A DNA stretch of 64,000 bases from Collinsella tanakaei. GTDB lineage: Bacteria; Actinomycetota; Coriobacteriia; Coriobacteriales; Coriobacteriaceae. The position numbers and the translations under genes were made by a program. The notes under the pieces are model-generated. The model searched no databases and was not told the DNA's origin. It saw only the letters and a program-made list of their open reading frames with translations. The stretch lies in contig NZ_JADYTL010000007.1 in NCBI RefSeq assembly GCF_021531055.1, forward strand, positions 62,001-126,000, written 5' to 3'. Positions 1 through 64,000 of this stretch are shown here, in pieces. The stretch's first letter is position 1. Every line of letters starts with the position of its first letter.

Positions 1-58
1 GATACGGACCGGCCGTCCATCGTCTCCGGGCCGATTCCGTGCGGAAGATCGACGCGGC

Positions 59-664
59 GTGCGACCCGATTCGCCTCGGGGGCGCATGCGGGCAGATGGG
101 CGTTCCGAGCGACGAGAAACGGATCGCACCCGCTTCGGGTCCGGTCGCGGCGCCTCAAGATTCATGAGATACGCCGCGGACAGCAAGTTCATCCAGGCGA
201 TCTACTCCTTTGTCACGGGACCCACGAGGGCGCTGTTCTACGCGCTGGTCATCGGTGCCGTGGCGATCGGGCTCTACCTGCCGATCCGCGACTTTTATGT
301 CGCGTACCGCACGAACGATATCCTCACGCGCCAGGTGGCCGTGCGCGATTCGTACAACAGCGCCCTCCAGGACGAGGTGGACGGCTACCTCTCGCAGGAG
401 GGGATCGAGCAGTCCGCGCGCAAGCTCGGCATGGTGCTTCCCGGCGAGACGCGCATCGAGGTCACCGGTCAGGACGACGCCGATGCGGATAAGGCATCCG
501 GTGTGGGAAGCGGCAACGTCATGACGTCCGGCGAGGTCTCCGATGCCGAGCAGGCCGTCGCACAGGAGACGCCTTGGTACCTCTCCGTGCTCGACACGCT
601 GTTCTTCTTCGATGGGGTCGAGGGCCAGACGACGTCCTCTACGGGAGAGTCCGCGGGAGAGTAG
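59..664 (+). CDS. Septum formation initiator (DivIC/FtsB-like)
   Basis: Small bitopic protein of the DivIC/FtsB family, which bridges early and late divisome proteins. An Arg-rich cytoplasmic N-terminus is followed by one membrane segment (about residues 57-75), then a short coiled stretch (NDILTRQVAVRDSYNSALQ) and the conserved end of the domain (EGIEQSARKLGMVLPGE). The C-terminal tail is acidic and Ser/Thr-rich. The GTG at 59 is the first in-frame start in the window and no stop precedes it, so the true start may lie outside; ATG at 86 or 164 are alternatives. It ends 10 bp before the ppx-like gene and is probably co-transcribed with it. Confidence 0.8.
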   Translation: MRPDSPRGRMRADGRSERRETDRTRFGSGRGASRFMRYAADSKFIQAIYSFVTGPTRALFYALVIGAVAIGLYLPIRDFYVAYRTNDILTRQVAVRDSYNSALQDEVDGYLSQEGIEQSARKLGMVLPGETRIEVTGQDDADADKASGVGSGNVMTSGEVSDAEQAVAQETPWYLSVLDTLFFFDGVEGQTTSSTGESAGE

Positions 665-674
665 GGGAAGACGC

Positions 675-1643
675 ATGCTCGTCGCTGCAATCGATTTGGG
701 AACGGTGTCGTCGCGTCTGTTGACGGCGCGTATCGAGGATGGGCGCGTGGTCGAATCCACCAAGCGCACGGTCATCACCGACCTGGGCGAGGGCGTCGAT
801 GCGACGGGGCGCTTGAGCGATGCTGCAATCGCACGTGTGTACGAGGCGGTCGCGGGATTCGTCCGCGAGATTCGGGCGTTCGGGCCCGATGCCGTCTGCA
901 CGACGCTGACGAGTGCCGCCCGCGATGCACAAAACGGCGAGGACCTGGTCGGCAAGCTGGCATCGCTCGGGCTTTGCCCGCAGGTGATTCCGGGCGAGAT
1001 CGAGGCGCGGCTGACGTTTTACGGTGTGGCGCACGACTTTTCCGGCGAGCGCATCGCCGTGGCCGATTCCGGCGGCGGCTCGACGGAGTTCGCGGTGGGT
1101 GCGTACACGCCGGGTATGCCGCTTGAGCTCGAAGGCGTTCGCTCGCTGAACATCGGCTGCCGCCGTGTGACCGACCGGTTTTTGGCGGGTGATCCGCCGG
1201 CGGCCGAGCAGATCGACGCGGCGTCCGCGTGGGCGCGCGACCAGTTCGAGACGTACTGGCGCACGTGTGCGTGCCGTCCCGACCGGCTCGTCGCGGTCGG
1301 CGGTACGGTGACGACGCTCGTGGCGATGGTCCACAAGCTCGCCGTATACGATTCGTCCTTCGTGCATCTACATGAGCTGTCGCTTGCCGACGTGCAGGCG
1401 TGCATCGACATGATGAGCTCGATTCCCGCCGACAAGATCGCGGAGCTGCCCGGCATCCAGCCGAAGCGCGCGCCGGTCATGCTCGGCGGCGCGGTGATCA
1501 TCCGCGAGCTGATGCGCGCCGGCGGTTATGAGGCGTTGACCGTGAGCGAGAACAGCCTGCTCGTGGGCATGGCCAACACGATCGGCGAGGTGCTGCGCGG
1601 CCAGATGCCCGTGATCGGCTGGACCCCCGAGCTCTCCCGTTAG
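675..1643 (+). CDS. Ppx/GppA family exopolyphosphatase
   Basis: 322-residue member of the ASKHA-fold Ppx/GppA family (polyphosphate or pppGpp phosphohydrolase). The phosphate-1 loop AIDLGTVSSRLL is at the N-terminus and the phosphate-2 motif ADSGGGSTEF near residue 130; GGTVTTL is the later glycine loop. Its length fits short single-module Ppx proteins without the C-terminal helical extension of E. coli GppA. The start was set at ATG 675, preceded by AGGGGAAG, because upstream codons overlap the divIC-like gene and do not resemble the family. Polyphosphate versus pppGpp specificity cannot be read from sequence. Confidence 0.9.
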   Translation: MLVAAIDLGTVSSRLLTARIEDGRVVESTKRTVITDLGEGVDATGRLSDAAIARVYEAVAGFVREIRAFGPDAVCTTLTSAARDAQNGEDLVGKLASLGLCPQVIPGEIEARLTFYGVAHDFSGERIAVADSGGGSTEFAVGAYTPGMPLELEGVRSLNIGCRRVTDRFLAGDPPAAEQIDAASAWARDQFETYWRTCACRPDRLVAVGGTVTTLVAMVHKLAVYDSSFVHLHELSLADVQACIDMMSSIPADKIAELPGIQPKRAPVMLGGAVIIRELMRAGGYEALTVSENSLLVGMANTIGEVLRGQMPVIGWTPELSR

Positions 1644-1693
1644 GCGGAGCTCCTCGCGCGCCGTCGCATCGACGTGCTACACTTAGCCACCAC

Positions 1694-1778
1694 GGGGGCG
1701 TGGCGGAATTGGCATACGCAGGAGACTTAAAATCTCTCGCCGTAAGGATTGAGGGTTCGAGTCCCTCCGCCCCTACCA
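1694..1778 (+). tRNA. tRNA-Leu (anticodon UAA)
   Basis: Full cloverleaf with a long variable arm. The acceptor stem GGGGGCG pairs with CGCCCCT, the anticodon loop is CTTAAAA (anticodon TAA), the T-arm carries GGTTCGAGTCC, and CCA is encoded at 1776-1778. A TACACT -10-like box lies at 1678-1683. The ORF on the opposite strand here is an antisense artefact. Confidence 0.95.
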
Positions 1779-1837
1779 GGTAGAATCGGGTCCCGGCGAC
1801 GGGGCCCTTTTTCGTTTCGGGCCCGTCGCCCGGACTC
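1759..1837 (+). repeat. 79-bp direct repeat, copy 1 (tRNA 3' end plus terminator)
   Basis: Starts inside the T-loop of tRNA-Leu(UAA) at GAGTCC and ends at GGACTC, so the unit has 6-bp inverted termini. It spans the tRNA 3' end with CCA and the terminator. An identical copy lies at 1940-2018, 181 bp downstream. The 102 bp between copies are extremely GC-rich with internal palindromes and have no convincing ORF. Confidence 0.85.
1788..1812 (+). terminator. Intrinsic terminator of tRNA-Leu(UAA)
   Basis: GGGTCCC, a 6-nt loop GGCGAC, GGGGCCC and then five T. A longer stem (GGCGACGGG with CCCGTCGCC at 1822-1830) can form instead and would place a terminator on the other strand. The whole unit recurs at 1969-1993. 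Confidence 0.75.
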
Positions 1838-1939
1838 GAACCCGGAAGGGCGCGGAGCGTGCGGGCGCGTGAGCGGCCGCCGCGCAGCGCGCGAGGGCGC
1901 CCGGCGCCCGAAGCGGGGCGCGCGCCCGCCGGGCGCGCG

Positions 1940-2018
1940 GAGTCCCTCCGCCCCTACCAGGTAGAATCGGGTCCCGGCGACGGGGCCCTTTTTCGTTTCG
2001 GGCCCGTCGCCCGGACTC
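1940..2018 (+). repeat. 79-bp direct repeat, copy 2 (orphan tRNA 3' end)
   Basis: Second copy of the tRNA-Leu 3' segment and its terminator without the 5' half of the tRNA. It resembles the duplicated end left by site-specific integration into a tRNA gene or by local recombination. It abuts the GTTGGGGACGTG repeat at 2020. Confidence 0.85.
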
Positions 2019-2019
2019 T

Positions 2020-2054
2020 GGGTCAGTTGGGGACGTGTTCCTTTCAACCCATTC
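2020..2054 (+). repeat. REP-like unit, direct copy 1
   Basis: 35-bp sequence with core TTGGGGACGTGTTCCTTT inside a GGGT/ACCC and GTTG/CAAC stem. An identical copy is at 2176-2210 and a related inverted pair at 11319-11380. It belongs to the modular hairpin family described in the findings. Confidence 0.8.
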
Positions 2055-2117
2055 AAGACTCTCTACTGACAGCTCGAACTCACAACTGACACAACGAGTC
2101 GATTTTCGTCATCTCGT

Positions 2118-2170
2118 GTCAGTACCGAGTTTTCACTGTCAGTACGGAGTCTCTTCTGTCAGCACGGAGT
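2118..2170 (+). repeat. Three 20-bp-phased GTCAGYACSGAGT repeats
   Basis: The 13-mers at 2118-2130, 2138-2150 and 2158-2170 (GTCAGTACCGAGT, GTCAGTACGGAGT, GTCAGCACGGAGT) are exactly 20 bp apart, and the flanking REP-like unit continues the phase with GTCAGTTGGGGA at 2178. They lie 90-140 bp upstream of the MFS gene and could be operator sites or a decayed repeat. Confidence 0.7.
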
Positions 2171-2175
2171 TTAGT

Positions 2176-2210
2176 GGGTCAGTTGGGGACGTGTTCCTTT
2201 CAACCCATTC
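2176..2210 (+). repeat. REP-like unit, direct copy 2
   Basis: Identical to 2020-2054, in the same orientation, 156 bp downstream. It ends 50 bp before the MFS start codon. Confidence 0.8.
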
Positions 2211-2259
2211 GCGCGGTGTCCGCTATCATGCCAAGCGGATAGCCGAAAGAAGGAGCGAG

Positions 2260-3450
2260 ATGAGATTCACCTACCAGACCACGCTGCGAGCCTGCTTCGT
2301 CGCATACATCGTGCAGGCGGTCGTCAACAACTTCGCCCCGCTGCTCTTCGTGACGTTCCAGAGCGCATACGGCATTCCGCTCACCCGGATCACCTTGTTG
2401 GTCACCGTCAACTTCATCGTGCAGCTGTTGGTCGATGCGCTGTCGGCTCGGTTCATCGACGCGGTCGGATATCGCGCGGCCGTGGTCGGCGCCCATGCGC
2501 TGGCTGCGGCGGGACTCATACTGCTCGCCGTATTGCCCGAGGTCGTCGACCCGTTCGCGGGCATCCTCGCGGCGGTTATCGTCTACGCCGTCGGCGGCGG
2601 CATCATCGAGGTGCTCGTGAGCCCTATCGTCGAGGCGTGCCCCACCGAGAACAAAGAGGGCTCGATGAGCCTGCTCCATTCGTTTTACTGCTGGGGAAGC
2701 GTGGGCGTCGTGCTGCTGTCCACCCTGTTTTTCGCCGTGTTCGGAACCGTCGCTTGGCACATCTTGGCGTGTTTGTGGGCATGCGTTCCGATCGGCAACG
2801 GGCTCGTGCTATGCCGGACTCCGATCTCGATGCCTCTGGACGACGGTGACGCGGGCATGACCGTGCGCGAGCTGTGCTCCCGTAAGATGTTCTGGCTGCT
2901 CGCCCTCATGATGCTCTGCGCCGGTGCAAGCGAGCTGTCGGTGAGCCAATGGGCGTCGACCTTTGCCGAGCAGGGGCTCGGTGTGGGCAAGACGGTGGGC
3001 GACTTGGCCGGTCCCATGTCGTTTGCGCTGCTCATGGGGTCGGCGCGCGCCCTGTACGCCAAGTTCGGCGGACATTGGGACCTCGATGCCGCCATGTTGG
3101 CGAGCGCATGCCTCGGTGTCGTCGCCTATCTCGTCACCTGTTTGGCGCCGTCGCCGGTGGTGAGCCTGATCGGCTGCGCGATGTGCGGTTTCGCGGTCGG
3201 CATCATGTGGCCGGGTACGATCAGCCGCGCCGCGGCGACGCTCCGCCGCGGAGGGACCGCGATGTTCGCCCTACTCGCGCTTGCCGGCGATGTGGGCTGC
3301 TCGGTCGGTCCGACGCTGGTCGGCATGGTGTCGGATCTCGCCGGTGGCGACATGAAGGTGGGTATCCTGTGCGCGATGGTATTCCCTGCGGTGCTTGTCG
3401 CCTCCCTGCTGTTCCAGCGCGCCTATCGAAAGCGGCTGGCTGCTAGGTAG
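2260..3450 (+). CDS. MFS transporter
   Basis: 396-residue, roughly 12-helix major facilitator superfamily permease. The N-terminal half has the helix-1 segment FVAYIVQAVVNNFAPLLFVTFQ and a helix 2-3 region ending ARFIDAVGYRAAVVGAH, a degenerate MFS signature loop. The C-terminal half repeats the pattern, with GFAVGIMWPGTISRAAATLRRGGTA resembling FucP-like sugar permeases. Start ATG 2260 follows AGAAGGAGCGAG; the upstream frame runs through repeats and is discarded. It stands alone: tRNA and repeats precede it and a convergent gene follows. The substrate is unknown. Confidence 0.85.
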   Translation: MRFTYQTTLRACFVAYIVQAVVNNFAPLLFVTFQSAYGIPLTRITLLVTVNFIVQLLVDALSARFIDAVGYRAAVVGAHALAAAGLILLAVLPEVVDPFAGILAAVIVYAVGGGIIEVLVSPIVEACPTENKEGSMSLLHSFYCWGSVGVVLLSTLFFAVFGTVAWHILACLWACVPIGNGLVLCRTPISMPLDDGDAGMTVRELCSRKMFWLLALMMLCAGASELSVSQWASTFAEQGLGVGKTVGDLAGPMSFALLMGSARALYAKFGGHWDLDAAMLASACLGVVAYLVTCLAPSPVVSLIGCAMCGFAVGIMWPGTISRAAATLRRGGTAMFALLALAGDVGCSVGPTLVGMVSDLAGGDMKVGILCAMVFPAVLVASLLFQRAYRKRLAAR

Positions 3451-3492
3451 GCGATGTCCGCGGCGCCACGGTGGGGGTGAGCGCGGCAGCCG

Positions 3493-4116
3493 CTACGAAT
3501 TCTCGCTGATGCGCGCGACGGAACTCTTGAGGTACTCGTCGCGCTTGGCCATGTCGCCCTTGTTCTGATACTGCAGGGCGAGCAGGTACTCGATCTGTCC
3601 GCGGGCGGGGCCCGTCATCCTGTCGAGCGCCTGCTCCATCTTGTCGATGTAGTTGTACTTCTTGAGCACGGCGATGTCGTACATCATGCGGCAGTCGTCC
3701 TGGGAGCTCTTGTACTTCGAGGGGTCGAGCTGTTCGATCTCGTCGAGCATCTTCTTGGCCTTTTTGCCCTTGTTGAGGCTGATGTAGACGTTGAACGCCT
3801 TGATCACCAGGTCGGCGCGCTGCTCGGCGCTCGTCTTGCGCGCTAGCAAGTCGTCGAGGGTGGCAAGGGCCTGCTTGTCGTCGCCCTTGACCATATAGGC
3901 GTTGAGCTTGAAGTACGTGCGGTTGTAATCAGGGAAGGTCAGGCGGGTGAGCGGCGTGTCGATCAGGCGGAAGAACTCGTCGTAATGCTTCTCTTCGAGC
4001 AGCATGGTCAGCTTGGCGAACGTGCGGCGCTTGTTGATGACGATGACGATCGAGATGATCGCCAGCACGACGAACATCACGATGGTGACGATGGTCAGAA
4101 TCTGAATCGGGTCCAT
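3493..4116 (-). CDS. Membrane-anchored TPR-like protein
   Basis: 207 residues. One N-terminal membrane helix (about residues 5-28, ILTIVTIVMFVVLAIISIVIVI) is followed by a cytoplasmic all-helical region with TPR-like repeats (YNRTYFKLNAYMVKGDDKQALATLD; AFNVYISLNKGKKAKKMLDEIEQL). ATG 4116 was chosen because GCTGGAGGAGCC sits just upstream and the membrane segment starts there; the longer frame adds unrelated residues. No catalytic motif is visible, so a scaffold or assembly role is a guess. It is convergent with the MFS gene and divergent from the VOC gene. Confidence 0.75.
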   Translation of the reverse strand: MDPIQILTIVTIVMFVVLAIISIVIVINKRRTFAKLTMLLEEKHYDEFFRLIDTPLTRLTFPDYNRTYFKLNAYMVKGDDKQALATLDDLLARKTSAEQRADLVIKAFNVYISLNKGKKAKKMLDEIEQLDPSKYKSSQDDCRMMYDIAVLKKYNYIDKMEQALDRMTGPARGQIEYLLALQYQNKGDMAKRDEYLKSSVARISENS

Positions 4117-4300
4117 GGCTCCTCCAGCTTGCGCACCGATCGGCGTGGTGCGCGGTGCGGCGAATAGGCATTGGGGTATTATCTCGCAAATCGTCGTCCC
4201 GTGCAGCCGAGGGGCCCGCACGGGGCGGCAGACGTCGTGGTCACCAGGTTGGCGCCCTGGCCCTGTCCTGTCGACCATTGTTCTCGCGGGGATGCTCTGC

Positions 4301-4319
4301 AATCATGCGGAGCATGATT
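4301..4319. promoter_or_regulatory. Perfect dyad, possible operator
   Basis: AATCATGC-GGA-GCATGATT: perfect 8-bp arms around 3 bp, in the 309-bp gap between the divergent TPR and VOC genes. No regulator gene is adjacent. Nothing else of note is visible in this gap. Confidence 0.4.
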
Positions 4320-4425
4320 CGTTTGCCCTCGCGGTGGGTAAGCGGTACAAAGGTGGCGGTTTGCGTTGCGGTGTCGTGGCCAAAAGGCGACCGACGCCGT
4401 GGCGTATGGATAGAGAGGAACCGAT

Positions 4426-4803
4426 ATGGCAGATACGAATCAGAACCCGGTGGAGCTGTTCGACATGTACATCGCCCACGTGGGCATCAATGCGACCGAC
4501 CCGGCGGATGCCGATCGCATCGCGGGCGAGTTCTCGTCGCTCATGGGTCTTGAGGCGCGCGACACGCCCGTCTCGGTGTTCTCGGACACGCTGGTCGAGA
4601 TGATGAAGCAGAACGGTCGCGGAACCAAGGGGCACATCGGATTCCATGTCAACGATATGCCCGCGGCGGAGAAGTGGTTCAGCGAGCGTGGCCTGGAGAT
4701 CAACGAGGACTCCCGCGCGCTCAATCCGGACGGTTCGACGCGCTTGGTGTACTTCAAGCAGGAGATCGGCGGGTTCGCGATTCATCTGACCTCGGACAAG
4801 TAA
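4426..4803 (+). CDS. VOC family protein (glyoxalase/dioxygenase fold)
   Basis: 125-residue single-domain member of the vicinal oxygen chelate superfamily. The start YIAHVGINATDPADADRIAGEF is the first beta-alpha unit with the usual metal-ligand His; GHIGFHVNDMPAAEKWFSERGLEI begins the second module, and YFKQEIGGFAIHL carries the final Glu/His region. The substrate is not predictable. Start ATG 4426 follows GAGAGGAACC. The gene appears monocistronic, with tRNA-Leu(CAG) downstream. Confidence 0.8.
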   Translation: MADTNQNPVELFDMYIAHVGINATDPADADRIAGEFSSLMGLEARDTPVSVFSDTLVEMMKQNGRGTKGHIGFHVNDMPAAEKWFSERGLEINEDSRALNPDGSTRLVYFKQEIGGFAIHLTSDK

Positions 4804-4854
4804 CGAGGTTTTCGCCGTTTTGCGGGGTGGTGCGAGATTCGTTGAAAAAACCGC

Positions 4855-4882
4855 TTGCACTTGCCGCGCGATTTGCTAGAAT
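4855..4882 (+). promoter_or_regulatory. Promoter of tRNA-Leu(CAG)
   Basis: -35 TTGCAC (4855-4860), 16-bp spacer, -10 TAGAAT (4877-4882), 10 bp before the tRNA 5' end. Confidence 0.7.
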
Positions 4883-4892
4883 TGAACGGCAC

Positions 4893-4979
4893 GCGGGCGT
4901 GGCGGAATTGGCAGACGCGTATGGTTCAGGTCCATATGGGGGCAACCCCGTGAAGGTTCAAGTCCTTTCGCCCGCACCA
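4893..4979 (+). tRNA. tRNA-Leu (anticodon CAG)
   Basis: Acceptor GCGGGCG pairs with CGCCCGC. The anticodon stem TATGG/CCATA encloses loop TTCAGGT (anticodon CAG). There is a long variable arm, the T-arm carries GGTTCAAGTCC, and CCA is encoded at 4977-4979. Confidence 0.95.
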
Positions 4980-4990
4980 TCTGAGATGTA

Positions 4991-5018
4991 AGGCACCTGC
5001 AAAGGTGCCTTTTTTCTT
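4991..5018 (+). terminator. Intrinsic terminator of tRNA-Leu(CAG)
   Basis: AGGCACCT, loop GCAA, AGGTGCCT, then a T run (TTTTTTCTT). Confidence 0.9.
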
Positions 5019-5032
5019 GTCCGGGCACCCTG

Positions 5033-5160
5033 CAGGGACTTGAACCTGCGAAGGCGCGGAGTGGAGCCGACGGCGCGAGCCGTTGGCCACGGAGCGCGCA
5101 AGGCGCGAAGCGCCGCAGCGCCTGCGCGGCGGATGCCGACCGTGGACGCATGTTGAGCCA
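5033..5160. other. Inverted T-arm fragment and GC-rich palindromes after tRNA-Leu(CAG)
   Basis: GGACTTGAACCT at 5038-5049 is the reverse complement of this tRNA's own T-arm. It is followed by GCGAAGGCGCGGAG and then GC-rich imperfect palindromes. A parallel arrangement with GGACTCGAACC, matching the other tRNA, follows tRNA-Leu(UAA) at 1832-1842. No gene is evident. Confidence 0.5.
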
Positions 5161-5250
5161 CATGTTCACTTCATGTGGGCTCAAGTGTTCAACACTTGAA
5201 ATTCTGAGGCTTGCTGTAGGGGGTCGGTTTTATATTCGTTTCAGCCGCCC

Positions 5251-5466
5251 GTTACAAAAATGAACAGTTTCTAGTTGGCAAGGCGGATTTTGCGGCGTTC
5301 GGCAACCTATTTCGAGCGACCATGAGCCGGTTTGGGCCTGCTGTGGGTGCTCGAGCCTCTATCTGGTCTCAGTTTTGCCGCCATAAACCGGACAAATAAG
5401 CCAAGAAGGACATAACGGAATCAGGTAACGGACTGATTTCAACTAGAAACTCTGCATTTTTGTAAC
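5251..5466. mobile_element. 216-bp element with 27-bp terminal inverted repeats (element 1)
   Basis: Left arm 5251-5277 (starts GTTACAAAAATGAACAG) and right arm 5440-5466 match at 25 of 27 positions. The interior of about 160 bp has no convincing ORF and is less GC-rich than its surroundings. It has the same size and layout as the elements at 32619-32831 and 48601-48821 but a different arm sequence. It could be a MITE-like transposable element or an invertible segment. Confidence 0.65.
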
Positions 5467-5655
5467 TGCCAGCGAGAACGAAGGTTTTTCAGGGGGATCG
5501 GCACCTCCCGTTTGAGCAAACTGACGTGCAGAGTGCGCGCAACATGTTACGTGTCTCGGGTCGGATACCCATTTCGGTACCTCGGCGGACACCCTCGTCC
5601 GGCAGATGGGTACAAGTCGAGCAACCCTGTCCGCACGCCACGAAAGGCATCGGAT

Positions 5656-6813
5656 ATGTCTACGTTGTTCGAATATCTCAAAAGCGAGTTCGCATCGTTT
5701 GACGACAAACCACTCAACCCGGTCGATTCGGCGATCTTCACGCAGGCCGTCATGCTGAACGGCGAGCGTGTCGTCGCTCCGCTCCCCGAGGCGCCGACGG
5801 GCGCGGTCGAACGTGCGGTGGCGATGCTGTCGCCGTGCACCCGATCATCGCGATTCGCCGACTTCGCCCGTGCCGAGCTGTTCGACGACATGTTCACCGG
5901 CCTGGCACCGCAAGATATCGAGCATTGTCTGTTCCTGCTGCTCGCCAGTCCACGTTTTCGCGACATCGAGGTACGCGTCCACCGCTGCGTGGTGGACGAG
6001 AAGACGCATACCCAATTCGGTGCGATGTCGTTTACGTGGCGCGATGAGTTTTCCTACGTCGCGTTTCGGGGGACGGATGCGCCGTTCGTGGGATGGCGCG
6101 AGAATCTCGACATGGCGTACAAGCCGGTCGTTCGCGCCCAGACGCTCGCCATGGAATACCTCGAGTCGGTGGCGGACCGCTTGCCGGGAAAGCTCCATGT
6201 CGGCGGCCATTCCAAGGGCGGCAATCTGGCGCTGTTCGCGGCGCTGACCTGCTCGGAACGGGTGCGCTATCGCATCGAGCGCGTGTGGTGCCACGATGCT
6301 CCCGGCTTCAAGCGCGGCGCGTTCACGCAAGAGGATTACGAACGGCTGGCCGGGCGCATCCATGTGACGGTCCCGCAGGACGGCGTGGTGGGCATGCTGC
6401 TCGATTGCCCCATAGAGCAGCATGTCGTGCACAGCGAGGCGGCGGGCATCGAGCAGCACAACGTCTTTTCGTGGGAGGTCGCTGGCGACGACTTCCAGTA
6501 CCTCGACGCCGTGAGCGACGCCTCCCGCATGCTGCATGACATCTCCGCCGAATGGCTGGAAAGCATGGACGATGCGACCATAGAGCGTGTCGTCGACGCG
6601 GTGGGCAAAGCGGTCGAGGCGAGCGGAGCCCGCGATGCACTCGACGTGCTGAGGGGCGGCAATCAGTCGGTCAAGCGGCTCATCGAGGTGTCCCGCAAGC
6701 TCGATCCGGTCTCGAGCGAGGTGCTGGGTCAGGCGTTGCGCGACGTGGCGAACCTTGCTGCCAAGCGACTCGGCCGCGATGCGGCGGCTTGGCTGCTCGC
6801 CTTGGCCGAGTAG
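5656..6813 (+). CDS. Mbeg1-like (DUF2974) alpha/beta-hydrolase
   Basis: 385-residue lipase-like protein. FSYVAFRGTDAPFVGWRENLDMAY is typical of the lipase-3/DUF2974 fold, and the nucleophile elbow GGHSKGGNLALF gives catalytic Ser within GxSxGG. Asp in WCHDAPGFKRG and His in IEQHNVFSW are plausible remaining triad members. No signal peptide is seen, so it is probably cytoplasmic. ATG 5656 was chosen because family similarity begins there (STLFEYLKSEF) and a weak GAAAGG lies upstream; the open frame back to 5512 is less likely coding. The natural substrate of the family is unknown. Confidence 0.8.
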   Translation: MSTLFEYLKSEFASFDDKPLNPVDSAIFTQAVMLNGERVVAPLPEAPTGAVERAVAMLSPCTRSSRFADFARAELFDDMFTGLAPQDIEHCLFLLLASPRFRDIEVRVHRCVVDEKTHTQFGAMSFTWRDEFSYVAFRGTDAPFVGWRENLDMAYKPVVRAQTLAMEYLESVADRLPGKLHVGGHSKGGNLALFAALTCSERVRYRIERVWCHDAPGFKRGAFTQEDYERLAGRIHVTVPQDGVVGMLLDCPIEQHVVHSEAAGIEQHNVFSWEVAGDDFQYLDAVSDASRMLHDISAEWLESMDDATIERVVDAVGKAVEASGARDALDVLRGGNQSVKRLIEVSRKLDPVSSEVLGQALRDVANLAAKRLGRDAAAWLLALAE

Positions 6814-6916
6814 GTCCGGCGCGACCCCAACCTTGCAAAACCGTTAGGCACGCCACGCGATTTGCGCGACACGGCCGCATGGTTTGCGGGAACAAGGGCG
6901 GGTGAGGAGGTGTGCG

Positions 6917-7684
6917 ATGCGATTCGCGGCGACAATCGTCAAACGGGTTCTGCTGGTGGTCGGCATCGCCATCTGTCTTGCGGGCGCGGTGACGGTATGG
7001 CGCGGTTACGGGATGTACCGCGACGCGCTGGATCGTCTGAGCATCGACGAGGCGGTCGCCCAGCTGCGCGAGCAGCCCGGATACACCTCGGTCGACGACT
7101 TGCCGCAGCGCTATCTCGATGCGATCGTCGCCATCGAGGACCATCGCTTCTACACCCACGGCGGCATCGACCTGATCGGCATCTGCCGTGCCGCCGTGAA
7201 CGATATCCGCACCATGAGCTTGGATGAGGGTGGAAGCACCATCACCCAGCAGGTTGCCAAGAACCTGTTCTTCACGCAGGAGAAGCGCTTTTCGCGCAAG
7301 GTCGCCGAGGTGTTCATGGCGCACGACCTCGAGGCGGCTTTCGACAAGCGCGAGATCTTGGAGCTGTACGTCAATTCCTCGTATTACGGTTGCGGCTACA
7401 CGGGAATCGGACAGGCGGCTCCGGGATACCTCGGGTGCGCGCCGTCGGAGATGAGCGATTACGAGTGCGCTCTCATGGCGGGCTTTCCCAACGCCCCCGA
7501 GTACTTCGCTGCCAACCCCGACGCCGCCGCGGCGCGCGCCCGCGTGGTCGTCGCGCAGATGGAGAAATACGGATACGACCCGGGCAGCGCAGACGAGGGC
7601 GGCGCAGACGAGGGCGGCGCAGGCGAGGGCGGCGCAGGCGGCACCGGGGGATTCGAGGCAGCGCCCGCGAACGCGCCGGCGTAG
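6917..7684 (+). CDS. Monofunctional peptidoglycan glycosyltransferase (GT51)
   Basis: 255 residues. An N-terminal membrane anchor (about residues 5-27) is followed by a GT51 domain that polymerises glycan strands from lipid II outside the membrane. Hallmarks are AIVAIEDHRFYTHGG (catalytic Glu of EDHRFY), DEGGSTITQQVAKNLFF and RKVAEVFMAHDLEAAFDKREILELYVNSSYYG. There is no transpeptidase domain. The C-terminus ends in a low-complexity ADEGG/AGEGG tail made by 15-bp tandem repeats (about 7585-7640), prone to slippage. Start ATG 6917 follows GTGAGGAGG. Confidence 0.92.
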   Translation: MRFAATIVKRVLLVVGIAICLAGAVTVWRGYGMYRDALDRLSIDEAVAQLREQPGYTSVDDLPQRYLDAIVAIEDHRFYTHGGIDLIGICRAAVNDIRTMSLDEGGSTITQQVAKNLFFTQEKRFSRKVAEVFMAHDLEAAFDKREILELYVNSSYYGCGYTGIGQAAPGYLGCAPSEMSDYECALMAGFPNAPEYFAANPDAAAARARVVVAQMEKYGYDPGSADEGGADEGGAGEGGAGGTGGFEAAPANAPA

Positions 7685-7754
7685 GCGGCTCATCCGCACG
7701 CGGCGCGTGCAGTCTGGGTACAACGTACGCAGACGCGTGGCAGGAGGCCGGCAT

Positions 7755-8786
7755 ATGCAGCGATGGTATATCGAAGACGAAAGGCTCGGGCGGACGGTGT
7801 CGAAGGACCGACCCGATGACAAGCGGGCGGAGCACTTGCCGCAGGGGACCGTCGAGCTCATGGATCTTGCGGAGTTCGATCCGCAGGCCCACGGTCGGGT
7901 GGTCGCGGAGCTGTTCCGGCAGCTTCCCCACGCGACGATTCCGTTTGTCGAGCGGCGTGCCTCGGGTATGGCGGGTATCGTCGTCGCCCCGACGGACGAT
8001 ATCGGCACGGCCGATAGGCATCCCGTGGTGTTCCTGCTCGATCGGGACCGGTTGTGCCTGATCGGCGAGGTCGATGCCTGTTCCAACGCGCTGGACACGA
8101 TCGCCGATGAGGGGTTCGCCACACCGAGTACGGCGAGCGCCCTGTGCGAGCTGATGCGCCTCGCCGTGCGCGACCACCCAGCGCAGCTCTCCGGCGTGCG
8201 CCACGACTTCGAGGTCATCGAGGAGCGCTTGCTCAACGGGTCGACACGCATCGATCGCCACAAGATGCGGGTCGATTCGCGTCGCCTGTTGGGGCTCGAC
8301 ACCCTGTACCAAGGGCTGTCGGATGTTGCTTCGGAGCTGGCGGAGAGCGCGGGGAGCGCGGTGCCGGACGGCGACCGGTTGCGCTTCAAGGCGCTCGAGC
8401 GGCACCTCGACCGCCTGACGACGCGCCTTGAGTCCCTGCGCGACTACAGCTTGCAGCTCAACAGCCTGTACCAGGAAGCGATCGACACGCGGCAGAACAG
8501 CGTGATGCAGTGGCTGACGGTCATCGCGACGATCTTCATGCCGCTGACGTTCATCACCGGGTGGTACGGGATGAACTTCCCGAACATGGCCATGATGAGC
8601 CGGCCATGGGGTTACGCGCTCGTCGTCGTGGTGTGCTTGGCGATCGCTGCGGCGGAGGTGCTGTTCTTCCGGCGGCGCGGCTGGCTGCACTTCGCGGGGG
8701 AGATGCGACCGCACGCCCGTGCGCGCGGAACGGACGGCCACAGGCGGGGTGGGCGCGAGCGGGGCGACCACGCGCGCCGACGGTAG
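7755..8786 (+). CDS. CorA family divalent cation transporter
   Basis: 343-residue CorA-like Mg2+/Co2+ channel. A large cytoplasmic domain includes the coiled LRFKALERHLDRLTTRLESLRDYSLQL helix. Two C-terminal membrane helices follow, with the selectivity signature YGMNF in the loop after TVIATIFMPLTFITGW. A very basic tail ends the protein. Start ATG 7755 follows CAGGAGGCC; the open frame to 7707 is discarded. The gene is 70 bp downstream of the glycosyltransferase gene and functionally independent. Confidence 0.9.
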   Translation: MQRWYIEDERLGRTVSKDRPDDKRAEHLPQGTVELMDLAEFDPQAHGRVVAELFRQLPHATIPFVERRASGMAGIVVAPTDDIGTADRHPVVFLLDRDRLCLIGEVDACSNALDTIADEGFATPSTASALCELMRLAVRDHPAQLSGVRHDFEVIEERLLNGSTRIDRHKMRVDSRRLLGLDTLYQGLSDVASELAESAGSAVPDGDRLRFKALERHLDRLTTRLESLRDYSLQLNSLYQEAIDTRQNSVMQWLTVIATIFMPLTFITGWYGMNFPNMAMMSRPWGYALVVVVCLAIAAAEVLFFRRRGWLHFAGEMRPHARARGTDGHRRGGRERGDHARRR

Positions 8787-9046
8787 GAGCACGGGGCGGC
8801 GTCCTGTACCGGCATGGCGGCGACGCGCCGGCAGGAGTTTGGTCACTTTGCAGAAGTGCTCTGCTATTTGTATGTGCTCCACGTGCCCTATGCTGGGATA
8901 ATCCATAATGGTCCACGCGCAAACGGGTGCGCTGGCGCGTTCGCGGAAACGCGGATGCGCGGGCGTTCCGATGGGGTGTTCGGATTTCCGGCGCCGTCCC
9001 GCGAGCGCGTACGCTGAATCCAGTACCCGAGACCAGGAAGGCACCG

Positions 9047-10468
9047 ATGCCGAAAACCTCTCGAAAGCCCAAGACCCCGCGCTTCTACGCGGCTTTGTGG
9101 GCTGCTAAGTTCACCTTGGCCGCGCTGCGCCTCACGCGCCATGCCGGCGGTCAGCTGCCGGGCGTCATCGCCATGAAGATCTGTCCGGATTTCCTGTCCC
9201 GTATCGGAACGCCCGAGCACATGGTGTTCGTCACCGGCACAAACGGCAAGACCACCACGACCAACCTGGTCGCCGACCTGCTCGCCGCCAACGGGCGGCA
9301 GCCGCTCATCAACCGTGAGGGCGGCAACGTGACCGAGGGCATCGCGAGCACGCTCATCAAGGACGCGACGATGGGCGGCTCCGCGCGCAGCTCCGTGTCG
9401 GTCATGGAGCTCGACGAGCGCTGCGCCCGCCTCGTGTTCCCCCACATCACGCCGGAGCTCATCGTCGTCACCAACCTGTATCGCGATACGTTCACGCGCA
9501 ACGCCCACGTGGGCTACGTGTACGACGTCGTCGACGAGGCGCTGCCCGCGGGGTCGCGCCTGGTCCTCAACGCCGACGACCTGATCAGCGGCCGTCTGGC
9601 GCCGCAGTGCGAGCAGCGCGTGTACTACTCGATGTGCGATCTGCCCGGCGACACGACCGAGCCCGAGGGCATCGTCAACGACCTCAACGCCTGTCCGGTG
9701 TGCGGCGGCCATCTGCGCTACGACTCCTGTCATCTGGGCCACATCGGCCGCGTGACCTGCGAGTCCTGCGGACTGACCAATCCCGCGTCGCAGTTCGAGG
9801 CGATCGCGGTCGATTACGGGCGCTCGTCCATCACGGTGCGCGAGAATGCCGAAGCCGGTACGCCCTCGCAGGAGTACCACTTCAGCGCCGGTTCGGTCAC
9901 CGACCTGTACAACCTGCTCGCCGCCATCACCACCGCGCGCTCGCTCGGTCTGAGCGCCACGCAGATCGCCGATGCGCTCGCCGGCGGCGTCGGCATCGTC
10001 GAGTCGCGCTACAGCGAGGTCGTCGCGGGCGGCAAGCGCCTGGTGCGCATCGCCTCCAAGGGTGAGAACGGCATGGCGTGCTCGCGCGGTTTCGCCAACA
10101 TCCGCCGCGAGGAGGGCACCAAGGCCGTCGTGCTCATGCTCGAGGACTACTACATGGCCAAAGATCCCACGTCCACCGAGTTCATCGGCTGGTTCTACGA
10201 GACGGACTTCGAGTATCTGGCCGATCCGAGCATCAAGCAGATCGTGGTCACGGGCGTGCGCTCCGAGGACATGCTGCTGCGTCTGCTGCTCGCCGGCATC
10301 GATCCGGCGCGCATCGCGCAGGCCGCCGACGGCAAGGCTGCCGCCGACGTGGTCGACTACGAGCACGTGGACACGGTGTACTACTCGCACGCGATCCACA
10401 ACGAGCACGTCGCCGAGGAGAGCCGCAATCACCTGGCGCATCTGATCGAGGGCAAGGAGGTCGCGTAA
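9047..10468 (+). CDS. murT: MurT-like Mur ligase (lipid II amidation)
   Basis: 473-residue Mur ligase-family protein. MurT activates the D-Glu carboxylate of lipid II for amidation with ammonia supplied by GatD. P-loop GTNGKTTTTN is near residue 65, followed by EGGNVTEGIAS and MELDERCARLVFPHI. A MurT-specific zinc ribbon CPVCGG...CESCG lies near residues 220-250, and the C-terminal DUF1727 domain follows (MLEDYYMAKDPTSTEFIGWFYETDFE). Start ATG 9047 follows CAGGAAGGCACC. The next gene starts directly after the stop codon, as in murT-gatD operons. Its partner here looks catalytically altered. Confidence 0.9.
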   Translation: MPKTSRKPKTPRFYAALWAAKFTLAALRLTRHAGGQLPGVIAMKICPDFLSRIGTPEHMVFVTGTNGKTTTTNLVADLLAANGRQPLINREGGNVTEGIASTLIKDATMGGSARSSVSVMELDERCARLVFPHITPELIVVTNLYRDTFTRNAHVGYVYDVVDEALPAGSRLVLNADDLISGRLAPQCEQRVYYSMCDLPGDTTEPEGIVNDLNACPVCGGHLRYDSCHLGHIGRVTCESCGLTNPASQFEAIAVDYGRSSITVRENAEAGTPSQEYHFSAGSVTDLYNLLAAITTARSLGLSATQIADALAGGVGIVESRYSEVVAGGKRLVRIASKGENGMACSRGFANIRREEGTKAVVLMLEDYYMAKDPTSTEFIGWFYETDFEYLADPSIKQIVVTGVRSEDMLLRLLLAGIDPARIAQAADGKAAADVVDYEHVDTVYYSHAIHNEHVAEESRNHLAHLIEGKEVA

Positions 10469-11209
10469 ATGGCAGTGGTTATCGAGAGCCTCTTTCCCGA
10501 GTTCGGAAACCAGGGCGGCGACAACGGCAACATGATGTACCTCAAGGCGTCGCTGCCCGACGCCGAGTTCGTCGAGACCTCGTTTTCGGACGAGCCGGCC
10601 TTCGTCACGCGCGACGTGTCGTTCGTGTACATGGGGTACATGACCGAGGCGGAGCAGGAGAAGGTCGCCGCCAAGCTCAAGCCGTATCGCGCGCGCTTGG
10701 AGCAGCTGGTCGAGCAGGGGTGCGTCATGCTGTTCACCGGCAGCGCCGCCGAGCTGCTCGGAACGTCGATCACGCTCGCGAACGGACGCGTGATCGAGGG
10801 CTTGGGCCTGTTCGACTTCACCGTCACCCAGGACCTCTCCGAGCGCATCGCCGAGGTATTCCTGGGGTCGTTCGAGCCTGCGGGCGCGGCCGATCCGATC
10901 GACATCGTGGGCTACAAGATCCAGTTCACCCAGGCGCAGGGCGATAACGCCGAGGAGGGCTTCTGCACCGCCAAGGTGGGCTTCGGGCTCAACCGCCGGA
11001 GTCGCATCGAGGGCTTCCGCCGCGGCAATCTGTTCGCGACCTGGCTGTGCGGCCCGCTGCTTCCGCTGAACCCGCTGTTCACGGAGTACCTGATGACGCT
11101 GGTGACGGGGGAGCAGGGTCGGAGCGCGGCGTTTCGCGAGGAGGCGCTCGCGGCCTATCGCAAGCGCGTCGAGGAGTTCAAGACCCCGGGCATCAAGATG
11201 CCCATCTAG
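10469..11209 (+). CDS. gatD: GatD-like class I amidotransferase homologue lacking catalytic residues
   Basis: 246-residue CobB/CobQ-type glutaminase-fold protein, contiguous with murT. The scaffold is clear (VIESLFPEFGNQGGDNGNMMYL at the N-terminus, IEGLGLFDF in the middle). However, the nucleophile segment, ICGGYQFLG in S. aureus GatD with Cys94, reads FTGSAAELLG here, placing Thr90 at the Cys position. The catalytic-His segment TYLHGP reads TWLCGP, and GFENHGG is replaced by GYKIQFT. Glutamine hydrolysis by the usual mechanism therefore seems impossible. It may be a structural partner of MurT that uses free ammonia, or have a changed role. Confidence 0.8.
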   Translation: MAVVIESLFPEFGNQGGDNGNMMYLKASLPDAEFVETSFSDEPAFVTRDVSFVYMGYMTEAEQEKVAAKLKPYRARLEQLVEQGCVMLFTGSAAELLGTSITLANGRVIEGLGLFDFTVTQDLSERIAEVFLGSFEPAGAADPIDIVGYKIQFTQAQGDNAEEGFCTAKVGFGLNRRSRIEGFRRGNLFATWLCGPLLPLNPLFTEYLMTLVTGEQGRSAAFREEALAAYRKRVEEFKTPGIKMPI

Positions 11210-11260
11210 CCGATAACGTGCAATGCCGCGTTCGCATGCAGATCGATGCGAGCGACAGTG

Positions 11261-11304
11261 AGCCCGCGCCGCAAGCCGCTCGCCGGCACGCGGCGCGGGC
11301 TTTT
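11261..11304 (+). terminator. Terminator after gatD
   Basis: AGCCCGCGCCGC (11261-11272) pairs with GCGGCGCGGGCT (11290-11301), followed by TTTT. Confidence 0.75.
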
Positions 11305-11318
11305 GCGTTCCTGGGTCG

Positions 11319-11380
11319 GTTGGGGACGTGTTCGTCTCAACCCATCGCCGGCAATGGGTTGAACCGAACACGTCCCCAAC
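11319..11380. repeat. REP-like inverted pair
   Basis: Two 27-bp arms (11319-11345 and 11354-11380; 25 of 27 matching) around an 8-nt loop, each carrying TTGGGGACGTGTTC. Same family as the direct copies at 2020 and 2176. Confidence 0.8.
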
Positions 11381-11476
11381 GAACCTGTCGAGGGGATGCG
11401 GCTTTATGCGGGTGGGCGCAAACCGCAGCGCGCGCTTTAGCTTGCCGGTGCACCTGTGTATCAGAATCGGCGCATA

Positions 11477-11659
11477 TGCATAAAAATACAGATGCACTGC
11501 CATAAGTATCCGAAACGGACAAGGGATCAATCCGGTTGATAGAGCGTTTAATTGAGTGTATTTACCTGTGAAAATACAGATTAGAAATCAAAATATACGC
11601 TGGGCGGCAAAAAGGTACCGTTCGCCGGTCGGCGATAAGAAAATGAATAAAAATCCGAT
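11477..11659. promoter_or_regulatory. Cluster of ArgR (ARG-box)-like sites upstream of arcC
   Basis: Three AT-rich sites stand out in a GC-rich gap. TGCATAAAAATACAGATGCA is at 11477-11496, the dyad GTATTT-8-AAATAC at 11557-11576, and TGAATAAAAATCCGAT at 11644-11659. The last closely resembles the Bacillus ARG box (TGAATAAAAATKCA). They suggest ArgR-dependent control of the carbamate kinase gene. The rest of the 530-bp gap holds only the terminator and the inverted pair listed separately. Confidence 0.5.
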
Positions 11660-11739
11660 TGCTGAGTATACTCAATAACGTACTGGAAGCGCACGGGCGC
11701 CCAGCGGGGCAGCACGCGCCATCAAGAAAGGGGTTCCCC

Positions 11740-12702
11740 ATGTCCAAGCCTTTCGGCAAGCCCGACCGCATCGTCGTCGCTCTCGGTGGCAACGCCCTCG
11801 GTGACACCCCCAAGGAGCAGATCGAGCGCGTCAACAACGCCGCCCATGCGCTGCTGGGCCTCATCGAGCAGGGCAACGAGATCATCATCACCCACGGCAA
11901 CGGCCCGCAGGTCGGTATGATCCAAAACGCCTTCGCCGCCGCGCACGACGCCATCGGTACGCCCACCATGGACCTGCCCGAGTGCGGCGCCATGAGCCAG
12001 GGCTACATCGGCTATCACCTGCAGCAGGGCATCGGCCGCGAGATGCACCGTCGCTATAAGCGCTGGCACGCCGCCACGGTCGTGACCCAGATCGAGTGCG
12101 ATCCGGACGATCCGGCGTTCGCCAACCCCACCAAGCCCATCGGTCCGTTCTACACCGAGGAGCAGGCCAAGGAGATCATGGCGGAGAATCCCGAGATGAC
12201 CTTCGTCGAGGACTCCGGCCGCGGTTGGCGTCGTGTCGTCGCCTCGCCCGAGCCCAAGAAGATCGTCGAGGCCGACTCCATCCTCAACCTGCTCGATAAC
12301 GAGTTCATCGTCATCGCGTGCGGTGGCGGCGGCATCCCCGTCGTGCGCGACTACTCCGATAAGGGCTGCTACAAGGGCGTGGCCGCCGTTATCGACAAGG
12401 ACATGGGCGGCGAGCTTCTGGCCGAGGACTGCGACGCCGACGTGCTGTTCCTGCTGACCGCCGTCGATCACGTGGCGATCAATTGGGGCAAGCCCGATCA
12501 GACCGACCTCGAGGAGATCTCCGCCGACGAGGCCGAGAAGTACGCCGACGAGGGCCAGTTCGGCAAGGGTTCCATGGAGCCGAAGGTCCGCGCCGCCATC
12601 AAGTTCGCCCGCAGCCGCAAGGGTCGCGTCTGCATCATCGGCGCGCTCGAGAAGGCCGCCGAGACCATGGCCGGCCTCTCCGGTACCCGCATCTACGCCT
12701 AG
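11740..12702 (+). CDS. arcC: Carbamate kinase
   Basis: 320-residue amino-acid-kinase-fold enzyme that makes ATP and carbamate from carbamoyl phosphate and ADP. Motifs are RIVVALGGNALG at the start, IITHGNGPQVG, RGWRRVVASPEPKKIVEADSI, and FIVIACGGGGIPVV with VIDKDMGGELLAEDCDADVLFLLTAVD. Start ATG 11740 follows AAGAAAGGGG. It is flanked by neither arcA nor arcB, so the carbamoyl phosphate source must be encoded elsewhere. ARG-box-like sites upstream suggest arginine-responsive expression. Confidence 0.95.
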   Translation: MSKPFGKPDRIVVALGGNALGDTPKEQIERVNNAAHALLGLIEQGNEIIITHGNGPQVGMIQNAFAAAHDAIGTPTMDLPECGAMSQGYIGYHLQQGIGREMHRRYKRWHAATVVTQIECDPDDPAFANPTKPIGPFYTEEQAKEIMAENPEMTFVEDSGRGWRRVVASPEPKKIVEADSILNLLDNEFIVIACGGGGIPVVRDYSDKGCYKGVAAVIDKDMGGELLAEDCDADVLFLLTAVDHVAINWGKPDQTDLEEISADEAEKYADEGQFGKGSMEPKVRAAIKFARSRKGRVCIIGALEKAAETMAGLSGTRIYA

Positions 12703-12750
12703 CGGGCCGCGCGAAAGCCGCGCCGCCCCCACAAGGGTCCTCTCTCCTTT

Positions 12751-12787
12751 CCCCGCTGGCCACCTTCTCGGTGGCCAGCGGGGTTTT
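12751..12787 (+). terminator. Terminator of arcC
   Basis: Perfect 14-bp stem CCCCGCTGGCCACC/GGTGGCCAGCGGGG with loop TTCTC and a TTTT tail. Confidence 0.9.
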
Positions 12788-12788
12788 G

Positions 12789-12877
12789 TGTCCCAAAAGG
12801 GGCCAGGAGAAAAATGGGACATCGCGGCGGGTAGCCCGCCGCGATGTCCCATTTTTCTCCTGGCCCCTTTTGGGACA
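12789..12877. repeat. REP-like perfect inverted pair
   Basis: 89-bp palindrome with 43-bp arms and a 3-nt centre. Each arm holds TGTCCCA, the core AAAGGGGCCAGGAGAAAAA and TGGGACA. It lies two bases after the arcC terminator, between convergent genes. Confidence 0.9.
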
Positions 12878-12882
12878 CCGGA

Positions 12883-14160
12883 TCAGGCGGCGGAGTAGAC
12901 CCAGGCGATGGCGGTCTGGTTGAGCACGCGCACGAGATCCCATTTGCGCGCGCTGTGCTCGGGGCTGTTGGGGTCGTAGACCGTGACCATGTTGTTCTCG
13001 TCGATGCCGGCCAGGATGATGTAGTGGCCGACGTTGGTGAAGTCGCCGGGCCGTACGGAGCACGCGACGGGATTGCCGTTGCGCAGGGCGTTTTCCACGG
13101 TGCTTCGCGTCGGGTTGATCATCTCGGCGTAGAACCCGAACGCATACGCCGCGTCGGTCATAAACGACCATTCCGTCGCACCGGTGGGCACGTAGTTGTT
13201 GAGCTCGGCCCAGCTCGCCATGCTGCCCGGGTCCATATCGGTGTTGCCGGTGAAATACACGTACAGCATGGCCATGACCGTGGGGCCGCAGGCGTTCTTG
13301 GCGACGGTGTCGCCGCCGTAGGGAAGGTTGCACCAGCGGACGTCCGTCTGATACAGATGGGGCATCTCGCCCTGCTTCCACTCGTCGACGGGCGTCGACA
13401 TGGGGAAATCGGACGGCGAGAGCACGCCGACGTTGAGCTTCGTCGCCTCGGTATCGGGCTCGATGCCGGCGGGCGTGGTGATGGCGACCGAGGTGATGAG
13501 GAACAGGACGAGCGAGAGCGCCACCGCCGGAATCGCGATGGATGCGGCGGACAGCGTGCGTACGGGCCGTGCCTGCCAGCCGCCTCGCCGCCCACGGCGA
13601 GATCCCCCGTGGGAGAAGGACGCGTATCCACGCCGGAGCGGGCGTCCGATGACCGAGGACTGCCGACCGCTGCCGTAGCCGCCGCGCTGAAGGCCGCCGG
13701 TGCTTCCGAGCGTTCGGAACGAGCTGGAGCTCGAGGCGGCCGATCCCGATCGGAACGTGCTGTGCAGCTGGTTCGAGGAGCCGTGGTGATGGCGTATGCT
13801 GAGGTCGTATCCGCACGACCCGCCGATCGCGGAGGCGATCGTGTCCGCGATGGCGCCGATAAGGCTCACGAACACGTTGGGCCGCCCGGACGTGCGGGAG
13901 CCCCGACGGAGATACGTCGAGTTGCGGGAGCCGCGGGAGCGTGAGGAGGCACGTCGGCTTGCGTCGCCCGGCCCCGCGCTCGGGGCGCGACAGTCGTCGG
14001 TGCGGGAGGCCCGGCGTGCGGAGTAATCGGAGGATTCGGCGGACGAACGGCTCGATGCGAGTCTGACGCTGCGGCGCGAGGTGCCCTGCGAGACGCGCTG
14101 CCCGCCGCCGCGGGGCTCGCGGTACGGATCGCGGTCGCGATCCCGGTCGTAATCTCCCAT
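12883..14160 (-). CDS. C39-like (Peptidase_C39_2) membrane protein with disordered N-terminus
   Basis: 425 residues in three parts. The first about 220 residues are a Ser/Arg/Gly-rich, apparently disordered cytoplasmic region, very basic and repetitive (RDRDRDRDPYREPRGGG, RSSAESSDYSARRAS). One membrane helix follows (SIAIPAVALSLVLFLITSVAI). The external domain resembles Peptidase_C39_2: LYQTDVRWCNLPYGGDT, catalytic Cys in KNACGPTVMAM, His in VGHYIILAGID, Asp in VYDPNSPEH. ATG 14160 was chosen with GAGAGGGGG upstream. The domain is common in bacterial surface or bacteriocin-processing proteins, but no peptide substrate gene is nearby. Confidence 0.8.
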   Translation of the reverse strand: MGDYDRDRDRDPYREPRGGGQRVSQGTSRRSVRLASSRSSAESSDYSARRASRTDDCRAPSAGPGDASRRASSRSRGSRNSTYLRRGSRTSGRPNVFVSLIGAIADTIASAIGGSCGYDLSIRHHHGSSNQLHSTFRSGSAASSSSSFRTLGSTGGLQRGGYGSGRQSSVIGRPLRRGYASFSHGGSRRGRRGGWQARPVRTLSAASIAIPAVALSLVLFLITSVAITTPAGIEPDTEATKLNVGVLSPSDFPMSTPVDEWKQGEMPHLYQTDVRWCNLPYGGDTVAKNACGPTVMAMLYVYFTGNTDMDPGSMASWAELNNYVPTGATEWSFMTDAAYAFGFYAEMINPTRSTVENALRNGNPVACSVRPGDFTNVGHYIILAGIDENNMVTVYDPNSPEHSARKWDLVRVLNQTAIAWVYSAA

Positions 14161-14447
14161 AGGACACCCCCTCTCGGCATAAACGGATGCCAACGTCCCT
14201 ATATTACCCTGCCCGCATCGTCCCTGCAGGTGCAAGACCTTTTTGGCGGCTTGGTCGGAACGCGCCGATAAACGGCTATCGGGCGACGACGTGCGACGGG
14301 TGTGCGCGGATCGTCGAAGGCGATCGCCGGCGGTTCAGGAAAAATCGAGGCGGGAGAATCGGAAACGGTCATATGGATGCGTGAAGGTTGGGCATAATAG
14401 CGCAAGGAGTCGTCGCCTGCGGCGGCTCGTGCGTGAAAGGACCGGAT

Positions 14448-15392
14448 ATGCCTGCATTGATCACCCATCACCTGTTCGGCGAAGAGAGCATGGAGCGCCT
14501 GCCTGCGGGCACCGTTTCCACGGGGGAGGAGCGCGCGGCGTTCCTCATCGGCAACCAAGGCCCCGATCCGTTCTTCTTCCGCGTGCGCACGGTGAACATC
14601 CGCTCGTGCATGGAGCTCGGCCATCACATGCATGCCGCGCGCGTGACGCGGCAGTTCCAGGCGCTTCGCGACGGCGTGTCGCGCCTGCCCGCCCGCGACG
14701 CCGCCATCGGCCGGGCGTTCGCGCTCGGCCTGCTGTCGCACTATGCGCTCGATCGCATCGCGCACCCGTTCGTGTACGCGCAGCAATGGGGGATCCAGGA
14801 GGCCGATGCCGAGCTCGAGACCAAGGGCAGCCAGGTCCATGCGCTCATCGAGGGCGACCTGGACGTCTTGATGCTGCAGGAGAAGCGCGACGGCGCGACG
14901 TGCGCCGACTATCCTCCCGCCGAGGAGCTGGCCACCGGCGAGCGCATCAACAAGGTCGCGGGCGCTCTGACGAGTTTTATCGCCCGCAGCGTCTACGGGC
15001 TCGAGGTCGGCGGTGCGGAGTACGGTGGCGCGGTGTCGGACATGCAGCTTGCCTATCGTCTGATCGAACCGGCGGGTTCTGGTGGCGAGCGGGTGCTGTC
15101 GGCGCTCGGTGGCTACAGTTCGACCCTCTCGCTGCTCGCCTCGCTCGCGCACCGCGTGACCGCCGAGGTCCCCGCGGGGGCCGGCAATCTCGCGCACCGC
15201 AGGTGGATCGACCCCTTTACCCGCACGGAGTCGAGCGAGAGCTTCCCCGAGGTGTTCGAGCGCGCGCTTGACGACTACGGACGCACCGCGGCGCTGTTCA
15301 TCCGGGGTGGCGATATGGCGGCCGTCACGCACCACATGAACTATTCCGGCCGTGTCCTGGACGATGGCGAGGAGTACGCCGGCGACGAGTAG
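14448..15392 (+). CDS. Zinc-dependent phospholipase C-like protein (Zn_dep_PLPC domain)
   Basis: 314-residue protein of the family typified by PALITHHLFGEES and FLIGNQGPDPFFF near the N-terminus, with metal-binding His and Asp residues in ELGHHMHAAR and LLSHYALDRIAHPFVY. No signal peptide is visible, so secretion and true phospholipase activity are doubtful; many of these proteins are uncharacterised cytosolic hydrolases. Start ATG 14448 follows GAAAGGACC. It is divergent from the C39-like gene and followed by a long inverted repeat. Confidence 0.75.
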   Translation: MPALITHHLFGEESMERLPAGTVSTGEERAAFLIGNQGPDPFFFRVRTVNIRSCMELGHHMHAARVTRQFQALRDGVSRLPARDAAIGRAFALGLLSHYALDRIAHPFVYAQQWGIQEADAELETKGSQVHALIEGDLDVLMLQEKRDGATCADYPPAEELATGERINKVAGALTSFIARSVYGLEVGGAEYGGAVSDMQLAYRLIEPAGSGGERVLSALGGYSSTLSLLASLAHRVTAEVPAGAGNLAHRRWIDPFTRTESSESFPEVFERALDDYGRTAALFIRGGDMAAVTHHMNYSGRVLDDGEEYAGDE

Positions 15393-15397
15393 CCTGT

Positions 15398-15556
15398 CGC
15401 CCGGTGTCCCGAAAGGGACCAGAGTGTCCCAAAAGGGGCCGGGAGAAAATTGGGACATCGGGGATCGGTATCGTGGTACCCCATCCTGATATCCGATGTC
15501 CCAATTTTCTCCCGGCCCCTTTTGGGACACTCTGGCCCCTTTCGGGACACCGGGCG
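15398..15556. repeat. REP-like compound inverted pair
   Basis: 159-bp structure with arms 15398-15461 and 15493-15556, nearly perfectly complementary (the visible difference is GGGACC against GGCCCC). Each arm carries two nested TGTCCC units: TGTCCCGAAAGGG, then TGTCCCA with AAAGGGGCCGGGAGAAAAT and TGGGACA. Same family as 12789-12877, with one extra module per arm. Confidence 0.88.
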
Positions 15557-15641
15557 CCCTTACGGAATCCTGATGCATGGCAAACGCCCGTTGCCGTACC
15601 ATAGACGGGTTAGCATTCGCGCGGCTAAGGGAGTCCCGTCC

Positions 15642-16892
15642 ATGCAATACACCAAGTTCGAGCGCAACTGGGTCATGTACGATGTGGGCAATTCCGCCCT
15701 CGTGCTGCTCAACACCTCGGTCGTGCCCATCTACTTCGACGCCATCAACACCGGGGCGAGTTCGGCGGAGCTCGTGACCGCATGGGCCAACGCCCAGACC
15801 GTCGCGTCGCTCGTCGTGGCGCTGCTCATGCCGATCTTGGGCTCGCTCGCGGACTTTGCCGGCAACAAGATCAAGTTCTTCCTGGGCTTTTTCCTCACCG
15901 GCCTCGTGCTGTGCCTGGCGCAGGCCATCCCCATGGGTGCGGCGCCCTTCCTCGCCGTCTACGTACTGTGCACGATCGGCCTCAACTCGTCCATGACGTT
16001 TTACGACGCGATGCTGCCCGACGTCACGACCGACGAACGCATGGACAACGTCTCCAGCTCGGGCTACGCGTGGGGCTACATCGGCTCCTGCGTCCCGTTC
16101 ATCGTGTGCATCGCCCTCATCATGCTCGGACCCAGCCTGCTCGGGCTCGACATGATGCTTGCCACGCGCCTGTCGTTTGTCATCACGGGTGCCTGGTGGC
16201 TCGCCTTCACGCTGCCGCTGCTGCGCACCTATCGTCAGCGCTACGGCAAGGAGCTGGCCCCCGGCGAGACCGTCGCCTCCGAGATCGCCCGCACGTTCCG
16301 CGGCCTGGTGACCACGCTCAAGCGCATCGCCTCCGACCGCGCCATCCTCATCTACATGGTCGCGTTCTTCTTCTATATCGACGGCGTGCACACGGTCATC
16401 TCGATGTCCACCACCTACGGCACCTCGCTCGGCATCGATTCGACCCAGCTCATCCTGGCGCTGCTCGTCACCCAGTTCGTGGCCTTCCCCTCGGCGATCG
16501 CCTACGGGCGCCTCGCCGGCCGGTTCGGTACGCTGCGCATGATCATGGTCGCGGTGGCGGCCTACGTGTGCATCGTGCTGTTCGCCGCCTTCTTCCTCAA
16601 GACCGCGGCGGAGTTTTGGATCCTCGCGATCGCCGTCGGCCTGTTCCAAGGTGGCATCCAGGCGCTTTCGCGCAGCTACTTCGGCAAGCTCATCCCCAAG
16701 GAGCGCGCCAACGAATACTACGGTTTCTTTGATATCTTCGGACGGTACGCCTCGGTCATGGGAACTCTGCTAGTATCGGTCGTGACATCGCTCACGGGGA
16801 ATCCTTCTTTAGGAGTGCTTTCCATCGGGATCCTCTTAGGTGTGGGCCTTGTCATGCTAGTAAAGCTCTCCCGCATGAGGGGCGCGGCATAG
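15642..16892 (+). CDS. MFS transporter, UMF1/Atg22-like
   Basis: 416-residue, about 12-helix permease. The start FERNWVMYDVGNSALVLLNTSVVPIYF matches the UMF1 (Atg22-like) MFS family, as does FYDAMLPDVTTDERMDNVSSSGYAWGYIGSCVPF. The C-terminal half has the repeat QGGIQALSRSYFGKLIPKERANEYYGFFDIFGRYASVMG, characteristic of the family. Transport substrate is unknown in bacteria. Start ATG 15642 follows AAGGGAGTCCCG. It is followed by queT after two hairpins; co-transcription is possible. Confidence 0.88.
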   Translation: MQYTKFERNWVMYDVGNSALVLLNTSVVPIYFDAINTGASSAELVTAWANAQTVASLVVALLMPILGSLADFAGNKIKFFLGFFLTGLVLCLAQAIPMGAAPFLAVYVLCTIGLNSSMTFYDAMLPDVTTDERMDNVSSSGYAWGYIGSCVPFIVCIALIMLGPSLLGLDMMLATRLSFVITGAWWLAFTLPLLRTYRQRYGKELAPGETVASEIARTFRGLVTTLKRIASDRAILIYMVAFFFYIDGVHTVISMSTTYGTSLGIDSTQLILALLVTQFVAFPSAIAYGRLAGRFGTLRMIMVAVAAYVCIVLFAAFFLKTAAEFWILAIAVGLFQGGIQALSRSYFGKLIPKERANEYYGFFDIFGRYASVMGTLLVSVVTSLTGNPSLGVLSIGILLGVGLVMLVKLSRMRGAA

Positions 16893-16947
16893 CGCACGGG
16901 CACACCGTGCGCGGGACCGGCGCCGCCCATACCACGCACCTTGTACT

Positions 16948-16982
16948 CGGAGGGCTTTGCTGGCGATCAGTAAAGCCCTCCG
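16948..16982 (+). promoter_or_regulatory. Leader hairpin upstream of queT
   Basis: Perfect 11-bp stem CGGAGGGCTTT/AAAGCCCTCCG with a 13-nt loop that contains CTG...CAG. It lacks a T run and ends 14 nt before the GAAGGTGACC ribosome-binding region, so it could control translation. queT genes elsewhere often have preQ1 riboswitches, but this does not match the preQ1-I consensus. Another hairpin, GCGCACGG/CCGTGCGC, lies at 16892-16912. Confidence 0.4.
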
Positions 16983-17007
16983 ATCGTATAGAAGGTGACC
17001 GAAGACA

Positions 17008-17589
17008 ATGAAATCGACCCACATCGCCCACGCCGGCGTGATCGCCGCCGCCTACGCGGCCTGCACGCTCATCGCCCTGCTCTTCTTGGGCAGCCTGGCC
17101 TGGGGCCCCATCCAGTTCCGCATCTCCGAAGCGCTGTGCGCCCTCGCGCTCGTGACGCCGGCGGCCGTGCCCGGTCTCACGCTGGGGTGCGCCATCGCCA
17201 ACATCGCCAACATCGTCATCTCGGGTACCGGTGCGCTGGGTCTGCTCGACGTGGTGTTCGGCTCGCTGGCGACCTTTGCCGGCGCGCTGTTCACCTGGAA
17301 GATGCGCCGCCATCCGCTCGTGGCGCTCGCCGGTCCCGTGCTCGCCAACGCGCTCATCGTCCCGGCGTACCTGCCCATCCTGCTCATGGGTGCCGGTTTT
17401 TACACCATCCCGTTCACGGCGATCTCGCTCGATGGCTCCTGGCCGCTCATGTACCTGTTCGGTCTGGTGACCACGGGTGCCGGCGAGGCGGTCGTGATGT
17501 ATGCTTTGGGGTATCCGCTGTACCGCTCGCTGTCCAAAACACATATCGTGCGGCAGGGGCTTGCGGAGTTGGGTACAACAGACAAGTAG
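17008..17589 (+). CDS. queT: QueT family queuosine precursor transporter
   Basis: 193-residue integral membrane protein of the QueT (DUF988) family, the putative substrate-binding S component that imports preQ1 or queuine via an ECF transporter. About six hydrophobic helices are seen, with family motifs WGPIQFRISEALCAL, LGCAIANIANIV and GAGEAVVMYALGYPLYRSL. Start ATG 17008 follows GAAGGTGACC. No queuosine biosynthesis genes are in the window, consistent with scavenging. Confidence 0.88.
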   Translation: MKSTHIAHAGVIAAAYAACTLIALLFLGSLAWGPIQFRISEALCALALVTPAAVPGLTLGCAIANIANIVISGTGALGLLDVVFGSLATFAGALFTWKMRRHPLVALAGPVLANALIVPAYLPILLMGAGFYTIPFTAISLDGSWPLMYLFGLVTTGAGEAVVMYALGYPLYRSLSKTHIVRQGLAELGTTDK

Positions 17590-17658
17590 GCAGACGGGAA
17601 GGGGTCGTGCGGTCCCGCTTGCCGTATGTATGGCATCTGGCGCGGGAAAGGGGTGTTC

Positions 17659-18867
17659 ATGAACCCCGTAATCGTGATTCCTACCTATTGGGCGATGGAC
17701 TCCGCCGATGCCCACGCGCCTGGCGCCTACGATCACAGTACGGACCTGCACAACCCCTCCCCCGAGCTCGATGCCTGCCTCAAGTCGTTGGAGCAGGTTC
17801 GCGATATGTGCCCGGTGGTCGTGCTGGTGGTGTGCCCGCCGGCGACGACCGAGGCGGCGCGCGAGCGGGTGGAGCAGATCGCCCGCGCGCACCCCGCGCT
17901 CACCGTCACCATCGTCACCAATACCGAGGCGAAGCGCGTGCGCGACCGCGTGGACGATATCGCCCCGAAGGCCCCCGGCGAGCCCGTCTCGCTGCGCGGA
18001 TACGGCGCCATCCGCAACATGGGTCTCGCCGTCGCGAGCATCCTGGCACACGACACGGTGATCTTTTTGGACGACGACGAGCTCGTCCTGGGACCCGATT
18101 TCGTGAAGCAGGCCCTCTACGGACTCGGACAGCTCACCCGCCAGGGCCTGCCGATCCTCGCCAAGAGCGGGTACTTTTTCGACCGGAACGGCTCGCCGCT
18201 CGCCGACACCTCCAAGGCCGACATCAACCATCGCTGGTGGACCAAGCGCATCGAGTTCAACCGTTGGATGCGCCGGGCGCTCGCCGGAACGCGCATCTCG
18301 CGGTCCAACTACGTATGCGGCGGATGCCTCGCCCTGCACGCGCGCGCCTTCACGCGCGTGGCGTTCGACCCGTGGATCACGCGCGGCGAGGACATGGACT
18401 ACCTGTTCAACATGCGCATGCACGGGCTGGATGTGTGGTTCGACAACGAATGGGCGGTCAAGCACCTGCCGCCGGCGACCGAGCAGCGCTCGCCGCGCTT
18501 CATGCAGGACGTCTACCGTTGGTACTACGAGCGCGCGAAGCTCAGCTACGCTGCAGGCCAGCATGACCTGACGCCCGTGACGCCCGCCTCGCTCATGCCC
18601 TATCCGGGGCCGTGGTTCTCCAACGAGCTCGACGACCGCGTGCGCAAGACCGCCGCGGCGCGCATGCTGTTCACCAACGAGCATGAGGGCTATATGCGCA
18701 TTTGGCGCGATGGCCGTGCGCGCGCCGAGCGCTATGCCGCCGAGAACAAGACGAAGTACTTGAAATTCCAGAGCTTTTGGCCCAGCATCATGGACGGTCT
18801 ATGGAACGATGGGGACCTGGTCCGGATGTTGGAGGAATGCACATGCCACGCAAGCTCAAGCATCTAA
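17659..18867 (+). CDS. Glycosyltransferase (GT-A, family 2-like)
   Basis: 402-residue cytoplasmic protein with a GT-A-like start (VIVIPTYWAMDS) and a DxD-type metal site in TVIFLDDDELVLGPDF. Other conserved-looking parts are YGAIRNMGLAVASI, SGYFFDRNGSPL, YVCGGCLALHARAFTRVAFDPWITRGEDMDYLFNM (acceptor or ED motif) and KHLPPATEQRSPRFMQDVYRW. No membrane helix is predicted. Start ATG 17659 follows GGGAAAGGGG. The stop overlaps the LytS-like gene by 25 bp, indicating coupling with it. Donor and acceptor are unknown. Confidence 0.75.
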   Translation: MNPVIVIPTYWAMDSADAHAPGAYDHSTDLHNPSPELDACLKSLEQVRDMCPVVVLVVCPPATTEAARERVEQIARAHPALTVTIVTNTEAKRVRDRVDDIAPKAPGEPVSLRGYGAIRNMGLAVASILAHDTVIFLDDDELVLGPDFVKQALYGLGQLTRQGLPILAKSGYFFDRNGSPLADTSKADINHRWWTKRIEFNRWMRRALAGTRISRSNYVCGGCLALHARAFTRVAFDPWITRGEDMDYLFNMRMHGLDVWFDNEWAVKHLPPATEQRSPRFMQDVYRWYYERAKLSYAAGQHDLTPVTPASLMPYPGPWFSNELDDRVRKTAAARMLFTNEHEGYMRIWRDGRARAERYAAENKTKYLKFQSFWPSIMDGLWNDGDLVRMLEECTCHASSSI

Positions 18868-20213
18868 GCGAGCGGATTTCGTCGCGGACGCGCATCCTGC
18901 CGCGTCTGCGGGCGTTTGCCATCGTGTGCGCGCTCGCCTTGGCGTCGTATTGCGTGTACGCCCTGTCGCACGGGCTCGATCCGGTGGTGGCCGTCATCGC
19001 CTGCGCGCTGCTCTGCGTGATCCTCGTGGCCTTCATCTACCTGTGCCTAAACCCCGATTCGCTGCGCTCGCTCTACACCGAGCAGGCGCTGTCCACGGCG
19101 TCCGAGATGCTCGAGATCATCAAGGAGGGTTTGAACGAGCGCAGCGCGCAGGAGATCTGCCAGCGCCTGCTGCCCGAGACGCGCGCCATGGCGATCGCCG
19201 TCACCGACGACGCGCGCGTGCTGGCCTGCGTGGGCGAGCTCGAGTCCGATTTCCCTCCGGGGTCGCCGATTCACACGCCCGCCACGCGCTACGTGCTCGA
19301 GCACGGCGTGGCCCAGTCGTTCACCCACATGGTCGACGTGCCGAGCGAGCGCACGCCCCATCGCGCCATCCCTGCGGGCATCATCGTGCCGCTCAAGGTG
19401 CGCGACAAGGCGGTGGGTACCCTCAAGTTCTACTACCACCGTTCGCATGACGTGAACCGCACGCAATACGCCCTGGCGTCGGGCTTCGCCGAGCTTCTGT
19501 CCACGCAGCTCGCCATCCACGAGCTGGAGCTGCAAGACGAGCTGACGGCCCGCGCCGAGCTACGCGCGCTGCAGGCCCAGATCAACCCGCACTTCCTGTT
19601 CAACACGTTGAACACCATCGCCTCGCTCACGCGGACCGATCCTCTGCGCGCCCGCGAGCTGCTGCGCGAGTTCTCGTCGTTCTATCGGGCGACGCTGGAG
19701 AACTCCGGCTCGTTCATCCCGCTGTCGCGCGAGATCTCGCAGACCGCGCGCTACCTACTGTTCGAGAAGGCGCGCTTCGGCGAGGACCGCATCGTGGACA
19801 CCTTCGACGTGACGTCGGCCGCCCAGGGTGCCCCGGTTCCCGCGTTCATCATCCAGCCGCTCGTCGAGAACGCCGTGCGACACGGCATGAAGGACGAGGG
19901 GGCGCTGCATATCGCGGTGCGGGCGAGCGTTCCCGAGGAGGGGACGGTGCTCATCGAGGTCGCCGACGACGGCGCGGGCATGGATGAGCAGACCGCCGCG
20001 CGTCTGTTCGACGAGCGCGAGGAGGCCCCCGACCACACCTCGCCGCAAGGCGGGGGCGCCGGCGTGGCCATGCACAACATCTCCGAGCGCATCCGGCGCT
20101 TTTACGGGCCGCGTTCCTGTGCGCATGTCGAGTCCGAGGTGGGCCGTGGCACCACCGTTTCGTTCAAGCTCGATTTGGAAAACAGCATTCTCGGCCAGAG
20201 AGGGGTAGAATAG
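18843..20213 (+). CDS. LytS-type sensor histidine kinase
   Basis: 456 residues. Two N-terminal membrane helices (about residues 22-70) are followed by a GAF-like sensor region (RAMAIAVTDDARVLACVGELE to GIIVPLKVRDKAVGTLKFYYH). A His_kinase domain (ALQAQINPHFLFNTLNTIASL with phospho-acceptor His) and an HATPase domain (FIIQPLVENAVRHGMK N-box, VADDGAGM G1, GGGAGVAMHNISERIRRFYG G2) complete it. Start ATG 18843 was preferred over 18837 for its spacing to GGAGGA. It pairs with the LytTR regulator 71 bp downstream. The signal is unknown. Confidence 0.92.
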   Translation: MPRKLKHLSERISSRTRILPRLRAFAIVCALALASYCVYALSHGLDPVVAVIACALLCVILVAFIYLCLNPDSLRSLYTEQALSTASEMLEIIKEGLNERSAQEICQRLLPETRAMAIAVTDDARVLACVGELESDFPPGSPIHTPATRYVLEHGVAQSFTHMVDVPSERTPHRAIPAGIIVPLKVRDKAVGTLKFYYHRSHDVNRTQYALASGFAELLSTQLAIHELELQDELTARAELRALQAQINPHFLFNTLNTIASLTRTDPLRARELLREFSSFYRATLENSGSFIPLSREISQTARYLLFEKARFGEDRIVDTFDVTSAAQGAPVPAFIIQPLVENAVRHGMKDEGALHIAVRASVPEEGTVLIEVADDGAGMDEQTAARLFDEREEAPDHTSPQGGGAGVAMHNISERIRRFYGPRSCAHVESEVGRGTTVSFKLDLENSILGQRGVE

Positions 20214-20284
20214 CAACACGGTATGCGGGCGCGCAGGGGTTCGCGCCGCTTGCCAAGACCGGACCGGAAGGGAATTTCACGCTT

Positions 20285-21001
20285 ATGCTACGTGCAATGA
20301 TCGTCGATGATGAGGCGCCTGCACGCTCCGAGCTGCGTTTCTTGCTGGAGCAGACTGGAAAGATGGGGTCGATCAGCGAGGCGGCCAGCGTCCGCACCGC
20401 TATCGAGATGCTGATGGAGAACCGGGTCGACGTCGTGTTCCTGGACATCTCCATGCCGGGTGCATCGGGTATCCAGCTGGCCGAGGCCTTACACAAACTC
20501 AAGAATCCCCCCGCGGTGGTGTTCGTGACCGCCTACAGCGACCATGCCGTCGAGGCGTTCGACGTCGACGCGGTCGACTACCTGCTCAAGCCGGTCGAGG
20601 AGGCGCGTCTTGACCAGGCGATCGGCAAGGTGCTCTCCCGCGTGAAGCCCGTGACCGAGAGCAAGGCGCCCATCGAGCGCATCCCGGTCGAGAAGGGCGG
20701 ACGCAAGGTCCTGATCCCGGTCGACCAGATCCGCTACATCATGGCCAAGGACGACTACTCCTGCATCTTCACCGAGGACGACCGCTACCTGTCGACCACG
20801 TCGCTGGCGCAGTTCGAGTCCAAGCTCGGCGATTTCGGATTCTTCCGCGTGCACCGTCGCTATATCGTCAACCTGGCGTGCGTCGAGGACGTCGAGACGG
20901 CCGCGACCGGCGCCATCCAGCTCGGCGTGACGGGCGTCGACGATCGGATCCCCGTCTCCCGCCGTCGCGTGGTGCCGCTCAAAAAGGCGCTCAACCTGTA
21001 G
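20285..21001 (+). CDS. LytTR-family response regulator
   Basis: 238 residues. The receiver domain has acidic pocket VDDEAPAR, phospho-acceptor Asp in DVVFLDISMPGASG, Thr in VFVTAYSDHAVEAF and Lys in DYLLKPVEE. The C-terminal LytTR DNA-binding domain runs from about residue 135 (KVLIPVDQIRYIMAKDDYSCIFTEDDRYL to FFRVHRRYIVNL and IPVSRRRVVPLKKAL). With the upstream kinase it forms a two-component system of the LytST/AgrCA type. Target genes cannot be identified from the window. Confidence 0.93.
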   Translation: MLRAMIVDDEAPARSELRFLLEQTGKMGSISEAASVRTAIEMLMENRVDVVFLDISMPGASGIQLAEALHKLKNPPAVVFVTAYSDHAVEAFDVDAVDYLLKPVEEARLDQAIGKVLSRVKPVTESKAPIERIPVEKGGRKVLIPVDQIRYIMAKDDYSCIFTEDDRYLSTTSLAQFESKLGDFGFFRVHRRYIVNLACVEDVETAATGAIQLGVTGVDDRIPVSRRRVVPLKKALNL

Positions 21002-21025
21002 CGCGAGCACGGAAGGTCGAGGCTC

Positions 21026-21496
21026 ATGGACATGTGTGCGGCGAAGCGCGTCGATATCATCTCGGATACGCACGGCCGCTTGTCGGCCGTGCTGCTCGAC
21101 GAGCTCGAGGGCGCCGATTTGATCCTGCATGCGGGTGACCTGACGTCCGAGTCCGATTACTTCGAGCTCGCCACCATCGCCCCCATCAAGGCGGTGCTCG
21201 GCAACAACGACTACTTTTACGATTACGGCCCCGACGTGCGCTCGACCGCGACGTTCACGTACGAGGGACTTCGTTTCGCGATGACCCACTATCGCGAGAA
21301 CCTGCCCGAGGGCGACATTGACGTGGCGGTGTGCGGGCATACGCATCGCCCGGTGATCGTGCGACGGGGGCGCGGGCTGCTGGTCAATCCGGGGTCGCCG
21401 ACCTATCCGCGCACCATGGACGGGCCCAGCATGGCGCGCATGTACGTGCAGGACGGTCAGGTGCTCTCCGCCGAGATTGTCAGCCTGATGCGTTAA
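21026..21496 (+). CDS. YfcE/MJ0936-type metallophosphodiesterase
   Basis: 156-residue small calcineurin-like phosphoesterase. Metal ligands are visible in order: DIISDTHGR (DxH), LILHAGDLTS (GD), VLGNNDYF (GNND), MTHYRENL (H) and VAVCGHTHRPVIVRRGRGLLVNPGSPTYPR (GHTH). Such enzymes cleave phosphodiesters in vitro, and the physiological substrate is generally unknown. The start may be ATG 21026 or 21032. It lies 24 bp after the response regulator and is possibly in the same transcript. Confidence 0.9.
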   Translation: MDMCAAKRVDIISDTHGRLSAVLLDELEGADLILHAGDLTSESDYFELATIAPIKAVLGNNDYFYDYGPDVRSTATFTYEGLRFAMTHYRENLPEGDIDVAVCGHTHRPVIVRRGRGLLVNPGSPTYPRTMDGPSMARMYVQDGQVLSAEIVSLMR

Positions 21497-21544
21497 TGCT
21501 CGAGCTGGGGTTTTGCCGTCGCAAAAAGTTTTTGAAAAAAGTTC

Positions 21545-21574
21545 TTGCGCGGGTCGCGCATATCTGTGTATACT
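21545..21574 (+). promoter_or_regulatory. Promoter of tRNA-Asp
   Basis: -35 TTGCGC (21545-21550), 18-bp spacer, -10 TATACT (21569-21574), 35 bp upstream of the tRNA. Confidence 0.7.
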
Positions 21575-21608
21575 AGCTCTCGCAGCAGCGGGTGACCGCG
21601 AACTGCCT

Positions 21609-21686
<78 letters not shown>

Positions 21687-21696
21687 TTGCAATGAA

Positions 21697-21721
21697 AGCC
21701 CTGCCTTGCGCAGGGCTTTTT
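21697..21721 (+). terminator. Terminator of tRNA-Asp
   Basis: AGCCCTGC (21697-21704) pairs with GCAGGGCT (21710-21717), followed by T. Confidence 0.9.
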
Positions 21722-21741
21722 GCTATCTCGCGACACGATGC

Positions 21742-21806
21742 CGACAAGATGGTGCCAGGTTCAATCTTGTCGCGTCTGACAAGATGGTGCCAGGTTCAAT
21801 CTTGTC
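21742..21806. repeat. REP-like tandem pair
   Basis: Two hairpins in the same orientation, 21742-21772 and 21778-21806. Each is GACAAG, the core ATGGTGCCAGGTTCAAT and CTTGTC. Partial stem sequences (ATCTTGTCGGG, TCTTGTCGAC) continue to about 21842. Confidence 0.85.
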
Positions 21807-22032
21807 GGTCGGGCGGTCCGATCTTGTCGGGTCTTGTCGACAGGGCCTGCGGGGTCCGCGCTCTTCGCGCGCGCCTGTGCGTGGCGGCGGGGGTCATTTT
21901 TCAAAGAGCATATATTCCAGCTGTTCATGGGTGTATAGTTAAGAACACTCAACTGGGTATGGGTCGCCGGGGCAGGGCGACGATTCTTGGTACGGGCTCG
22001 TGCGCCCGGAGACGTTCCCACGAGGAGGAGAC

Positions 22033-22518
22033 ATGGATATCTCCCGGAAGACAGACTATGCGCTCCGCATGCTTTCCATGTTGGTCCAGGATGAAGATGG
22101 TCTGCTATCCGTCAGGGCCGCGGCGGAACAGGTGGGAGTGCCGTATTCGTTCGCTCGTTCGATTCAGCACGGGTTGGTTCAAGCCGGTATCGTGGAGAGC
22201 CTGCGCGGTGTTCGCGGCGGCATGCGCCTCAAGGTCGATCCCGACAAGGTGACGATCCGTGAGATCGTCGAGGCGGTCCAAGGGCCCATGACGATCAACG
22301 ATTGCACCACGCCCGAAGGGGAATGCCCCCGGAAGTCCAACTGCTGCTATCATCCCATCTGGGCCGGCACGCAGGCACTCGTGTACAGCTACCTCGACTC
22401 CATCACCCTCGATGATGTCGTGAACTGTAAACGCGCCCCCGCCGTCGACCCGAAGTTCGCCGATCGTTCGGCGTTTGCCAGCTATGTTCCCTGTGGCGAG
22501 GGCTGCTCGTCGATGTGA
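22033..22518 (+). CDS. Rrf2-family transcriptional regulator
   Basis: 161 residues. The N-terminal winged helix (MDISRKTDYALRMLSML to RGVRGGMRLKVDPDKVTIREIVEAVQGP) is typical of Rrf2/IscR/NsrR. Three spaced cysteines in NDCTTPEGECPRKSNCC could ligate an Fe-S cluster, and two more Cys lie in PCGEGC at the C-terminus. Target pathways (Fe-S assembly, cysteine metabolism, nitric oxide or redox stress) cannot be distinguished. Start ATG 22033 follows GAGGAGGAG. The upstream region has TATAGT and a short GTGT...ACAC dyad (about 21927-21945) that may serve autoregulation. Confidence 0.88.
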   Translation: MDISRKTDYALRMLSMLVQDEDGLLSVRAAAEQVGVPYSFARSIQHGLVQAGIVESLRGVRGGMRLKVDPDKVTIREIVEAVQGPMTINDCTTPEGECPRKSNCCYHPIWAGTQALVYSYLDSITLDDVVNCKRAPAVDPKFADRSAFASYVPCGEGCSSM

Positions 22519-22562
22519 CGGTCGCGAGGTGCGCTTCGTCCGATCGAATGGAGGAGCGCATC

Positions 22563-23471
22563 GTGGTCGATGTGGAATCGTTCCGTACCTCGATCCGAGC
22601 GGAGGGGTCTCGCCTGTATCGCGACCTTCCGTGGCGCCGTACGCGCGATCCCTATGCGATCTGGTTGTCGGAGGTCATGCTTCAACAGACCCAGGTGCCC
22701 CGCGTCCTGACGCGTTGGCAGGAATGGCTCGAGCGCTTTCCGAGCGTCGAGGCCTTGGCTGCTGCCGATACGGCTGACGTGCTGGCTGCGTGGCAGGGCA
22801 TGGGCTATAACCGCCGTGCCCTGGCGCTTAAATCGGCTGCCGAGATCGTGACGCGCGAACATGATGGCGTGTTTCCCCCCGACGCCGCCGCGCTTCGCGC
22901 GTTGCCGGGAATCGGTCCTGCGACCGCCCAGGGTATTCGGGCCTTCGCGTTCGACCTGCCGGGTGTGTACCTCGAGACGAATGTCCGCACGGTGCTGCTG
23001 CACCACTTCTTCCCCGATGTGCCGGGTGTGTCCGACCGCGAGCTTATCCCGCTTGCGGAGGCGACGTGTCCGGCGTCGCCCGATGGGGGGTTCAATGCGG
23101 GCGTTTCGTACGCTGAGCCCCAAGATGAGCAGGATACGCCGCGTTCGTGGTATTACGCGCTGCTCGATTACGGTGCCTACCTCAAAAAGACGATCCCCAA
23201 TCCCTCGCGACGGTCGAGCACGTATACGCGGCAGTCGCGGTTCGAGGGGTCGCGTCGGCAGAAGCGCGCGCACATCGTGCGGATGCTGCTGGATGCGCGC
23301 GCGTCGGGGGCGGGGGCGCTGTCGCTCGACGAGGTGCGTGCGGGTCTGGACGAGTTTGAGCTCGGCGCCGGGCGCGAGCGCGTGGGGGAGTCCGATGTCG
23401 TGTCGATTCTGGACGATCTGGTCCGCGAGGGCTTCGCGCGCACGGTCGACGGAGCATGGATCATCGCCTAG
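22563..23471 (+). CDS. mutY: MutY-like adenine glycosylase without Fe-S cluster
   Basis: About 302 residues. HhH-GPD DNA glycosylase of the MutY branch, which removes adenine opposite 8-oxoguanine. MutY features are LPWRRTRDPYAIWLSEVMLQQTQV (catalytic Glu), the QGMGYNRRA loop and HhH motif LPGIGPATA without the bifunctional Lys. Two deviations are clear. The catalytic Asp region (LDGNV in E. coli) reads LETNV, and the usual C-x6-C-x2-C-x5-C cluster is replaced by NPSRRSSTYTRQSRFEG. There is no Nudix-like C-terminal domain. GTG 22563 is preferred because GGAGGAG lies 6 nt upstream; ATG 22548 and GTG 22515 are alternatives. Confidence 0.8.
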   Translation: MVDVESFRTSIRAEGSRLYRDLPWRRTRDPYAIWLSEVMLQQTQVPRVLTRWQEWLERFPSVEALAAADTADVLAAWQGMGYNRRALALKSAAEIVTREHDGVFPPDAAALRALPGIGPATAQGIRAFAFDLPGVYLETNVRTVLLHHFFPDVPGVSDRELIPLAEATCPASPDGGFNAGVSYAEPQDEQDTPRSWYYALLDYGAYLKKTIPNPSRRSSTYTRQSRFEGSRRQKRAHIVRMLLDARASGAGALSLDEVRAGLDEFELGAGRERVGESDVVSILDDLVREGFARTVDGAWIIA

Positions 23472-23497
23472 ACCGAGGATGGCGGGCTGCGAAGGTA

Positions 23498-23606
23498 CCC
23501 GGTCGGCGGGCGTAAAAACACCCCAGGGGTTATTTGACATTGGGGCGTGCATTGCACGCCCCAATGTCAAATAACCCCTGGGGTGTTTTTACGCCCGCCG
23601 ACCGGG
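23498..23606. repeat. Perfect 54-bp inverted repeat with 1-nt centre
   Basis: Arms 23498-23551 and 23553-23606 are fully complementary. Each contains CGGTCGGCGGGCGTAAAAA and GGGGTTATTTGACATTGGGG. A partial third copy (TTTTACGCCCGCCGACC) follows at 23617-23633. It may belong to the modular hairpin family (CACCCC stem with an AGGGG... core), but the core differs. Confidence 0.95.
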
Positions 23607-23718
23607 AAGCCGGTGATTTTACGCCCGCCGACCCTCGGCCATGGCAGCCGGTGCCGAATCGGCTGCGAGCGGTGGGGTGTGTAGCGTCGGTGGAGTTGGG
23701 TATACGACCATTGGGTGG

Positions 23719-23748
23719 AATGATTTCTTATTAGGAATCATTTACAAT
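23719..23748 (+). promoter_or_regulatory. Dyad operator and -10 box of the rubrerythrin gene
   Basis: AATGATT-10-AATCATT dyad (23719-23742) immediately before TACAAT (23743-23748). The AT-rich dyad next to a peroxide-defence gene suggests a PerR/Fur-type or similar redox regulator. This is inference from position and base composition. Confidence 0.5.
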
Positions 23749-23803
23749 AAGGGCACCGAAGCACACCGCCTTCGGATCCTGCAACACAGAGGAGGAGCTA
23801 CCA

Positions 23804-24343
23804 ATGGACTTCGAGAATTCCCAGACCAAGAAGAACCTCGAGACTGCTTTCGCCGGCGAGTCCCAGGCCCATACCAAGTACCGTTACTACGCGTCCAAGG
23901 CCAAGAAGGACGGTTACGTGCAGATCTCCAACATCTTCATGGAGACGGCGCTCAACGAGTCCGAGCATGCCAAGCTCTGGTTCAAGTACCTGCATGACGG
24001 CGCGGTGCCCGACACCCTGACCAACCTCAAGGATGCCGCTGCGGGCGAGAATTACGAGTGGACGACCATGTACGACGAGTTCGCCAAGACCGCCGACGAG
24101 GAGGGCTTCAAGGAGATCGCCGCCAAGTTCCGTGGCGTCGGCGCCGTCGAGAAGGCTCACGAGGAGCGCTATCTCAAGCTCGCCGAGCGCGTCGAGAAGG
24201 GCGAGGTCTTCACGCGCGAGGGCGTCAAGGTGTGGAAGTGCGGCAACTGCGGTCACCTGCATGTCGGTCCCACCGCTCCCGAGCTGTGCCCGGTCTGCGC
24301 GCACCCGAAGAGCTACTTCGAGGAGCATGTGGTCAACTACTAA
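23804..24343 (+). CDS. Rubrerythrin
   Basis: 179-residue non-haem iron peroxidase that reduces hydrogen peroxide in anaerobes. The ferritin-like diiron domain has Glu/His ligands in [28 protein letters not shown] and VEKAHEERY. The C-terminal rubredoxin-like FeS4 domain has [12 protein letters not shown] and [12 protein letters not shown]. Both domains look intact. Start ATG 23804 follows AGAGGAGGAG. It has its own promoter with a dyad and is followed by a large hairpin, so it is probably monocistronic. Confidence 0.97.
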
Positions 24344-24367
24344 GATCGTCTCGATCGAATCGACGGG

Positions 24368-24434
24368 CCCGAAGGTCCTCCCCGTATCGCCGTTGCCATG
24401 CGGCATCGGCGATACGGACAAGGAGGCCTTCGGG
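24368..24434. terminator. Long hairpin after the rubrerythrin gene
   Basis: Outer stem CCCGAAGG...CCTTCGGG and inner stem CCGTATCGCCG/CGGCGATACGG, with single mismatches around an ATGC-centred loop. The U run is poor (TCTTCG), so it may be a terminator, an RNA stabiliser or an unrelated repeat. Confidence 0.55.
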
Positions 24435-24609
24435 TCTTCGTGTGTAAGCCCGACGTCATGACGCCGAGCACGCTTGTTCCCCACCGTCCCTATGGTGCCG
24501 CTCACACCATTTTGCGTGACTGGTATATGCCAGATTGCGTACATTGATAGCTAACTGACAAAACGACCTCGACACGATTCCGGGTCGTGACGGTGCGGGG
24601 GATAACATC

Positions 24610-25281
24610 ATGAGGGTTTCGATTATCTGCGTCGGAAACGACTTCCATGGCGACGACGGGTTCGGTCCGGCGGTCGCGGCGTATCTGTCCGAACGGTATA
24701 TGCTGCCTGCAGGCGTCGAGGTGATCTCGCACCTGGATTTCGGACGTGCGCTCGTGGCCGATCTCATGGCGTGCGAGGCCGCGGTCGTCGTGGGCGCGTT
24801 CGACGACGCAGCGGCTCCCGTCGGTTCGCTGGTCGCGTTCGGCACCGATGATCCCGACCGTGTCGCGGGCATGACCTCAACGCTGGACATGAATTTCGCC
24901 GACGTTTTGAACCTGACGCGCGCGCTTGGGATCGATTGCTCGCGTATCCGCTGCTTCGGGGCGCAAATCGATCGGGAGCGCGGGCTTACCGGTACGGGCA
25001 TGTCGGAACGTGTCGAGGCCGCGGTGGCGCCCTGCGCCCGTGCGATCGCCCGCTATCTCGGTGAGGCGTACTGGCTCACATGTGTCGACTATTGGGCGAT
25101 GACCTCGGATACGCGGGCACTCGTGGCGGATCCGGCGGCCTATGCCCGTGCCGTGTTGGATGTGCGCGGCATGTCCGACCAGCTCGATGCGGTGGTGTCC
25201 GAGCTCGGGGTGGAGCCCATGCCCGATTACAAGATCGACGAGGTGATCGATCGCATCTTCGGGGAACGCCAGGCTGCGTAG
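24610..25281 (+). CDS. Hydrogenase maturation protease-like protein
   Basis: 223 residues. The N-terminal half matches the HycI/HyaD endopeptidase fold (IICVGNDFHGDDGFGPAVAAYL, with Asp/Glu nickel-sensing positions; LDFGRALVADLMACEAAVVVGAFD). Family members trim the C-terminus of the [NiFe]-hydrogenase large subunit. The C-terminal about 75 residues (YLGEAYWLTCVDYWAMTSD onward) are an extension I do not recognise. No hydrogenase gene is in the window. The start at ATG 24610 has only a weak ribosome-binding site. Confidence 0.7.
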   Translation: MRVSIICVGNDFHGDDGFGPAVAAYLSERYMLPAGVEVISHLDFGRALVADLMACEAAVVVGAFDDAAAPVGSLVAFGTDDPDRVAGMTSTLDMNFADVLNLTRALGIDCSRIRCFGAQIDRERGLTGTGMSERVEAAVAPCARAIARYLGEAYWLTCVDYWAMTSDTRALVADPAAYARAVLDVRGMSDQLDAVVSELGVEPMPDYKIDEVIDRIFGERQAA

Positions 25282-25382
25282 CGCCGTGCATCCGTAGGGC
25301 GAATAGAACTTGACGGCGGTGGGGTGCGCCCTCCACAATAGACGAACCCTCCTCCAAGCACGCCCCGAACGGAGGCGTGCCC

Positions 25383-25841
25383 ATGAACTTGTTTATCGAT
25401 GCCGTTCGGCAACAGCAACCTCCTGCGCCAGACCGCCGGCGCGGGCGAGAACGTGTGCCGACCCGGGATGAGGACGCTCGATCGTATCGGGATGCATCTG
25501 CTCCCGAGACGGATGATCGCAGGCGATCCGCGGCCCGAGGTGTGCCCGACGATCGTGTCGAAGATACGGAGCACGAGGTCAGCCAGGAATTCTATCGCGA
25601 CGAGATCGCCTTCGACAGGCGTCGGACGCGTCGTCGCCGGAGGCGCGGCGTGCTGCGCGCGCTGGCGGTGCTGGTGCTGATACCCGTGGTGCTGGTGGCG
25701 GCGTTCCTCGTCTCGTACGTGCTGACCTGCATCGCGGGTGGTGCAACGCCCGACGAGGTCGTCGAGCTGCTCGGCGGCCTGTGGGAGCGCGTGCGCGGCG
25801 CGGCGTTCGATCTCGCCCGTCAGCTCGCAGGCGTCGGGTGA
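25383..25841 (+). CDS. Hypothetical single-pass membrane protein
   Basis: 152 residues. A charged, Arg/Asp-rich, probably disordered N-terminus (RRRGRERVPTRDEDARSYRD) is followed by a basic stop-transfer patch RRRTRRRRRRG. One hydrophobic helix (VLRALAVLVLIPVVLVAAFLVSYVLTCIAGG) and an amphipathic tail follow. No recognised domain is present. GTG 25377 is an alternative start. It lies upstream of rmuC in the same orientation, 126 bp apart. Confidence 0.6.
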   Translation: MNLFIDAVRQQQPPAPDRRRGRERVPTRDEDARSYRDASAPETDDRRRSAARGVPDDRVEDTEHEVSQEFYRDEIAFDRRRTRRRRRRGVLRALAVLVLIPVVLVAAFLVSYVLTCIAGGATPDEVVELLGGLWERVRGAAFDLARQLAGVG

Positions 25842-25967
25842 TCGATGTGGATGGGGCGATGTGCGGTGGCACCCGGTCGCCGCCGCTCGACGCGCGGGGC
25901 CGTCCCCTATAATGGCAGGAGCGCGCGTCCGTGCGATATGCGGACGGGAAGAGACGGGAGACGATGC

Positions 25968-27356
25968 GTGCAGACGGAACTCATGGTAATCATCGCGGTG
26001 CTCACCGTCGTCATCTGCATCTTGGCCGTCGTGGGCACCTTCGCGCTCATGCGCCTGTCCAGGGAGCAACGCGAGCGCTGGCGGAAGGCGGATGGCGATG
26101 CGCGCGATGCGGCGCAGCTCGCGGCCTCGCTCGAAGCGATCTCCGCCTCGCTCGCGCAGGCGAACACCGCCCTCGCGGCCCTGTCGCACCAGGCCGCCGG
26201 CTCGGCTGCGGTCGACGCGGAGCGCTACGACGCTATCGCGCGGGAATTCAACCGCTCCGTCGTCCGCATGGATGCCTTGCGGCGCGAGATGCAGACGCAG
26301 CTCGGACGGAACCGTGACACCGTGGATGTCAAGCTCGACGAGGTGCGCTCGACGGTCGACCGGCAGCTCGGCGCGATCCGCGAGGACAACGAGAAACAGC
26401 TCGACCGTATGCGCGCGACGGTCGACGAAAAGCTCCAGGCGACGCTCGAAAACCGCTTGACCCGTTCGTTCAAGCAGGTGAGCGACCAGCTCGAGGCCGT
26501 CTACAAGGGTTTGGGCGACATGCAGGGCATCGCCGCCGGTGTCGGCGACCTGAAGCGCGTGCTGTCGAACGTAAAGACGCGCGGCATGCTCGGCGAGGTG
26601 CAGCTCGGCGCCATCCTGGCGGACATCCTGTCGCCCGAGCAGTATGCGCAAAACATCGCCATCAAGCCGGGGAGCTTCGAGCGTGTGGAGTTCGCGGTTA
26701 GGATTCCCGTCGAGGGGTCCGAACCGGTCTGGCTGCCGATCGACGCGAAGTTTCCCGGCGACACCTACGAGCATCTGCGGGATGCGGTGGAGGCGGGCGA
26801 CACCGAGGGTATCGCCGCCGCGCGCAAGCAGCTCGAACAGCGCATCCGCGCCGAGGCGCGAGACATCTCGACCAAGTACATCTCGGTGCCGGCAACCACG
26901 AACGTCGCCATCATGTTCCTGCCCTTCGAAGGGCTTTACGCCGAGGTGGTCGACATGCCGGGGCTGATCGAGTCGCTCCAGCGCGACTACCAGGTGAGTG
27001 TTGCTGGCCCGTCGACGATGGCGGCGATCTTGAACAGCTTGCAGATGAGTTACCAGACCTTCGCCTTCCAACGGCGTGCCGACGAGATCCAGCAGGTGCT
27101 CTCCGCCGTGAAGGCGGAGCTGCCCCGCTACCAGGCGGCGCTGCAGAAGGCTTACGACCAGATCAACCGTGCGGGGTCGACCGTGGAAACCATCATGACG
27201 ACGAGGACCCGTGCGATCGAGCGCAAGCTGCGCGCCGTGACCGCTATGGATGACGAGCGCACCGCCGCGCGGCTGCTGGAAGAAGGAGATGCGACCGAGC
27301 TGTTAGGTGACGGCGCGGCGCCGGATGCGATCGAGGATGGGGAGGTCGATGCGTGA
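25968..27356 (+). CDS. rmuC: DNA recombination protein RmuC
   Basis: About 462 residues. One N-terminal membrane helix (VIIAVLTVVICILAVVGTFAL) precedes a long coiled coil (residues about 35-200). The RmuC nuclease-like domain follows: VKTRGMLGEVQLGAIL, VWLPIDAKFPGDTYEHL, ISTKYISVPATTNVAIMFLPFEGLYAEV and YQVSVAGPSTMAAILNSLQM, with the PD-(D/E)xK-like IDAK. The family limits DNA inversions at short inverted repeats in E. coli, which is relevant to this repeat-rich window. GTG 25968 is preferred (GGGAG upstream); ATG 25983 is possible. It overlaps nth. Confidence 0.92.
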   Translation: MQTELMVIIAVLTVVICILAVVGTFALMRLSREQRERWRKADGDARDAAQLAASLEAISASLAQANTALAALSHQAAGSAAVDAERYDAIAREFNRSVVRMDALRREMQTQLGRNRDTVDVKLDEVRSTVDRQLGAIREDNEKQLDRMRATVDEKLQATLENRLTRSFKQVSDQLEAVYKGLGDMQGIAAGVGDLKRVLSNVKTRGMLGEVQLGAILADILSPEQYAQNIAIKPGSFERVEFAVRIPVEGSEPVWLPIDAKFPGDTYEHLRDAVEAGDTEGIAAARKQLEQRIRAEARDISTKYISVPATTNVAIMFLPFEGLYAEVVDMPGLIESLQRDYQVSVAGPSTMAAILNSLQMSYQTFAFQRRADEIQQVLSAVKAELPRYQAALQKAYDQINRAGSTVETIMTTRTRAIERKLRAVTAMDDERTAARLLEEGDATELLGDGAAPDAIEDGEVDA

Positions 27357-28024
27357 TGCCGAGGGAGACCAACGCGGCGAAGCGCGCGCGGGCGATCGAG
27401 GTCTGCGAGCGCCTGAACAGGCGCTACGGGCCGGTCGAGTGCTTTTTGGACCACGCGAACCCGTTCCGGCTGGTCATCGCGGTGCTGCTGTCCGCCCAGA
27501 CGACGGATGCCCAGGTCAACAAGGTGACGCCGGTGCTGTTTGAGAAGTGGCCGACGCCCGAGGCGATGGCCGGCGCCACGCCCGCCGAGGTCGCCGAGGT
27601 CATCAAGTCGCTCGGGTTCTACAAGACCAAGGCCAAGCACTGCGTGGAGTGCGCGCAGATGATCGTCGCGGATTACGGCGGCCAGGTGCCGGACGACATG
27701 AAAGAGCTCGTCAAGCTTCCCGGCGTGGGACGTAAGACGGCCAACATCGTGATGAACGTCGGGTTCGGCATCGTCGAGGGCATCGCCGTGGACACGCATG
27801 TCAATCGCATCGCGCATCGGCTGAAGCTCTCGCCCAAGACCCATGCCAAGGAGCCGCTCAAGACCGAGCAGGATCTGCTCAAGATCTTACCGCGCGAGTA
27901 TTGGAACGACGTGAACCACCAGTGGATCATGCTCGGTCGCGAGATCTGCGACGCGCGCCGCCCGCTGTGCAGCGAGTGCCCGCTGGCGGACATCTGCCCG
28001 AGTGCGAGCGTGGCGGTCAAGTAA
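27356..28024 (+). CDS. nth: Endonuclease III
   Basis: 222-residue bifunctional DNA glycosylase/AP lyase acting on oxidised pyrimidines. Hallmarks are NPFRLVIAVLLSAQTTDAQVN, the HhH motif LPGVGRKTANIV with catalytic Lys, VDTHVNRIAHRL with catalytic Asp, and a complete [4Fe-4S] motif CDARRPLCSECPLADIC. It is translationally coupled to rmuC through a TGATG overlap; GTG 27353 is an alternative start. In contrast to the mutY-like gene upstream, every expected residue is present. Confidence 0.96.
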   Translation: MPRETNAAKRARAIEVCERLNRRYGPVECFLDHANPFRLVIAVLLSAQTTDAQVNKVTPVLFEKWPTPEAMAGATPAEVAEVIKSLGFYKTKAKHCVECAQMIVADYGGQVPDDMKELVKLPGVGRKTANIVMNVGFGIVEGIAVDTHVNRIAHRLKLSPKTHAKEPLKTEQDLLKILPREYWNDVNHQWIMLGREICDARRPLCSECPLADICPSASVAVK

Positions 28025-28083
28025 GGGCATGTGCGCCCTATGAGGTGGACTGGGCCGATTCCTTGCAAGAAAGGATGACGCCT

Positions 28084-28167
28084 ATGAGCACGACCGATGT
28101 ATACGCATTGTTTGTTCTTGTACGTACGGCTATCGCTCTTGGCTTGGAAATAGGTCGAAGAAGATAG
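28084..28167 (+). CDS. 27-aa holin-like type I toxin candidate
   Basis: Short ORF encoding MSTTDVYALFVLV... ending EIGRRR: a polar N-terminus, one hydrophobic stretch and a basic end. This is the layout of putative holin-like toxins (Hol_Tox), which start MST/MSxY and finish in basic residues. A good ribosome-binding site (GAAAGGA) lies 11 nt upstream. The 150 bp that follow contain GCCGC...GCGGC and CCCTAT...ATAGGG inverted segments and a GGCCAAACCCG block, resembling the region that encodes an antisense antitoxin RNA at such loci. Assignment is by resemblance only. Confidence 0.5.
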   Translation: MSTTDVYALFVLVRTAIALGLEIGRRR

Positions 28168-28317
28168 CCGCCCCCCGCCTAAGCGGAAGCGGCCACGCTC
28201 CACCCTATAACAGTTCCGGAGTCGGCCAAACCCGTGGTCGCGGGTGCCGCCCATCTCATAGGGTAGCACGCGTTCGTTCTGCGCACGGGCTCGCGGGATG
28301 CCGGTCCTACGGTACGG

Positions 28318-29042
28318 TCAGCGCGTGGGGCGGATTGCGGTCTCGTAGAGCGAGAAGAAGCCGGGGATCTGGCGCGTCTCGGTGTATTCGACCATGATGC
28401 CCTCGGCGTCGAAGGCGTTGCCGCGCACCACGGCGAGCGCGTTGTACCCGGCAAGGTCGAGGTTCGCCTTGTCGGCGTCGTTGACGCCTTCCACGGTGAT
28501 CGTCCGCTTGCTCGTGACGATCCGCATGCCCAGCTCGCCTTCCAGATAGGCGTAGACCGACCGGTTGACGACCTCGGGTGTGAGGCCGGGGACACGCTCT
28601 GCCAGGTAGTAGCTCTCGTCGGTTCCCACGGCCTTACCGTCGGCATAGCGGACGCGCAGGATATGGGTGAGCAGGCTGCCCGCGGGGAATCCACTCACGT
28701 CGCTCAGCTCGTCGTCCGCCTCGATCTGCTCGCAGACGGCGCATTCGGTGCGAGGGGTGAAGCCGCGACGACGGGCGATCTCGGCGAAGGTCTCGAGTCC
28801 GTCGTAGCCGCGGGCTCCTCCATGTGCGGGTCGCGGATCACGCGAACGCCTTTGCCCTGTTGCGACTGGACGTAGCCGTCCTCGGCGAGCATCCTGATTG
28901 CGCGCCGGACCGAGCTGCGCGAGCAGCCGTAGTGGGCGGTGAGCTCGGCTTCCGACGGCAAAAACGACTGGTAGGCGTATGCGCCGCGCTCGATGCGCGA
29001 CTTGAGGTCCCGATAGATATCCTGAAAAACCGCTTTTGGCAT
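28318..29042 (-). pseudogene. GntR/UTRA regulator interrupted by a frameshift
   Basis: The N-terminal GntR winged helix is in one frame (MPKAVFQDIYRDLKSRIERG, LPSEAELTAHYGCSRSSVRRAIRMLAEDGYVQSQQGKGVRV, from 29042). The UTRA effector domain is in another (YDGLETFAEIARRRGF to PGFFSLYETAI, ending at 28318). The switch lies near 28806-28822 and fits loss of one base. Joined, they would make a full-length TreR-like sugar repressor. It faces the alpha-glucoside PTS operon, with shared operators between them, so it was probably that operon's repressor. A real mutation or a sequencing error are both possible. Confidence 0.8.
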
Positions 29043-29055
29043 GATATGTCCATCC

Positions 29056-29066
29056 TGTTCGTACAA
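29056..29066. promoter_or_regulatory. Operator site 1 (TGTTCGTACAA)
   Basis: First of four copies of TGTTCGTACAA or its complement between the GntR-like gene and the PTS operon, 14 bp from the regulator start. Likely autoregulatory. Confidence 0.65.
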
Positions 29067-29148
29067 CACTATCGAGTTTCAGACAATCCGCAGGTAAAGT
29101 CAACCGAGCGAAATGCTTCCTCAAGCGGCACGCCCGGTCACGCAAACA

Positions 29149-29264
29149 TGTTCGTACAAGTATCGCGCTCACGGGGGATTATCGACCGTTTACCGGAGGG
29201 CGTCGCTTGTCCGTTGATTTGTACGAACAAGCGACGCATGATACAGGCATAACTTGTACGAACA
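29149..29264. promoter_or_regulatory. Operator sites 2-4 upstream of the PTS operon
   Basis: TGTTCGTACAA at 29149-29159 and its complement TTGTACGAACA at 29219-29229 and 29254-29264. Sites 2 and 4 extend to ACATG/CATGT flanks. Site 3 sits inside an 11-bp inverted repeat (GCGTCGCTTGT 29200-29210, ACAAGCGACGC 29227-29237) that could also form an RNA hairpin. Together they suggest repression of both divergent promoters by the GntR-type protein. Confidence 0.65.
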
Positions 29265-29379
29265 TGTTTGGCAGTGCGGCCGGCAGCGCATCTGAGCAGG
29301 GGACATGCAGGTTATCATCGAAGTCATGCATCGGGTTTCGCCTATCCGATCGCACAAGCTAGAAAGGAGGAGGGCTACC

Positions 29380-30981
29380 ATGATGCAAAAGATCCAGAAG
29401 TTCGGCGGCGCCATGTTCACGCCGGTGCTTCTGTTCGCCTTCGCGGGCGTGGTGATCGGTCTGGGCACGTTGTTCACGACCGAGGTCATCTTCGGCTCCC
29501 TGGCGGCCCCCGACACGCTGTGGTACGGCGTGTGGAACGTGATCTTGCAGGGTGGCTGGACGGTCTTCAACCAGCTGCCGCTGTTGTTTGCCGTGTCGCT
29601 GCCCATCGGCCTTGCCAACAAGCAGAACGCACGCTGCTGCATGGAAGTGCTCGTCGCCTACCTCACCTTCAACTATTTCGTATCAACGATGCTCTCGCAG
29701 TGGGGACCGACGTTCGGCGTCGACTTCGCCGCCGAGACCGGCGGCTCCAGCGGTCTTGCCATGGTCGCGAGCATCAAGACGCTCGATATGGGCATGATCG
29801 GCGCGCTCGCCATCTCCGGTATCGTCATCGCGCTGCACAACAAGTTCTTCGATTTCGAGTTGCCCGAATGGCTCGGCGTCTTTTCGGGATCCACGTTCGT
29901 CTACATGATCGCGTTCTTCGTGATGCTTCCCACCGCGCTGCTCGCCTGCCTCGTGTGGCCGCACGTCCAGGATGGCATCCGTGCTTTCCAGGGGTTCGTC
30001 GCCACGGTCGGTCTTCCCGGCGTGTGGATCTTCGCGTTCCTTGAGCGCGCGCTCATCCCGTTCGGCCTGCATCACCTGCTGTACAGCCCGTTCTACTACG
30101 ATAACGCCGTGGTGAACGGCGGTATCTACGCGGCCTTCGCCAAGCAGCTGCCCGAGATCGCCGCTTCCTCCGCGCCGCTTACCGAGCTTGCTCCGTATGC
30201 CGCCTTCACGTGCTCCACGTGGTCCAAGATGTTCGGATGTCCGGGAATCGCGCTGGCCTTCTACGCGACCGCCAAGCCCGAGAAACGCCAAGAGCTGCTC
30301 GGCCTGCTGATTCCCATCACGCTCACCGCTATCTTCTGCGGCGTGACCGAGCCCATCGAGTTCACGTTCCTGTTCATCGCACCCGCGCTGTTTATCGTCC
30401 ACTGCGTGCTTGCCGCCACGCTCGCCACCGCCATGAACGCGGTCGGCGTGGTGGGCGTGTTCTCCGGCGGCCTCATCGAGATCAGCTCGCTGAACCTCAT
30501 TCCTCTGTGGGCCAACCACTGGACGACCTACCTCATGGGCCTTGTCGTCGGCCTGGTCTTCACCGGTATCTGGTTCATCGTGTTCCGTACGCTCATCCTC
30601 AAGTTCGACTTCAAGACTCCCGGTCGCGAGGACGACGAGGAGGAGATCAAGTTCCGCAGCAAGGCCGAGTACCGCGCCGCCAAGCAGGGTGGCGCCGCCG
30701 AGGCGCTGGCAGCCGGCGACACCGCAATCGCCGAGGAGAACCCCTACGCCGTGACCGCCGCCGCGTGCCTGGAGCTGCTGGGCGGCTCCGACAACATCGT
30801 CGACGTGACCAACTGCGTGACCCGTCTGCGCGTCAACGTGATCGACGAGACCCGCGTGGGCGAGGACGCCGACTTCAAGAGCATCGGTACGAGCGGATGC
30901 ATGAAGAAGGGCAAGTCCGTCCAGGTCATCATCGGCCTCAAGGTGCCCAAGGTTCGCGACGAGTTCGAGAAGCTCCTGTAA
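29380..30981 (+). CDS. PTS alpha-glucoside EIICB permease
   Basis: 533-residue fused EIIC-EIIB phosphotransferase permease of the glucose/alpha-glucoside class (GlvC/MalX/AglA-like). The EIIC domain covers about residues 1-400 with the substrate-region motifs FERALIPFGLHHLLY (as FLERALIPFGLHHLLY) and ITLTAIFCGVTEPIEFTFLFIAP. A charged linker (REDDEEEIKFRSKAEYRAAKQ) leads to the EIIB domain with phosphocysteine in DVTNCVTRLRVNV. No EIIA domain is fused, so a general EIIA must be supplied in trans. Start ATG 29380 follows AGAAAGGAGGAGG. It forms an operon with the GH4 gene. Confidence 0.93.
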   Translation: MMQKIQKFGGAMFTPVLLFAFAGVVIGLGTLFTTEVIFGSLAAPDTLWYGVWNVILQGGWTVFNQLPLLFAVSLPIGLANKQNARCCMEVLVAYLTFNYFVSTMLSQWGPTFGVDFAAETGGSSGLAMVASIKTLDMGMIGALAISGIVIALHNKFFDFELPEWLGVFSGSTFVYMIAFFVMLPTALLACLVWPHVQDGIRAFQGFVATVGLPGVWIFAFLERALIPFGLHHLLYSPFYYDNAVVNGGIYAAFAKQLPEIAASSAPLTELAPYAAFTCSTWSKMFGCPGIALAFYATAKPEKRQELLGLLIPITLTAIFCGVTEPIEFTFLFIAPALFIVHCVLAATLATAMNAVGVVGVFSGGLIEISSLNLIPLWANHWTTYLMGLVVGLVFTGIWFIVFRTLILKFDFKTPGREDDEEEIKFRSKAEYRAAKQGGAAEALAAGDTAIAEENPYAVTAAACLELLGGSDNIVDVTNCVTRLRVNVIDETRVGEDADFKSIGTSGCMKKGKSVQVIIGLKVPKVRDEFEKLL

Positions 30982-32478
<1,497 letters not shown>

Positions 32479-32486
32479 GGCTTGTG

Positions 32487-32525
32487 CGAAGGAGGGGCGG
32501 GCGCCGTGCGCTCACCCCTCCTTCG
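32487..32525 (+). terminator. Hairpin after the GH4 gene
   Basis: CGAAGGAGGGG (32487-32497) pairs with CCCCTCCTTCG (32515-32525). There is little T run, so termination efficiency is uncertain. Confidence 0.6.
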
Positions 32526-32618
32526 GGCTTCGCGGGGTTGCGCCGCGGGGTTCGGGGCCCGTCGCACCGCGAAATCGGTGCGGAAACCCCTGCGGATCTC
32601 GCTGCGGGACCCGGAATG

Positions 32619-32831
32619 GGGCAATTTGTTCAGATATGAAGGTTTACGAGCCGTCGATTCGATCGAAATGCGACGCGTGAATGGCGCGCCGGCGAGCGGG
32701 ATAACATGTTACATTGCGATTGATATAGCAAGTTGGGACCGTACGTCGCACAGGTCATTGCTAAGGTGCCTTACCATACTTCAAATCGCTCTTTTCGACC
32801 GTTCAAACCTTCATATCTGAACAGATTGCCC
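32619..32831. mobile_element. 213-bp element with 27-bp terminal inverted repeats (element 2)
   Basis: Arms 32619-32645 (starts GGGCAATTTGTTCAGATATG) and 32805-32831 match at 26 of 27 positions. The interior of about 160 bp has no ORF and is unrelated to element 3, which has the same arms. It fills the gap between the GH4 gene and a membrane-protein gene. Confidence 0.75.
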
Positions 32832-32899
32832 ACATGGAGTGGGAAGTCGGTACAATCGGGTCGGTTTCGTGGTATGCCGCCCGCCTGAGAGGGGACATC

Positions 32900-33499
32900 A
32901 TGGCAAAGATGAGTCGCGCGCAAGCTGCCGCCCGGGGCACCAAGCGGGATGCCGATCGCACGGTGGGTGCTGCGGTCGTCGCGGCAGGGCCGAGCCGGAA
33001 TCTGCACGCTCGCCCGCAGTCCACCTACGAGGCGCGCACCGCCAAGATCTTCACCGTGGTGCAGGTGCTGCTCGTGGTGGTTCCCGTGGCTATGCTCGGT
33101 TACGTGTGGCTGGCTGGCGGCGGTTCCGTCGACGGCCTGCGCGACGCCATGGAGCAGAACCCGACGATCACCGTCTCGTTCATCTCCGCCATGTGCCAGC
33201 CGCTCGTGGCGTGGTTGCTCAAGTTCGTGCGCGATCACTACCAGGCGGGCGACGGCGGATATGCCGCCGGCAACCTCATCGCCCTCATCTGCGGCGAGCT
33301 CATGCTGCAAAACGCCGTGGGCGTGTTGGGTTGCGCGTTGCTGCTGTGGCGCATCTGGAAGAAAATCCCCGGCGAGCTGGCCGCGTGGAAGGAGGACCGC
33401 GGGCTGGGCGGCATGGCGGCCGATCTGTCCGGCGCGGTCGTGGTCTGCGTGGTCGGCGCGCTGTGCGCCTTTGCGACGTGGCGGATCGGGCTGGCGTAA
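32900..33499 (+). CDS. Hypothetical membrane protein
   Basis: 199 residues. A basic cytoplasmic N-terminus of about 45 residues is followed by four hydrophobic segments (IFTVVQVLLVVVPVAMLGYVWL; TITVSFISAMCQPLVAWLLKFV; AAGNLIALICGELMLQNAVGVLGCALLLW; LSGAVVVCVVGALCAFATW). No recognised domain or catalytic motif. Start ATG 32900 follows GAGAGGGGAC. It lies just downstream of element 2, so its promoter probably overlaps or abuts that element. Confidence 0.65.
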   Translation: MAKMSRAQAAARGTKRDADRTVGAAVVAAGPSRNLHARPQSTYEARTAKIFTVVQVLLVVVPVAMLGYVWLAGGGSVDGLRDAMEQNPTITVSFISAMCQPLVAWLLKFVRDHYQAGDGGYAAGNLIALICGELMLQNAVGVLGCALLLWRIWKKIPGELAAWKEDRGLGGMAADLSGAVVVCVVGALCAFATWRIGLA

Positions 33500-33691
33500 A
33501 CGTTGCGTTATGCGCGGGTAAGGGGCGCGGGTGTCGTGGTGGCGAGTGGCCTTCGGCGCGCAAACATTTCGAAAAGATGCGGGACGTCGTGCCAAACCGA
33601 CTGCCGTGATGGTACTATCCGCGTGGCAAAAATGATGGAACCGGGCCGGAAGCATATGCGCATCCGGCCCGTATGCTGAGGAAAGGGCAGA

Positions 33692-34873
33692 GTGCCCGTG
33701 AAGAAGAGTCTGATCGCCCTCGCCATGGGCGCGTTCGTGCTGGGCTTCGCCGAGTTCGTCATGATGGGCATCCTGCCCGTGGTGGCCGAGGGCGTGGATG
33801 TGAGCGTCGCGTGGGCGGGCAACTTCATCACCGCGTACGCCGTGGGCGTGTGCGCGGGTGCGACGATGCTCGTGGTGGGGCGCTGCGTGCCGCCGCGCAC
33901 GCTTATCGTCGCGTTCATGGCGATCTGCGCCGCGGGCAACGCGCTGTCCGCGGCGTCGGGCGACCCCACGATGCTACTCGTCGGTCGCTTTATCGCCGGC
34001 CTGCCGCACGGGGCGTTCTTCGGCACGGCGACGCTCGCCTCCAAGATGCTCGCCGACCCGGGTCGCGAAGGTCAGGCGGTGGCGACGATGGTGCTCGGGC
34101 AGACCGTCGCCAACATGATCGGCGTGCCCGCCGGCACGCTCATGGCGAGTATGTTCTCGTGGCATGCACCGTTCGTGTTCGCCGCCGCGTGGGCGGTGCT
34201 CGCCGCCGTGCTGATCATGCGTTTCGTGCCGACGCTCGACGCCATCCCCGACGCGGGTCTGGCCGGTCAGTTCGCCTTTCTGAAGGCTCCGGGCCCCTGG
34301 CTCATCCTGGGCGCGGTGCTGCTCGGCAATACCGGCATCTTCTGCTGGTGGAGCTATGTGTCGCCGTGGCTGCAGCATATGGGCGGCTTTGCCGAGACGG
34401 CCGTGCCGATGCTGCTCGTGCTCGCCGGCGCGGGCATGGTCGTGGGCTCCACGCTCGGCGGGCGCGCGGGCGACCGTAAGAGCCCGGGTGTCGCCGCAGC
34501 GGCGGGTCAGGCCATGGCGGGCGTGGCGCTCGTGCTCATCTTCCTGTTCGGTCGTGGGCAGGTGCTGTGCGCGCTGTTCATGTTCCTCGTATCGGTGGGC
34601 CTGTTCTTCGTGTCCAGCCCGCAGCAGATCCTCATGGTCGAGGTCGGCGAGGGTGGCGGCGAGCTGCTCGGCGGCGCGTGCGTGCAGATCGCCTTCAACG
34701 GCGGCAACGCCATCGGCGCGCAGGTTGGCCAGATGGTGCTCAACACCGGGGCTGCCTACAATTGGATCGGGCTCGCTGGCGTGCCGTTCTCCATCGTGGC
34801 GGTGCTGCTTTTGCTCGCGTTCGCCAAGCGCTACGAGCGCTCCTACCATCTCAAGGCAACCGGCCGCGCCTGA
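33692..34873 (+). CDS. MFS transporter, AraJ/DHA1-like
   Basis: 393-residue, 12-helix MFS exporter. The start ALAMGAFVLGFAEFVMMGILPVVA is typical of AraJ/PbuE/YdhP-type DHA1 proteins. Further motifs are VGRFIAGLPHGAFFGTATLASKML, QTVANMIGVPAGTLM and AGAGMVVGSTLGGRAGDR, the repeated loop motif. Substrates in this family include sugars, purines and drugs; none can be assigned here. The start is GTG at 33692 or 33698 after GAAAGGGCAG. A TACTAT box (33614-33619) and a GC-rich hairpin lie upstream. Confidence 0.88.
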   Translation: MPVKKSLIALAMGAFVLGFAEFVMMGILPVVAEGVDVSVAWAGNFITAYAVGVCAGATMLVVGRCVPPRTLIVAFMAICAAGNALSAASGDPTMLLVGRFIAGLPHGAFFGTATLASKMLADPGREGQAVATMVLGQTVANMIGVPAGTLMASMFSWHAPFVFAAAWAVLAAVLIMRFVPTLDAIPDAGLAGQFAFLKAPGPWLILGAVLLGNTGIFCWWSYVSPWLQHMGGFAETAVPMLLVLAGAGMVVGSTLGGRAGDRKSPGVAAAAGQAMAGVALVLIFLFGRGQVLCALFMFLVSVGLFFVSSPQQILMVEVGEGGGELLGGACVQIAFNGGNAIGAQVGQMVLNTGAAYNWIGLAGVPFSIVAVLLLLAFAKRYERSYHLKATGRA

Positions 34874-34878
34874 TGCAG

Positions 34879-34960
34879 AAGCGCGCGTGGGAAAATAGTG
34901 CCTGTCCCCATGTTCCCACGCGGGAAAATGGGGACAGGCACTATTTTCCCACGCGCGCTT
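34879..34960. repeat. REP-like inverted pair
   Basis: Perfect 33-bp arms (34879-34911 and 34928-34960) with core TGGGGACAGGCACTATTTT. The left arm also folds on itself (GCGTGGGAA...TTCCCACGC), so each half is a hairpin with the core inside. It is 5 bp after the MFS stop codon. Confidence 0.9.
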
Positions 34961-34973
34961 TCACGTGCTGGGG

Positions 34974-35236
34974 TCATGCCGTTGCGCTGGGGCGCGTGAC
35001 CACGAGGCGCGCGGAGAAGAACTTAGGAATCTGATGCGACTCGATGCGCTCGAACATGATGCGCGCTGCCAGCGTCTTGTCGGCGACAAGCCGCTCGAAC
35101 GTAAGCAGTTCGGTCGTGGGGAAGAGCCTGCGAGCGTCTCGGCCTTGTGGATGGTAATAGACGTCAGATGTGATTTCACGCGGCGAGCCGATGTCCGCCG
35201 GAGTTCGGTGAGGTACGATAGCGGGCGATAAACGAT
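34974..35236 (-). pseudogene. Possible gene remnant upstream of mfd
   Basis: An open frame on the minus strand reads protein-like sequence (SPREITSDVYYHPQGRDARRLF, TELLTFERLVADKTLAARIMFERIESHQIPKFF) and ends at a stop at 34974. It has no ATG, GTG or TTG in a suitable place and runs back into the single REP-like unit at 35238. It may be the 3' part of a gene cut by that insertion, or simply an open antisense frame. I do not recognise a family. Confidence 0.3.
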
Positions 35237-35237
35237 T

Positions 35238-35274
35238 CGCGTGGGAAAAAGGTGCCTGTCCCCATTTTCCCGCG
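35238..35274. repeat. Single REP-like unit next to the mfd start
   Basis: Half of the structure at 34879: GTGGGAAAA, AGGTGCCTGTCCCCA and TTTTCCC. It ends 14 nt before the mfd ATG, close to the GGGAG ribosome-binding site, so an RNA hairpin here could affect translation. Confidence 0.8.
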
Positions 35275-35288
35275 GACGGGAGATACGC

Positions 35289-38200
35289 ATGCTCATACAC
35301 CGCATCGCGGCGCAGCTCTATACGGCCGAGGCGCTTCAGACCATCGAGGCGGCGCTTGCCGAGGGTCAAGACGCCACGCTCGCCGTGTCACAGTCCGGGC
35401 GCACGCTCATGCTGGCCGCGCAGTTCGCGCGCGCCCCGCGGCCCACGGTCTACATCGTGTCGGGCGAGGACGCCGCCGATCGCGCCGCGCGTTCCCTTGC
35501 CGCCTACGTGGGCCTCGAGCATGTCGTGCGCTTTCCCGAGCGGACCGACTACCCGTGGAAGGCCAAGGCCGACGATGCCGTCGTGGCAGCACGTTGCGCC
35601 GCGCTCGGGCGGGTGGCGAGCGGCGAGCCCGTCATCATGGTGACTTCGGCCCGTGCCCTGCTGCGTTGCGTGCCCCCGCGCGAGAGCCGCTACTGGGCGT
35701 CGACCACCTTCGCGGTGGGCGAGGAGGTCCCCTACGAGGAGGTGCCCGCGCGCCTGGTGGGCATGGGCTACACGAACGCCGACGCCGCCGACGCGCCGGG
35801 TTTGTTCCGCGTGCATGGCGATACGGTCGACGTGTTCCCCGCTCAGGCGACCGCTCCGGTTCGCATCGAGTTTTTCGGCGACGAGATCGACCGCATCCGC
35901 CGGATGGTGAGCTCCACGGGGCAGACCATCGGCGACGAGGACGCCGTCGAGATCTTCCCCGTGCGCGAGCTCGCACTGACCGACGACGCCGTCCGTCGCA
36001 TCTCCGCGGCCCTGTACGCGCCCGCAAAAAACGACACCGAGCTCGCGGCGATGCTCGAGATGATCAAAGCGCGCATCGTCACGCCCGAGCTCGACCGCTT
36101 CATGCCGCTCATGTACGAGAGCACGGCCAGCCCGCTGGCGCACGTGAGCTACGACGCGCTCGTGGTGCTCTCCGAGCCGCGCAGTCTGTTCGACGACTGC
36201 TCGCGCGCCTACGAGGACCTGGAGCGACGCGCGGGCGAGGCCAAGATCTCGCACCTGGACGGCCTGTACGTGCGCCCCCAGCAGCTCGACTTCGGCCGCC
36301 AGCAGCGCTTGAACTACGTTTCGCTCATCCGGGCGGGCGGCGCGGTGACCGCCGAGCTCAAGATCGAGCAGCCGGCGCTCGCGGGCTCGGACAACCGCTT
36401 CATCTCCCGCATCCAGGAGGTCGTCAACAATCATTACGCCACGGTCTTCGCCATCCCCGACCGCGGTGCGCGCGAGTCGATGGAGCTGTCGTTTACCGAC
36501 GAGTCGATCCCCTTCGAGGAGTCGCTCCAAAACGCGCCGGAAAACGCCGGTGCCGTGGCGGGCGGTACGCAGGTGAGCGTCACCCTGCTCAAGCGGGACG
36601 CCGACAAGCTCAACGCCGCGGACCTCTCGCATGCGCCCGCCATCACGGTGCCCACGATCACGCGTGGTCGCGTGACCTTCGTGGACGTGCCCATCCCCTC
36701 GGGCGTGGTGGTGCCCGACGCGCATCTGGCGGTGTTCAGCCTCGCCGACCTCAACGCGCGCATGGACGCCAAGCGCGCCCGCGGTCGCGCGCGGCGCCAC
36801 GTGGACATCACCGAGGTCACCTTCCCGTTCAAGCCGGGCGACTACGTCGTGCACGCCACGCACGGCATCGCCCTGTTCTCCGAGATCGTGCGCCAGGAGG
36901 TCGCCGGACGAGAGCGCGACTACTTCTTGCTGGAATACGCCGGCGGCGACAAGCTCTACGTGCCGCTCGAGCAGGTCGACCGCATCTCGCGCTACGTGGG
37001 CCCCGACGGCGCCAACCCGCGCCTCACCCGTCTGAACACCGCCGACTGGAGCCGCGCGACCACCAAGGCGCGCAAGAGCGCCAAGAAGCTCGCCTTCGAC
37101 CTCGTCGACCTGTACACGCGCCGCAGCTCCATCACGGGCTTCGCCTTCGGGCCCGACACGCCCGAGCAGATCGAGATGGAGGAGAGCTTCCCCTACGAGC
37201 CCACACGCGACCAGCTCGAGGCCATCGCCGACATCAAGGGCGACATGGAGAGCCCCAAACCCATGGACCGTCTGCTGTGCGGCGACGTGGGCTTCGGCAA
37301 GACCGAGGTCGCCCTGCGCGCGGCGTTCAAGTGCGTGGACGGTGGGCGGCAGGTCATGGTCCTGTGCCCCACGACGATTCTGGCGCAGCAGCATTTCGAG
37401 ACGTTCTTCGAGCGGTTCGCGCCGTTCGGCGTGGAGGTCGAGGTCCTGTCGCGTTTCCGCACGCCGGCGCAGCAGAAGCGTGCGCTCGCGGCGTTCGCGG
37501 AAGGCAAGGTCGACGTGCTCGTGGGCACGCATCGCCTGCTGTCGGCCGACGTGAACCCGCACAACCTGGGCCTCGTGATCATCGACGAGGAGCAGCGCTT
37601 CGGCGTACAGCACAAAGAGCAGCTCAAGAACCTGCGCGAGCAGATCGACGTGCTCACGCTGTCGGCCACGCCCATTCCGCGCACCATGCAGATGGCCATT
37701 TCGGGCGTGCGCGACATGAGCCTCATCACCACGCCGCCCACCGGCCGCCGGCCGGTCGTGGTGCACGTGGGCGAGTACGACCCCGACGTGGTGAGCGCGG
37801 CGATCCGCTTGGAGCTCGGGCGCGGCGGGCAGGTCTACTACGTGTCCAACCGCGTGAAGACCATCGACGACGCGGTCGAGCGCGTGCACGACGTGGTGCC
37901 CGAGGCGCGCGTGGGCGTGGCGCACGGCAAGATGAGCCCGCGCGAGGTCGAGGACGTGATGGTGCAGTTCGCCACGGGCGAGATCGACGTGCTGGTGGCG
38001 ACCACGATCATCGAGAGCGGCATCGACAACCCGCACACCAACACGCTGATCATCGAGGATTCGCAGCGCTTGGGCCTCGCACAGCTCTACCAGCTCAAAG
38101 GCCGCGTCGGCCGCAGTGCCACGCAGGCGTACGCCTACTTCATGTTCCCCGGCGAGCTGCCGCTCACCGAGGAGGCAACCGAGCGCCTGACGGCGCTGTC

Positions 38201-38873
38201 CGAGTACCAGGATCTGGGCAGCGGCATGCGCATCGCGATGCGCGACCTGGAGATTCGCGGCGCGGGGTCGCTCGTGGGCGCCGAGCAGCACGGCAACCTG
38301 TCGAGCGTTGGTTTCGACCTGTTCACGCAGATGCTGGGGCAGGCCGTGGCCGAGGCACGCGGCGAGGGCGGTACCGACCTGGAGCAGGCACAGGTAGCCA
38401 TCAACCTGCCGGCCGACTTCTATCTGTCCGAGGAGTACCTGCCGGCGGTCGACCATCGCGTGCTCATCTACCGCAAGCTCGCGGCTGCCGACTTGCTGTC
38501 GGTCGTGGACGAGGTGCAGGAGCAGACCGAGGCAAGCTTCGGCGAGCTGCCGCTGGCGGCGGCGAACCTGTTCGATCGCGCGCGCATCCGCATCCGGGCG
38601 GAGCGCCTGGGGCTCGAGAGCATCTCGCTCACGCAGGGACGCTTGGTCTATCAGGGGATCGACGTGCCCAAGACGGTGGCGTTCGACCTCAAGGGCAGAC
38701 TCGGGGCGATCAACTACCCCAAGAGCCGCAAGTTCACGGTGCCGGCCCGTGCCGGTGCGGGTGCGGGATCGGGTATCGGTCGCGGCGTGGACACCGGCGA
38801 GAACGGCTCCGGCGTGGTTGCCGCGGCGTTGGCGATCCTCGTGCAGCTCGGAGCCTCGGGCGACGACGACTAG
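35289..38873 (+). CDS. mfd: Transcription-repair coupling factor Mfd
   Basis: 1194-residue translocase that removes stalled RNA polymerase and recruits UvrA. The N-terminal UvrB-homology part includes VYIVSGEDAADRAARSLAAYVG and GLFRVHGDTVDVFPAQATAPVRIEFFGDEIDRIR. The CarD-like RNA polymerase interaction domain begins at FKPGDYVVHATHGIALF. The helicase core has Walker A GDVGFGKTEVALRA, DEEQ in IIDEEQRFGVQHKEQL, LSATPIPRTM and GRVGRSATQAYAYF, followed by the TRCF C-terminal domain. A Gly/Ala-rich tail replaces the usual end. Start ATG 35289 follows GGGAGATACGC. Confidence 0.97.
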   Translation: MLIHRIAAQLYTAEALQTIEAALAEGQDATLAVSQSGRTLMLAAQFARAPRPTVYIVSGEDAADRAARSLAAYVGLEHVVRFPERTDYPWKAKADDAVVAARCAALGRVASGEPVIMVTSARALLRCVPPRESRYWASTTFAVGEEVPYEEVPARLVGMGYTNADAADAPGLFRVHGDTVDVFPAQATAPVRIEFFGDEIDRIRRMVSSTGQTIGDEDAVEIFPVRELALTDDAVRRISAALYAPAKNDTELAAMLEMIKARIVTPELDRFMPLMYESTASPLAHVSYDALVVLSEPRSLFDDCSRAYEDLERRAGEAKISHLDGLYVRPQQLDFGRQQRLNYVSLIRAGGAVTAELKIEQPALAGSDNRFISRIQEVVNNHYATVFAIPDRGARESMELSFTDESIPFEESLQNAPENAGAVAGGTQVSVTLLKRDADKLNAADLSHAPAITVPTITRGRVTFVDVPIPSGVVVPDAHLAVFSLADLNARMDAKRARGRARRHVDITEVTFPFKPGDYVVHATHGIALFSEIVRQEVAGRERDYFLLEYAGGDKLYVPLEQVDRISRYVGPDGANPRLTRLNTADWSRATTKARKSAKKLAFDLVDLYTRRSSITGFAFGPDTPEQIEMEESFPYEPTRDQLEAIADIKGDMESPKPMDRLLCGDVGFGKTEVALRAAFKCVDGGRQVMVLCPTTILAQQHFETFFERFAPFGVEVEVLSRFRTPAQQKRALAAFAEGKVDVLVGTHRLLSADVNPHNLGLVIIDEEQRFGVQHKEQLKNLREQIDVLTLSATPIPRTMQMAISGVRDMSLITTPPTGRRPVVVHVGEYDPDVVSAAIRLELGRGGQVYYVSNRVKTIDDAVERVHDVVPEARVGVAHGKMSPREVEDVMVQFATGEIDVLVATTIIESGIDNPHTNTLIIEDSQRLGLAQLYQLKGRVGRSATQAYAYFMFPGELPLTEEATERLTALSEYQDLGSGMRIAMRDLEIRGAGSLVGAEQHGNLSSVGFDLFTQMLGQAVAEARGEGGTDLEQAQVAINLPADFYLSEEYLPAVDHRVLIYRKLAAADLLSVVDEVQEQTEASFGELPLAAANLFDRARIRIRAERLGLESISLTQGRLVYQGIDVPKTVAFDLKGRLGAINYPKSRKFTVPARAGAGAGSGIGRGVDTGENGSGVVAAALAILVQLGASGDDD

Positions 38874-38879
38874 TCGGCA

Positions 38880-38950
38880 GGCGACAAGATGGGGCCAGGT
38901 GCAAACTTGTCGCTTGCCGACAAGTTTGCACCTGGCCCCATCTTGTCGCC
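38880..38950. repeat. REP-like perfect inverted pair
   Basis: Perfect 33-bp arms (38880-38912, 38918-38950) with loop CTTGC. Each arm is GCGACAAG, the core ATGGGGCCAGGTGCAAA and CTTGTCG. It begins 7 bp after the mfd stop codon. Confidence 0.92.
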
Positions 38951-39007
38951 GTCGTGTCGGCGCTATACTGAGGGCACAGTGCCCGCGTTCGCAAGGAGTT
39001 GCGCATC

Positions 39008-40090
39008 ATGGCATACGAACAGGACCGGCGCGGCGTCGACCAGATCAGGCGCCTCGGTCGCTATGTTCTCATCCGGCGGCTCATCACGCTGTGCTGCGTC
39101 GGTATCGCCGCTTTGCTCCAAGCCTTCGTCATCCGCGTGTTCGTCGAGCCCGCCAACCTGCTGTCGGGCGGCTTTACGGGCCTTGCCATCCTCATCGACC
39201 GCATCACGCAGCTGTTCGGCGTGAGCTTTCCCACGTCGGCGGGTATGATCGCGCTCAACATCCCCGTCGCCCTCCTGTGCTGGAAAAGCATCAGCAAGCG
39301 GTTCGTGATCTTCTCGATGATCCAGGTGTTCCTGGCGAGCTTCTTCTTGCAGTTCGTTCCCTTCGAGCCGCTGCTCGACAACACGATCCTGTGCGTGCTG
39401 TTCGGCGGCGTGCTCAACGGCCTCGCGATCTCCATCGCGCTCAAAAGCGGCGCCTCGACGGCGGGTACCGACTTCATCGCCCTCATGGTGTCCAACAAGA
39501 CCGGCAAGACCATCTGGGGTCAGGTGTTCCTGTTCAACTGCGTGATCCTGATCGTGTTCGGCACGATCTTCGGATGGGAGCACGCGGCGTACTCCATCGT
39601 GTTCCAGTTCCTGTCCACCAAGACGATCGACAGCTTCTACCACCGCTACGACCGCGTGACGCTGCAGATCGCCACCTATCACGCCGACGAGGTGCTCGAA
39701 GCCTATAACGACGTGTTCCACCACGGGTCGACGTGCTTCGAGGCGTACGGCGGCTACAGCAAGAAACCCGTGACCTTCATCGTGAGCGTCGTGTCCTCCT
39801 ACGAATCGGAGGACGTGATCCGGCTGGTCCGGCATGTGGACCCACGCGCCGTGATCAACGTGACCAAGTCCGAGAACTTCGTGGGCAATTTCCACCGTGC
39901 GCCCGCCGACGAGCCCCTGCCTACCGAGGTCGACGAAACGCCGGCAAACGACCCTGTGCTCGAGCTTGCCTCCACGATCCGCCGCGGCATGGAGCAATCG
40001 ACCGATGCTCTGGAACAGACTGCCGCTGCCCGCGCCGAGCGCGTCGCCGAGGGCCTCGCCGACGCCGCAGATCGGCTTATCGAGAAGTAG
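39008..40090 (+). CDS. YitT family membrane protein (paralogue 1)
   Basis: 360 residues. Five to six membrane helices of the YitT/DUF161 domain (ALLQAFVIRVFVEPANLLSGGFTGLAILIDRI; LNIPVALLCWKSISKRFVIFSMIQVFLASFF; SIALKSGASTAGTDFIAL) are followed by a cytoplasmic DUF2179 domain (ITLQ-type region VTLQIATYHADEVLEAY to VRHVDPRAVINVTKSENFVGNF) and an Ala/Glu-rich tail. Function is unknown. Start ATG 39008 follows AAGGAG; a TATACT box is at 38964-38969. A second YitT gene lies 1.5 kb away. Confidence 0.85.
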   Translation: MAYEQDRRGVDQIRRLGRYVLIRRLITLCCVGIAALLQAFVIRVFVEPANLLSGGFTGLAILIDRITQLFGVSFPTSAGMIALNIPVALLCWKSISKRFVIFSMIQVFLASFFLQFVPFEPLLDNTILCVLFGGVLNGLAISIALKSGASTAGTDFIALMVSNKTGKTIWGQVFLFNCVILIVFGTIFGWEHAAYSIVFQFLSTKTIDSFYHRYDRVTLQIATYHADEVLEAYNDVFHHGSTCFEAYGGYSKKPVTFIVSVVSSYESEDVIRLVRHVDPRAVINVTKSENFVGNFHRAPADEPLPTEVDETPANDPVLELASTIRRGMEQSTDALEQTAAARAERVAEGLADAADRLIEK

Positions 40091-40112
40091 CCCGCTGGCT
40101 TTCGGGTGACGT

Positions 40113-41345
40113 TTACAGTCTCAAGATGTTCCGTCCCGTATCGCTCAGGCGGAAAACCGGCGGTCTTTTGCTCACCCTTACGATGAGGTTCGCCGAGATA
40201 AGCTCATCAAAGGACTTGCGCGCCGTTGGCCTGCTCACGCTCAGCCACGCGGCGACATCCGCCATACGTGTTTCGTGGAACGCGTCGAACAGCTCCATCT
40301 GCGCCGCGTAAAAGAGGACGTCGAGCGAGCGTTCGGACAGGTCGAGTTTGCAGTGGGCGATGCGTTCCTCGAGCTCGTCGAGCAGATGGCGCTTTTCATC
40401 GAGTTCGGCGATAAGCTGCTCTTGCGCCTCTGAAACGAGCCCGAGCATCGTCATGACGAAATGCGTGCCCTCCGCGCGATTGAGCTTTCGCTCAGCTGTG
40501 TCGAATGCACGATAGTAGACGCTTTTGTGTTCGGCGATCGTTCTTGACAGCGATAAAACGGTGGGCTGGGAAAGCGGCTTGCTGAGGTGCAGCGCGAGCA
40601 GATAGCGGCCCGTCCGTCCGTTCCCGTCGTAAAACGGGTGGATATAGCCGAACAGGAAATGACAGAGCAGCGCGCTGTATGTCTCCGGAATAGCTTCGGA
40701 ACGTGAGAGCTCAAGCCATTGTGTGAGCATCTCCTCGATCTTCGCCTCCGGGGAAACACCGACATGCACAACCTTTCCGGTTCCGGTTTCGACCACGACC
40801 TGCCCTGTACGGAACAGGCTGTCGCCCAGCTTATCCTTCTCGTCCAGAGCGTCCACCACAATCGCGTCATACGAGCTGCGGATATCTTGAAGGGTGCGCG
40901 GGGGCTGAGGGTTGTCGATGAGTCCGAGGTAGAGTTTCGCGAACTCGAAGAACGGTGCATGGCGGCCCGGTGATCCGCCGAATGCCGATTCGCGTTGCGC
41001 CTCCTCGAGTGCCAGCTCGATATCGCGACGCGTACTGTGCACGCCTTCGATCTCGTTGCTGCAGACCACCTCATCCATGATGAGCGTCCGAATGTAGGCG
41101 CCGAGCGCCGTGGTTGGAAGGCTGCGCCACAGAGCGGATACCTTGCGTTCCCGCCTGAGCACCTGCTCGTTCATCAATGACAGTTCACGCGGGACAGCGA
41201 GGAACAGCTCTCCTGTATCCAGATGGATTCCCGTGCGGAATGTCGATTCGCTCTCGAGTCGCTGTTTGAGTAAGAGCTCATGTTTTTTGTATCTATCGGA
41301 GGAGCTGTCAGCATAGAAGAGCTTTTCAAGCGTTGCGTATGCCAT
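40113..41345 (-). CDS. Fic family protein with C-terminal winged helix
   Basis: 410 residues. Fic proteins usually transfer AMP to target hydroxyls. The core motif HPFYDGNGRTGR is intact, and the N-terminal inhibitory motif SNEIEG classes it with self-inhibited class II proteins. A winged-helix-like C-terminus (DVAAWLSVSRPTARKSFDELISANLIVRV) suggests DNA binding. Start ATG 41345 follows GAGGAGGG. Its upstream DNA carries the 51-bp palindrome array, a plausible autoregulatory target. It is convergent with one yitT gene, and the other yitT gene lies upstream on the same strand. Confidence 0.92.
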   Translation of the reverse strand: MAYATLEKLFYADSSSDRYKKHELLLKQRLESESTFRTGIHLDTGELFLAVPRELSLMNEQVLRRERKVSALWRSLPTTALGAYIRTLIMDEVVCSNEIEGVHSTRRDIELALEEAQRESAFGGSPGRHAPFFEFAKLYLGLIDNPQPPRTLQDIRSSYDAIVVDALDEKDKLGDSLFRTGQVVVETGTGKVVHVGVSPEAKIEEMLTQWLELSRSEAIPETYSALLCHFLFGYIHPFYDGNGRTGRYLLALHLSKPLSQPTVLSLSRTIAEHKSVYYRAFDTAERKLNRAEGTHFVMTMLGLVSEAQEQLIAELDEKRHLLDELEERIAHCKLDLSERSLDVLFYAAQMELFDAFHETRMADVAAWLSVSRPTARKSFDELISANLIVRVSKRPPVFRLSDTGRNILRL

Positions 41346-41366
41346 ATTCCCTCCTCAAATCAAGCT

Positions 41367-41532
41367 TTCTTTCCGATAGTCTAGCTTATTCCCGTGCTAT
41401 CGGAAAGAAATCGCGAATTCTTTCCGATAGCGTTGGATTGCCCGCGTCTATCGGAAAAAATCCGACGATTCTTTCCGATAGCTATGGAATAGGGGAGCCC
41501 ATCGGCAACCGGAAGCCGTTTCTTTCCGATAA
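41367..41532. repeat. 51-bp-phased palindrome array upstream of fic
   Basis: CTTTCCGATAG occurs at 41369, 41420, 41471 and (as CTTTCCGATAA) 41522, exactly 51 bp apart. The complement CTATCGGAAA occurs at 41397 and 41448, with a degenerate copy at 41499. Adjacent copies form palindromes 41397-41430 (13-bp arms) and 41448-41481 (14 of 15). Spacers are not conserved. It starts about 20 bp upstream of the fic start. The plus strand also stays open, encoding a 17-residue repeat (ILSDSxG...SIGK). The rest of the gap to 41627 holds no gene. Confidence 0.85.
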
Positions 41533-41627
41533 GGGGGGTTGCCGTGATCCGCGGAGAGCCGATCGCCTGTCGTGCGCAACCGGCTTGGGATCACAGCCCG
41601 CGTCGGCAGCGCCGTTCGTGCTCAGCG

Positions 41628-42623
41628 CTACCTGCCGTCGTCCTGCAGCAGGGCGCTGCGCTTGCGGGTGGTCGACGAGCGCGGCGGCAGCTTGTTGGGG
41701 TCGGGTACGGCGGTCGGCACCGGTTCGTCCACGTGACCGTGCCACCAGCCGCCGATGAAGTTGTCGGTGCGCAGGATGTTGATCACCACGCCGGGGTCGA
41801 TGTCGCGCATGAGCTTGACGATGTCCTCCGACTCATAGGTGGAAACTACCGCGTGCAGCAGATACATCTTTTCGCGGCTATACCCGCCGATGATCTCGGC
41901 GCAGCTGATGCCGTGCTGGAAGCGCTCGATGTAGGCGGTCATGATCTCGTCGGCGTACTTGGTGGTCACCTGCAGGGTGACACGGTCGTAGCGGTGGTAG
42001 AAGCTGTCGATCGATTTGGTCGAGATGAACTGGAAGACGATGGCGTACGCAGCGTTGTCCCAGCCGAACAGCGCGCCGAAGATCACGAGCACGATGCAGT
42101 TGCCCGCGAACACGAAACCCCAGATGGTCTTGCCGGTCCGGTTGGACACGAGCAGTGCGATGAAATCGGTGCCGCCCGTGGACGCACCCGCCTTGAGCGC
42201 GAGCGCGATGGAGATGCCCGACAGGAAGCCGCCGAACACCACGAGCAGCATCTTGTCATCGAGCAGCGGTTCGAAGTGGAACACCTGCAGAAACAGGGAG
42301 GACAGCGCAACCTGCATCATGGAGAACAGCACGAAGCGATGGCTGATGCTCTTCCAGCACATGATGGCCACGGGGATGTTGAGCGCGAGCATGCCGAGCG
42401 AGGTGTCGATGCGCACGCCGCCAAGCGAGGTGATGCGGTCGAGCAGTACGGCGATGCCGGTGAATCCGCTCGGCAGCAAGTCGGCGGGGTTCACGAACGC
42501 CTGGATGAGGAACGCCTGGAGCAGGGCCGACGCCGTGACGGCCACCGCGGTGATGATGCGGCGGACGACGGTGAGACGTGCGAGTTCGAGCGCGCGGTCG
42601 GAAAGGGTGTCGGCGGCTGCCAC
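41628..42623 (-). CDS. YitT family membrane protein (paralogue 2)
   Basis: 331 residues, closely similar in layout and motifs to the protein at 39008-40090: LLQAFLIQAFVNPADLLPSGFTGIAVLLDRITSLGG, LNIPVAIMCWKSISHRFVLFSMMQ, LALKAGASTGGTDFIALLVSNRTGKTIWG, STKSIDSFYHRYDRVTLQVTTKYADEI and MRDIDPGVVINILRTDNFIGGWW. DUF161 membrane domain plus DUF2179. It starts at GTG 42623 after AAGGAGGAACCC and is divergent from recQ. A duplication separated by the fic gene is the simplest explanation. Confidence 0.85.
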   Translation of the reverse strand: MAAADTLSDRALELARLTVVRRIITAVAVTASALLQAFLIQAFVNPADLLPSGFTGIAVLLDRITSLGGVRIDTSLGMLALNIPVAIMCWKSISHRFVLFSMMQVALSSLFLQVFHFEPLLDDKMLLVVFGGFLSGISIALALKAGASTGGTDFIALLVSNRTGKTIWGFVFAGNCIVLVIFGALFGWDNAAYAIVFQFISTKSIDSFYHRYDRVTLQVTTKYADEIMTAYIERFQHGISCAEIIGGYSREKMYLLHAVVSTYESEDIVKLMRDIDPGVVINILRTDNFIGGWWHGHVDEPVPTAVPDPNKLPPRSSTTRKRSALLQDDGR

Positions 42624-42895
42624 GGGTTCCTCCTTATGGATCTAGCTGGATATCGCGCCGATTCTACCTGTGTAGCTGCGCAAAAGGCAAGGCTTCCGAT
42701 AGGCGATACGCTTCCGCCACGACGTCCACATACTGGGGTTTTATTCCGCCGCTCGGGCAGCGCACGGCGCGCAATCGCCCCCGGCCGGTGGAGCGTCCCT
42801 GTCGTATAATCCACTGACACGGACACAGCGCTGGATTTTGCCGCGCCGCGGGCGCGGGCGCATGTGAGGCGAGAAGGGCGGAGGTGGCAAGCGGT

Positions 42896-44932
42896 ATGAC
42901 CGACATCATGGACGAGGCGAGGCAGACGCTTTCGCGCTACTTCGGCTACGAGAGCTTCCGTCCCGGTCAGGACCGGCTGGTCCAGGCGATTCTCGCCGGT
43001 CGCGACGCCCTCGGCGTCATGCCCACCGGTGCCGGCAAATCCATCTGCTACCAGGTTCCCGCGCTCATGCTGCCCGGTATCACGTTCGTGGTGAGCCCGC
43101 TCGTCTCGCTCATGGGCGATCAAGTTCGCGCCCTCAAGGCCACCGGCGCCCGTCCGAGCTTCCTCAACTCGTCGCTTTCGCCCGCGCAGCAAAACACGGT
43201 GCTCAAGCGCGCCCGCGAGGGTTGGTACCAGATCATGTACGTGGCGCCCGAGCGCCTGCTCGAGCCGCGCTTCCTCGCGTTCGCCCAGGCTGCGGCCGCA
43301 TCCGATGGCATCGGCGTGCCGCTCGTGGCGGTCGACGAGGCGCACTGCATCTCGCAGTGGGGCCAGGATTTCCGCCCGTCGTACCTGCAGATCGCGCAAT
43401 TCGTCGACGCGCTGCCCGCACGTCCGGTCGTGGCGGCCTTTACCGCGACGGCGACCGAGCGCGTCCGCGCCGATATCGTCTCGATGCTCGGGTTGCACCG
43501 CCCTGAGACCGTGGTGACCGGCTTTGATCGCGCGAACCTCTTCTTCGGCGTGGAGGAGATGGGCGACAAGGCCAAGACGGTGTGGATCCGCGATTACGCG
43601 CTCGCCCACGCCGACGAGAGCGGCATCGTGTACTGCTCGACCCGCAAGGCCGTCGACGAGCTGTATCTCAAGCTCGCCCACGCGCTCGAGCCGCAGGGCG
43701 TCCATGTGGTGCGCTATCACGCGGGCATGTCCAACGCCGATCGCACGGAAAGCCAGGTCGCCTTCATCAACGACACCGCGCCGGTGATCGTGGCCACCAA
43801 CGCCTTCGGCATGGGTATCGACAAGCCCAACGTGCGCTACGTGATCCACAACAACGTGCCCGAGAGCATCGAGGCCTACTATCAGGAGGCTGGCCGTGCC
43901 GGTCGCGACGGCGATCCGGCGAGCTGCTATTTGCTGTGGAACGGCAACGACTTCCGCCTGCGCCGCTACCTGATCGACCGCGAGTATGAGGGCGACGAGG
44001 TCGAGACCGAGGCGCGCGAGTTCGCGCGGCAGAACCGATACCGCCTGCTCAACGCCATGGAGGGCTACTGCCAGACGACAGGTTGTCTGCACGAGTACAT
44101 CCTGCGCTACTTCGGCGACGAGGGGGCGCTCGGCGTGCACGGGCACGTGGGTGCGGGTGCCGATGCGGGCGATTCCGTGCCCGACGGAGCACCGGCCTTC
44201 ACAGCGGGGGTGACCTCCGCAGGTTGCGGCACCTGTTCAAACTGCACCACGCCCTACGAGACCGAGGACGTGACCGACATCGCGCGCGCCGCGGTCCAGC
44301 TCGTACGCGAGGTCAACGGGCGGTTCGGCCGCGCGACCATCGCCGATGCGCTCCACGGTGCCAACAACGAGAAGATCCGCGGGTACCGTTTGGACGCCAC
44401 GTCGGGATACGGATCGCTTCGCGCCGAGAAAACCGCCCGCATCAAAGACGTGCTCGGCCAGCTCATCGGACGCGGATACCTGGAGCAGTCGCAGGGCCAG
44501 TATCCGGTGGTCGGCCTGGGCCCGCGCGCCGTCGAGGTGCTCGTCGATAGTCCCGAGCAGCCGTTCTCGTTCACGATGAAGCGGCGGGCGGCGTACACGC
44601 GAGCCAAGACGCGCGTGCAGCGCGCGGTCGACCGGGTCCGCAGCCAGATCGAGGCCGAGCAGGATGCCGCGTGCGCGCCCACGCGTCCCCATGTGGGCGA
44701 CGACGCCGAGTTGTTCGAGCGGCTGCGCGAGCTGCGGCGCGATTTTGCCGCCGAGCGCCAGTGGGCGCCGTATATGATCTGCTCGGACAAGGCGCTACGC
44801 GGTATGTGCCGTCGCCGTCCGCTCACGCGCGTCGAACTGCTCGAGGTCCCCGGTATCGGCGAGAAGAAGGCCGACGACTTCGGCGACGCGTTCCTGTCGG
44901 CCATCCAGCAGTTCGAGGACGAACAGCTGTAA
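42896..44932 (+). CDS. recQ: RecQ-family ATP-dependent DNA helicase
   Basis: About 678 residues. 3'-5' helicase with FRPGQDRLVQAIL (motif 0), MPTGAGKS (Walker A), VDEAHCISQWGQDFRPSY (DEAH with RecQ loop), FTATATERV, NAFGMGIDKPNVRYVIHNNVPESIEAYYQEAGRAGRDG. The zinc-binding cysteines are split by an insertion of about 40 residues (YCQTTGC, then GCGTCSNC). A winged-helix RQC region and an HRDC domain (PYMICSDKALRGMCRRRPLTRVELLEVPGIGEKKADDFG) follow. ATG 42896 is preferred; GTG 42884 is possible. TATAAT lies at 42805-42810. Confidence 0.95.
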   Translation: MTDIMDEARQTLSRYFGYESFRPGQDRLVQAILAGRDALGVMPTGAGKSICYQVPALMLPGITFVVSPLVSLMGDQVRALKATGARPSFLNSSLSPAQQNTVLKRAREGWYQIMYVAPERLLEPRFLAFAQAAAASDGIGVPLVAVDEAHCISQWGQDFRPSYLQIAQFVDALPARPVVAAFTATATERVRADIVSMLGLHRPETVVTGFDRANLFFGVEEMGDKAKTVWIRDYALAHADESGIVYCSTRKAVDELYLKLAHALEPQGVHVVRYHAGMSNADRTESQVAFINDTAPVIVATNAFGMGIDKPNVRYVIHNNVPESIEAYYQEAGRAGRDGDPASCYLLWNGNDFRLRRYLIDREYEGDEVETEAREFARQNRYRLLNAMEGYCQTTGCLHEYILRYFGDEGALGVHGHVGAGADAGDSVPDGAPAFTAGVTSAGCGTCSNCTTPYETEDVTDIARAAVQLVREVNGRFGRATIADALHGANNEKIRGYRLDATSGYGSLRAEKTARIKDVLGQLIGRGYLEQSQGQYPVVGLGPRAVEVLVDSPEQPFSFTMKRRAAYTRAKTRVQRAVDRVRSQIEAEQDAACAPTRPHVGDDAELFERLRELRRDFAAERQWAPYMICSDKALRGMCRRRPLTRVELLEVPGIGEKKADDFGDAFLSAIQQFEDEQL

Positions 44933-45064
44933 GGATTCGCCGTCTACTGGGGAAGGGTGGCGGCATCGACGGGTCGAAACGTGCCGCCTACCTGCTCAAT
45001 CAGAGATTGAACCGGACCCCGTGAGATAATCGACCCACGCACGCCGTCCTGATCGGGGGTCATC

Positions 45065-46402
45065 ATGTTCTGTAGGCACTGTGGGAAGAAGTTGCCGGAC
45101 GACTCGCATTTTTGCACGTACTGCGGCAAGAACGTCGAGGTGGACGACGATGCGGCTCAGGTCGGGGGCGACGCGGCGACCGTCGATGACGGCACGACCT
45201 CCGACGCTCGGGAGCCTGCGGACGATGGCGCGTCGGTCGCCGAGCCGTTGAACGATGGGCTCGCCGCGACGGACGCCGCGGTCGGTCGCGATGACGCCGC
45301 GAACGCCGGTGCCGCGACAGACACCGCATCCGCCTCCGATGACGCCGCGCACGCCGACGCCGCCGCGCCCCCAGCCGGCTTTACCTCGGATGCCCCCGCT
45401 GCGTCGCATGCGCCGAGCGCGTCCCATGCCAACGTCGCATCGACGAAGCGCTGGATACCCATCGCCATCGCGGTGGCGGTCGTGGTCATCGCCGCCATCG
45501 GTGTCGGTGTGTTCGTGCAACAGCGCGCCGAGGCCGAGCGCATCGCCCAGCAGGAGCGTGCGGAGCGCGAGCGGGAACAGGAGGAGCGCCTCGAACGGCT
45601 TTCGATCGCCCACGATGTGAGAATCGGTGTTTCCGCAAACGGATGGGATACCGATGACGGCAGCGCGCCGCTGCCGGTGCATGTCGAGGGGATGACCGAC
45701 GCCGGCGACACCTACGAGGAGATCCAATTCGTCGACGGCGCCGGCGACGGCATCTCGCTTTTGCCGGGAACCTACACGATCGACGTCGCTGCATCGCCCT
45801 TTGCGGAATACGGGCGCATGTACGATTACACGGTCGACCCGTTCACGGTCGAGGTCGATGACGACCTCGAGGAAAAGACCCTGATCGACCTGTCGGATGA
45901 GATTCAGATCGAGCTCACCTATCCCGACAACCTCACGGAAGACGGTATCGAGCGGGCGCGCGAGATCGCGCTGAACGGCGGCTACGACGAGGCCGATGAG
46001 CTGGCGGACAAGGCGTACGAGCGCTATTTCGACGACGATGACGACGATGACGACCGCACGCCCTCCTCATCCACGAGCTCCTCGGGTCTCAACACGAAGA
46101 CCTACGACGGCGACTTCTTCGAGATCGACTTGCCCGCAGCATGGGAGATCAATGTCGCCAGCGGTGGCGGGGACGTGCTTGCGCGTCATTCCATCAAGCT
46201 CGAGGGCGAGACCATCCTGACGATCGACGTCATGATGGGCGACGAGGACGTTTCCGGCACTATCACCGATGCGGGCGGCATGGAAAAGCTCGGGGTGACA
46301 AGCGACGGCAACGCGGTCATCGCCGTGCGCGGCAACGGGACCGTCGCCTACAACAGCATGGAGCTTATCGCGCAGACGCTCAAGACCATCGACATCGACT
46401 AG
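45065..46402 (+). CDS. Zinc-ribbon single-pass membrane protein
   Basis: 445 residues. N-terminal zinc ribbon (FCRHCGKKLPDDSHFCTYCGK), an Asp/Ala-rich linker of about 100 residues, one membrane helix (WIPIAIAVAVVVIAAIGVGVFV) and a short basic/acidic coiled coil. The external part has a beta-rich domain (VRIGVSANGWDTDDGSAPLPVHVEGM to IQIELTYPDNLTEDGIERAREIALNGGYDEADELADKAYERYF), a Ser/Asp linker and a last domain (FFEIDLPAAWEINVASGGG to MELIAQTLKTI). The architecture resembles TcaA-like zinc-ribbon membrane proteins; function is unknown. Confidence 0.75.
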   Translation: MFCRHCGKKLPDDSHFCTYCGKNVEVDDDAAQVGGDAATVDDGTTSDAREPADDGASVAEPLNDGLAATDAAVGRDDAANAGAATDTASASDDAAHADAAAPPAGFTSDAPAASHAPSASHANVASTKRWIPIAIAVAVVVIAAIGVGVFVQQRAEAERIAQQERAEREREQEERLERLSIAHDVRIGVSANGWDTDDGSAPLPVHVEGMTDAGDTYEEIQFVDGAGDGISLLPGTYTIDVAASPFAEYGRMYDYTVDPFTVEVDDDLEEKTLIDLSDEIQIELTYPDNLTEDGIERAREIALNGGYDEADELADKAYERYFDDDDDDDDRTPSSSTSSSGLNTKTYDGDFFEIDLPAAWEINVASGGGDVLARHSIKLEGETILTIDVMMGDEDVSGTITDAGGMEKLGVTSDGNAVIAVRGNGTVAYNSMELIAQTLKTIDID

Positions 46403-46541
46403 CTGCCGAGGATCGAACCGAAAAGCAGCGCGGGCGCATGAAGTCGCCCGCGCCGCGTGCTGTATGCGGCGTTGTGCTATCGCCGGCCGCCTTGCTTCGT
46501 CGTACTATCGCGGACCGCGCCCGCTCGCTGCGTGTTCCGCC

Positions 46542-47498
46542 CTACCACCAGGTCAGGCGCGCGATGTTGTCGCGAATGTGCTCGCAGCTGGCGTGGAAGC
46601 CCTCGCGCTCGCCGTCGGACAGGTCGAGCTCGAGCACCCGCTCCACGCCGTTGCGCCCGATGATGCACGGCAGCGACGAGAAGATCCCCTCCTCGCCGTA
46701 TTGGCCGGTGAGCAGCGTGGATGCGGCGAGCACGGCGTGCTCGTCGTGGAAGATCGCCCCGACGAGTCGCACGGCGGCGCCGGCGACCGCGTACTCGGTG
46801 CAGTGCTTGCCCGCCATGGTCACGTAGCCGCCGCGTCGTGCGAGCTCCTCGATCTCAGCAAGATCAAAGCCGAAACGCTCGGGGTCGGCGGTCTCGAGCT
46901 CGGACAGCGGCACGCCGGAGATGCTCGCGGACTTCCAGGCGGCGATTTGCGAGAACCCGTGCTCGCCGATCATGTAGGCATCGATCGACTTGGGGTCCAG
47001 CCCGCCACAGGCAAGCGAGATCTGCGAGCGCAGGCGCGCCGAGTCAAGACCCGTGCCGCTGCCGATGATGCGCGCGGGATCGTAGCCGGTCAGGTGCCAG
47101 ATCTCGGTCGCCACGACGTCGCAGGGGTTGGCGATGGTAAGCCAGATGCCCGCGAACCCGGCATCGACCACACGGTTGGCGAAGGTTCGACACGCGTCGG
47201 TGGTGTAGAACAGCTCGCCGTCACGGTTGGTGGACGACAGCGAGACGTCGCCCGCGGCGTTGACGATGATGCCGCAGTCGGCGAGCTCCTCATAGGCGTC
47301 GCCGCAGTTCACGATCGCGGCGTTGTAAGGGCAAAACGCCAACGAGTCGCGCAGGTCCTGGACCTCGGAGGCAAGCTTTTGCGCATCGATGTCGCACAGG
47401 CGCAGCTCGTCGACGAGCCCCTGCAGCAGCAAGGTGTTGGCGACATGCGCCCCCACGTGTCCCAATCCGATGATACCGACCGTCCGCGTGCCGCTCAT
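46542..47498 (-). CDS. Lactate/malate dehydrogenase family (LDH or 2-hydroxyisocaproate type)
   Basis: 318-residue NAD-dependent 2-hydroxyacid dehydrogenase. The NAD loop is [21 protein letters not shown], with LRLCDID supplying the Asp that favours NADH. The catalytic part has [36 protein letters not shown] (substrate Arg) and MIGEHGFSQ (catalytic His). The specificity loop ([16 protein letters not shown]) lacks the classical Q-x-x-x-E-x-R of L-LDH and looks more like 2-hydroxyisocaproate dehydrogenases. Start ATG 47498 follows GAAAGGCGG. It is divergent from metA. Confidence 0.85.
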
Positions 47499-47531
47499 AG
47501 TGCCGCCTTTCTTTCGAGCTCTACCTGCTCC

Positions 47532-47553
47532 CCATTGTAGCGCGGTACAATGG
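47532..47553. promoter_or_regulatory. Dyad between LDH-family gene and metA
   Basis: CCATTGTA-GCGCGG-TACAATGG: perfect 8-bp arms. Each arm includes a TACAAT -10-like hexamer, one facing each gene (47546-47551 plus; 47534-47539 minus), so divergent promoters may overlap back to back or share an operator. Confidence 0.55.
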
Positions 47554-47625
47554 ACGAACCGAACGCATCGTCCGTCCGACCCGCCCGGCAAGCGCCATCC
47601 CGCCGGGCACAAGGAGATCAGTCCC

Positions 47626-48552
47626 ATGCCGATTCGCATTCCCGACGCGCTGCCCGCCACCGAGACGCTCAAAGGCGAGAACATCTTCGTCATGACCGAG
47701 TATCGGGCCATCCATCAGGATATCCGTCCGCTGCATGTGCTGATCTTGAACCTCATGCCCACCAAGATCGCCACCGAGACCCAGATCATGCGCAAGCTGT
47801 CCAACACGCCGCTGCAGATCGAGGTCGAGCTCATGCGCACCAAGAGCCACGAGGCGACGCACGTGGCGGCAAGCCACCTCGAGACGTTCTACCGCACCTT
47901 CGACGAGGTACGCGACCGCCACTACGACGGCCTCATCATCACCGGTGCGCCGGTGGAGCAGATGCCGTTCGAGCAGGTCGACTACTGGCCGGAGCTCTGC
48001 GACATCATGGCATGGTCGACGACCAACGTGCACTCCACGCTGCACATCTGCTGGGGAGCGCAGGCGGGGCTGTACTACCACTACGGGATCGACAAGTACG
48101 ACCTGCCGGCCAAGGCGTCCGGCGTATTCGGACACCGGCTGGTCAAGCCGTCGAGCCCGCTCGTGCGCGGCCTGGACGACCGCTTTTGGGCGGTGCACTC
48201 GCGCAACACCGGTGTGCGTCGCGAGGACGTGGAGGCCGTGCCCGAACTCGAGGTCATCGCGGTGTCCGACGAGGTCGGGCTGTATATCGTCAAGTCCACG
48301 GACAGTCGGCGGTTCTTTATCTTCGGCCATCCCGAGTACGACGCCGATACGCTGCGGCTCGAGTACGAGCGCGACGTCAAGCGCGGCATCGATCCCGAGA
48401 TCCCGGTCAACTACTTCCCCGACGACGATCCCAGCCAGCCGCCGCTCAATGTCTGGCGATCCCACGCGCAGTTGCTCTACACCAACTGGCTCAACTACTA
48501 CGTCTACCAGACCACGCCCTACGACATCCGCCAGGCCGGAGGCGCGCAGTAG
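47626..48552 (+). CDS. metA: Homoserine O-acetyltransferase, MetA fold
   Basis: 308-residue MetA-family acyltransferase, the first committed step from homoserine to methionine. Catalytic Cys142 lies in [10 protein letters not shown], with His and Glu in FIFGHPEYD. Residue 111 is Glu ([11 protein letters not shown]). In this family Glu111 goes with acetyl-CoA use and Gly111 with succinyl-CoA, so acetylation is predicted. Start ATG 47626 follows AAGGAGATCAG. No other methionine gene is adjacent and no SAM riboswitch is apparent in the short leader. Confidence 0.93.
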
Positions 48553-48600
48553 CGGCGCCGGACGGCGCCGCGAGTGCGTTTTTCTCGCCGCTGCGGCCCC

Positions 48601-48821
48601 AGGTGGGCAATTTGTTCAGATATGAAGGTTTGAGAGGCCAAAATCCGGCCGGAGTGTGGCAGACGAAAGCTGTCGTTTCAAGTTGCTTAGCGTTCTGTGC
48701 TGTGTTGGCAATATAAAGGCGTCCAGCTGTCTGGACCCCGTCGCTTTGTCGATGGCTCATCAGGCTTTAACGGCCCATTTTCCGCCTCCCAAACCTTCAT
48801 ATCTGAACAAATTGCCCACCT
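48601..48821. mobile_element. 221-bp element with 38-bp terminal inverted repeats (element 3)
   Basis: Arms 48601-48638 and 48784-48821 match at 37 of 38 positions and contain the same GGGCAATTTGTTCAGATATG sequence as element 2. The interior of 145 bp is unrelated to element 2 and has no ORF. It lies between convergent metA and the fusion gene at 48862. Confidence 0.8.
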
Positions 48822-48861
48822 TGGTAGCGGAGCGCTAGTCGAGACAGCTTCAGAGGGGGGC

Positions 48862-49980
48862 TTACGCACTGATGATGCGCGGCAGCGGCCGGTCGTGCGG
48901 GTCCGTGGGCACTGCGGCAACCTGCTGCTCGGCAAACGCCACGCCGATAACCCTACAATCCTGGCGTAGCTGTGGCAGGTAGCGGTCGTAGTTCCCGCCG
49001 CCGTATCCAAGCCGGTTGCCCCGCACGTCGAAGGTGACGAGCGGCACGGCGATCAGGTCGATTTCATCCGCCGCGACAAGTGGAAAGGAAGAAGTGGCAT
49101 CCGCGCCTTCGCAGGGATCGAAAACCGCCACGGGCCGAGCGATAAAGGGTGCGGGTCGCGCCACGTAGTCGCGTTCATCTACCGCTCGCATCCGCATAAG
49201 CGGCACCCCATCCTCGCGCTCCATAGCAGGAAACGCTACCCTCGCACCGTGTCCATAGGCAGCGCGTATAAAAGGGTCAAGGTCGACCTCGGAGCGCATG
49301 GCGGCATAGACGGCGACGGTTGCAGGTCCTGCCGTGGGCAAGCTATCCAGCTCGTCAAGTAGCCGATCGCAGATTGCCCGTGAGCGCTGCGCGCGCTCGT
49401 CGGCATCGATGGCATCGCGGGCAGCTAGCGCCGTCGTTCGCATGACGCGCTTCGCGTCAGCCTGTTGCACTTTTCGCACCAGCGCGAATGCCGGGGCGTA
49501 GGCGGCGACCAGGTCGTCCAGGCGCATGCGCGCGTTCGCGGGGCTCGTCGATGGCAGGCCGATCAGCTCGATGCCGCGCTCCCGTAGCAGCTCACCGTCA
49601 AAGCGGCGGCACAGGCGCGCCGCAGTGCCGCCGGTGCAGATAACACACTCGATCGGTGCTGCATCCAGGATGCGCGTCAGGTCGTTGGGTACGGGGTCGG
49701 AGATGCTCGCGTCCGATGCGCCCTCGATGGAGCAGGCTGCCAGCACATCCCACACGGCAATGCGGTGCTCCAGCAAAAACGCCGTGCGCACGTCGTTATC
49801 CACCAGCGCGTGATCGGCCAGTCCGAACAGCCGCTCCATCACGCGCCAAAAGCGGTTTTGCGGATGCCCGTAGTAAAACCCGACCTCGCGCGAGGCGGGC
49901 GAGGGCATCGTACCCAGCACGAGCACGCGCGACCGTCCGTCGAACACCGGCTCGATGGTATGGGTGACAACCTCGCTCAT
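48862..49980 (-). CDS. Fusion: hypoxanthine-DNA glycosylase and 5-formyl-THF cyclo-ligase
   Basis: 372 residues with two unrelated enzymes in one frame. Residues 1-165 resemble family 6 uracil-DNA glycosylases (DNA-deoxyinosine glycosylases): VLVLGTMPSPASREVGFYYGHPQNRFWRVMERLFG, RIAVWDVLAACSIEGASDASI and LIGLPSTSPANAR. Residues about 178-372 are a 5-formyltetrahydrofolate cyclo-ligase (MTHFS): ARDAIDADERAQRSRAICDRL, VAVYAAMRSEVDLDPFI and the signature LGYGGGNYDRYLP. A short linker joins them without stop or frameshift. Start ATG 49980 follows GAAAGGTGCCCC. The pairing could simply ensure co-expression. Confidence 0.87.
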   Translation of the reverse strand: MSEVVTHTIEPVFDGRSRVLVLGTMPSPASREVGFYYGHPQNRFWRVMERLFGLADHALVDNDVRTAFLLEHRIAVWDVLAACSIEGASDASISDPVPNDLTRILDAAPIECVICTGGTAARLCRRFDGELLRERGIELIGLPSTSPANARMRLDDLVAAYAPAFALVRKVQQADAKRVMRTTALAARDAIDADERAQRSRAICDRLLDELDSLPTAGPATVAVYAAMRSEVDLDPFIRAAYGHGARVAFPAMEREDGVPLMRMRAVDERDYVARPAPFIARPVAVFDPCEGADATSSFPLVAADEIDLIAVPLVTFDVRGNRLGYGGGNYDRYLPQLRQDCRVIGVAFAEQQVAAVPTDPHDRPLPRIISA

Positions 49981-50015
49981 GGGGCACCTTTCAGGAAAAC
50001 GCAGATGGGGCCGGG

Positions 50016-50080
50016 CGACAAGTTTGAACCCGGCCCCATCTTGTCAGGGCGACAAGTTTGTACCTGGCACCATCTTGTCG
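50016..50080. repeat. REP-like tandem pair
   Basis: Two units in the same orientation, 50016-50045 and 50050-50080. Each is CGACAAG, a core (TTTGAACCCGGCCCCAT or TTTGTACCTGGCACCAT) and CTTGTC. The first core also folds with upstream GATGGGGCCGGG (50004-50015). The second unit touches the stop codon of the M16 protease gene. Confidence 0.85.
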
Positions 50081-53000
50081 CTACGCCAGCAGGTCGACGG
50101 GCACAAGGCCGGCGCGACTGCGCTCGATGACATCGCGGCCGCCGAAGACGCAGATCGGCGCCTCCTGCGCCACGCGCGAGATGTCGTCGCCAAGCGCCCG
50201 CAGCTTTTCGGGCGTGGCGGCGAGCATATCGGCACGCAGTTCCTCGCGCCAGTGCACGGGACGCTTGGTGAAGAACTCGGCGTTCTGCCGGCGCGTGAGC
50301 GCATACGGCTTGAGCGGTGCGTCGTGGCCCGCCACGCACGACACGATAAAGCCCTCGAAGTCCTGCGCATCGGGCTCAAAGTTGCCGAGCCAGCTGCCCG
50401 CCTCGGCGATCCGCTCGATCGAGGGGTCGATCGCCGGATCGCGGTAGGTGTAAAAGCTCAGCTGGCGGTCGGCGATGGCGCGGAACCCGCAGCCGTAGGC
50501 GCCGCCCTTCACGCGGATCTCGTTCCACAGATAGTCGTAGGACAGCACCGTCGCGGCGACGCCCCAGGTGCCGTCCATCGCGATACCCATCGCGCGCGGA
50601 TCGGCCGCCTTGGCCACAAAGCAGATGTCGCTCGGGATGATGAACGCCTCGCGCTTGGGTTCGGGCACGGGAACGTACAGCTCCTTGGCCGCCGCCGTGC
50701 GCTCGACAAGGTCCATCGTGCCGGCAACCGTCCAAAAGCGTTCGTAGTCCTCGTCGGACCCGGTGAAGCTCGCCACGGTGCCGGTCGAGGTGAAGATCCG
50801 CTGCTGCAGCTCGCGCAGCTGGTCGCGCAGATCGTCCACGCGCTCGTCGAAGTGCTCGAGCAGCTCGCGCAAGAAGCGGTAGAAGTCCACGCCGCCGAGC
50901 TTTTCCTGCACCACGCCGGCAGGTGACACGTACGACCAGGAGCGGGCGAGTGCCGCCTGATGGCCGGCGTTCAGGAAGCTCTGCTCCATGCCGATGCGCA
51001 TCTGGGTGAGCACGTCGCGGATGCGGTCGGTATCGTCGAAGACGGTCTCGCCCCACACCTCGGCGGGGATGCTCGCCAGCATGTCGATCTTCTCGGACAG
51101 GGCGCCGGCCGCCACGGTGAGCACCGGGCGCGCGAGCTTCCAGTTGGGCTGCGCCATCACCTCGGGGGCGAAGGCCAAGAAACCCAGGTTGGACCCGATG
51201 TAGCTGTCGAGCTCCGCGGCGGAGCGGCGGCTCGTGCCCAGCTGCTTCATCAGGCGGGCGAGCACCGACACGTAGGGCAGCTCGGCGTAGCTCACATGCG
51301 TCAGGTCGAAGTACATCATGAGGTAGGCGAGCCGGTGTGTGGGGATGTCGTGCTTCAGGCACGGCAGCGGGGTGAGTGTATCCACCGTGAGCGCGGGCTC
51401 GGGGCGTGCCGGGCCGATGTCCGACACATGCAGGCGCGGCAGCGTCGCCTTCGCCTCGGGCGTGTCGGGGGTCTCCTGCACGGTGCGCAGGGTGGCTACG
51501 TTGGCGGCCACCTCGTCGCGGGAGGGCAGCTCGTCGGCCGGCAGCCGCACGATGCTCGGGTCGTCATCGGAGGCCGCCTCGCGCGGGGCCAGGTCCACGA
51601 GCGCGCAATGCTCGCTTTCGAGCACGAGCTCGCGCAGCAGGTCCTCAAAGTAGGAACCGGCAAGCTCCTCGCGCAGCTCGGCGTAGACCGGGCCGTACTT
51701 GAGCGCGAGCGTGGCGGCATCGTCGTCGTACAGCCAGGTCGACAGCACGTCGCACGCGATCGCCACACCGTCGGCCATCCCGTAGTCGCGCTGGCGCAGG
51801 TCGTACTCGTTGCTCGAGATAACGGCCTCCAGACGGTCACGGGGGATGCCCTGCTCGACCAGCGCACGGCATTCATCCTCGATGACGCGGCGGAACTCAC
51901 GTGCGACCTCGGGTTGAGCGTTCTGCAAGATAATCAATTCATAGGGCTGCAAGCACGAGGCGTCGGTATAGCTCACCACGTTCCCGCCGAGTCCGGCGGC
52001 CAGGATGGCCTTCTTCACCGGCGCTTCGTTGGAACCGAGCAGGGCTTCGAAGAGGATGTCGGCGGCGATGGTGCGCTTGCGGTCGAGCGCGCAGCCCAGC
52101 ACGTAGGCCATGCCCACCAGCGCGTTTTCGGGCGTGGTGGCCATCTCGACGCGCTGGTACTCGCACACGACGGGCGCCTGCCGCTCGAGCGGGTTGGGCG
52201 CGCCGGGGTTCTCCACGAGCGTGCCGGCCTCGCGCTTGGCTGCCGCCGCGGCATCGCGGGCGGCATCGGACAGATAGCGGTCGTTCAAAAACGCGAGGAC
52301 GCGGTCGGCGTTCAGGTCGCCGTAGAGCACGATGTAGCTGTTGGCCAGGTTGTAGTGGCGCGCGTGTGTGTCGAGGAACTGCTCGTAGGTGAGGTTCGGG
52401 ATCGCGCGGGGGTTGCCGCCCGATTCGCACGCGTAGGCGGTATCGGGGAACAGCGCGCGGCCCATGGCGTTGTCGAGCACGTCCATGGGGTCGGACAACG
52501 CGCCTTTCATCTCGTTGAACACCACGCCGTTGTAGCGCAGGCCGGAGCCGGCGTGTGCGTTGGAGCCCGCGTCGCCGGCAGAATGGTCGCCGGCGGAGGC
52601 GTCGTTCGTGCTCGCCGCATCAGCGCCGGAGCCGCCCTCGTCGAGCTCCATATGCCAGCCCTCTTGCTCGAAGATGGCGCGCTTGGCGTAGATGGCCGGG
52701 TTGAGCACGGCGTCCATGTACACGTCCATGAGGTTGAGCAGGTCCTGCTCGTTGGTGGACGCCACGGGGTAGACCGTCTTGTCCGGATAGGTCATGGCGT
52801 TCAGGAACGTCTGCATGGAGGTCTTGATCAGGTCGACGAAGGGCTCCTTGACCGGGAACTTTGCCGACCCGTTGAGCACCGAGTGCTCCAGGATGTGGAA
52901 CACGCCCGTGTCGTCGACCGGCGGTGTCTTGAAGCCGATCGCGAAGGCCTTGTTCTCGTCCTCGCAGGCAAGGTAGAGCAGGCGCGCGCCGGAGGCGCCG

Positions 53001-53149
53001 TGGTGCATCACGTACGCGTTAGCATCGAGCTCGGGGACCTCCTCGGAGCGGATGAGGTCGAAGCCGTGCAGCCGAGTGCCCGGCGTAAGCTGCGCCGCGG
53101 CGCGATCGCGTGCGGTCTGATCTGTGGAACAACAAGTGGATTCGCCCAT
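50081..53149 (-). CDS. Insulinase family (M16C) metalloprotease
   Basis: 1022-residue presequence-protease-like (PreP/Cym1) peptidase with four M16 domains in one chain. The inverted zinc motif HILEHSVLNGS (HxxEH) is near residue 80, with the distal Glu ligand region DLLNLMDVYMDAVLNP. A low-complexity insertion (DEGGSGADAASTNDASAGDHSAG) of about 35 residues interrupts the first domain. C-terminal signature regions include IRVKGGAYGCGFRA and SFYTYRDP. No signal peptide, so it is probably cytosolic and degrades short peptides. Start ATG 53149 follows GAAAGGACACCC; the longer frame is discarded. Confidence 0.93.
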   Translation of the reverse strand: MGESTCCSTDQTARDRAAAQLTPGTRLHGFDLIRSEEVPELDANAYVMHHGASGARLLYLACEDENKAFAIGFKTPPVDDTGVFHILEHSVLNGSAKFPVKEPFVDLIKTSMQTFLNAMTYPDKTVYPVASTNEQDLLNLMDVYMDAVLNPAIYAKRAIFEQEGWHMELDEGGSGADAASTNDASAGDHSAGDAGSNAHAGSGLRYNGVVFNEMKGALSDPMDVLDNAMGRALFPDTAYACESGGNPRAIPNLTYEQFLDTHARHYNLANSYIVLYGDLNADRVLAFLNDRYLSDAARDAAAAAKREAGTLVENPGAPNPLERQAPVVCEYQRVEMATTPENALVGMAYVLGCALDRKRTIAADILFEALLGSNEAPVKKAILAAGLGGNVVSYTDASCLQPYELIILQNAQPEVAREFRRVIEDECRALVEQGIPRDRLEAVISSNEYDLRQRDYGMADGVAIACDVLSTWLYDDDAATLALKYGPVYAELREELAGSYFEDLLRELVLESEHCALVDLAPREAASDDDPSIVRLPADELPSRDEVAANVATLRTVQETPDTPEAKATLPRLHVSDIGPARPEPALTVDTLTPLPCLKHDIPTHRLAYLMMYFDLTHVSYAELPYVSVLARLMKQLGTSRRSAAELDSYIGSNLGFLAFAPEVMAQPNWKLARPVLTVAAGALSEKIDMLASIPAEVWGETVFDDTDRIRDVLTQMRIGMEQSFLNAGHQAALARSWSYVSPAGVVQEKLGGVDFYRFLRELLEHFDERVDDLRDQLRELQQRIFTSTGTVASFTGSDEDYERFWTVAGTMDLVERTAAAKELYVPVPEPKREAFIIPSDICFVAKAADPRAMGIAMDGTWGVAATVLSYDYLWNEIRVKGGAYGCGFRAIADRQLSFYTYRDPAIDPSIERIAEAGSWLGNFEPDAQDFEGFIVSCVAGHDAPLKPYALTRRQNAEFFTKRPVHWREELRADMLAATPEKLRALGDDISRVAQEAPICVFGGRDVIERSRAGLVPVDLLA

Positions 53150-53488
53150 GGGTGTCCTTTCAAAACGGTGCATCCACAACGTTATACCCCTCCGTGGCGC
53201 GCGCGGGGTTGTCAAGATGCGAGAAAGGGCGGCTTCGTTGCGGGGCGAGGTAGGGTTGCCGGTTGCTGCGTCCCGCCGTTCGCCGTGCCCCGTTGCCGCG
53301 TGCGGGAAGGCCGCGCCTGCCCGCCGTCCATCCACGAATCATCTACAAGAGCGCGCGGGCATCGACGTTTGCCGTGCGGGCGCTCCGGCATGCCGCAGTG
53401 ACTTGGAAAATATGCAAAAACGTGCTGCAACCTGCAAAAAGTATGCGCTATGGTAAACGGCGGACCACATGACGAAGCAGGGGGAAGT

Positions 53489-54472
53489 ATGTCCGAGGAC
53501 ATGGACAGGATCATGCACGAGAACGTCCCGCACGGGGCCGACGCCGCCAGCCGCGCCACGCGCCGTGCCTGGCGCGACCGTCTGAACGTCCGCGCCTCGC
53601 ACAAGATGCTGACCGGTGCGGCGTGCGCGCTGCTCGGCGGCGCCTTCTGGGGCTTTTCGGGCACGGCGGCAAGCGCCCTGTTCGACGTGTACCACGTGGA
53701 TACCATGTGGCTCATGAGCGTGCGCCAGCTGCTGGCCGGCGCGCTGTTCATGATCATCATCCTGCTGTTCGACCGTAAGCGCTTCGTGCAGCTGTGGACC
53801 ACGCGCGAGCACCGTCGCACGCAGCTGATCTTCACGTTCTTCGGCCTGCTCGCCAACCAGTTCTTCTACCTGACCGCGGTGCGGCTCACCAACGCGGGCA
53901 CGGCGACGGTTTTGCAGTGTCTGCAGCTCGTGTTCATCATGGCGTATGCCTGCATCACCGCGCACCGCCGTCCGCGCAAGCGCGAGATCGCGGGCCTGCT
54001 CATGGCTTTTGTCGGCACGGTGCTCATCTCGACCGGTGGCGACCTCACCAAGCTGTCCATCCCGCCGCTGGGTCTGGCCATGGGCCTGCTCACCGCGCTC
54101 GGGGCGGCGCTCATCACCATCCTGCCCGTCAAGATCCTGCCGGTGTACGGCTCCACCATCGTGACTGGCTCGGCGATGTTCCTTTCGGGCATCGTGACCA
54201 CGATCTTCGTGCAGCCGTGGAACAACGCCCCGGCGCTCGACATGGGCGGCATCGAGACGCTCGTCGTGTTTATCCTGCTCGGGTCGTTTTTGGCCTACCT
54301 GCTCTACATGCAGGGCGTCAAGGACATCGGCAGCATGCGCGCCGGACTTATCGGTACGGTCGAGCCGGTATCGGCTACGGTCACGAGCGCGCTCATGCTG
54401 GGCATCGCCTTCGCCCCGACCGACATCATCGGCTTTGTGCTCATCATCGGGATGATGTTCCTGACGGTGTAG
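53489..54472 (+). CDS. EamA/DMT family transporter
   Basis: 327-residue drug/metabolite transporter with ten predicted helices in two EamA repeats (first from MLTGAACALLGGAFWGFSGTAASALF; second from LAMGLLTALGAALITILPVKILPVYG). A charged N-terminus of about 45 residues precedes it. The end of repeat 2 (GSMRAGLIGTVEPVSATVTSALMLGIAF) is characteristic. Substrate unknown. Start ATG 53489 follows CAGGGGGAAG. It is divergent from the M16 protease gene. Confidence 0.9.
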   Translation: MSEDMDRIMHENVPHGADAASRATRRAWRDRLNVRASHKMLTGAACALLGGAFWGFSGTAASALFDVYHVDTMWLMSVRQLLAGALFMIIILLFDRKRFVQLWTTREHRRTQLIFTFFGLLANQFFYLTAVRLTNAGTATVLQCLQLVFIMAYACITAHRRPRKREIAGLLMAFVGTVLISTGGDLTKLSIPPLGLAMGLLTALGAALITILPVKILPVYGSTIVTGSAMFLSGIVTTIFVQPWNNAPALDMGGIETLVVFILLGSFLAYLLYMQGVKDIGSMRAGLIGTVEPVSATVTSALMLGIAFAPTDIIGFVLIIGMMFLTV

Positions 54473-55110
54473 CGGGCTTGGGTGCAAAATCGCCCGACGC
54501 GATTTCACGCTCGGGGCGTCGTTTACGCATCGAATGCAATGCCCGTACATTCTCCTGACAAATTCGTTCTTTTTGTGCTACAGGGTGGGACATCTCCGTT
54601 GATCGTTTTGCAAAATCTGCAATGGTTGCTGCGATGACCTGCGTGACCTGCCCGAATGTTAGACAACGCTGACAAGCTCCCGTGCATTCCCAAAAGAGCA
54701 TGTACGAATCAGGTTACATAAACTGCGAGATGATATAGTGATGGAACGCTTCTGCACGCTGGTTGGGATATGCGTCGGGAGCGTCTTGGCGCCGCGCGGA
54801 CGTGCGGCGGCAGGTGGCATATCCGAACGGATGGGCAATCGTCGCTGAGCGCGCGTTGGCTGTGCCTTCGGAGGTTGAATAGCCGGTCGGTTGGTCCCTC
54901 AGGTCGGGTCCACGGAAAACGGTATCGTGTACGCGCGTGGACGCAGGGCGTCCATATGGCTTGTCGTGCGTAAAAACCGTGCTCCGCCATGGGTCGTGGG
55001 ACACGCTGCCGCCTGCGTTCGATCTTCGTCGGTATACGTCAACATCGTCGCCAAAGCGGGCGAGCAGCCGATCCACCGCATGCATATCGAAGGCCGGGTC
55101 GTACGTGGAC
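54473..55110 (+). promoter_or_regulatory. Leader region of the polysaccharide locus
   Basis: 638-bp gap with no convincing gene. A TATAGT box at 54734-54739 follows an AT-rich patch (GGTTACATAAACTGCGAG), giving a possible promoter and a long transcribed leader. Long leaders are expected for LoaP- or RfaH-type antitermination, which acts on nascent RNA or DNA elements upstream. I see no JUMPstart/ops GGCGGTAG. Open frames on both strands here look like GC-driven artefacts. Confidence 0.4.
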
Positions 55111-55617
55111 ATGTACGTGCTGCAGGTCCCCGGCGGACGCGAGCGCGCTGCGGTGGAACTGCTGCAAAAGCTGATGGGTGACGCAGTGGGCGAGTGCTTC
55201 GTCCCGCTGTGCGAGGTCATGCGCCGCAAGCATGGCGAGTGGCATCGCGAGGAGCTCAGGCTGTTCCCGGGATATGTCTTTTTGACCACATCGGATGTCG
55301 AGGGCATCGCGCAGCGTCTGCATGAGATGCCCTTTTTCGTCCGTATCGTCGGCGGGCACGACGAACGATACGTGCCGCTCTCGCATGACGAGGTGGCGTG
55401 GTTGCAAGCGCTCACCAACGTGGAGACCCACACCGTGGAGTTCTCCGAGGGTGTCATCGAGGGCGACGAGGTCAAGGTATGGAAGGGTCCGCTCAAGGGC
55501 CAGGAGGCCAAGATCGTCAAGATCGACCGTCACAAGCGGTTGGCCTGGATAGAGATAAAGATGTTCGGCCGCACCAAGGTGGTCAAGGTGGGGCTGGAGA
55601 TCGTGAGCAAGTCGTAG
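55111..55617 (+). CDS. NusG-like antitermination factor (LoaP/UpxY type)
   Basis: 168 residues. The NGN domain is at the start (MYVLQVPGGRERAAVELLQKL, RRKHGEWHREELRLFPGYVFL) and the KOW domain at the end (EGVIEGDEVKVWKGPLKGQEAKIVKIDRHKRLAWIEIKMFGRT). As the first gene of a polysaccharide cluster it fits specialised NusG paralogues such as LoaP that allow RNA polymerase through long operons. ATG 55111 is preferred; GTG 55105 is possible (GAAGGCCGGG upstream). Codons upstream do not resemble the family. Confidence 0.85.
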   Translation: MYVLQVPGGRERAAVELLQKLMGDAVGECFVPLCEVMRRKHGEWHREELRLFPGYVFLTTSDVEGIAQRLHEMPFFVRIVGGHDERYVPLSHDEVAWLQALTNVETHTVEFSEGVIEGDEVKVWKGPLKGQEAKIVKIDRHKRLAWIEIKMFGRTKVVKVGLEIVSKS

Positions 55618-55657
55618 AGCTTGTTGGTCGGGGGATTGGCATCGAAGGATGCAGCAT

Positions 55658-56521
55658 ATGAATGACACATGTGCCGGCGCCGTGGCGGAGGCTGAGTTGG
55701 CCGACGGCACAGTTGCCGAGGTTGTAGTTGAAAGAGGTCGCTCCGGGTCGCATCCGGTTATGGAGCAGCTCGCGGAGGCGGCGGCAGCAGCGGAGACCAA
55801 GCGGGAGGCAGCCGCGGTACTTACTGCGGTCAACCATACGCCCGGACTTACCGAGAGCGGCATCGCCGCGGATGTTCTGGCCGAGCTTTTGCCCGATGAG
55901 GGCGTGGTGGAACTGCCGCGGCTTTCGCATATTTCGGGCAGCTTGGGCTATCGGTTTGTAAAACGCGCGTTCGATGTCTGCTCGTGCGGCGTGGCGCTGG
56001 TGCTCTTGGCGATTCCCATGGCGGTGATCGCTCTCAAGATTAAGCAGGAGTCACCCGGTCCTGTAATCTACGCGCAGCGCCGCGTCGGCCTGAACGGTAA
56101 GGTGTTCAACCTCTACAAGTTCCGTTCGATGTATCAGGATGCCGAGGTCGCCGGTGCTCGCTGGGCGCAAGATGGCGATCCGCGCGTGACGCCGTTCGGC
56201 AAGTTCCTGCGCAATAAGCGCTTGGACGAGATTCCTCAGTTTTGGAATGTGGTCAAAGGCGACATGTCGCTCATTGGCCCGCGTCCCGAGCGTCCAGCGT
56301 TTCACGAGGTATTCTGCGAGCGCATTCGCGGCTGGGAGCAGCGCGTTGTGGTAAAGCCGGGTATCACCGGTTTGGCCCAGGTTGAGGGCGGCTACGACTT
56401 GCTTCCGAAAGAGAAGGCGAAGATCGACATCCTGTACATCGAGCACCGGAATGCCCATATGGATTGGGGGATCATCTGGCGCACGATCCGCACCATGATC
56501 AGCGGGGAGGGTGCACGGTGA
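55658..56521 (+). CDS. Undecaprenyl-phosphate sugar phosphotransferase
   Basis: 287-residue initiating sugar transferase (bacterial sugar transferase domain, WbaP/WcaJ C-terminal type), which loads the first sugar phosphate on undecaprenyl phosphate at the membrane. An N-terminal acidic extension of about 105 residues precedes the membrane-embedded start YRFVKRAFDVCSCGVALVLLAIPM. Then come SPGPVIYAQRRVGLNGKVFNLYKFRSM, GKFLRNKRLDEIPQFWNVVKGDMSLIGPRPE and RVVVKPGITGLAQVEG. Start ATG 55658 follows GAAGGA. The stop overlaps the next gene. Confidence 0.92.
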   Translation: MNDTCAGAVAEAELADGTVAEVVVERGRSGSHPVMEQLAEAAAAAETKREAAAVLTAVNHTPGLTESGIAADVLAELLPDEGVVELPRLSHISGSLGYRFVKRAFDVCSCGVALVLLAIPMAVIALKIKQESPGPVIYAQRRVGLNGKVFNLYKFRSMYQDAEVAGARWAQDGDPRVTPFGKFLRNKRLDEIPQFWNVVKGDMSLIGPRPERPAFHEVFCERIRGWEQRVVVKPGITGLAQVEGGYDLLPKEKAKIDILYIEHRNAHMDWGIIWRTIRTMISGEGAR

Positions 56522-57744
56522 GGATCCTCGTTGTCTGCCAACACTATTGGCCTGAGCCCTTCAATACAGCAGATGTCTGTGAGGAGCTTGCTCGACGTGG
56601 CCACGAGGTTGAGGTTCTTACCGGATTGCCAAATACCGGCATGGAGGGTGGCGATATTCCGGAGGAATATCGCCATGGCAGCAATCGTGTGCAGCATCGA
56701 AATGGCGTAACGATTCATCGTTCATGGCTTTGGCCGAGAAAGTCTGGGGCGAAGAATCGTGTCCTGAATTATATGAGCTTCTGGGCAAGCGCCAATCGTC
56801 TTGCTAAAAAGCTCGATCGTCATTTTAATGTTGTAATTGGCTATCAGTTCTCGCCCGTAATGCAAGTTGATCCGGGAATTACCTATGCCAAGATGACCGG
56901 GGCGCCTTTCTTGCTTTACAGCTTTGATTTATGGCCTGAAAGTTTGAAGGCGGGAGGGTTTTCTGAATCGTCCCTACCGTTTAAATGGATAAAGAGCGTT
57001 TCTCGAAGAATCTATTCAGAGGCTGACGTCCTTGCAGTTACTTCTCAAGGCTTTTTTGAATACTTTACGAAAGAGTTGGGGATTGAGCCAAAACGAGCTC
57101 TATATCTTCCCCAATATGCTGAAGATATTTTTACTGATGCCAAGAGTGGCCATGATCGTATCGACGGCTTTGACCCGAACAAGATCAATTTGGTTTTCGC
57201 GGGCAACATCGGTGCTGCGCAGTCGGTGGAGACCATCATCGAGGCGGCGGGGTTGCTCCGTGATCGCAGCAATTTCATTTTCCATATAGTGGGTTCGGGC
57301 TCATCCCTGGAAAAATGCCAGCACTTGGCAGATCGGCTCAAGCTGACAAACGTTGTTTTCCATGGTCGTCGGCCTCTCAATGAGATGCCCGCGTTTTATG
57401 CCAATGCGGATGCCATGCTTGCAACGTTTGCCGATGACTCCATCCTTGCTTTCACGCTTCCGCGAAAAGTAACAACGTATCTTGCTGCGGGGAAGCCGGT
57501 TCTGGGGACGCTTGCGGGCGAGGCGCGACGTGTGATAGAGGATGCGGGCTGCGGGTATTGCTGCAATCCCGAAGATGCGGATGGCTTGGCGGAAATATGC
57601 CTTAAATTCGAAGCCAATGAGAACCGAGATGAACTGGGAGTGAGGGCGAGGTCTTACTTCGACTCCCATTACGCGAAAGAGCTTTTCTTTGACACGCTGG
57701 AACAGACTCTGGAAGATTTGAAGGGAACAAAACATGGCGCATAG
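56518..57744 (+). CDS. Glycosyltransferase family 4 (WbuB-like)
   Basis: 408-residue GT-B enzyme. N-domain RILVVCQHYWPEPFNTADVCEELARRGHEVEVLTGLPN; linker region DLWPESLKAGGF; C-domain LVFAGNIGAAQSVETIIEAAGLL, HIVGSGSSLEKC, VVFHGRRPLNEMPAFYANADAMLATF and nucleotide-sugar Glu region RKVTTYLAAGKPVLGTLAGEAR. It resembles WbuB, a FucNAc-type transferase that often sits beside fnlAB. GTG 56518 overlaps the preceding stop, and GGGGAGGG lies upstream. Base composition is visibly AT-richer than upstream genes. Confidence 0.88.
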   Translation: MRILVVCQHYWPEPFNTADVCEELARRGHEVEVLTGLPNTGMEGGDIPEEYRHGSNRVQHRNGVTIHRSWLWPRKSGAKNRVLNYMSFWASANRLAKKLDRHFNVVIGYQFSPVMQVDPGITYAKMTGAPFLLYSFDLWPESLKAGGFSESSLPFKWIKSVSRRIYSEADVLAVTSQGFFEYFTKELGIEPKRALYLPQYAEDIFTDAKSGHDRIDGFDPNKINLVFAGNIGAAQSVETIIEAAGLLRDRSNFIFHIVGSGSSLEKCQHLADRLKLTNVVFHGRRPLNEMPAFYANADAMLATFADDSILAFTLPRKVTTYLAAGKPVLGTLAGEARRVIEDAGCGYCCNPEDADGLAEICLKFEANENRDELGVRARSYFDSHYAKELFFDTLEQTLEDLKGTKHGA

Positions 57745-58789
57745 CAGCTTTGCCGGCAAGACGCTGATGATCACCGGCGGAACCGGATCGTTTGGAAATA
57801 CCGTGCTCAAGCATTTCCTGGAGAGCGAGGTCGGCGAGATCCGCATCTTCTCGCGCGACGAGAAGAAGCAGGACGATATGCGTCACATGTTGCAGGCACG
57901 CCATCCGGAATATGCGAGCAAGGTGCGCTTCTTTATCGGTGACGTGCGTAATGCCCAAAGTGTGCGCGACGCCATGCGTGGCGTGGATTATATCTTCCAT
58001 GCTGCTGCGCTCAAGCAGGTTCCTTCATGCGAGTTTTTCCCGATGGAAGCCGTGCGTACGAATGTCATCGGTACCGATAACGTGCTGCACGCTGCCATTG
58101 ACGAGGGTGTCGAGCGCGTTGTGTGCCTCTCTACCGATAAGGCGGCCTATCCCATCAACGCCATGGGCAAGTCCAAGGCCATGATGGAATCCATCATCTA
58201 CGCCAACGCGCGCAATGGTGCCGGTCGCACTACCATTTGCTGCACGCGTTACGGCAACGTGATGTGCTCTCGTGGCAGCGTTATCCCGCTGTTCATCGAT
58301 CAGATTCGCGCCGGTCGCCCTGTGACGATCACCGATCCATCCATGACGCGCTTCCTCATGAACCTCGATGAGGCGGTCGATCTGGTGGAGTTCGCGTTCC
58401 TGCACGCGAACCCGGGCGATCTGTTCATTCAGAAGGCGCCGGCATCCACGATTGGCGACCTTGCGGAGGCGGTTCAGGAGCTCTTCGGCAAGACGGGCAC
58501 CAAGGTGATTGGTACGCGTCATGGCGAGAAACTCTACGAGACCCTCATGACGCGAGAGGAGCGCCTGCGCGCCGAGGACATGGGCGAATACTTCCGCGTT
58601 CACTCCGATTCTCGCGACCTCAACTACGACGACTTCGTTGTCGACGGCGAGGTTAAGACGCAAGCAGATGAGCCCTATACCTCCCACAACACGCGTCGTC
58701 TTAACGTTGCCGAAACGGTCGAGAAGATCAAGACGGCGGAGTACGTCCGGCTCGCCCTCGAGGGCCGCGAGCACGAGGCGGTGCAGTGA
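57734..58789 (+). CDS. UDP-GlcNAc 4,6-dehydratase/5-epimerase (FnlA/CapE)
   Basis: 351-residue extended SDR that starts UDP-L-FucNAc synthesis by dehydrating and C5-epimerising UDP-GlcNAc. NAD loop MITGGTGSFGNTVL; FIGDVRNAQSV; AAALKQVPSCEFFPMEAVRTNVIGTDNVLHAA; and the family active site LSTDKAAYPINAMGKSKAMME, with Met replacing Tyr in YxxxK as is usual for CapE. CTRYGNVMCSRGSVIPLF follows. It overlaps both neighbours by a few bases. FnlB follows, but FnlC (the 2-epimerase) is not in the window. Confidence 0.92.
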   Translation: MAHSSFAGKTLMITGGTGSFGNTVLKHFLESEVGEIRIFSRDEKKQDDMRHMLQARHPEYASKVRFFIGDVRNAQSVRDAMRGVDYIFHAAALKQVPSCEFFPMEAVRTNVIGTDNVLHAAIDEGVERVVCLSTDKAAYPINAMGKSKAMMESIIYANARNGAGRTTICCTRYGNVMCSRGSVIPLFIDQIRAGRPVTITDPSMTRFLMNLDEAVDLVEFAFLHANPGDLFIQKAPASTIGDLAEAVQELFGKTGTKVIGTRHGEKLYETLMTREERLRAEDMGEYFRVHSDSRDLNYDDFVVDGEVKTQADEPYTSHNTRRLNVAETVEKIKTAEYVRLALEGREHEAVQ

Positions 58790-60012
58790 TGAGGGTCCTC
58801 GTCACCGGCGCCAGGGGGTTCGTGGGACGGAACCTCTGTGAGTCCCTCAAGGCGATACGCGACGGCAAGGATCGCAGGGAGCGCTATCAGGGCCTCCTGC
58901 CCCTGACCGTCTGGGAGTGCGACGTCGACACCCCGCGTGGGGATCTCGAGCGCTGGTGCGCGGGGGCCGACTTCGTCTTCAACCTCGCCGGGGTGAACCG
59001 CCCCGAGGACCCCGCCGACTTCATGGCCGGCAACTTCGGGTTCGCCTCGGAGCTGCTGGGCATGCTCGAGCGCGGCGGCAACCGCTGCTCCGTCATGCTC
59101 GCGAGCTCGGCGCAGGCCTCGCTCGAGGGCCGCTACGCGGGCTCCGCCTACGGCGAGTCCAAGCTGGCGGGGGAGGGGCTCTTCTTCGAGTACTCCGAGC
59201 GCACCGGCGCCCCCGTGCTCGTCTACCGGTTCCCAAACCTCTACGGCAAGTGGTGCCGACCGAGGTACAACTCCGCCGTCGCCACGTTCTGCGACGCGAT
59301 AGCCAACGGCCGCCCCTACACCGTCAGCGACCCCTCCGTCGAGCTGGAGCTGCTCCACATCGACGATTTGGTCGAGGAGATGCTCTCCGCCCTGCTGGGC
59401 GAGGAGCACCGCTGCGGCTACGACGGGCTGGAGCCCGTGCCAGATCCTGCAGGGCGCTACTGCTACTGCCCCGTGACCGACCGCGCGACCCTCGGCGAGA
59501 TCGTCTCCCTGCTCGAATCCTTCAAGATGAGCCGCGACGACCTGTCCGTGCCTGACCTGACGGAGGGGTCGCTCTCCAAGAAGCTCTGGTCCACCTTCGA
59601 GAGCTACTACGGCGCGGGGTCGCTCGCGTACCCGCTGCGCGCGAACCGCGACGAGCGCGGGTCGTTCACGGAGTTCCTGCGCACGCCCGAGCGGGGGCAG
59701 GTGTCCGTGAACGTCTCCAAGCCCGGCGTGACCAAGGGCAACCACTGGCACCACACGAAGTGGGAGCGCTTTCTGGTGGTCTCCGGCGAGGCCCTCGTCC
59801 GCCTGCGCCGCGTCGGGCTCGACGAGAGCGGCGAGCCGTACCCCGTGGACGAGTACCGCGTGAGCGGAGATAACCCGATCGTGGTCGAGATGGCGCCCGG
59901 CATGACGCACAGCATCACCAACCTGTCCGCGACCGACGACCTCGTGACCGTCATGTGGGCCAACGAGCCCTTCGACCCCGAGGACCCCGACACCTTCCAC
60001 GAGGAGGTATAG
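58789..60012 (+). CDS. UDP-2-acetamido-2,6-dideoxyhexulose reductase (FnlB/CapF)
   Basis: 407-residue bifunctional CapF-type enzyme. The N-terminal SDR domain (VLVTGARGFVGRNL; FNLAGVNRP; ASSAQASLEGRYAGSAYGESKLAGE with YxxxK) reduces the 4-keto intermediate. The C-terminal cupin domain (GVTKGNHWHHTKWERFLVVSGEALVRL, zinc His residues; MAPGMTHSITNL) acts at C3. The gene is strikingly GC-rich while both flanking genes are AT-richer, so it may have a different origin or have been replaced. TGATG overlap with the preceding stop; GTG 58786 is an alternative. Confidence 0.9.
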   Translation: MRVLVTGARGFVGRNLCESLKAIRDGKDRRERYQGLLPLTVWECDVDTPRGDLERWCAGADFVFNLAGVNRPEDPADFMAGNFGFASELLGMLERGGNRCSVMLASSAQASLEGRYAGSAYGESKLAGEGLFFEYSERTGAPVLVYRFPNLYGKWCRPRYNSAVATFCDAIANGRPYTVSDPSVELELLHIDDLVEEMLSALLGEEHRCGYDGLEPVPDPAGRYCYCPVTDRATLGEIVSLLESFKMSRDDLSVPDLTEGSLSKKLWSTFESYYGAGSLAYPLRANRDERGSFTEFLRTPERGQVSVNVSKPGVTKGNHWHHTKWERFLVVSGEALVRLRRVGLDESGEPYPVDEYRVSGDNPIVVEMAPGMTHSITNLSATDDLVTVMWANEPFDPEDPDTFHEEV

Positions 60013-61095
60013 GTGACCAAAAAAATCAAAGTTGCACTTATTGGTCCAGTTCCTCCTCCTGCTGGCGGGATTGCATCTTGGACTCTACGTATGCTCAGTT
60101 CGGATATTGCAGCTAAAGATATAGATTTCATTCACATTGATGAGAGTGTTTCAGCGGGAAGAGAGATTTTTGGTTTAGAAGCAAAGAGAAGCCTTCCTAA
60201 AGAGCTCGCAAGATGCCGACGTATATGGAATGACCTAGAAAATGCGATTATTAATGAGTCGGCAGAGTTAGTTCATGCCAATATTCCGGCAGCTCCCTTA
60301 AGCATGCTGCGTGAGTTGATATGTGCGATGATTGCGAACAGGCATAATATACCGTTTGTGATACACTTTAGATGCACTGTACCGGTCTACGCCTCGAATC
60401 CGATTGCTCTATTTTTGCTTAAGAGCTTGTTGGTTCGGTCAAGTGCAGTAGTGGTGTTGAACGAAGCATCCAAAGTATTTGTTGAAAAAATGACCGATAC
60501 TCCTGTATATTTGATTCCGAACTTCATTTCTTCCGAAGAACTTGCCTTAGCTGTTAAGAGCGCTCATTCATATAATGGATCGCTCAGTAAGGTTCTGTAT
60601 ACAGGTGGAATTATAGAATCAAAAGGTGCATATGATATTCTAGAAATTGCTAAGGCTATGCCGGAAATCGAATTTCGGCTAGCCGGGAAAGGTGGGTTCC
60701 CAGTTGATGCCGTCATCCCTAAAAACATTAGAATTCTTGGCCAATTAAGCAGAGAGTCAATATGCGCAGAATACAAAGAGGCCGATGCATTCATTTTTCT
60801 ATCTCGATTTAGGGGAGAGGGATTTTCTAATTCACTGGCTGAGGCGATGGCCTTCGCCCTCCCTTGCATAGTATCTGATTGGGCTGCAAATGCTGATATG
60901 ATCAACCCAAATGGAGGTATTGTGGTTGATTATCGCAATATTAACAGTGTTGTCCAGTCACTTAAGTATCTCAACAGCCCGAATCATAGACGTGAAATGG
61001 GCAGAGCAAACCAGAAAAAAGTCATGGAACTATATTCCGAAGATGTGGTGATGTATCAGTATCTTAAGTTATATCGGTTGTTATCAGGGAAATAA
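60013..61095 (+). CDS. Glycosyltransferase family 4
   Basis: 360-residue GT-B fold protein. N-domain start KVALIGPVPPPAGGIASWTLRML; ELVHANIPAAPLSMLREL; C-domain KVLYTGGIIESKGAYDILEIAKAMPEIEFRLAGKG, NIRILGQLSRESICAEYKEADAFIFLSRFRGEGFSNSLAEAMAFALPCIVSDWAANADM (catalytic EGFSNSLAEAMA region). It starts at GTG 60013 directly after GAGGAGGTATAG. Markedly AT-rich with codon use unlike the rest of the window, indicating recent acquisition. Confidence 0.85.
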   Translation: MTKKIKVALIGPVPPPAGGIASWTLRMLSSDIAAKDIDFIHIDESVSAGREIFGLEAKRSLPKELARCRRIWNDLENAIINESAELVHANIPAAPLSMLRELICAMIANRHNIPFVIHFRCTVPVYASNPIALFLLKSLLVRSSAVVVLNEASKVFVEKMTDTPVYLIPNFISSEELALAVKSAHSYNGSLSKVLYTGGIIESKGAYDILEIAKAMPEIEFRLAGKGGFPVDAVIPKNIRILGQLSRESICAEYKEADAFIFLSRFRGEGFSNSLAEAMAFALPCIVSDWAANADMINPNGGIVVDYRNINSVVQSLKYLNSPNHRREMGRANQKKVMELYSEDVVMYQYLKLYRLLSGK

Positions 61096-61162
61096 TGACC
61101 AACCTTGTAACCAGGGTTTATTAAGTCGCTATATTCCGCTGGTGAGGGGATTTGATTCTAAT

Positions 61163-62281
61163 ATGAAAATTACTTGCCTAATCGATAGCTTGGTAAGCGG
61201 CGGCGCTCAGAGACAATTAATTAACCTTGCAAAGCTACTTAAGGACAGTGGACATGTAATTGACTTTTTAGTTTACCGCGACCACAGCTTTTTTGCCGAA
61301 TTGCTGCATTCGTTTGGAATTACTGAAGTAAAGATTCAATCAACCAATAACTTGGACTTGCTTATTAAAGTTAGGAAGTATTTAAAGTCAACGAGTCCTG
61401 ATGTCTTAATCTCGTTTTTGGAGACTCCTAATTTTATCGCCTGTTTCTCCTCGATGGGAAAACACAGCTGGAAGCTGATTACGAATGAGCTCAGTGCGAA
61501 GGAAGCTTCCTTTACTTCCCAAAGGGCTATGCTTTTTAAGCGCTTTGAGAAATACTCAGATGCAATAGTGTGCAATTCTAAACAGGCCTGTAAGCTTTGG
61601 AACCAGTATCTCCCACAATACAGTCAGAAAATGAGGGTAATCTACAACCCTCTTGTGATTGAAGAAAGCGCCTTGGTTGCTCCACTTTGGCACCCTAGAA
61701 GGGCTGGTAAACTCAGAATCGTAGTAACAGCTAGTTATCAATACTTGAAAAATCCGGTTGAACTTGCGCGTGCTGTTCTTATGCTTGACGAGAGGGAGCG
61801 GTCCGTTTTGCAAATTGACTGGTATGGGAGGTCTGAAGTCGTCAAAGGAGATACTCGCGCCTTTGACGAAACTGAATCGATAGTCAGTGAATATGGAATT
61901 TCAGGATGCCTCAGATTGCACGAGGCAATCCATGATATATACCCTGCGATTGCCTCTGCAGATATTGTTGGTCTGTTTAGCACTGTTGAAGGTTTACCCA
62001 ATGCTATATGCGAGGGAATGTATTTTGGAAAGCCAATCGTGATGACCCCTATTTCAGACTTCGAGATCCTTGCAGGCCATGGAAATGGAATTATTGCTGA
62101 CGGATTTGATGCCCCGGCGATTGCTTCTGCATTGAAAAAAGCGATTGCGTTATCCGATGATGAGATTATTAATATGGGTGAAAAATCTCGAGAGCTCGCG
62201 CTGTCCATGTTTGCTCCAGACATTATTTGTGAGCAGTGGAATACCTTGTTGCGAGATCTGACGGATGAAGCCTGTCAATAG
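61163..62281 (+). CDS. Glycosyltransferase family 4
   Basis: 372-residue GT-B protein. ITCLIDSLVSGGAQRQLINLAKLLKDSGH is the common GT4 start, DAIVCNSKQACKLWNQYLP and VIYNPLV are typical of the interdomain region, and IVGLFSTVEGLPNAICEGMYFGKPIVMTPISDFEIL carries the EGLPNAICEGM nucleotide-sugar motif. AT-rich like its neighbours. The start is uncertain: ATG 61163 has a weak distant GAGGGG and GTG 61142 is an alternative. A 67-bp AT-rich gap precedes it. Confidence 0.85.
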   Translation: MKITCLIDSLVSGGAQRQLINLAKLLKDSGHVIDFLVYRDHSFFAELLHSFGITEVKIQSTNNLDLLIKVRKYLKSTSPDVLISFLETPNFIACFSSMGKHSWKLITNELSAKEASFTSQRAMLFKRFEKYSDAIVCNSKQACKLWNQYLPQYSQKMRVIYNPLVIEESALVAPLWHPRRAGKLRIVVTASYQYLKNPVELARAVLMLDERERSVLQIDWYGRSEVVKGDTRAFDETESIVSEYGISGCLRLHEAIHDIYPAIASADIVGLFSTVEGLPNAICEGMYFGKPIVMTPISDFEILAGHGNGIIADGFDAPAIASALKKAIALSDDEIINMGEKSRELALSMFAPDIICEQWNTLLRDLTDEACQ

Positions 62282-62341
62282 ATGAAATATCGAAAAAAGC
62301 ATATTAGACATAGTTTCAATCTTACTATAGTTAGGTGACAA

Positions 62342-63727
62342 ATGAATAGCGTCACAGATATACAGGAACATGCTAAACAATTCCTGGTAGATGAGGTTGC
62401 GAAGGAGGCAGAGGGGCTCCGACGGCAACGCTCAAGAAAGCTCTTGCTTGCGTCCGGTACCGCAATCGCTGCTAAAGCTCTTGCAATGCTGGCTCCTCTT
62501 ATTACCATTCAAGTAACATTTAACTACTTGGGTCAAGAGGTATACGGGTTGTGGAATACAGGCGCATCGTTCTTTGCGCTATTTGCCTATGCCGACCTTG
62601 GCTTGGGAAGCGGAGTCGCAACAGAGCTGGGCAAAGCATCGGGTAAGGAGAATTCTGTTGAGCAATGTCGCAGGATAATATCTAGTGCGTACACCGTATT
62701 AATCATTGTAGCAACTGCTATTTTAATATTATTCTGCATGATATATCCCCTATGCGACTGGGGCGCATTTCTAAACGCAGAAAGTGAGCGGACTTTGGCA
62801 CTTGTTGGTGGAGTCGTGCTTGCTATAGTCATGCCTCGAATCTTGAGCATCCCGCTGTCTCTTGTTCAAAGAACTCAGATTGCGCTTCAAGATGGATTTA
62901 ATAGCTATCTCTGGCAATGTGTTGGTAGTATTTTAAGTATCGCAGCAGTGTACGTTATTAACTGGATGGATCTTGGCTCGCTAGCCATTATTTGGGCCAA
63001 CTCTATGATTAACGTATTTGTTCTACTTGCCAATACGATTTATTATTACATTTTTAGAAAACGCGCGCTTGCCCCAAGCTTCTCTTTAGTAAACTGGGAG
63101 ACCATGAAGCGGCTTCTTCGTTTGGGCTTAGGTTTCTTCGCGCTCTCATTTCTTACAAATCTTGGACTTACGCTAGATAGTTATATCGTCGGGGTCTCAC
63201 AAAACTTGAGCGAGGCTGCTTCCTATTCGATTCTATATAAGGTTGTCCAAGTTGTTACGGCGGTATGCACGCTGATTTCCAACAATTTGTGGGGTGCTAA
63301 TGGAGAGGCGATGGCGCGAGGGGATTACTCATGGGTTAAAACAAATACAATAAAGATGTCATTGCTGTTTTTTGTTGTGACCTTAAGTATATCGATCACG
63401 GTCTTTCTCTTTGTGAATCCAGCTGTGACGCTATTGCTTCATAAGAATTTATCGTTTAGCCCATTTTTAGTTTCAGGTATGTGTCTCATGCAAATCATTC
63501 TAGCGACACTATCTCCACATTTTATGGTTCTAAATTCAGCTGGTTGCGTAAAGATTCAGATGGTTCTATTCGGAGCCTACACTCCATTGTCGTTTTTTTT
63601 GAAGTTAATCTTATGTCAGGTGTATGGAGCGAGCGTCGTTCCATGGGTTGGGGCGATATGTTATTTGATGATCATTGTGCCAGGCGTGCTCTTTGCAGAA
63701 AAAAGGATTCTAGCGGGAAGGGTCTAA
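62342..63727 (+). CDS. Wzx-like polysaccharide flippase
   Basis: 461 residues with about 12-14 membrane helices and a charged N-terminus, of the MOP superfamily. LLLASGTAIAAKALAMLAPLITIQVTFNYLGQEVYGLWNTGASFFALFAYADLGLGSGVATELGKASG is typical of Wzx or MATE-like polysaccharide exporters (the start LLASGTAIAAKAL and the YADLGLGSGVA turn). It would flip the lipid-linked repeat unit to the outer face. AT-rich. Start ATG 62342. It precedes a truncated membrane gene that could be the polymerase. Confidence 0.85.
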   Translation: MNSVTDIQEHAKQFLVDEVAKEAEGLRRQRSRKLLLASGTAIAAKALAMLAPLITIQVTFNYLGQEVYGLWNTGASFFALFAYADLGLGSGVATELGKASGKENSVEQCRRIISSAYTVLIIVATAILILFCMIYPLCDWGAFLNAESERTLALVGGVVLAIVMPRILSIPLSLVQRTQIALQDGFNSYLWQCVGSILSIAAVYVINWMDLGSLAIIWANSMINVFVLLANTIYYYIFRKRALAPSFSLVNWETMKRLLRLGLGFFALSFLTNLGLTLDSYIVGVSQNLSEAASYSILYKVVQVVTAVCTLISNNLWGANGEAMARGDYSWVKTNTIKMSLLFFVVTLSISITVFLFVNPAVTLLLHKNLSFSPFLVSGMCLMQIILATLSPHFMVLNSAGCVKIQMVLFGAYTPLSFFLKLILCQVYGASVVPWVGAICYLMIIVPGVLFAEKRILAGRV

Positions 63728-63729
63728 GG

Positions 63730-64000
63730 ATGACCGAGACTCCCGAAATTATTCAAAGGCTTGCACCCAGAAGCAACATTATTGTTGGTCTGCGTCTTAG
63801 AGACATTGGGTTTCTTCTAGGAATCTTAATGATAGTGGTGTCTCAACTATTACGATACCAAGCAGCACCTTGGACTCCAATATTGACAGCAAATGATGGG
63901 ATACAGCAGCTTGGAATTTCAACAACGTTAACCGCAGGGCTGTCATTTTGCGCCTCTATCATCATGTTGATCGCGTCCCTCAGTGCCTTCTCGGCTAACA
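63730..64000 (+). CDS. Partial membrane protein (polymerase candidate)
   Basis: ATG 63730 follows AAGG two bases after the flippase stop and stays open to the window end (90 codons). It reads MTETPEIIQRLAPRSNIIVG..., then two hydrophobic segments (GFLLGILMIVVSQLLRY; GLSFCASIIMLIASLSAFSA). Position after wzx suggests a Wzy polymerase, but an acyltransferase or other membrane protein is equally possible from this much sequence. Confidence 0.55.
   Translation, partial: MTETPEIIQRLAPRSNIIVGLRLRDIGFLLGILMIVVSQLLRYQAAPWTPILTANDGIQQLGISTTLTAGLSFCASIIMLIASLSAFSAN

Follow-up and report, generated by a model that had tools for sequence, protein, structure and literature searches.

Class II Fic proteins with a winged helix-turn-helix (wHTH) domain are common, and what restrains them is, to our knowledge, largely unknown. 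The genome of Collinsella tanakaei puts this question in concrete form: within the 64,000-nucleotide stretch analysed here (the window), a 51-bp-phased repeat array lies directly upstream of a fic gene (40113-41345, minus strand). On the fic strand the repeat unit is a 34-bp palindrome, CTATCGGAAAGAA-N8-TTCTTTCCGATAG, with 17-bp arms, followed by a 17-bp unconserved spacer, and the array is better read as three inward-facing 34-bp palindromes and a half unit, with 17-bp spacers between them:

40113-41345, minus strand: fic, class II Fic protein, 410 aa.
41346-41379: putative operator 0, an in-phase half unit that lies one 51-bp step away from operator 1 and consists of TTTCTTTCCGATAG (41366-41379) alone.
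41380-41396: spacer between operators 0 and 1, 17 bp, unconserved.
41397-41430: putative operator 1, 34-bp palindrome in which 16 of the 17 arm pairs match, centred at -68 relative to the fic start codon.
41431-41447: spacer between operators 1 and 2, 17 bp, unconserved, different from that of relatives though the sites stay the same.
41448-41481: putative operator 2, 34-bp palindrome in which 14 of the 17 arm pairs match, centred at -119.
41482-41498: spacer between operators 2 and 3, 17 bp, unconserved.
41499-41532: putative operator 3, one side degenerate, half-sites matching at 19 of 24 positions, centre at -170.
41333-41758, plus strand: antisense open reading frame with a 17-residue repeat, 141 aa, judged not to be a gene.

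The half-site CTTTCCGATAG occurs exactly on the plus strand at 41369, 41420 and 41471, and its complement exactly at 41397, as a sequence-only reading of the locus had stated; the copies at 41448 (CTATCGGAAAA) and 41522 (CTTTCCGATAA), also given there as recurrences, carry one mismatch each (two of the six good half-sites), and that at 41499 (CCATCGGCAA) is degenerate, as described. The exact 51-bp phase stands, all start-to-start spacings and the TRF period being 51. The position of the missing half of putative operator 0 is taken by the fic ribosome-binding region. Half-site matches with at most two mismatches number 20 in the window against 10.4 expected, a count reached by none of 100 dinucleotide shuffles, and a scan of the whole 2.23-Mb genome with the 13-mer CTATCGGAAAGAA (at most one mismatch) found six occurrences in the array, one elsewhere, and no further array or regulon outside the fic locus. 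The single similar site near recQ (42693), to which attention had been drawn, has no counterpart in a 93%-identical relative and looks like chance. We also attribute to chance the half-site-like CTCCGATAG in fic codons 15-18 (+45 to +53), which is two bases off phase and encodes a conserved SDR. A promoter scan of the window returned no -10 element of fic's own above threshold; a weak candidate, TAGACT (minus strand, 41378-41383), picked by eye at the edge of the spacer between operators 0 and 1, lies below it.

The fic product matches the Pfam Fic family (E 2e-12) and has a canonical Fic motif, HPFYDGNGRTGR (residues 236-247), nearly invariant among 30 orthologs. We assign it to class II because its N-terminus carries the inhibitory motif SNEIEG (residues 96-101), which fits (S/T)xxxE(G/N); among the same orthologs N97 and E100 are invariant and E98 and G101 nearly so. 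An AlphaFold2 model calculated from the 30 orthologs (pLDDT 91.6) bears out the winged-helix C-terminus proposed from sequence: the domain is predicted at about residues 338-400, with helices at 338-353, 361-368 and 372-384 and wing strands at 388-393 and 396-400, and the C-terminus alone (residues 330-410) matches MarR-type wHTH regulators. Over most of its length the model resembles SoFic (3zcn, Z 26.6) and CbFic2 (8cil, Z 25.3). The protein matches the PADLOC SoFic model (E 2e-37) and falls short of the equivalog cut-off of the NCBIfam SoFic family (NF046030; 63.8 bits against 550). Only 23 bp separate the end of fic from the next gene, so that no downstream antitoxin gene fits. Two related genes for YitT-family membrane proteins (38999-40090 and 41628-42623) flank fic and face each other; in genomes G026 and G046 about 9-10 kb separate their yitT counterparts.

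Comparison with relatives, in genome collections with one genome per species, reveals that the palindrome is retained while its sequence changes. Fic orthologs are present in 11 of 67 genomes of the family and 71 of 397 of the order. The genome-contig scan found two close relatives only; on viral contigs a phage Fic alignment used as query recovered 50 loci, and scans with the window Fic or the Fic of locus L102 gave zero matches. We assembled 112 non-redundant upstream regions of Fic-wHTH genes from Coriobacteriia and from phages and plasmids of Bacillota (the latter at roughly 30% identity), with automatically assigned start codons, and searched them with a rigid model of 17 arm pairs. The best palindrome per locus scores on average 12.7/17, compared with 10.3 for shuffled sequences and 9.9 for a coding control; palindromes of at least 14/17 occur in 38 of the 112 loci and in none of the controls (Wilcoxon p 2e-17), and a 34/35-bp palindrome overlapping the candidate fic promoter is found far above chance over the whole set. 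Under the rigid model 53 of the 112 loci have none of at least 13/17, so some members may use another geometry.

In the nearest species the site is unchanged and the spacers are new, whereas other relatives have different palindromes in the same place (e.g. CTAAAAGAAAG, CTAATAATGAA, CTATTTGATAG and CTTATTTGTAC). Both halves co-vary between the clades typified by these sequences and by CTATCGGAAAG; arm symmetry across loci is about 80-97% for most of the arm and drops past its outer end. The palindromes follow fic orthologs, their sequence differing with fic even inside one genus, and in many relatives they are single-copy. At yitT2 flanks without an adjacent fic the palindrome is absent. Genome G042 (L021:3375-3720) lacks fic between two yitT genes and yet has a near-perfect, partly tandem-duplicated array there; an array without an adjacent fic would be hard to understand had the gene not been lost recently, and recent loss is the simplest account.

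The distance between copies is conserved where their sequence is not. We took the best palindrome of each locus and sought the same sequence at other distances: second copies lie at 50-52 bp in 31 loci, at 40-42 bp in six, and at 43-49 bp in none. These steps correspond to five or four helical turns. Pooled over 77 loci, the profile has its maxima at 51 and 52 bp (Stouffer z 13.8 and 14.2), followed by 50 (z 5.0) and then 23 bp (z 4.5), and no comparable 51/52-bp peak appears in gene interiors, downstream regions or far upstream regions used as controls. The peak is present in loci of the CTATCGG type (z 7.6), in other Coriobacteriia (z 13.8) and in Bacillota phages and plasmids (z 6.8), with individual steps upstream of Fic genes of 51 bp in the satellite phage Javan335 (L098), 41 bp in a plasmid of L. 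salivarius and 40 bp in phage TP901-1 (L097). Relatives therefore keep a phase of about 51 bp, the loss of which the sequence-only reading had named as evidence against its proposal. Since the repeat sequences are unrelated, the step cannot come from common descent of the repeat, while the geometry of a bound protein can explain it. What is conserved across phyla is the geometry, and the literature searched contained no earlier description of such a sequence-independent arrangement.

We infer that the array very probably serves to switch off a toxic SoFic-like enzyme by autorepression through several operators, to which the C-terminal winged helix of Fic itself would bind. One Fic dimer would sit on each 34-bp palindrome, its C-terminal winged helices contacting the DNA; dimers 51 bp apart (about five helical turns) would therefore lie on the same face of the DNA, and neighbours would probably aid each other's binding. 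The three and a half phased operators, which cover the putative fic promoter and the ribosome-binding region, would let the dimers jointly repress fic and keep a potentially toxic AMPylating enzyme scarce with no separate antitoxin gene, so that several operators may replace the role of a downstream one. Same-face cooperative operators and autoregulation by the winged helix had been proposed at the outset, and the comparative evidence favours them: linkage to fic, co-variation of the halves, steps of 50-52 and 40-42 bp, and, in relatives, candidate promoters that the palindrome overlaps. Where a -10 element can be recognised in a relative, it sits within the palindrome or immediately up- or downstream of it, the arrangement of a repressor site and not of a leader hairpin.

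As to the binder, operator change mostly tracks general phylogeny (r 0.52 for the Fic core, 0.50 for the wHTH domain). With the core controlled, it is the recognition-helix segment, of all segments, that correlates best with operator distance (0.172, p 0.002), a small effect in partial Mantel tests, which are liberal; the N-terminal segment shows no such correlation (-0.17). This hints weakly that, once overall Fic divergence is removed, the predicted recognition helix is the segment that best tracks operator type.

If a host DNA-binding protein other than Fic bound the array and controlled fic, the persistence of the G042 array without an adjacent fic would be natural. Such a protein would have to account for operators that differ among fic orthologs within one genus, yet form an array unique to fic in the genome; moreover, fic is the only gene seen travelling with the array, across phyla and into satellite phages beside integrases, and the characterised precedent CccR binds its own promoter. 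We therefore consider this account distinctly improbable. Attenuation or translational control by RNA hairpins in the fic leader could draw on the perfect inverted repeats and on relatives whose best -10 precedes the palindrome, which would hence be transcribed. In L013, L022, L054, L067 and L084, however, the best -10 lies downstream and the palindrome is hence untranscribed; strict phasing of 51/52 or 41 bp has no reason in RNA; and the slight excess of G.U-capable mismatches (16 against 10.9 expected) is nearly equalled by A.C mismatches (11). An Rfam search gave no match, and a hairpin function seems very improbable to us.

Palindromic repeats with variable spacers, and fic relatives that adjoin phage integrases, might also suggest a non-regulatory element, i.e. 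a recombination or attachment site or a CRISPR-like or REP-like repeat. This is hardly credible given that the spacers are 17 bp, that many relatives have single-copy palindromes, and that the repeat changes by clade at a fixed distance from fic and has no further copies in the genome. The rival offered by the sequence-only reading, a peptide of 17-residue repeats encoded on the plus strand in antisense to the fic promoter, merits next to no credence: the frame (41333-41758) is open in the window, 51 being a multiple of three, but it is unconserved, with stops inside the repeat in the closest relative (L004, 93% Fic identity) and periods of 50 and 52 elsewhere that break it while the DNA sites are retained. 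A Pfam search with the 141-aa product gave no match.

A further role for the DNA may be imagined on top of autorepression by Fic, namely that operator DNA acts as antitoxin to a defence toxin made by a single gene, ordered same-face dimers being also kept inactive or de-AMPylating. The model for this is CbFic2, in which DNA-induced dimerisation gives an inactive or de-AMPylating state; by that analogy the idea is conceivable, and we regard it as unlikely. Were it true, the conserved step of 51/52 bp (five turns) or 41 bp (four turns) would be the trace left by an ordered Fic filament.

The closest known system is CccR (YPK_0951) from Yersinia pseudotuberculosis, a class II Fic protein with a C-terminal HTH and the same domain order as the fic product, for which footprint and reporter experiments show autorepression through a palindrome near -35/-10 of its own promoter, dimerisation being required (PMC9755527). 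The Collinsella protein shares the Fic motif and the C-terminal winged HTH, and its gene the palindrome in its own promoter. In contrast to the single 46-nt CccR operator, AGATAATCAT-N26-ATGATAATCT, with two 10-bp boxes 26 bp apart (PMC9755527), the sites found here are 34/35 bp long with 10-bp boxes 14 bp apart, and there are up to 3-4 or more of them, phased at 51/52 or 41 bp. Unlike the T6SS effector CccR, the Collinsella Fic gives no hint of secretion. Tandem phasing and a family-wide, sequence-independent geometry are what is new here for the autorepressing Fic-HTH kind.

The SoFic/Sofic anti-phage proteins (3EQX, 3ZCN; EcSofic, PMC12249575) share the inhibitory motif, the Fic motif and the C-terminal domain. 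Identity to SoFic is 20% and the Collinsella protein has no DUF4172 match; its putative anti-phage link is suggested by PADLOC similarity and phage-borne relatives. EcSofic has an antitoxin gene downstream (PMC12249575), while the 23 bp after Collinsella fic leave no room for an AS1-like antitoxin gene. Cloning a toxic Sofic needed three contiguous lac operators (PMC12249575), and DNA binding by SoFic was not shown (PMC10628234). CbFic2 from Coxiella burnetii (8CIL) is a class II Fic protein with a wHTH that binds DNA and is DNA-stimulated; no specific operator is reported for it and its target is histone (PMC10628234). ORF56 of the Lactococcus phage TP901-1 and the Fic of Streptococcus satellite phages are about 30% identical to the Collinsella protein over the full length and have upstream palindrome arrays with different operator sequences; these genes are phage or satellite-phage cargo, and we found no description of the TP901-1 and Javan335 arrays in the literature searched. 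Type II toxin-antitoxin operons offer a general parallel, as several palindromes in the promoter of a toxic gene there mediate its autorepression. Here toxin and DNA-binding repressor would be one polypeptide, with no separate antitoxin. Kept from Collinsella to streptococcal satellite phages, the geometry predicts the position and the form of operators in relatives; with dozens of naturally occurring pairs of protein and operator, the recognition code of the Fic winged helix may become readable, and how a one-gene toxin spares its host becomes a directly testable question.

Apart from the array, the window contains a REP-like element, TTTGNACCNGGCACCATCTTGTC, at 21751-21803, 38891-38939 and 50020-50071. 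It has 119 matches in the genome (at most two mismatches) against 0 for a reversed-pattern control, often in inverted or direct pairs.
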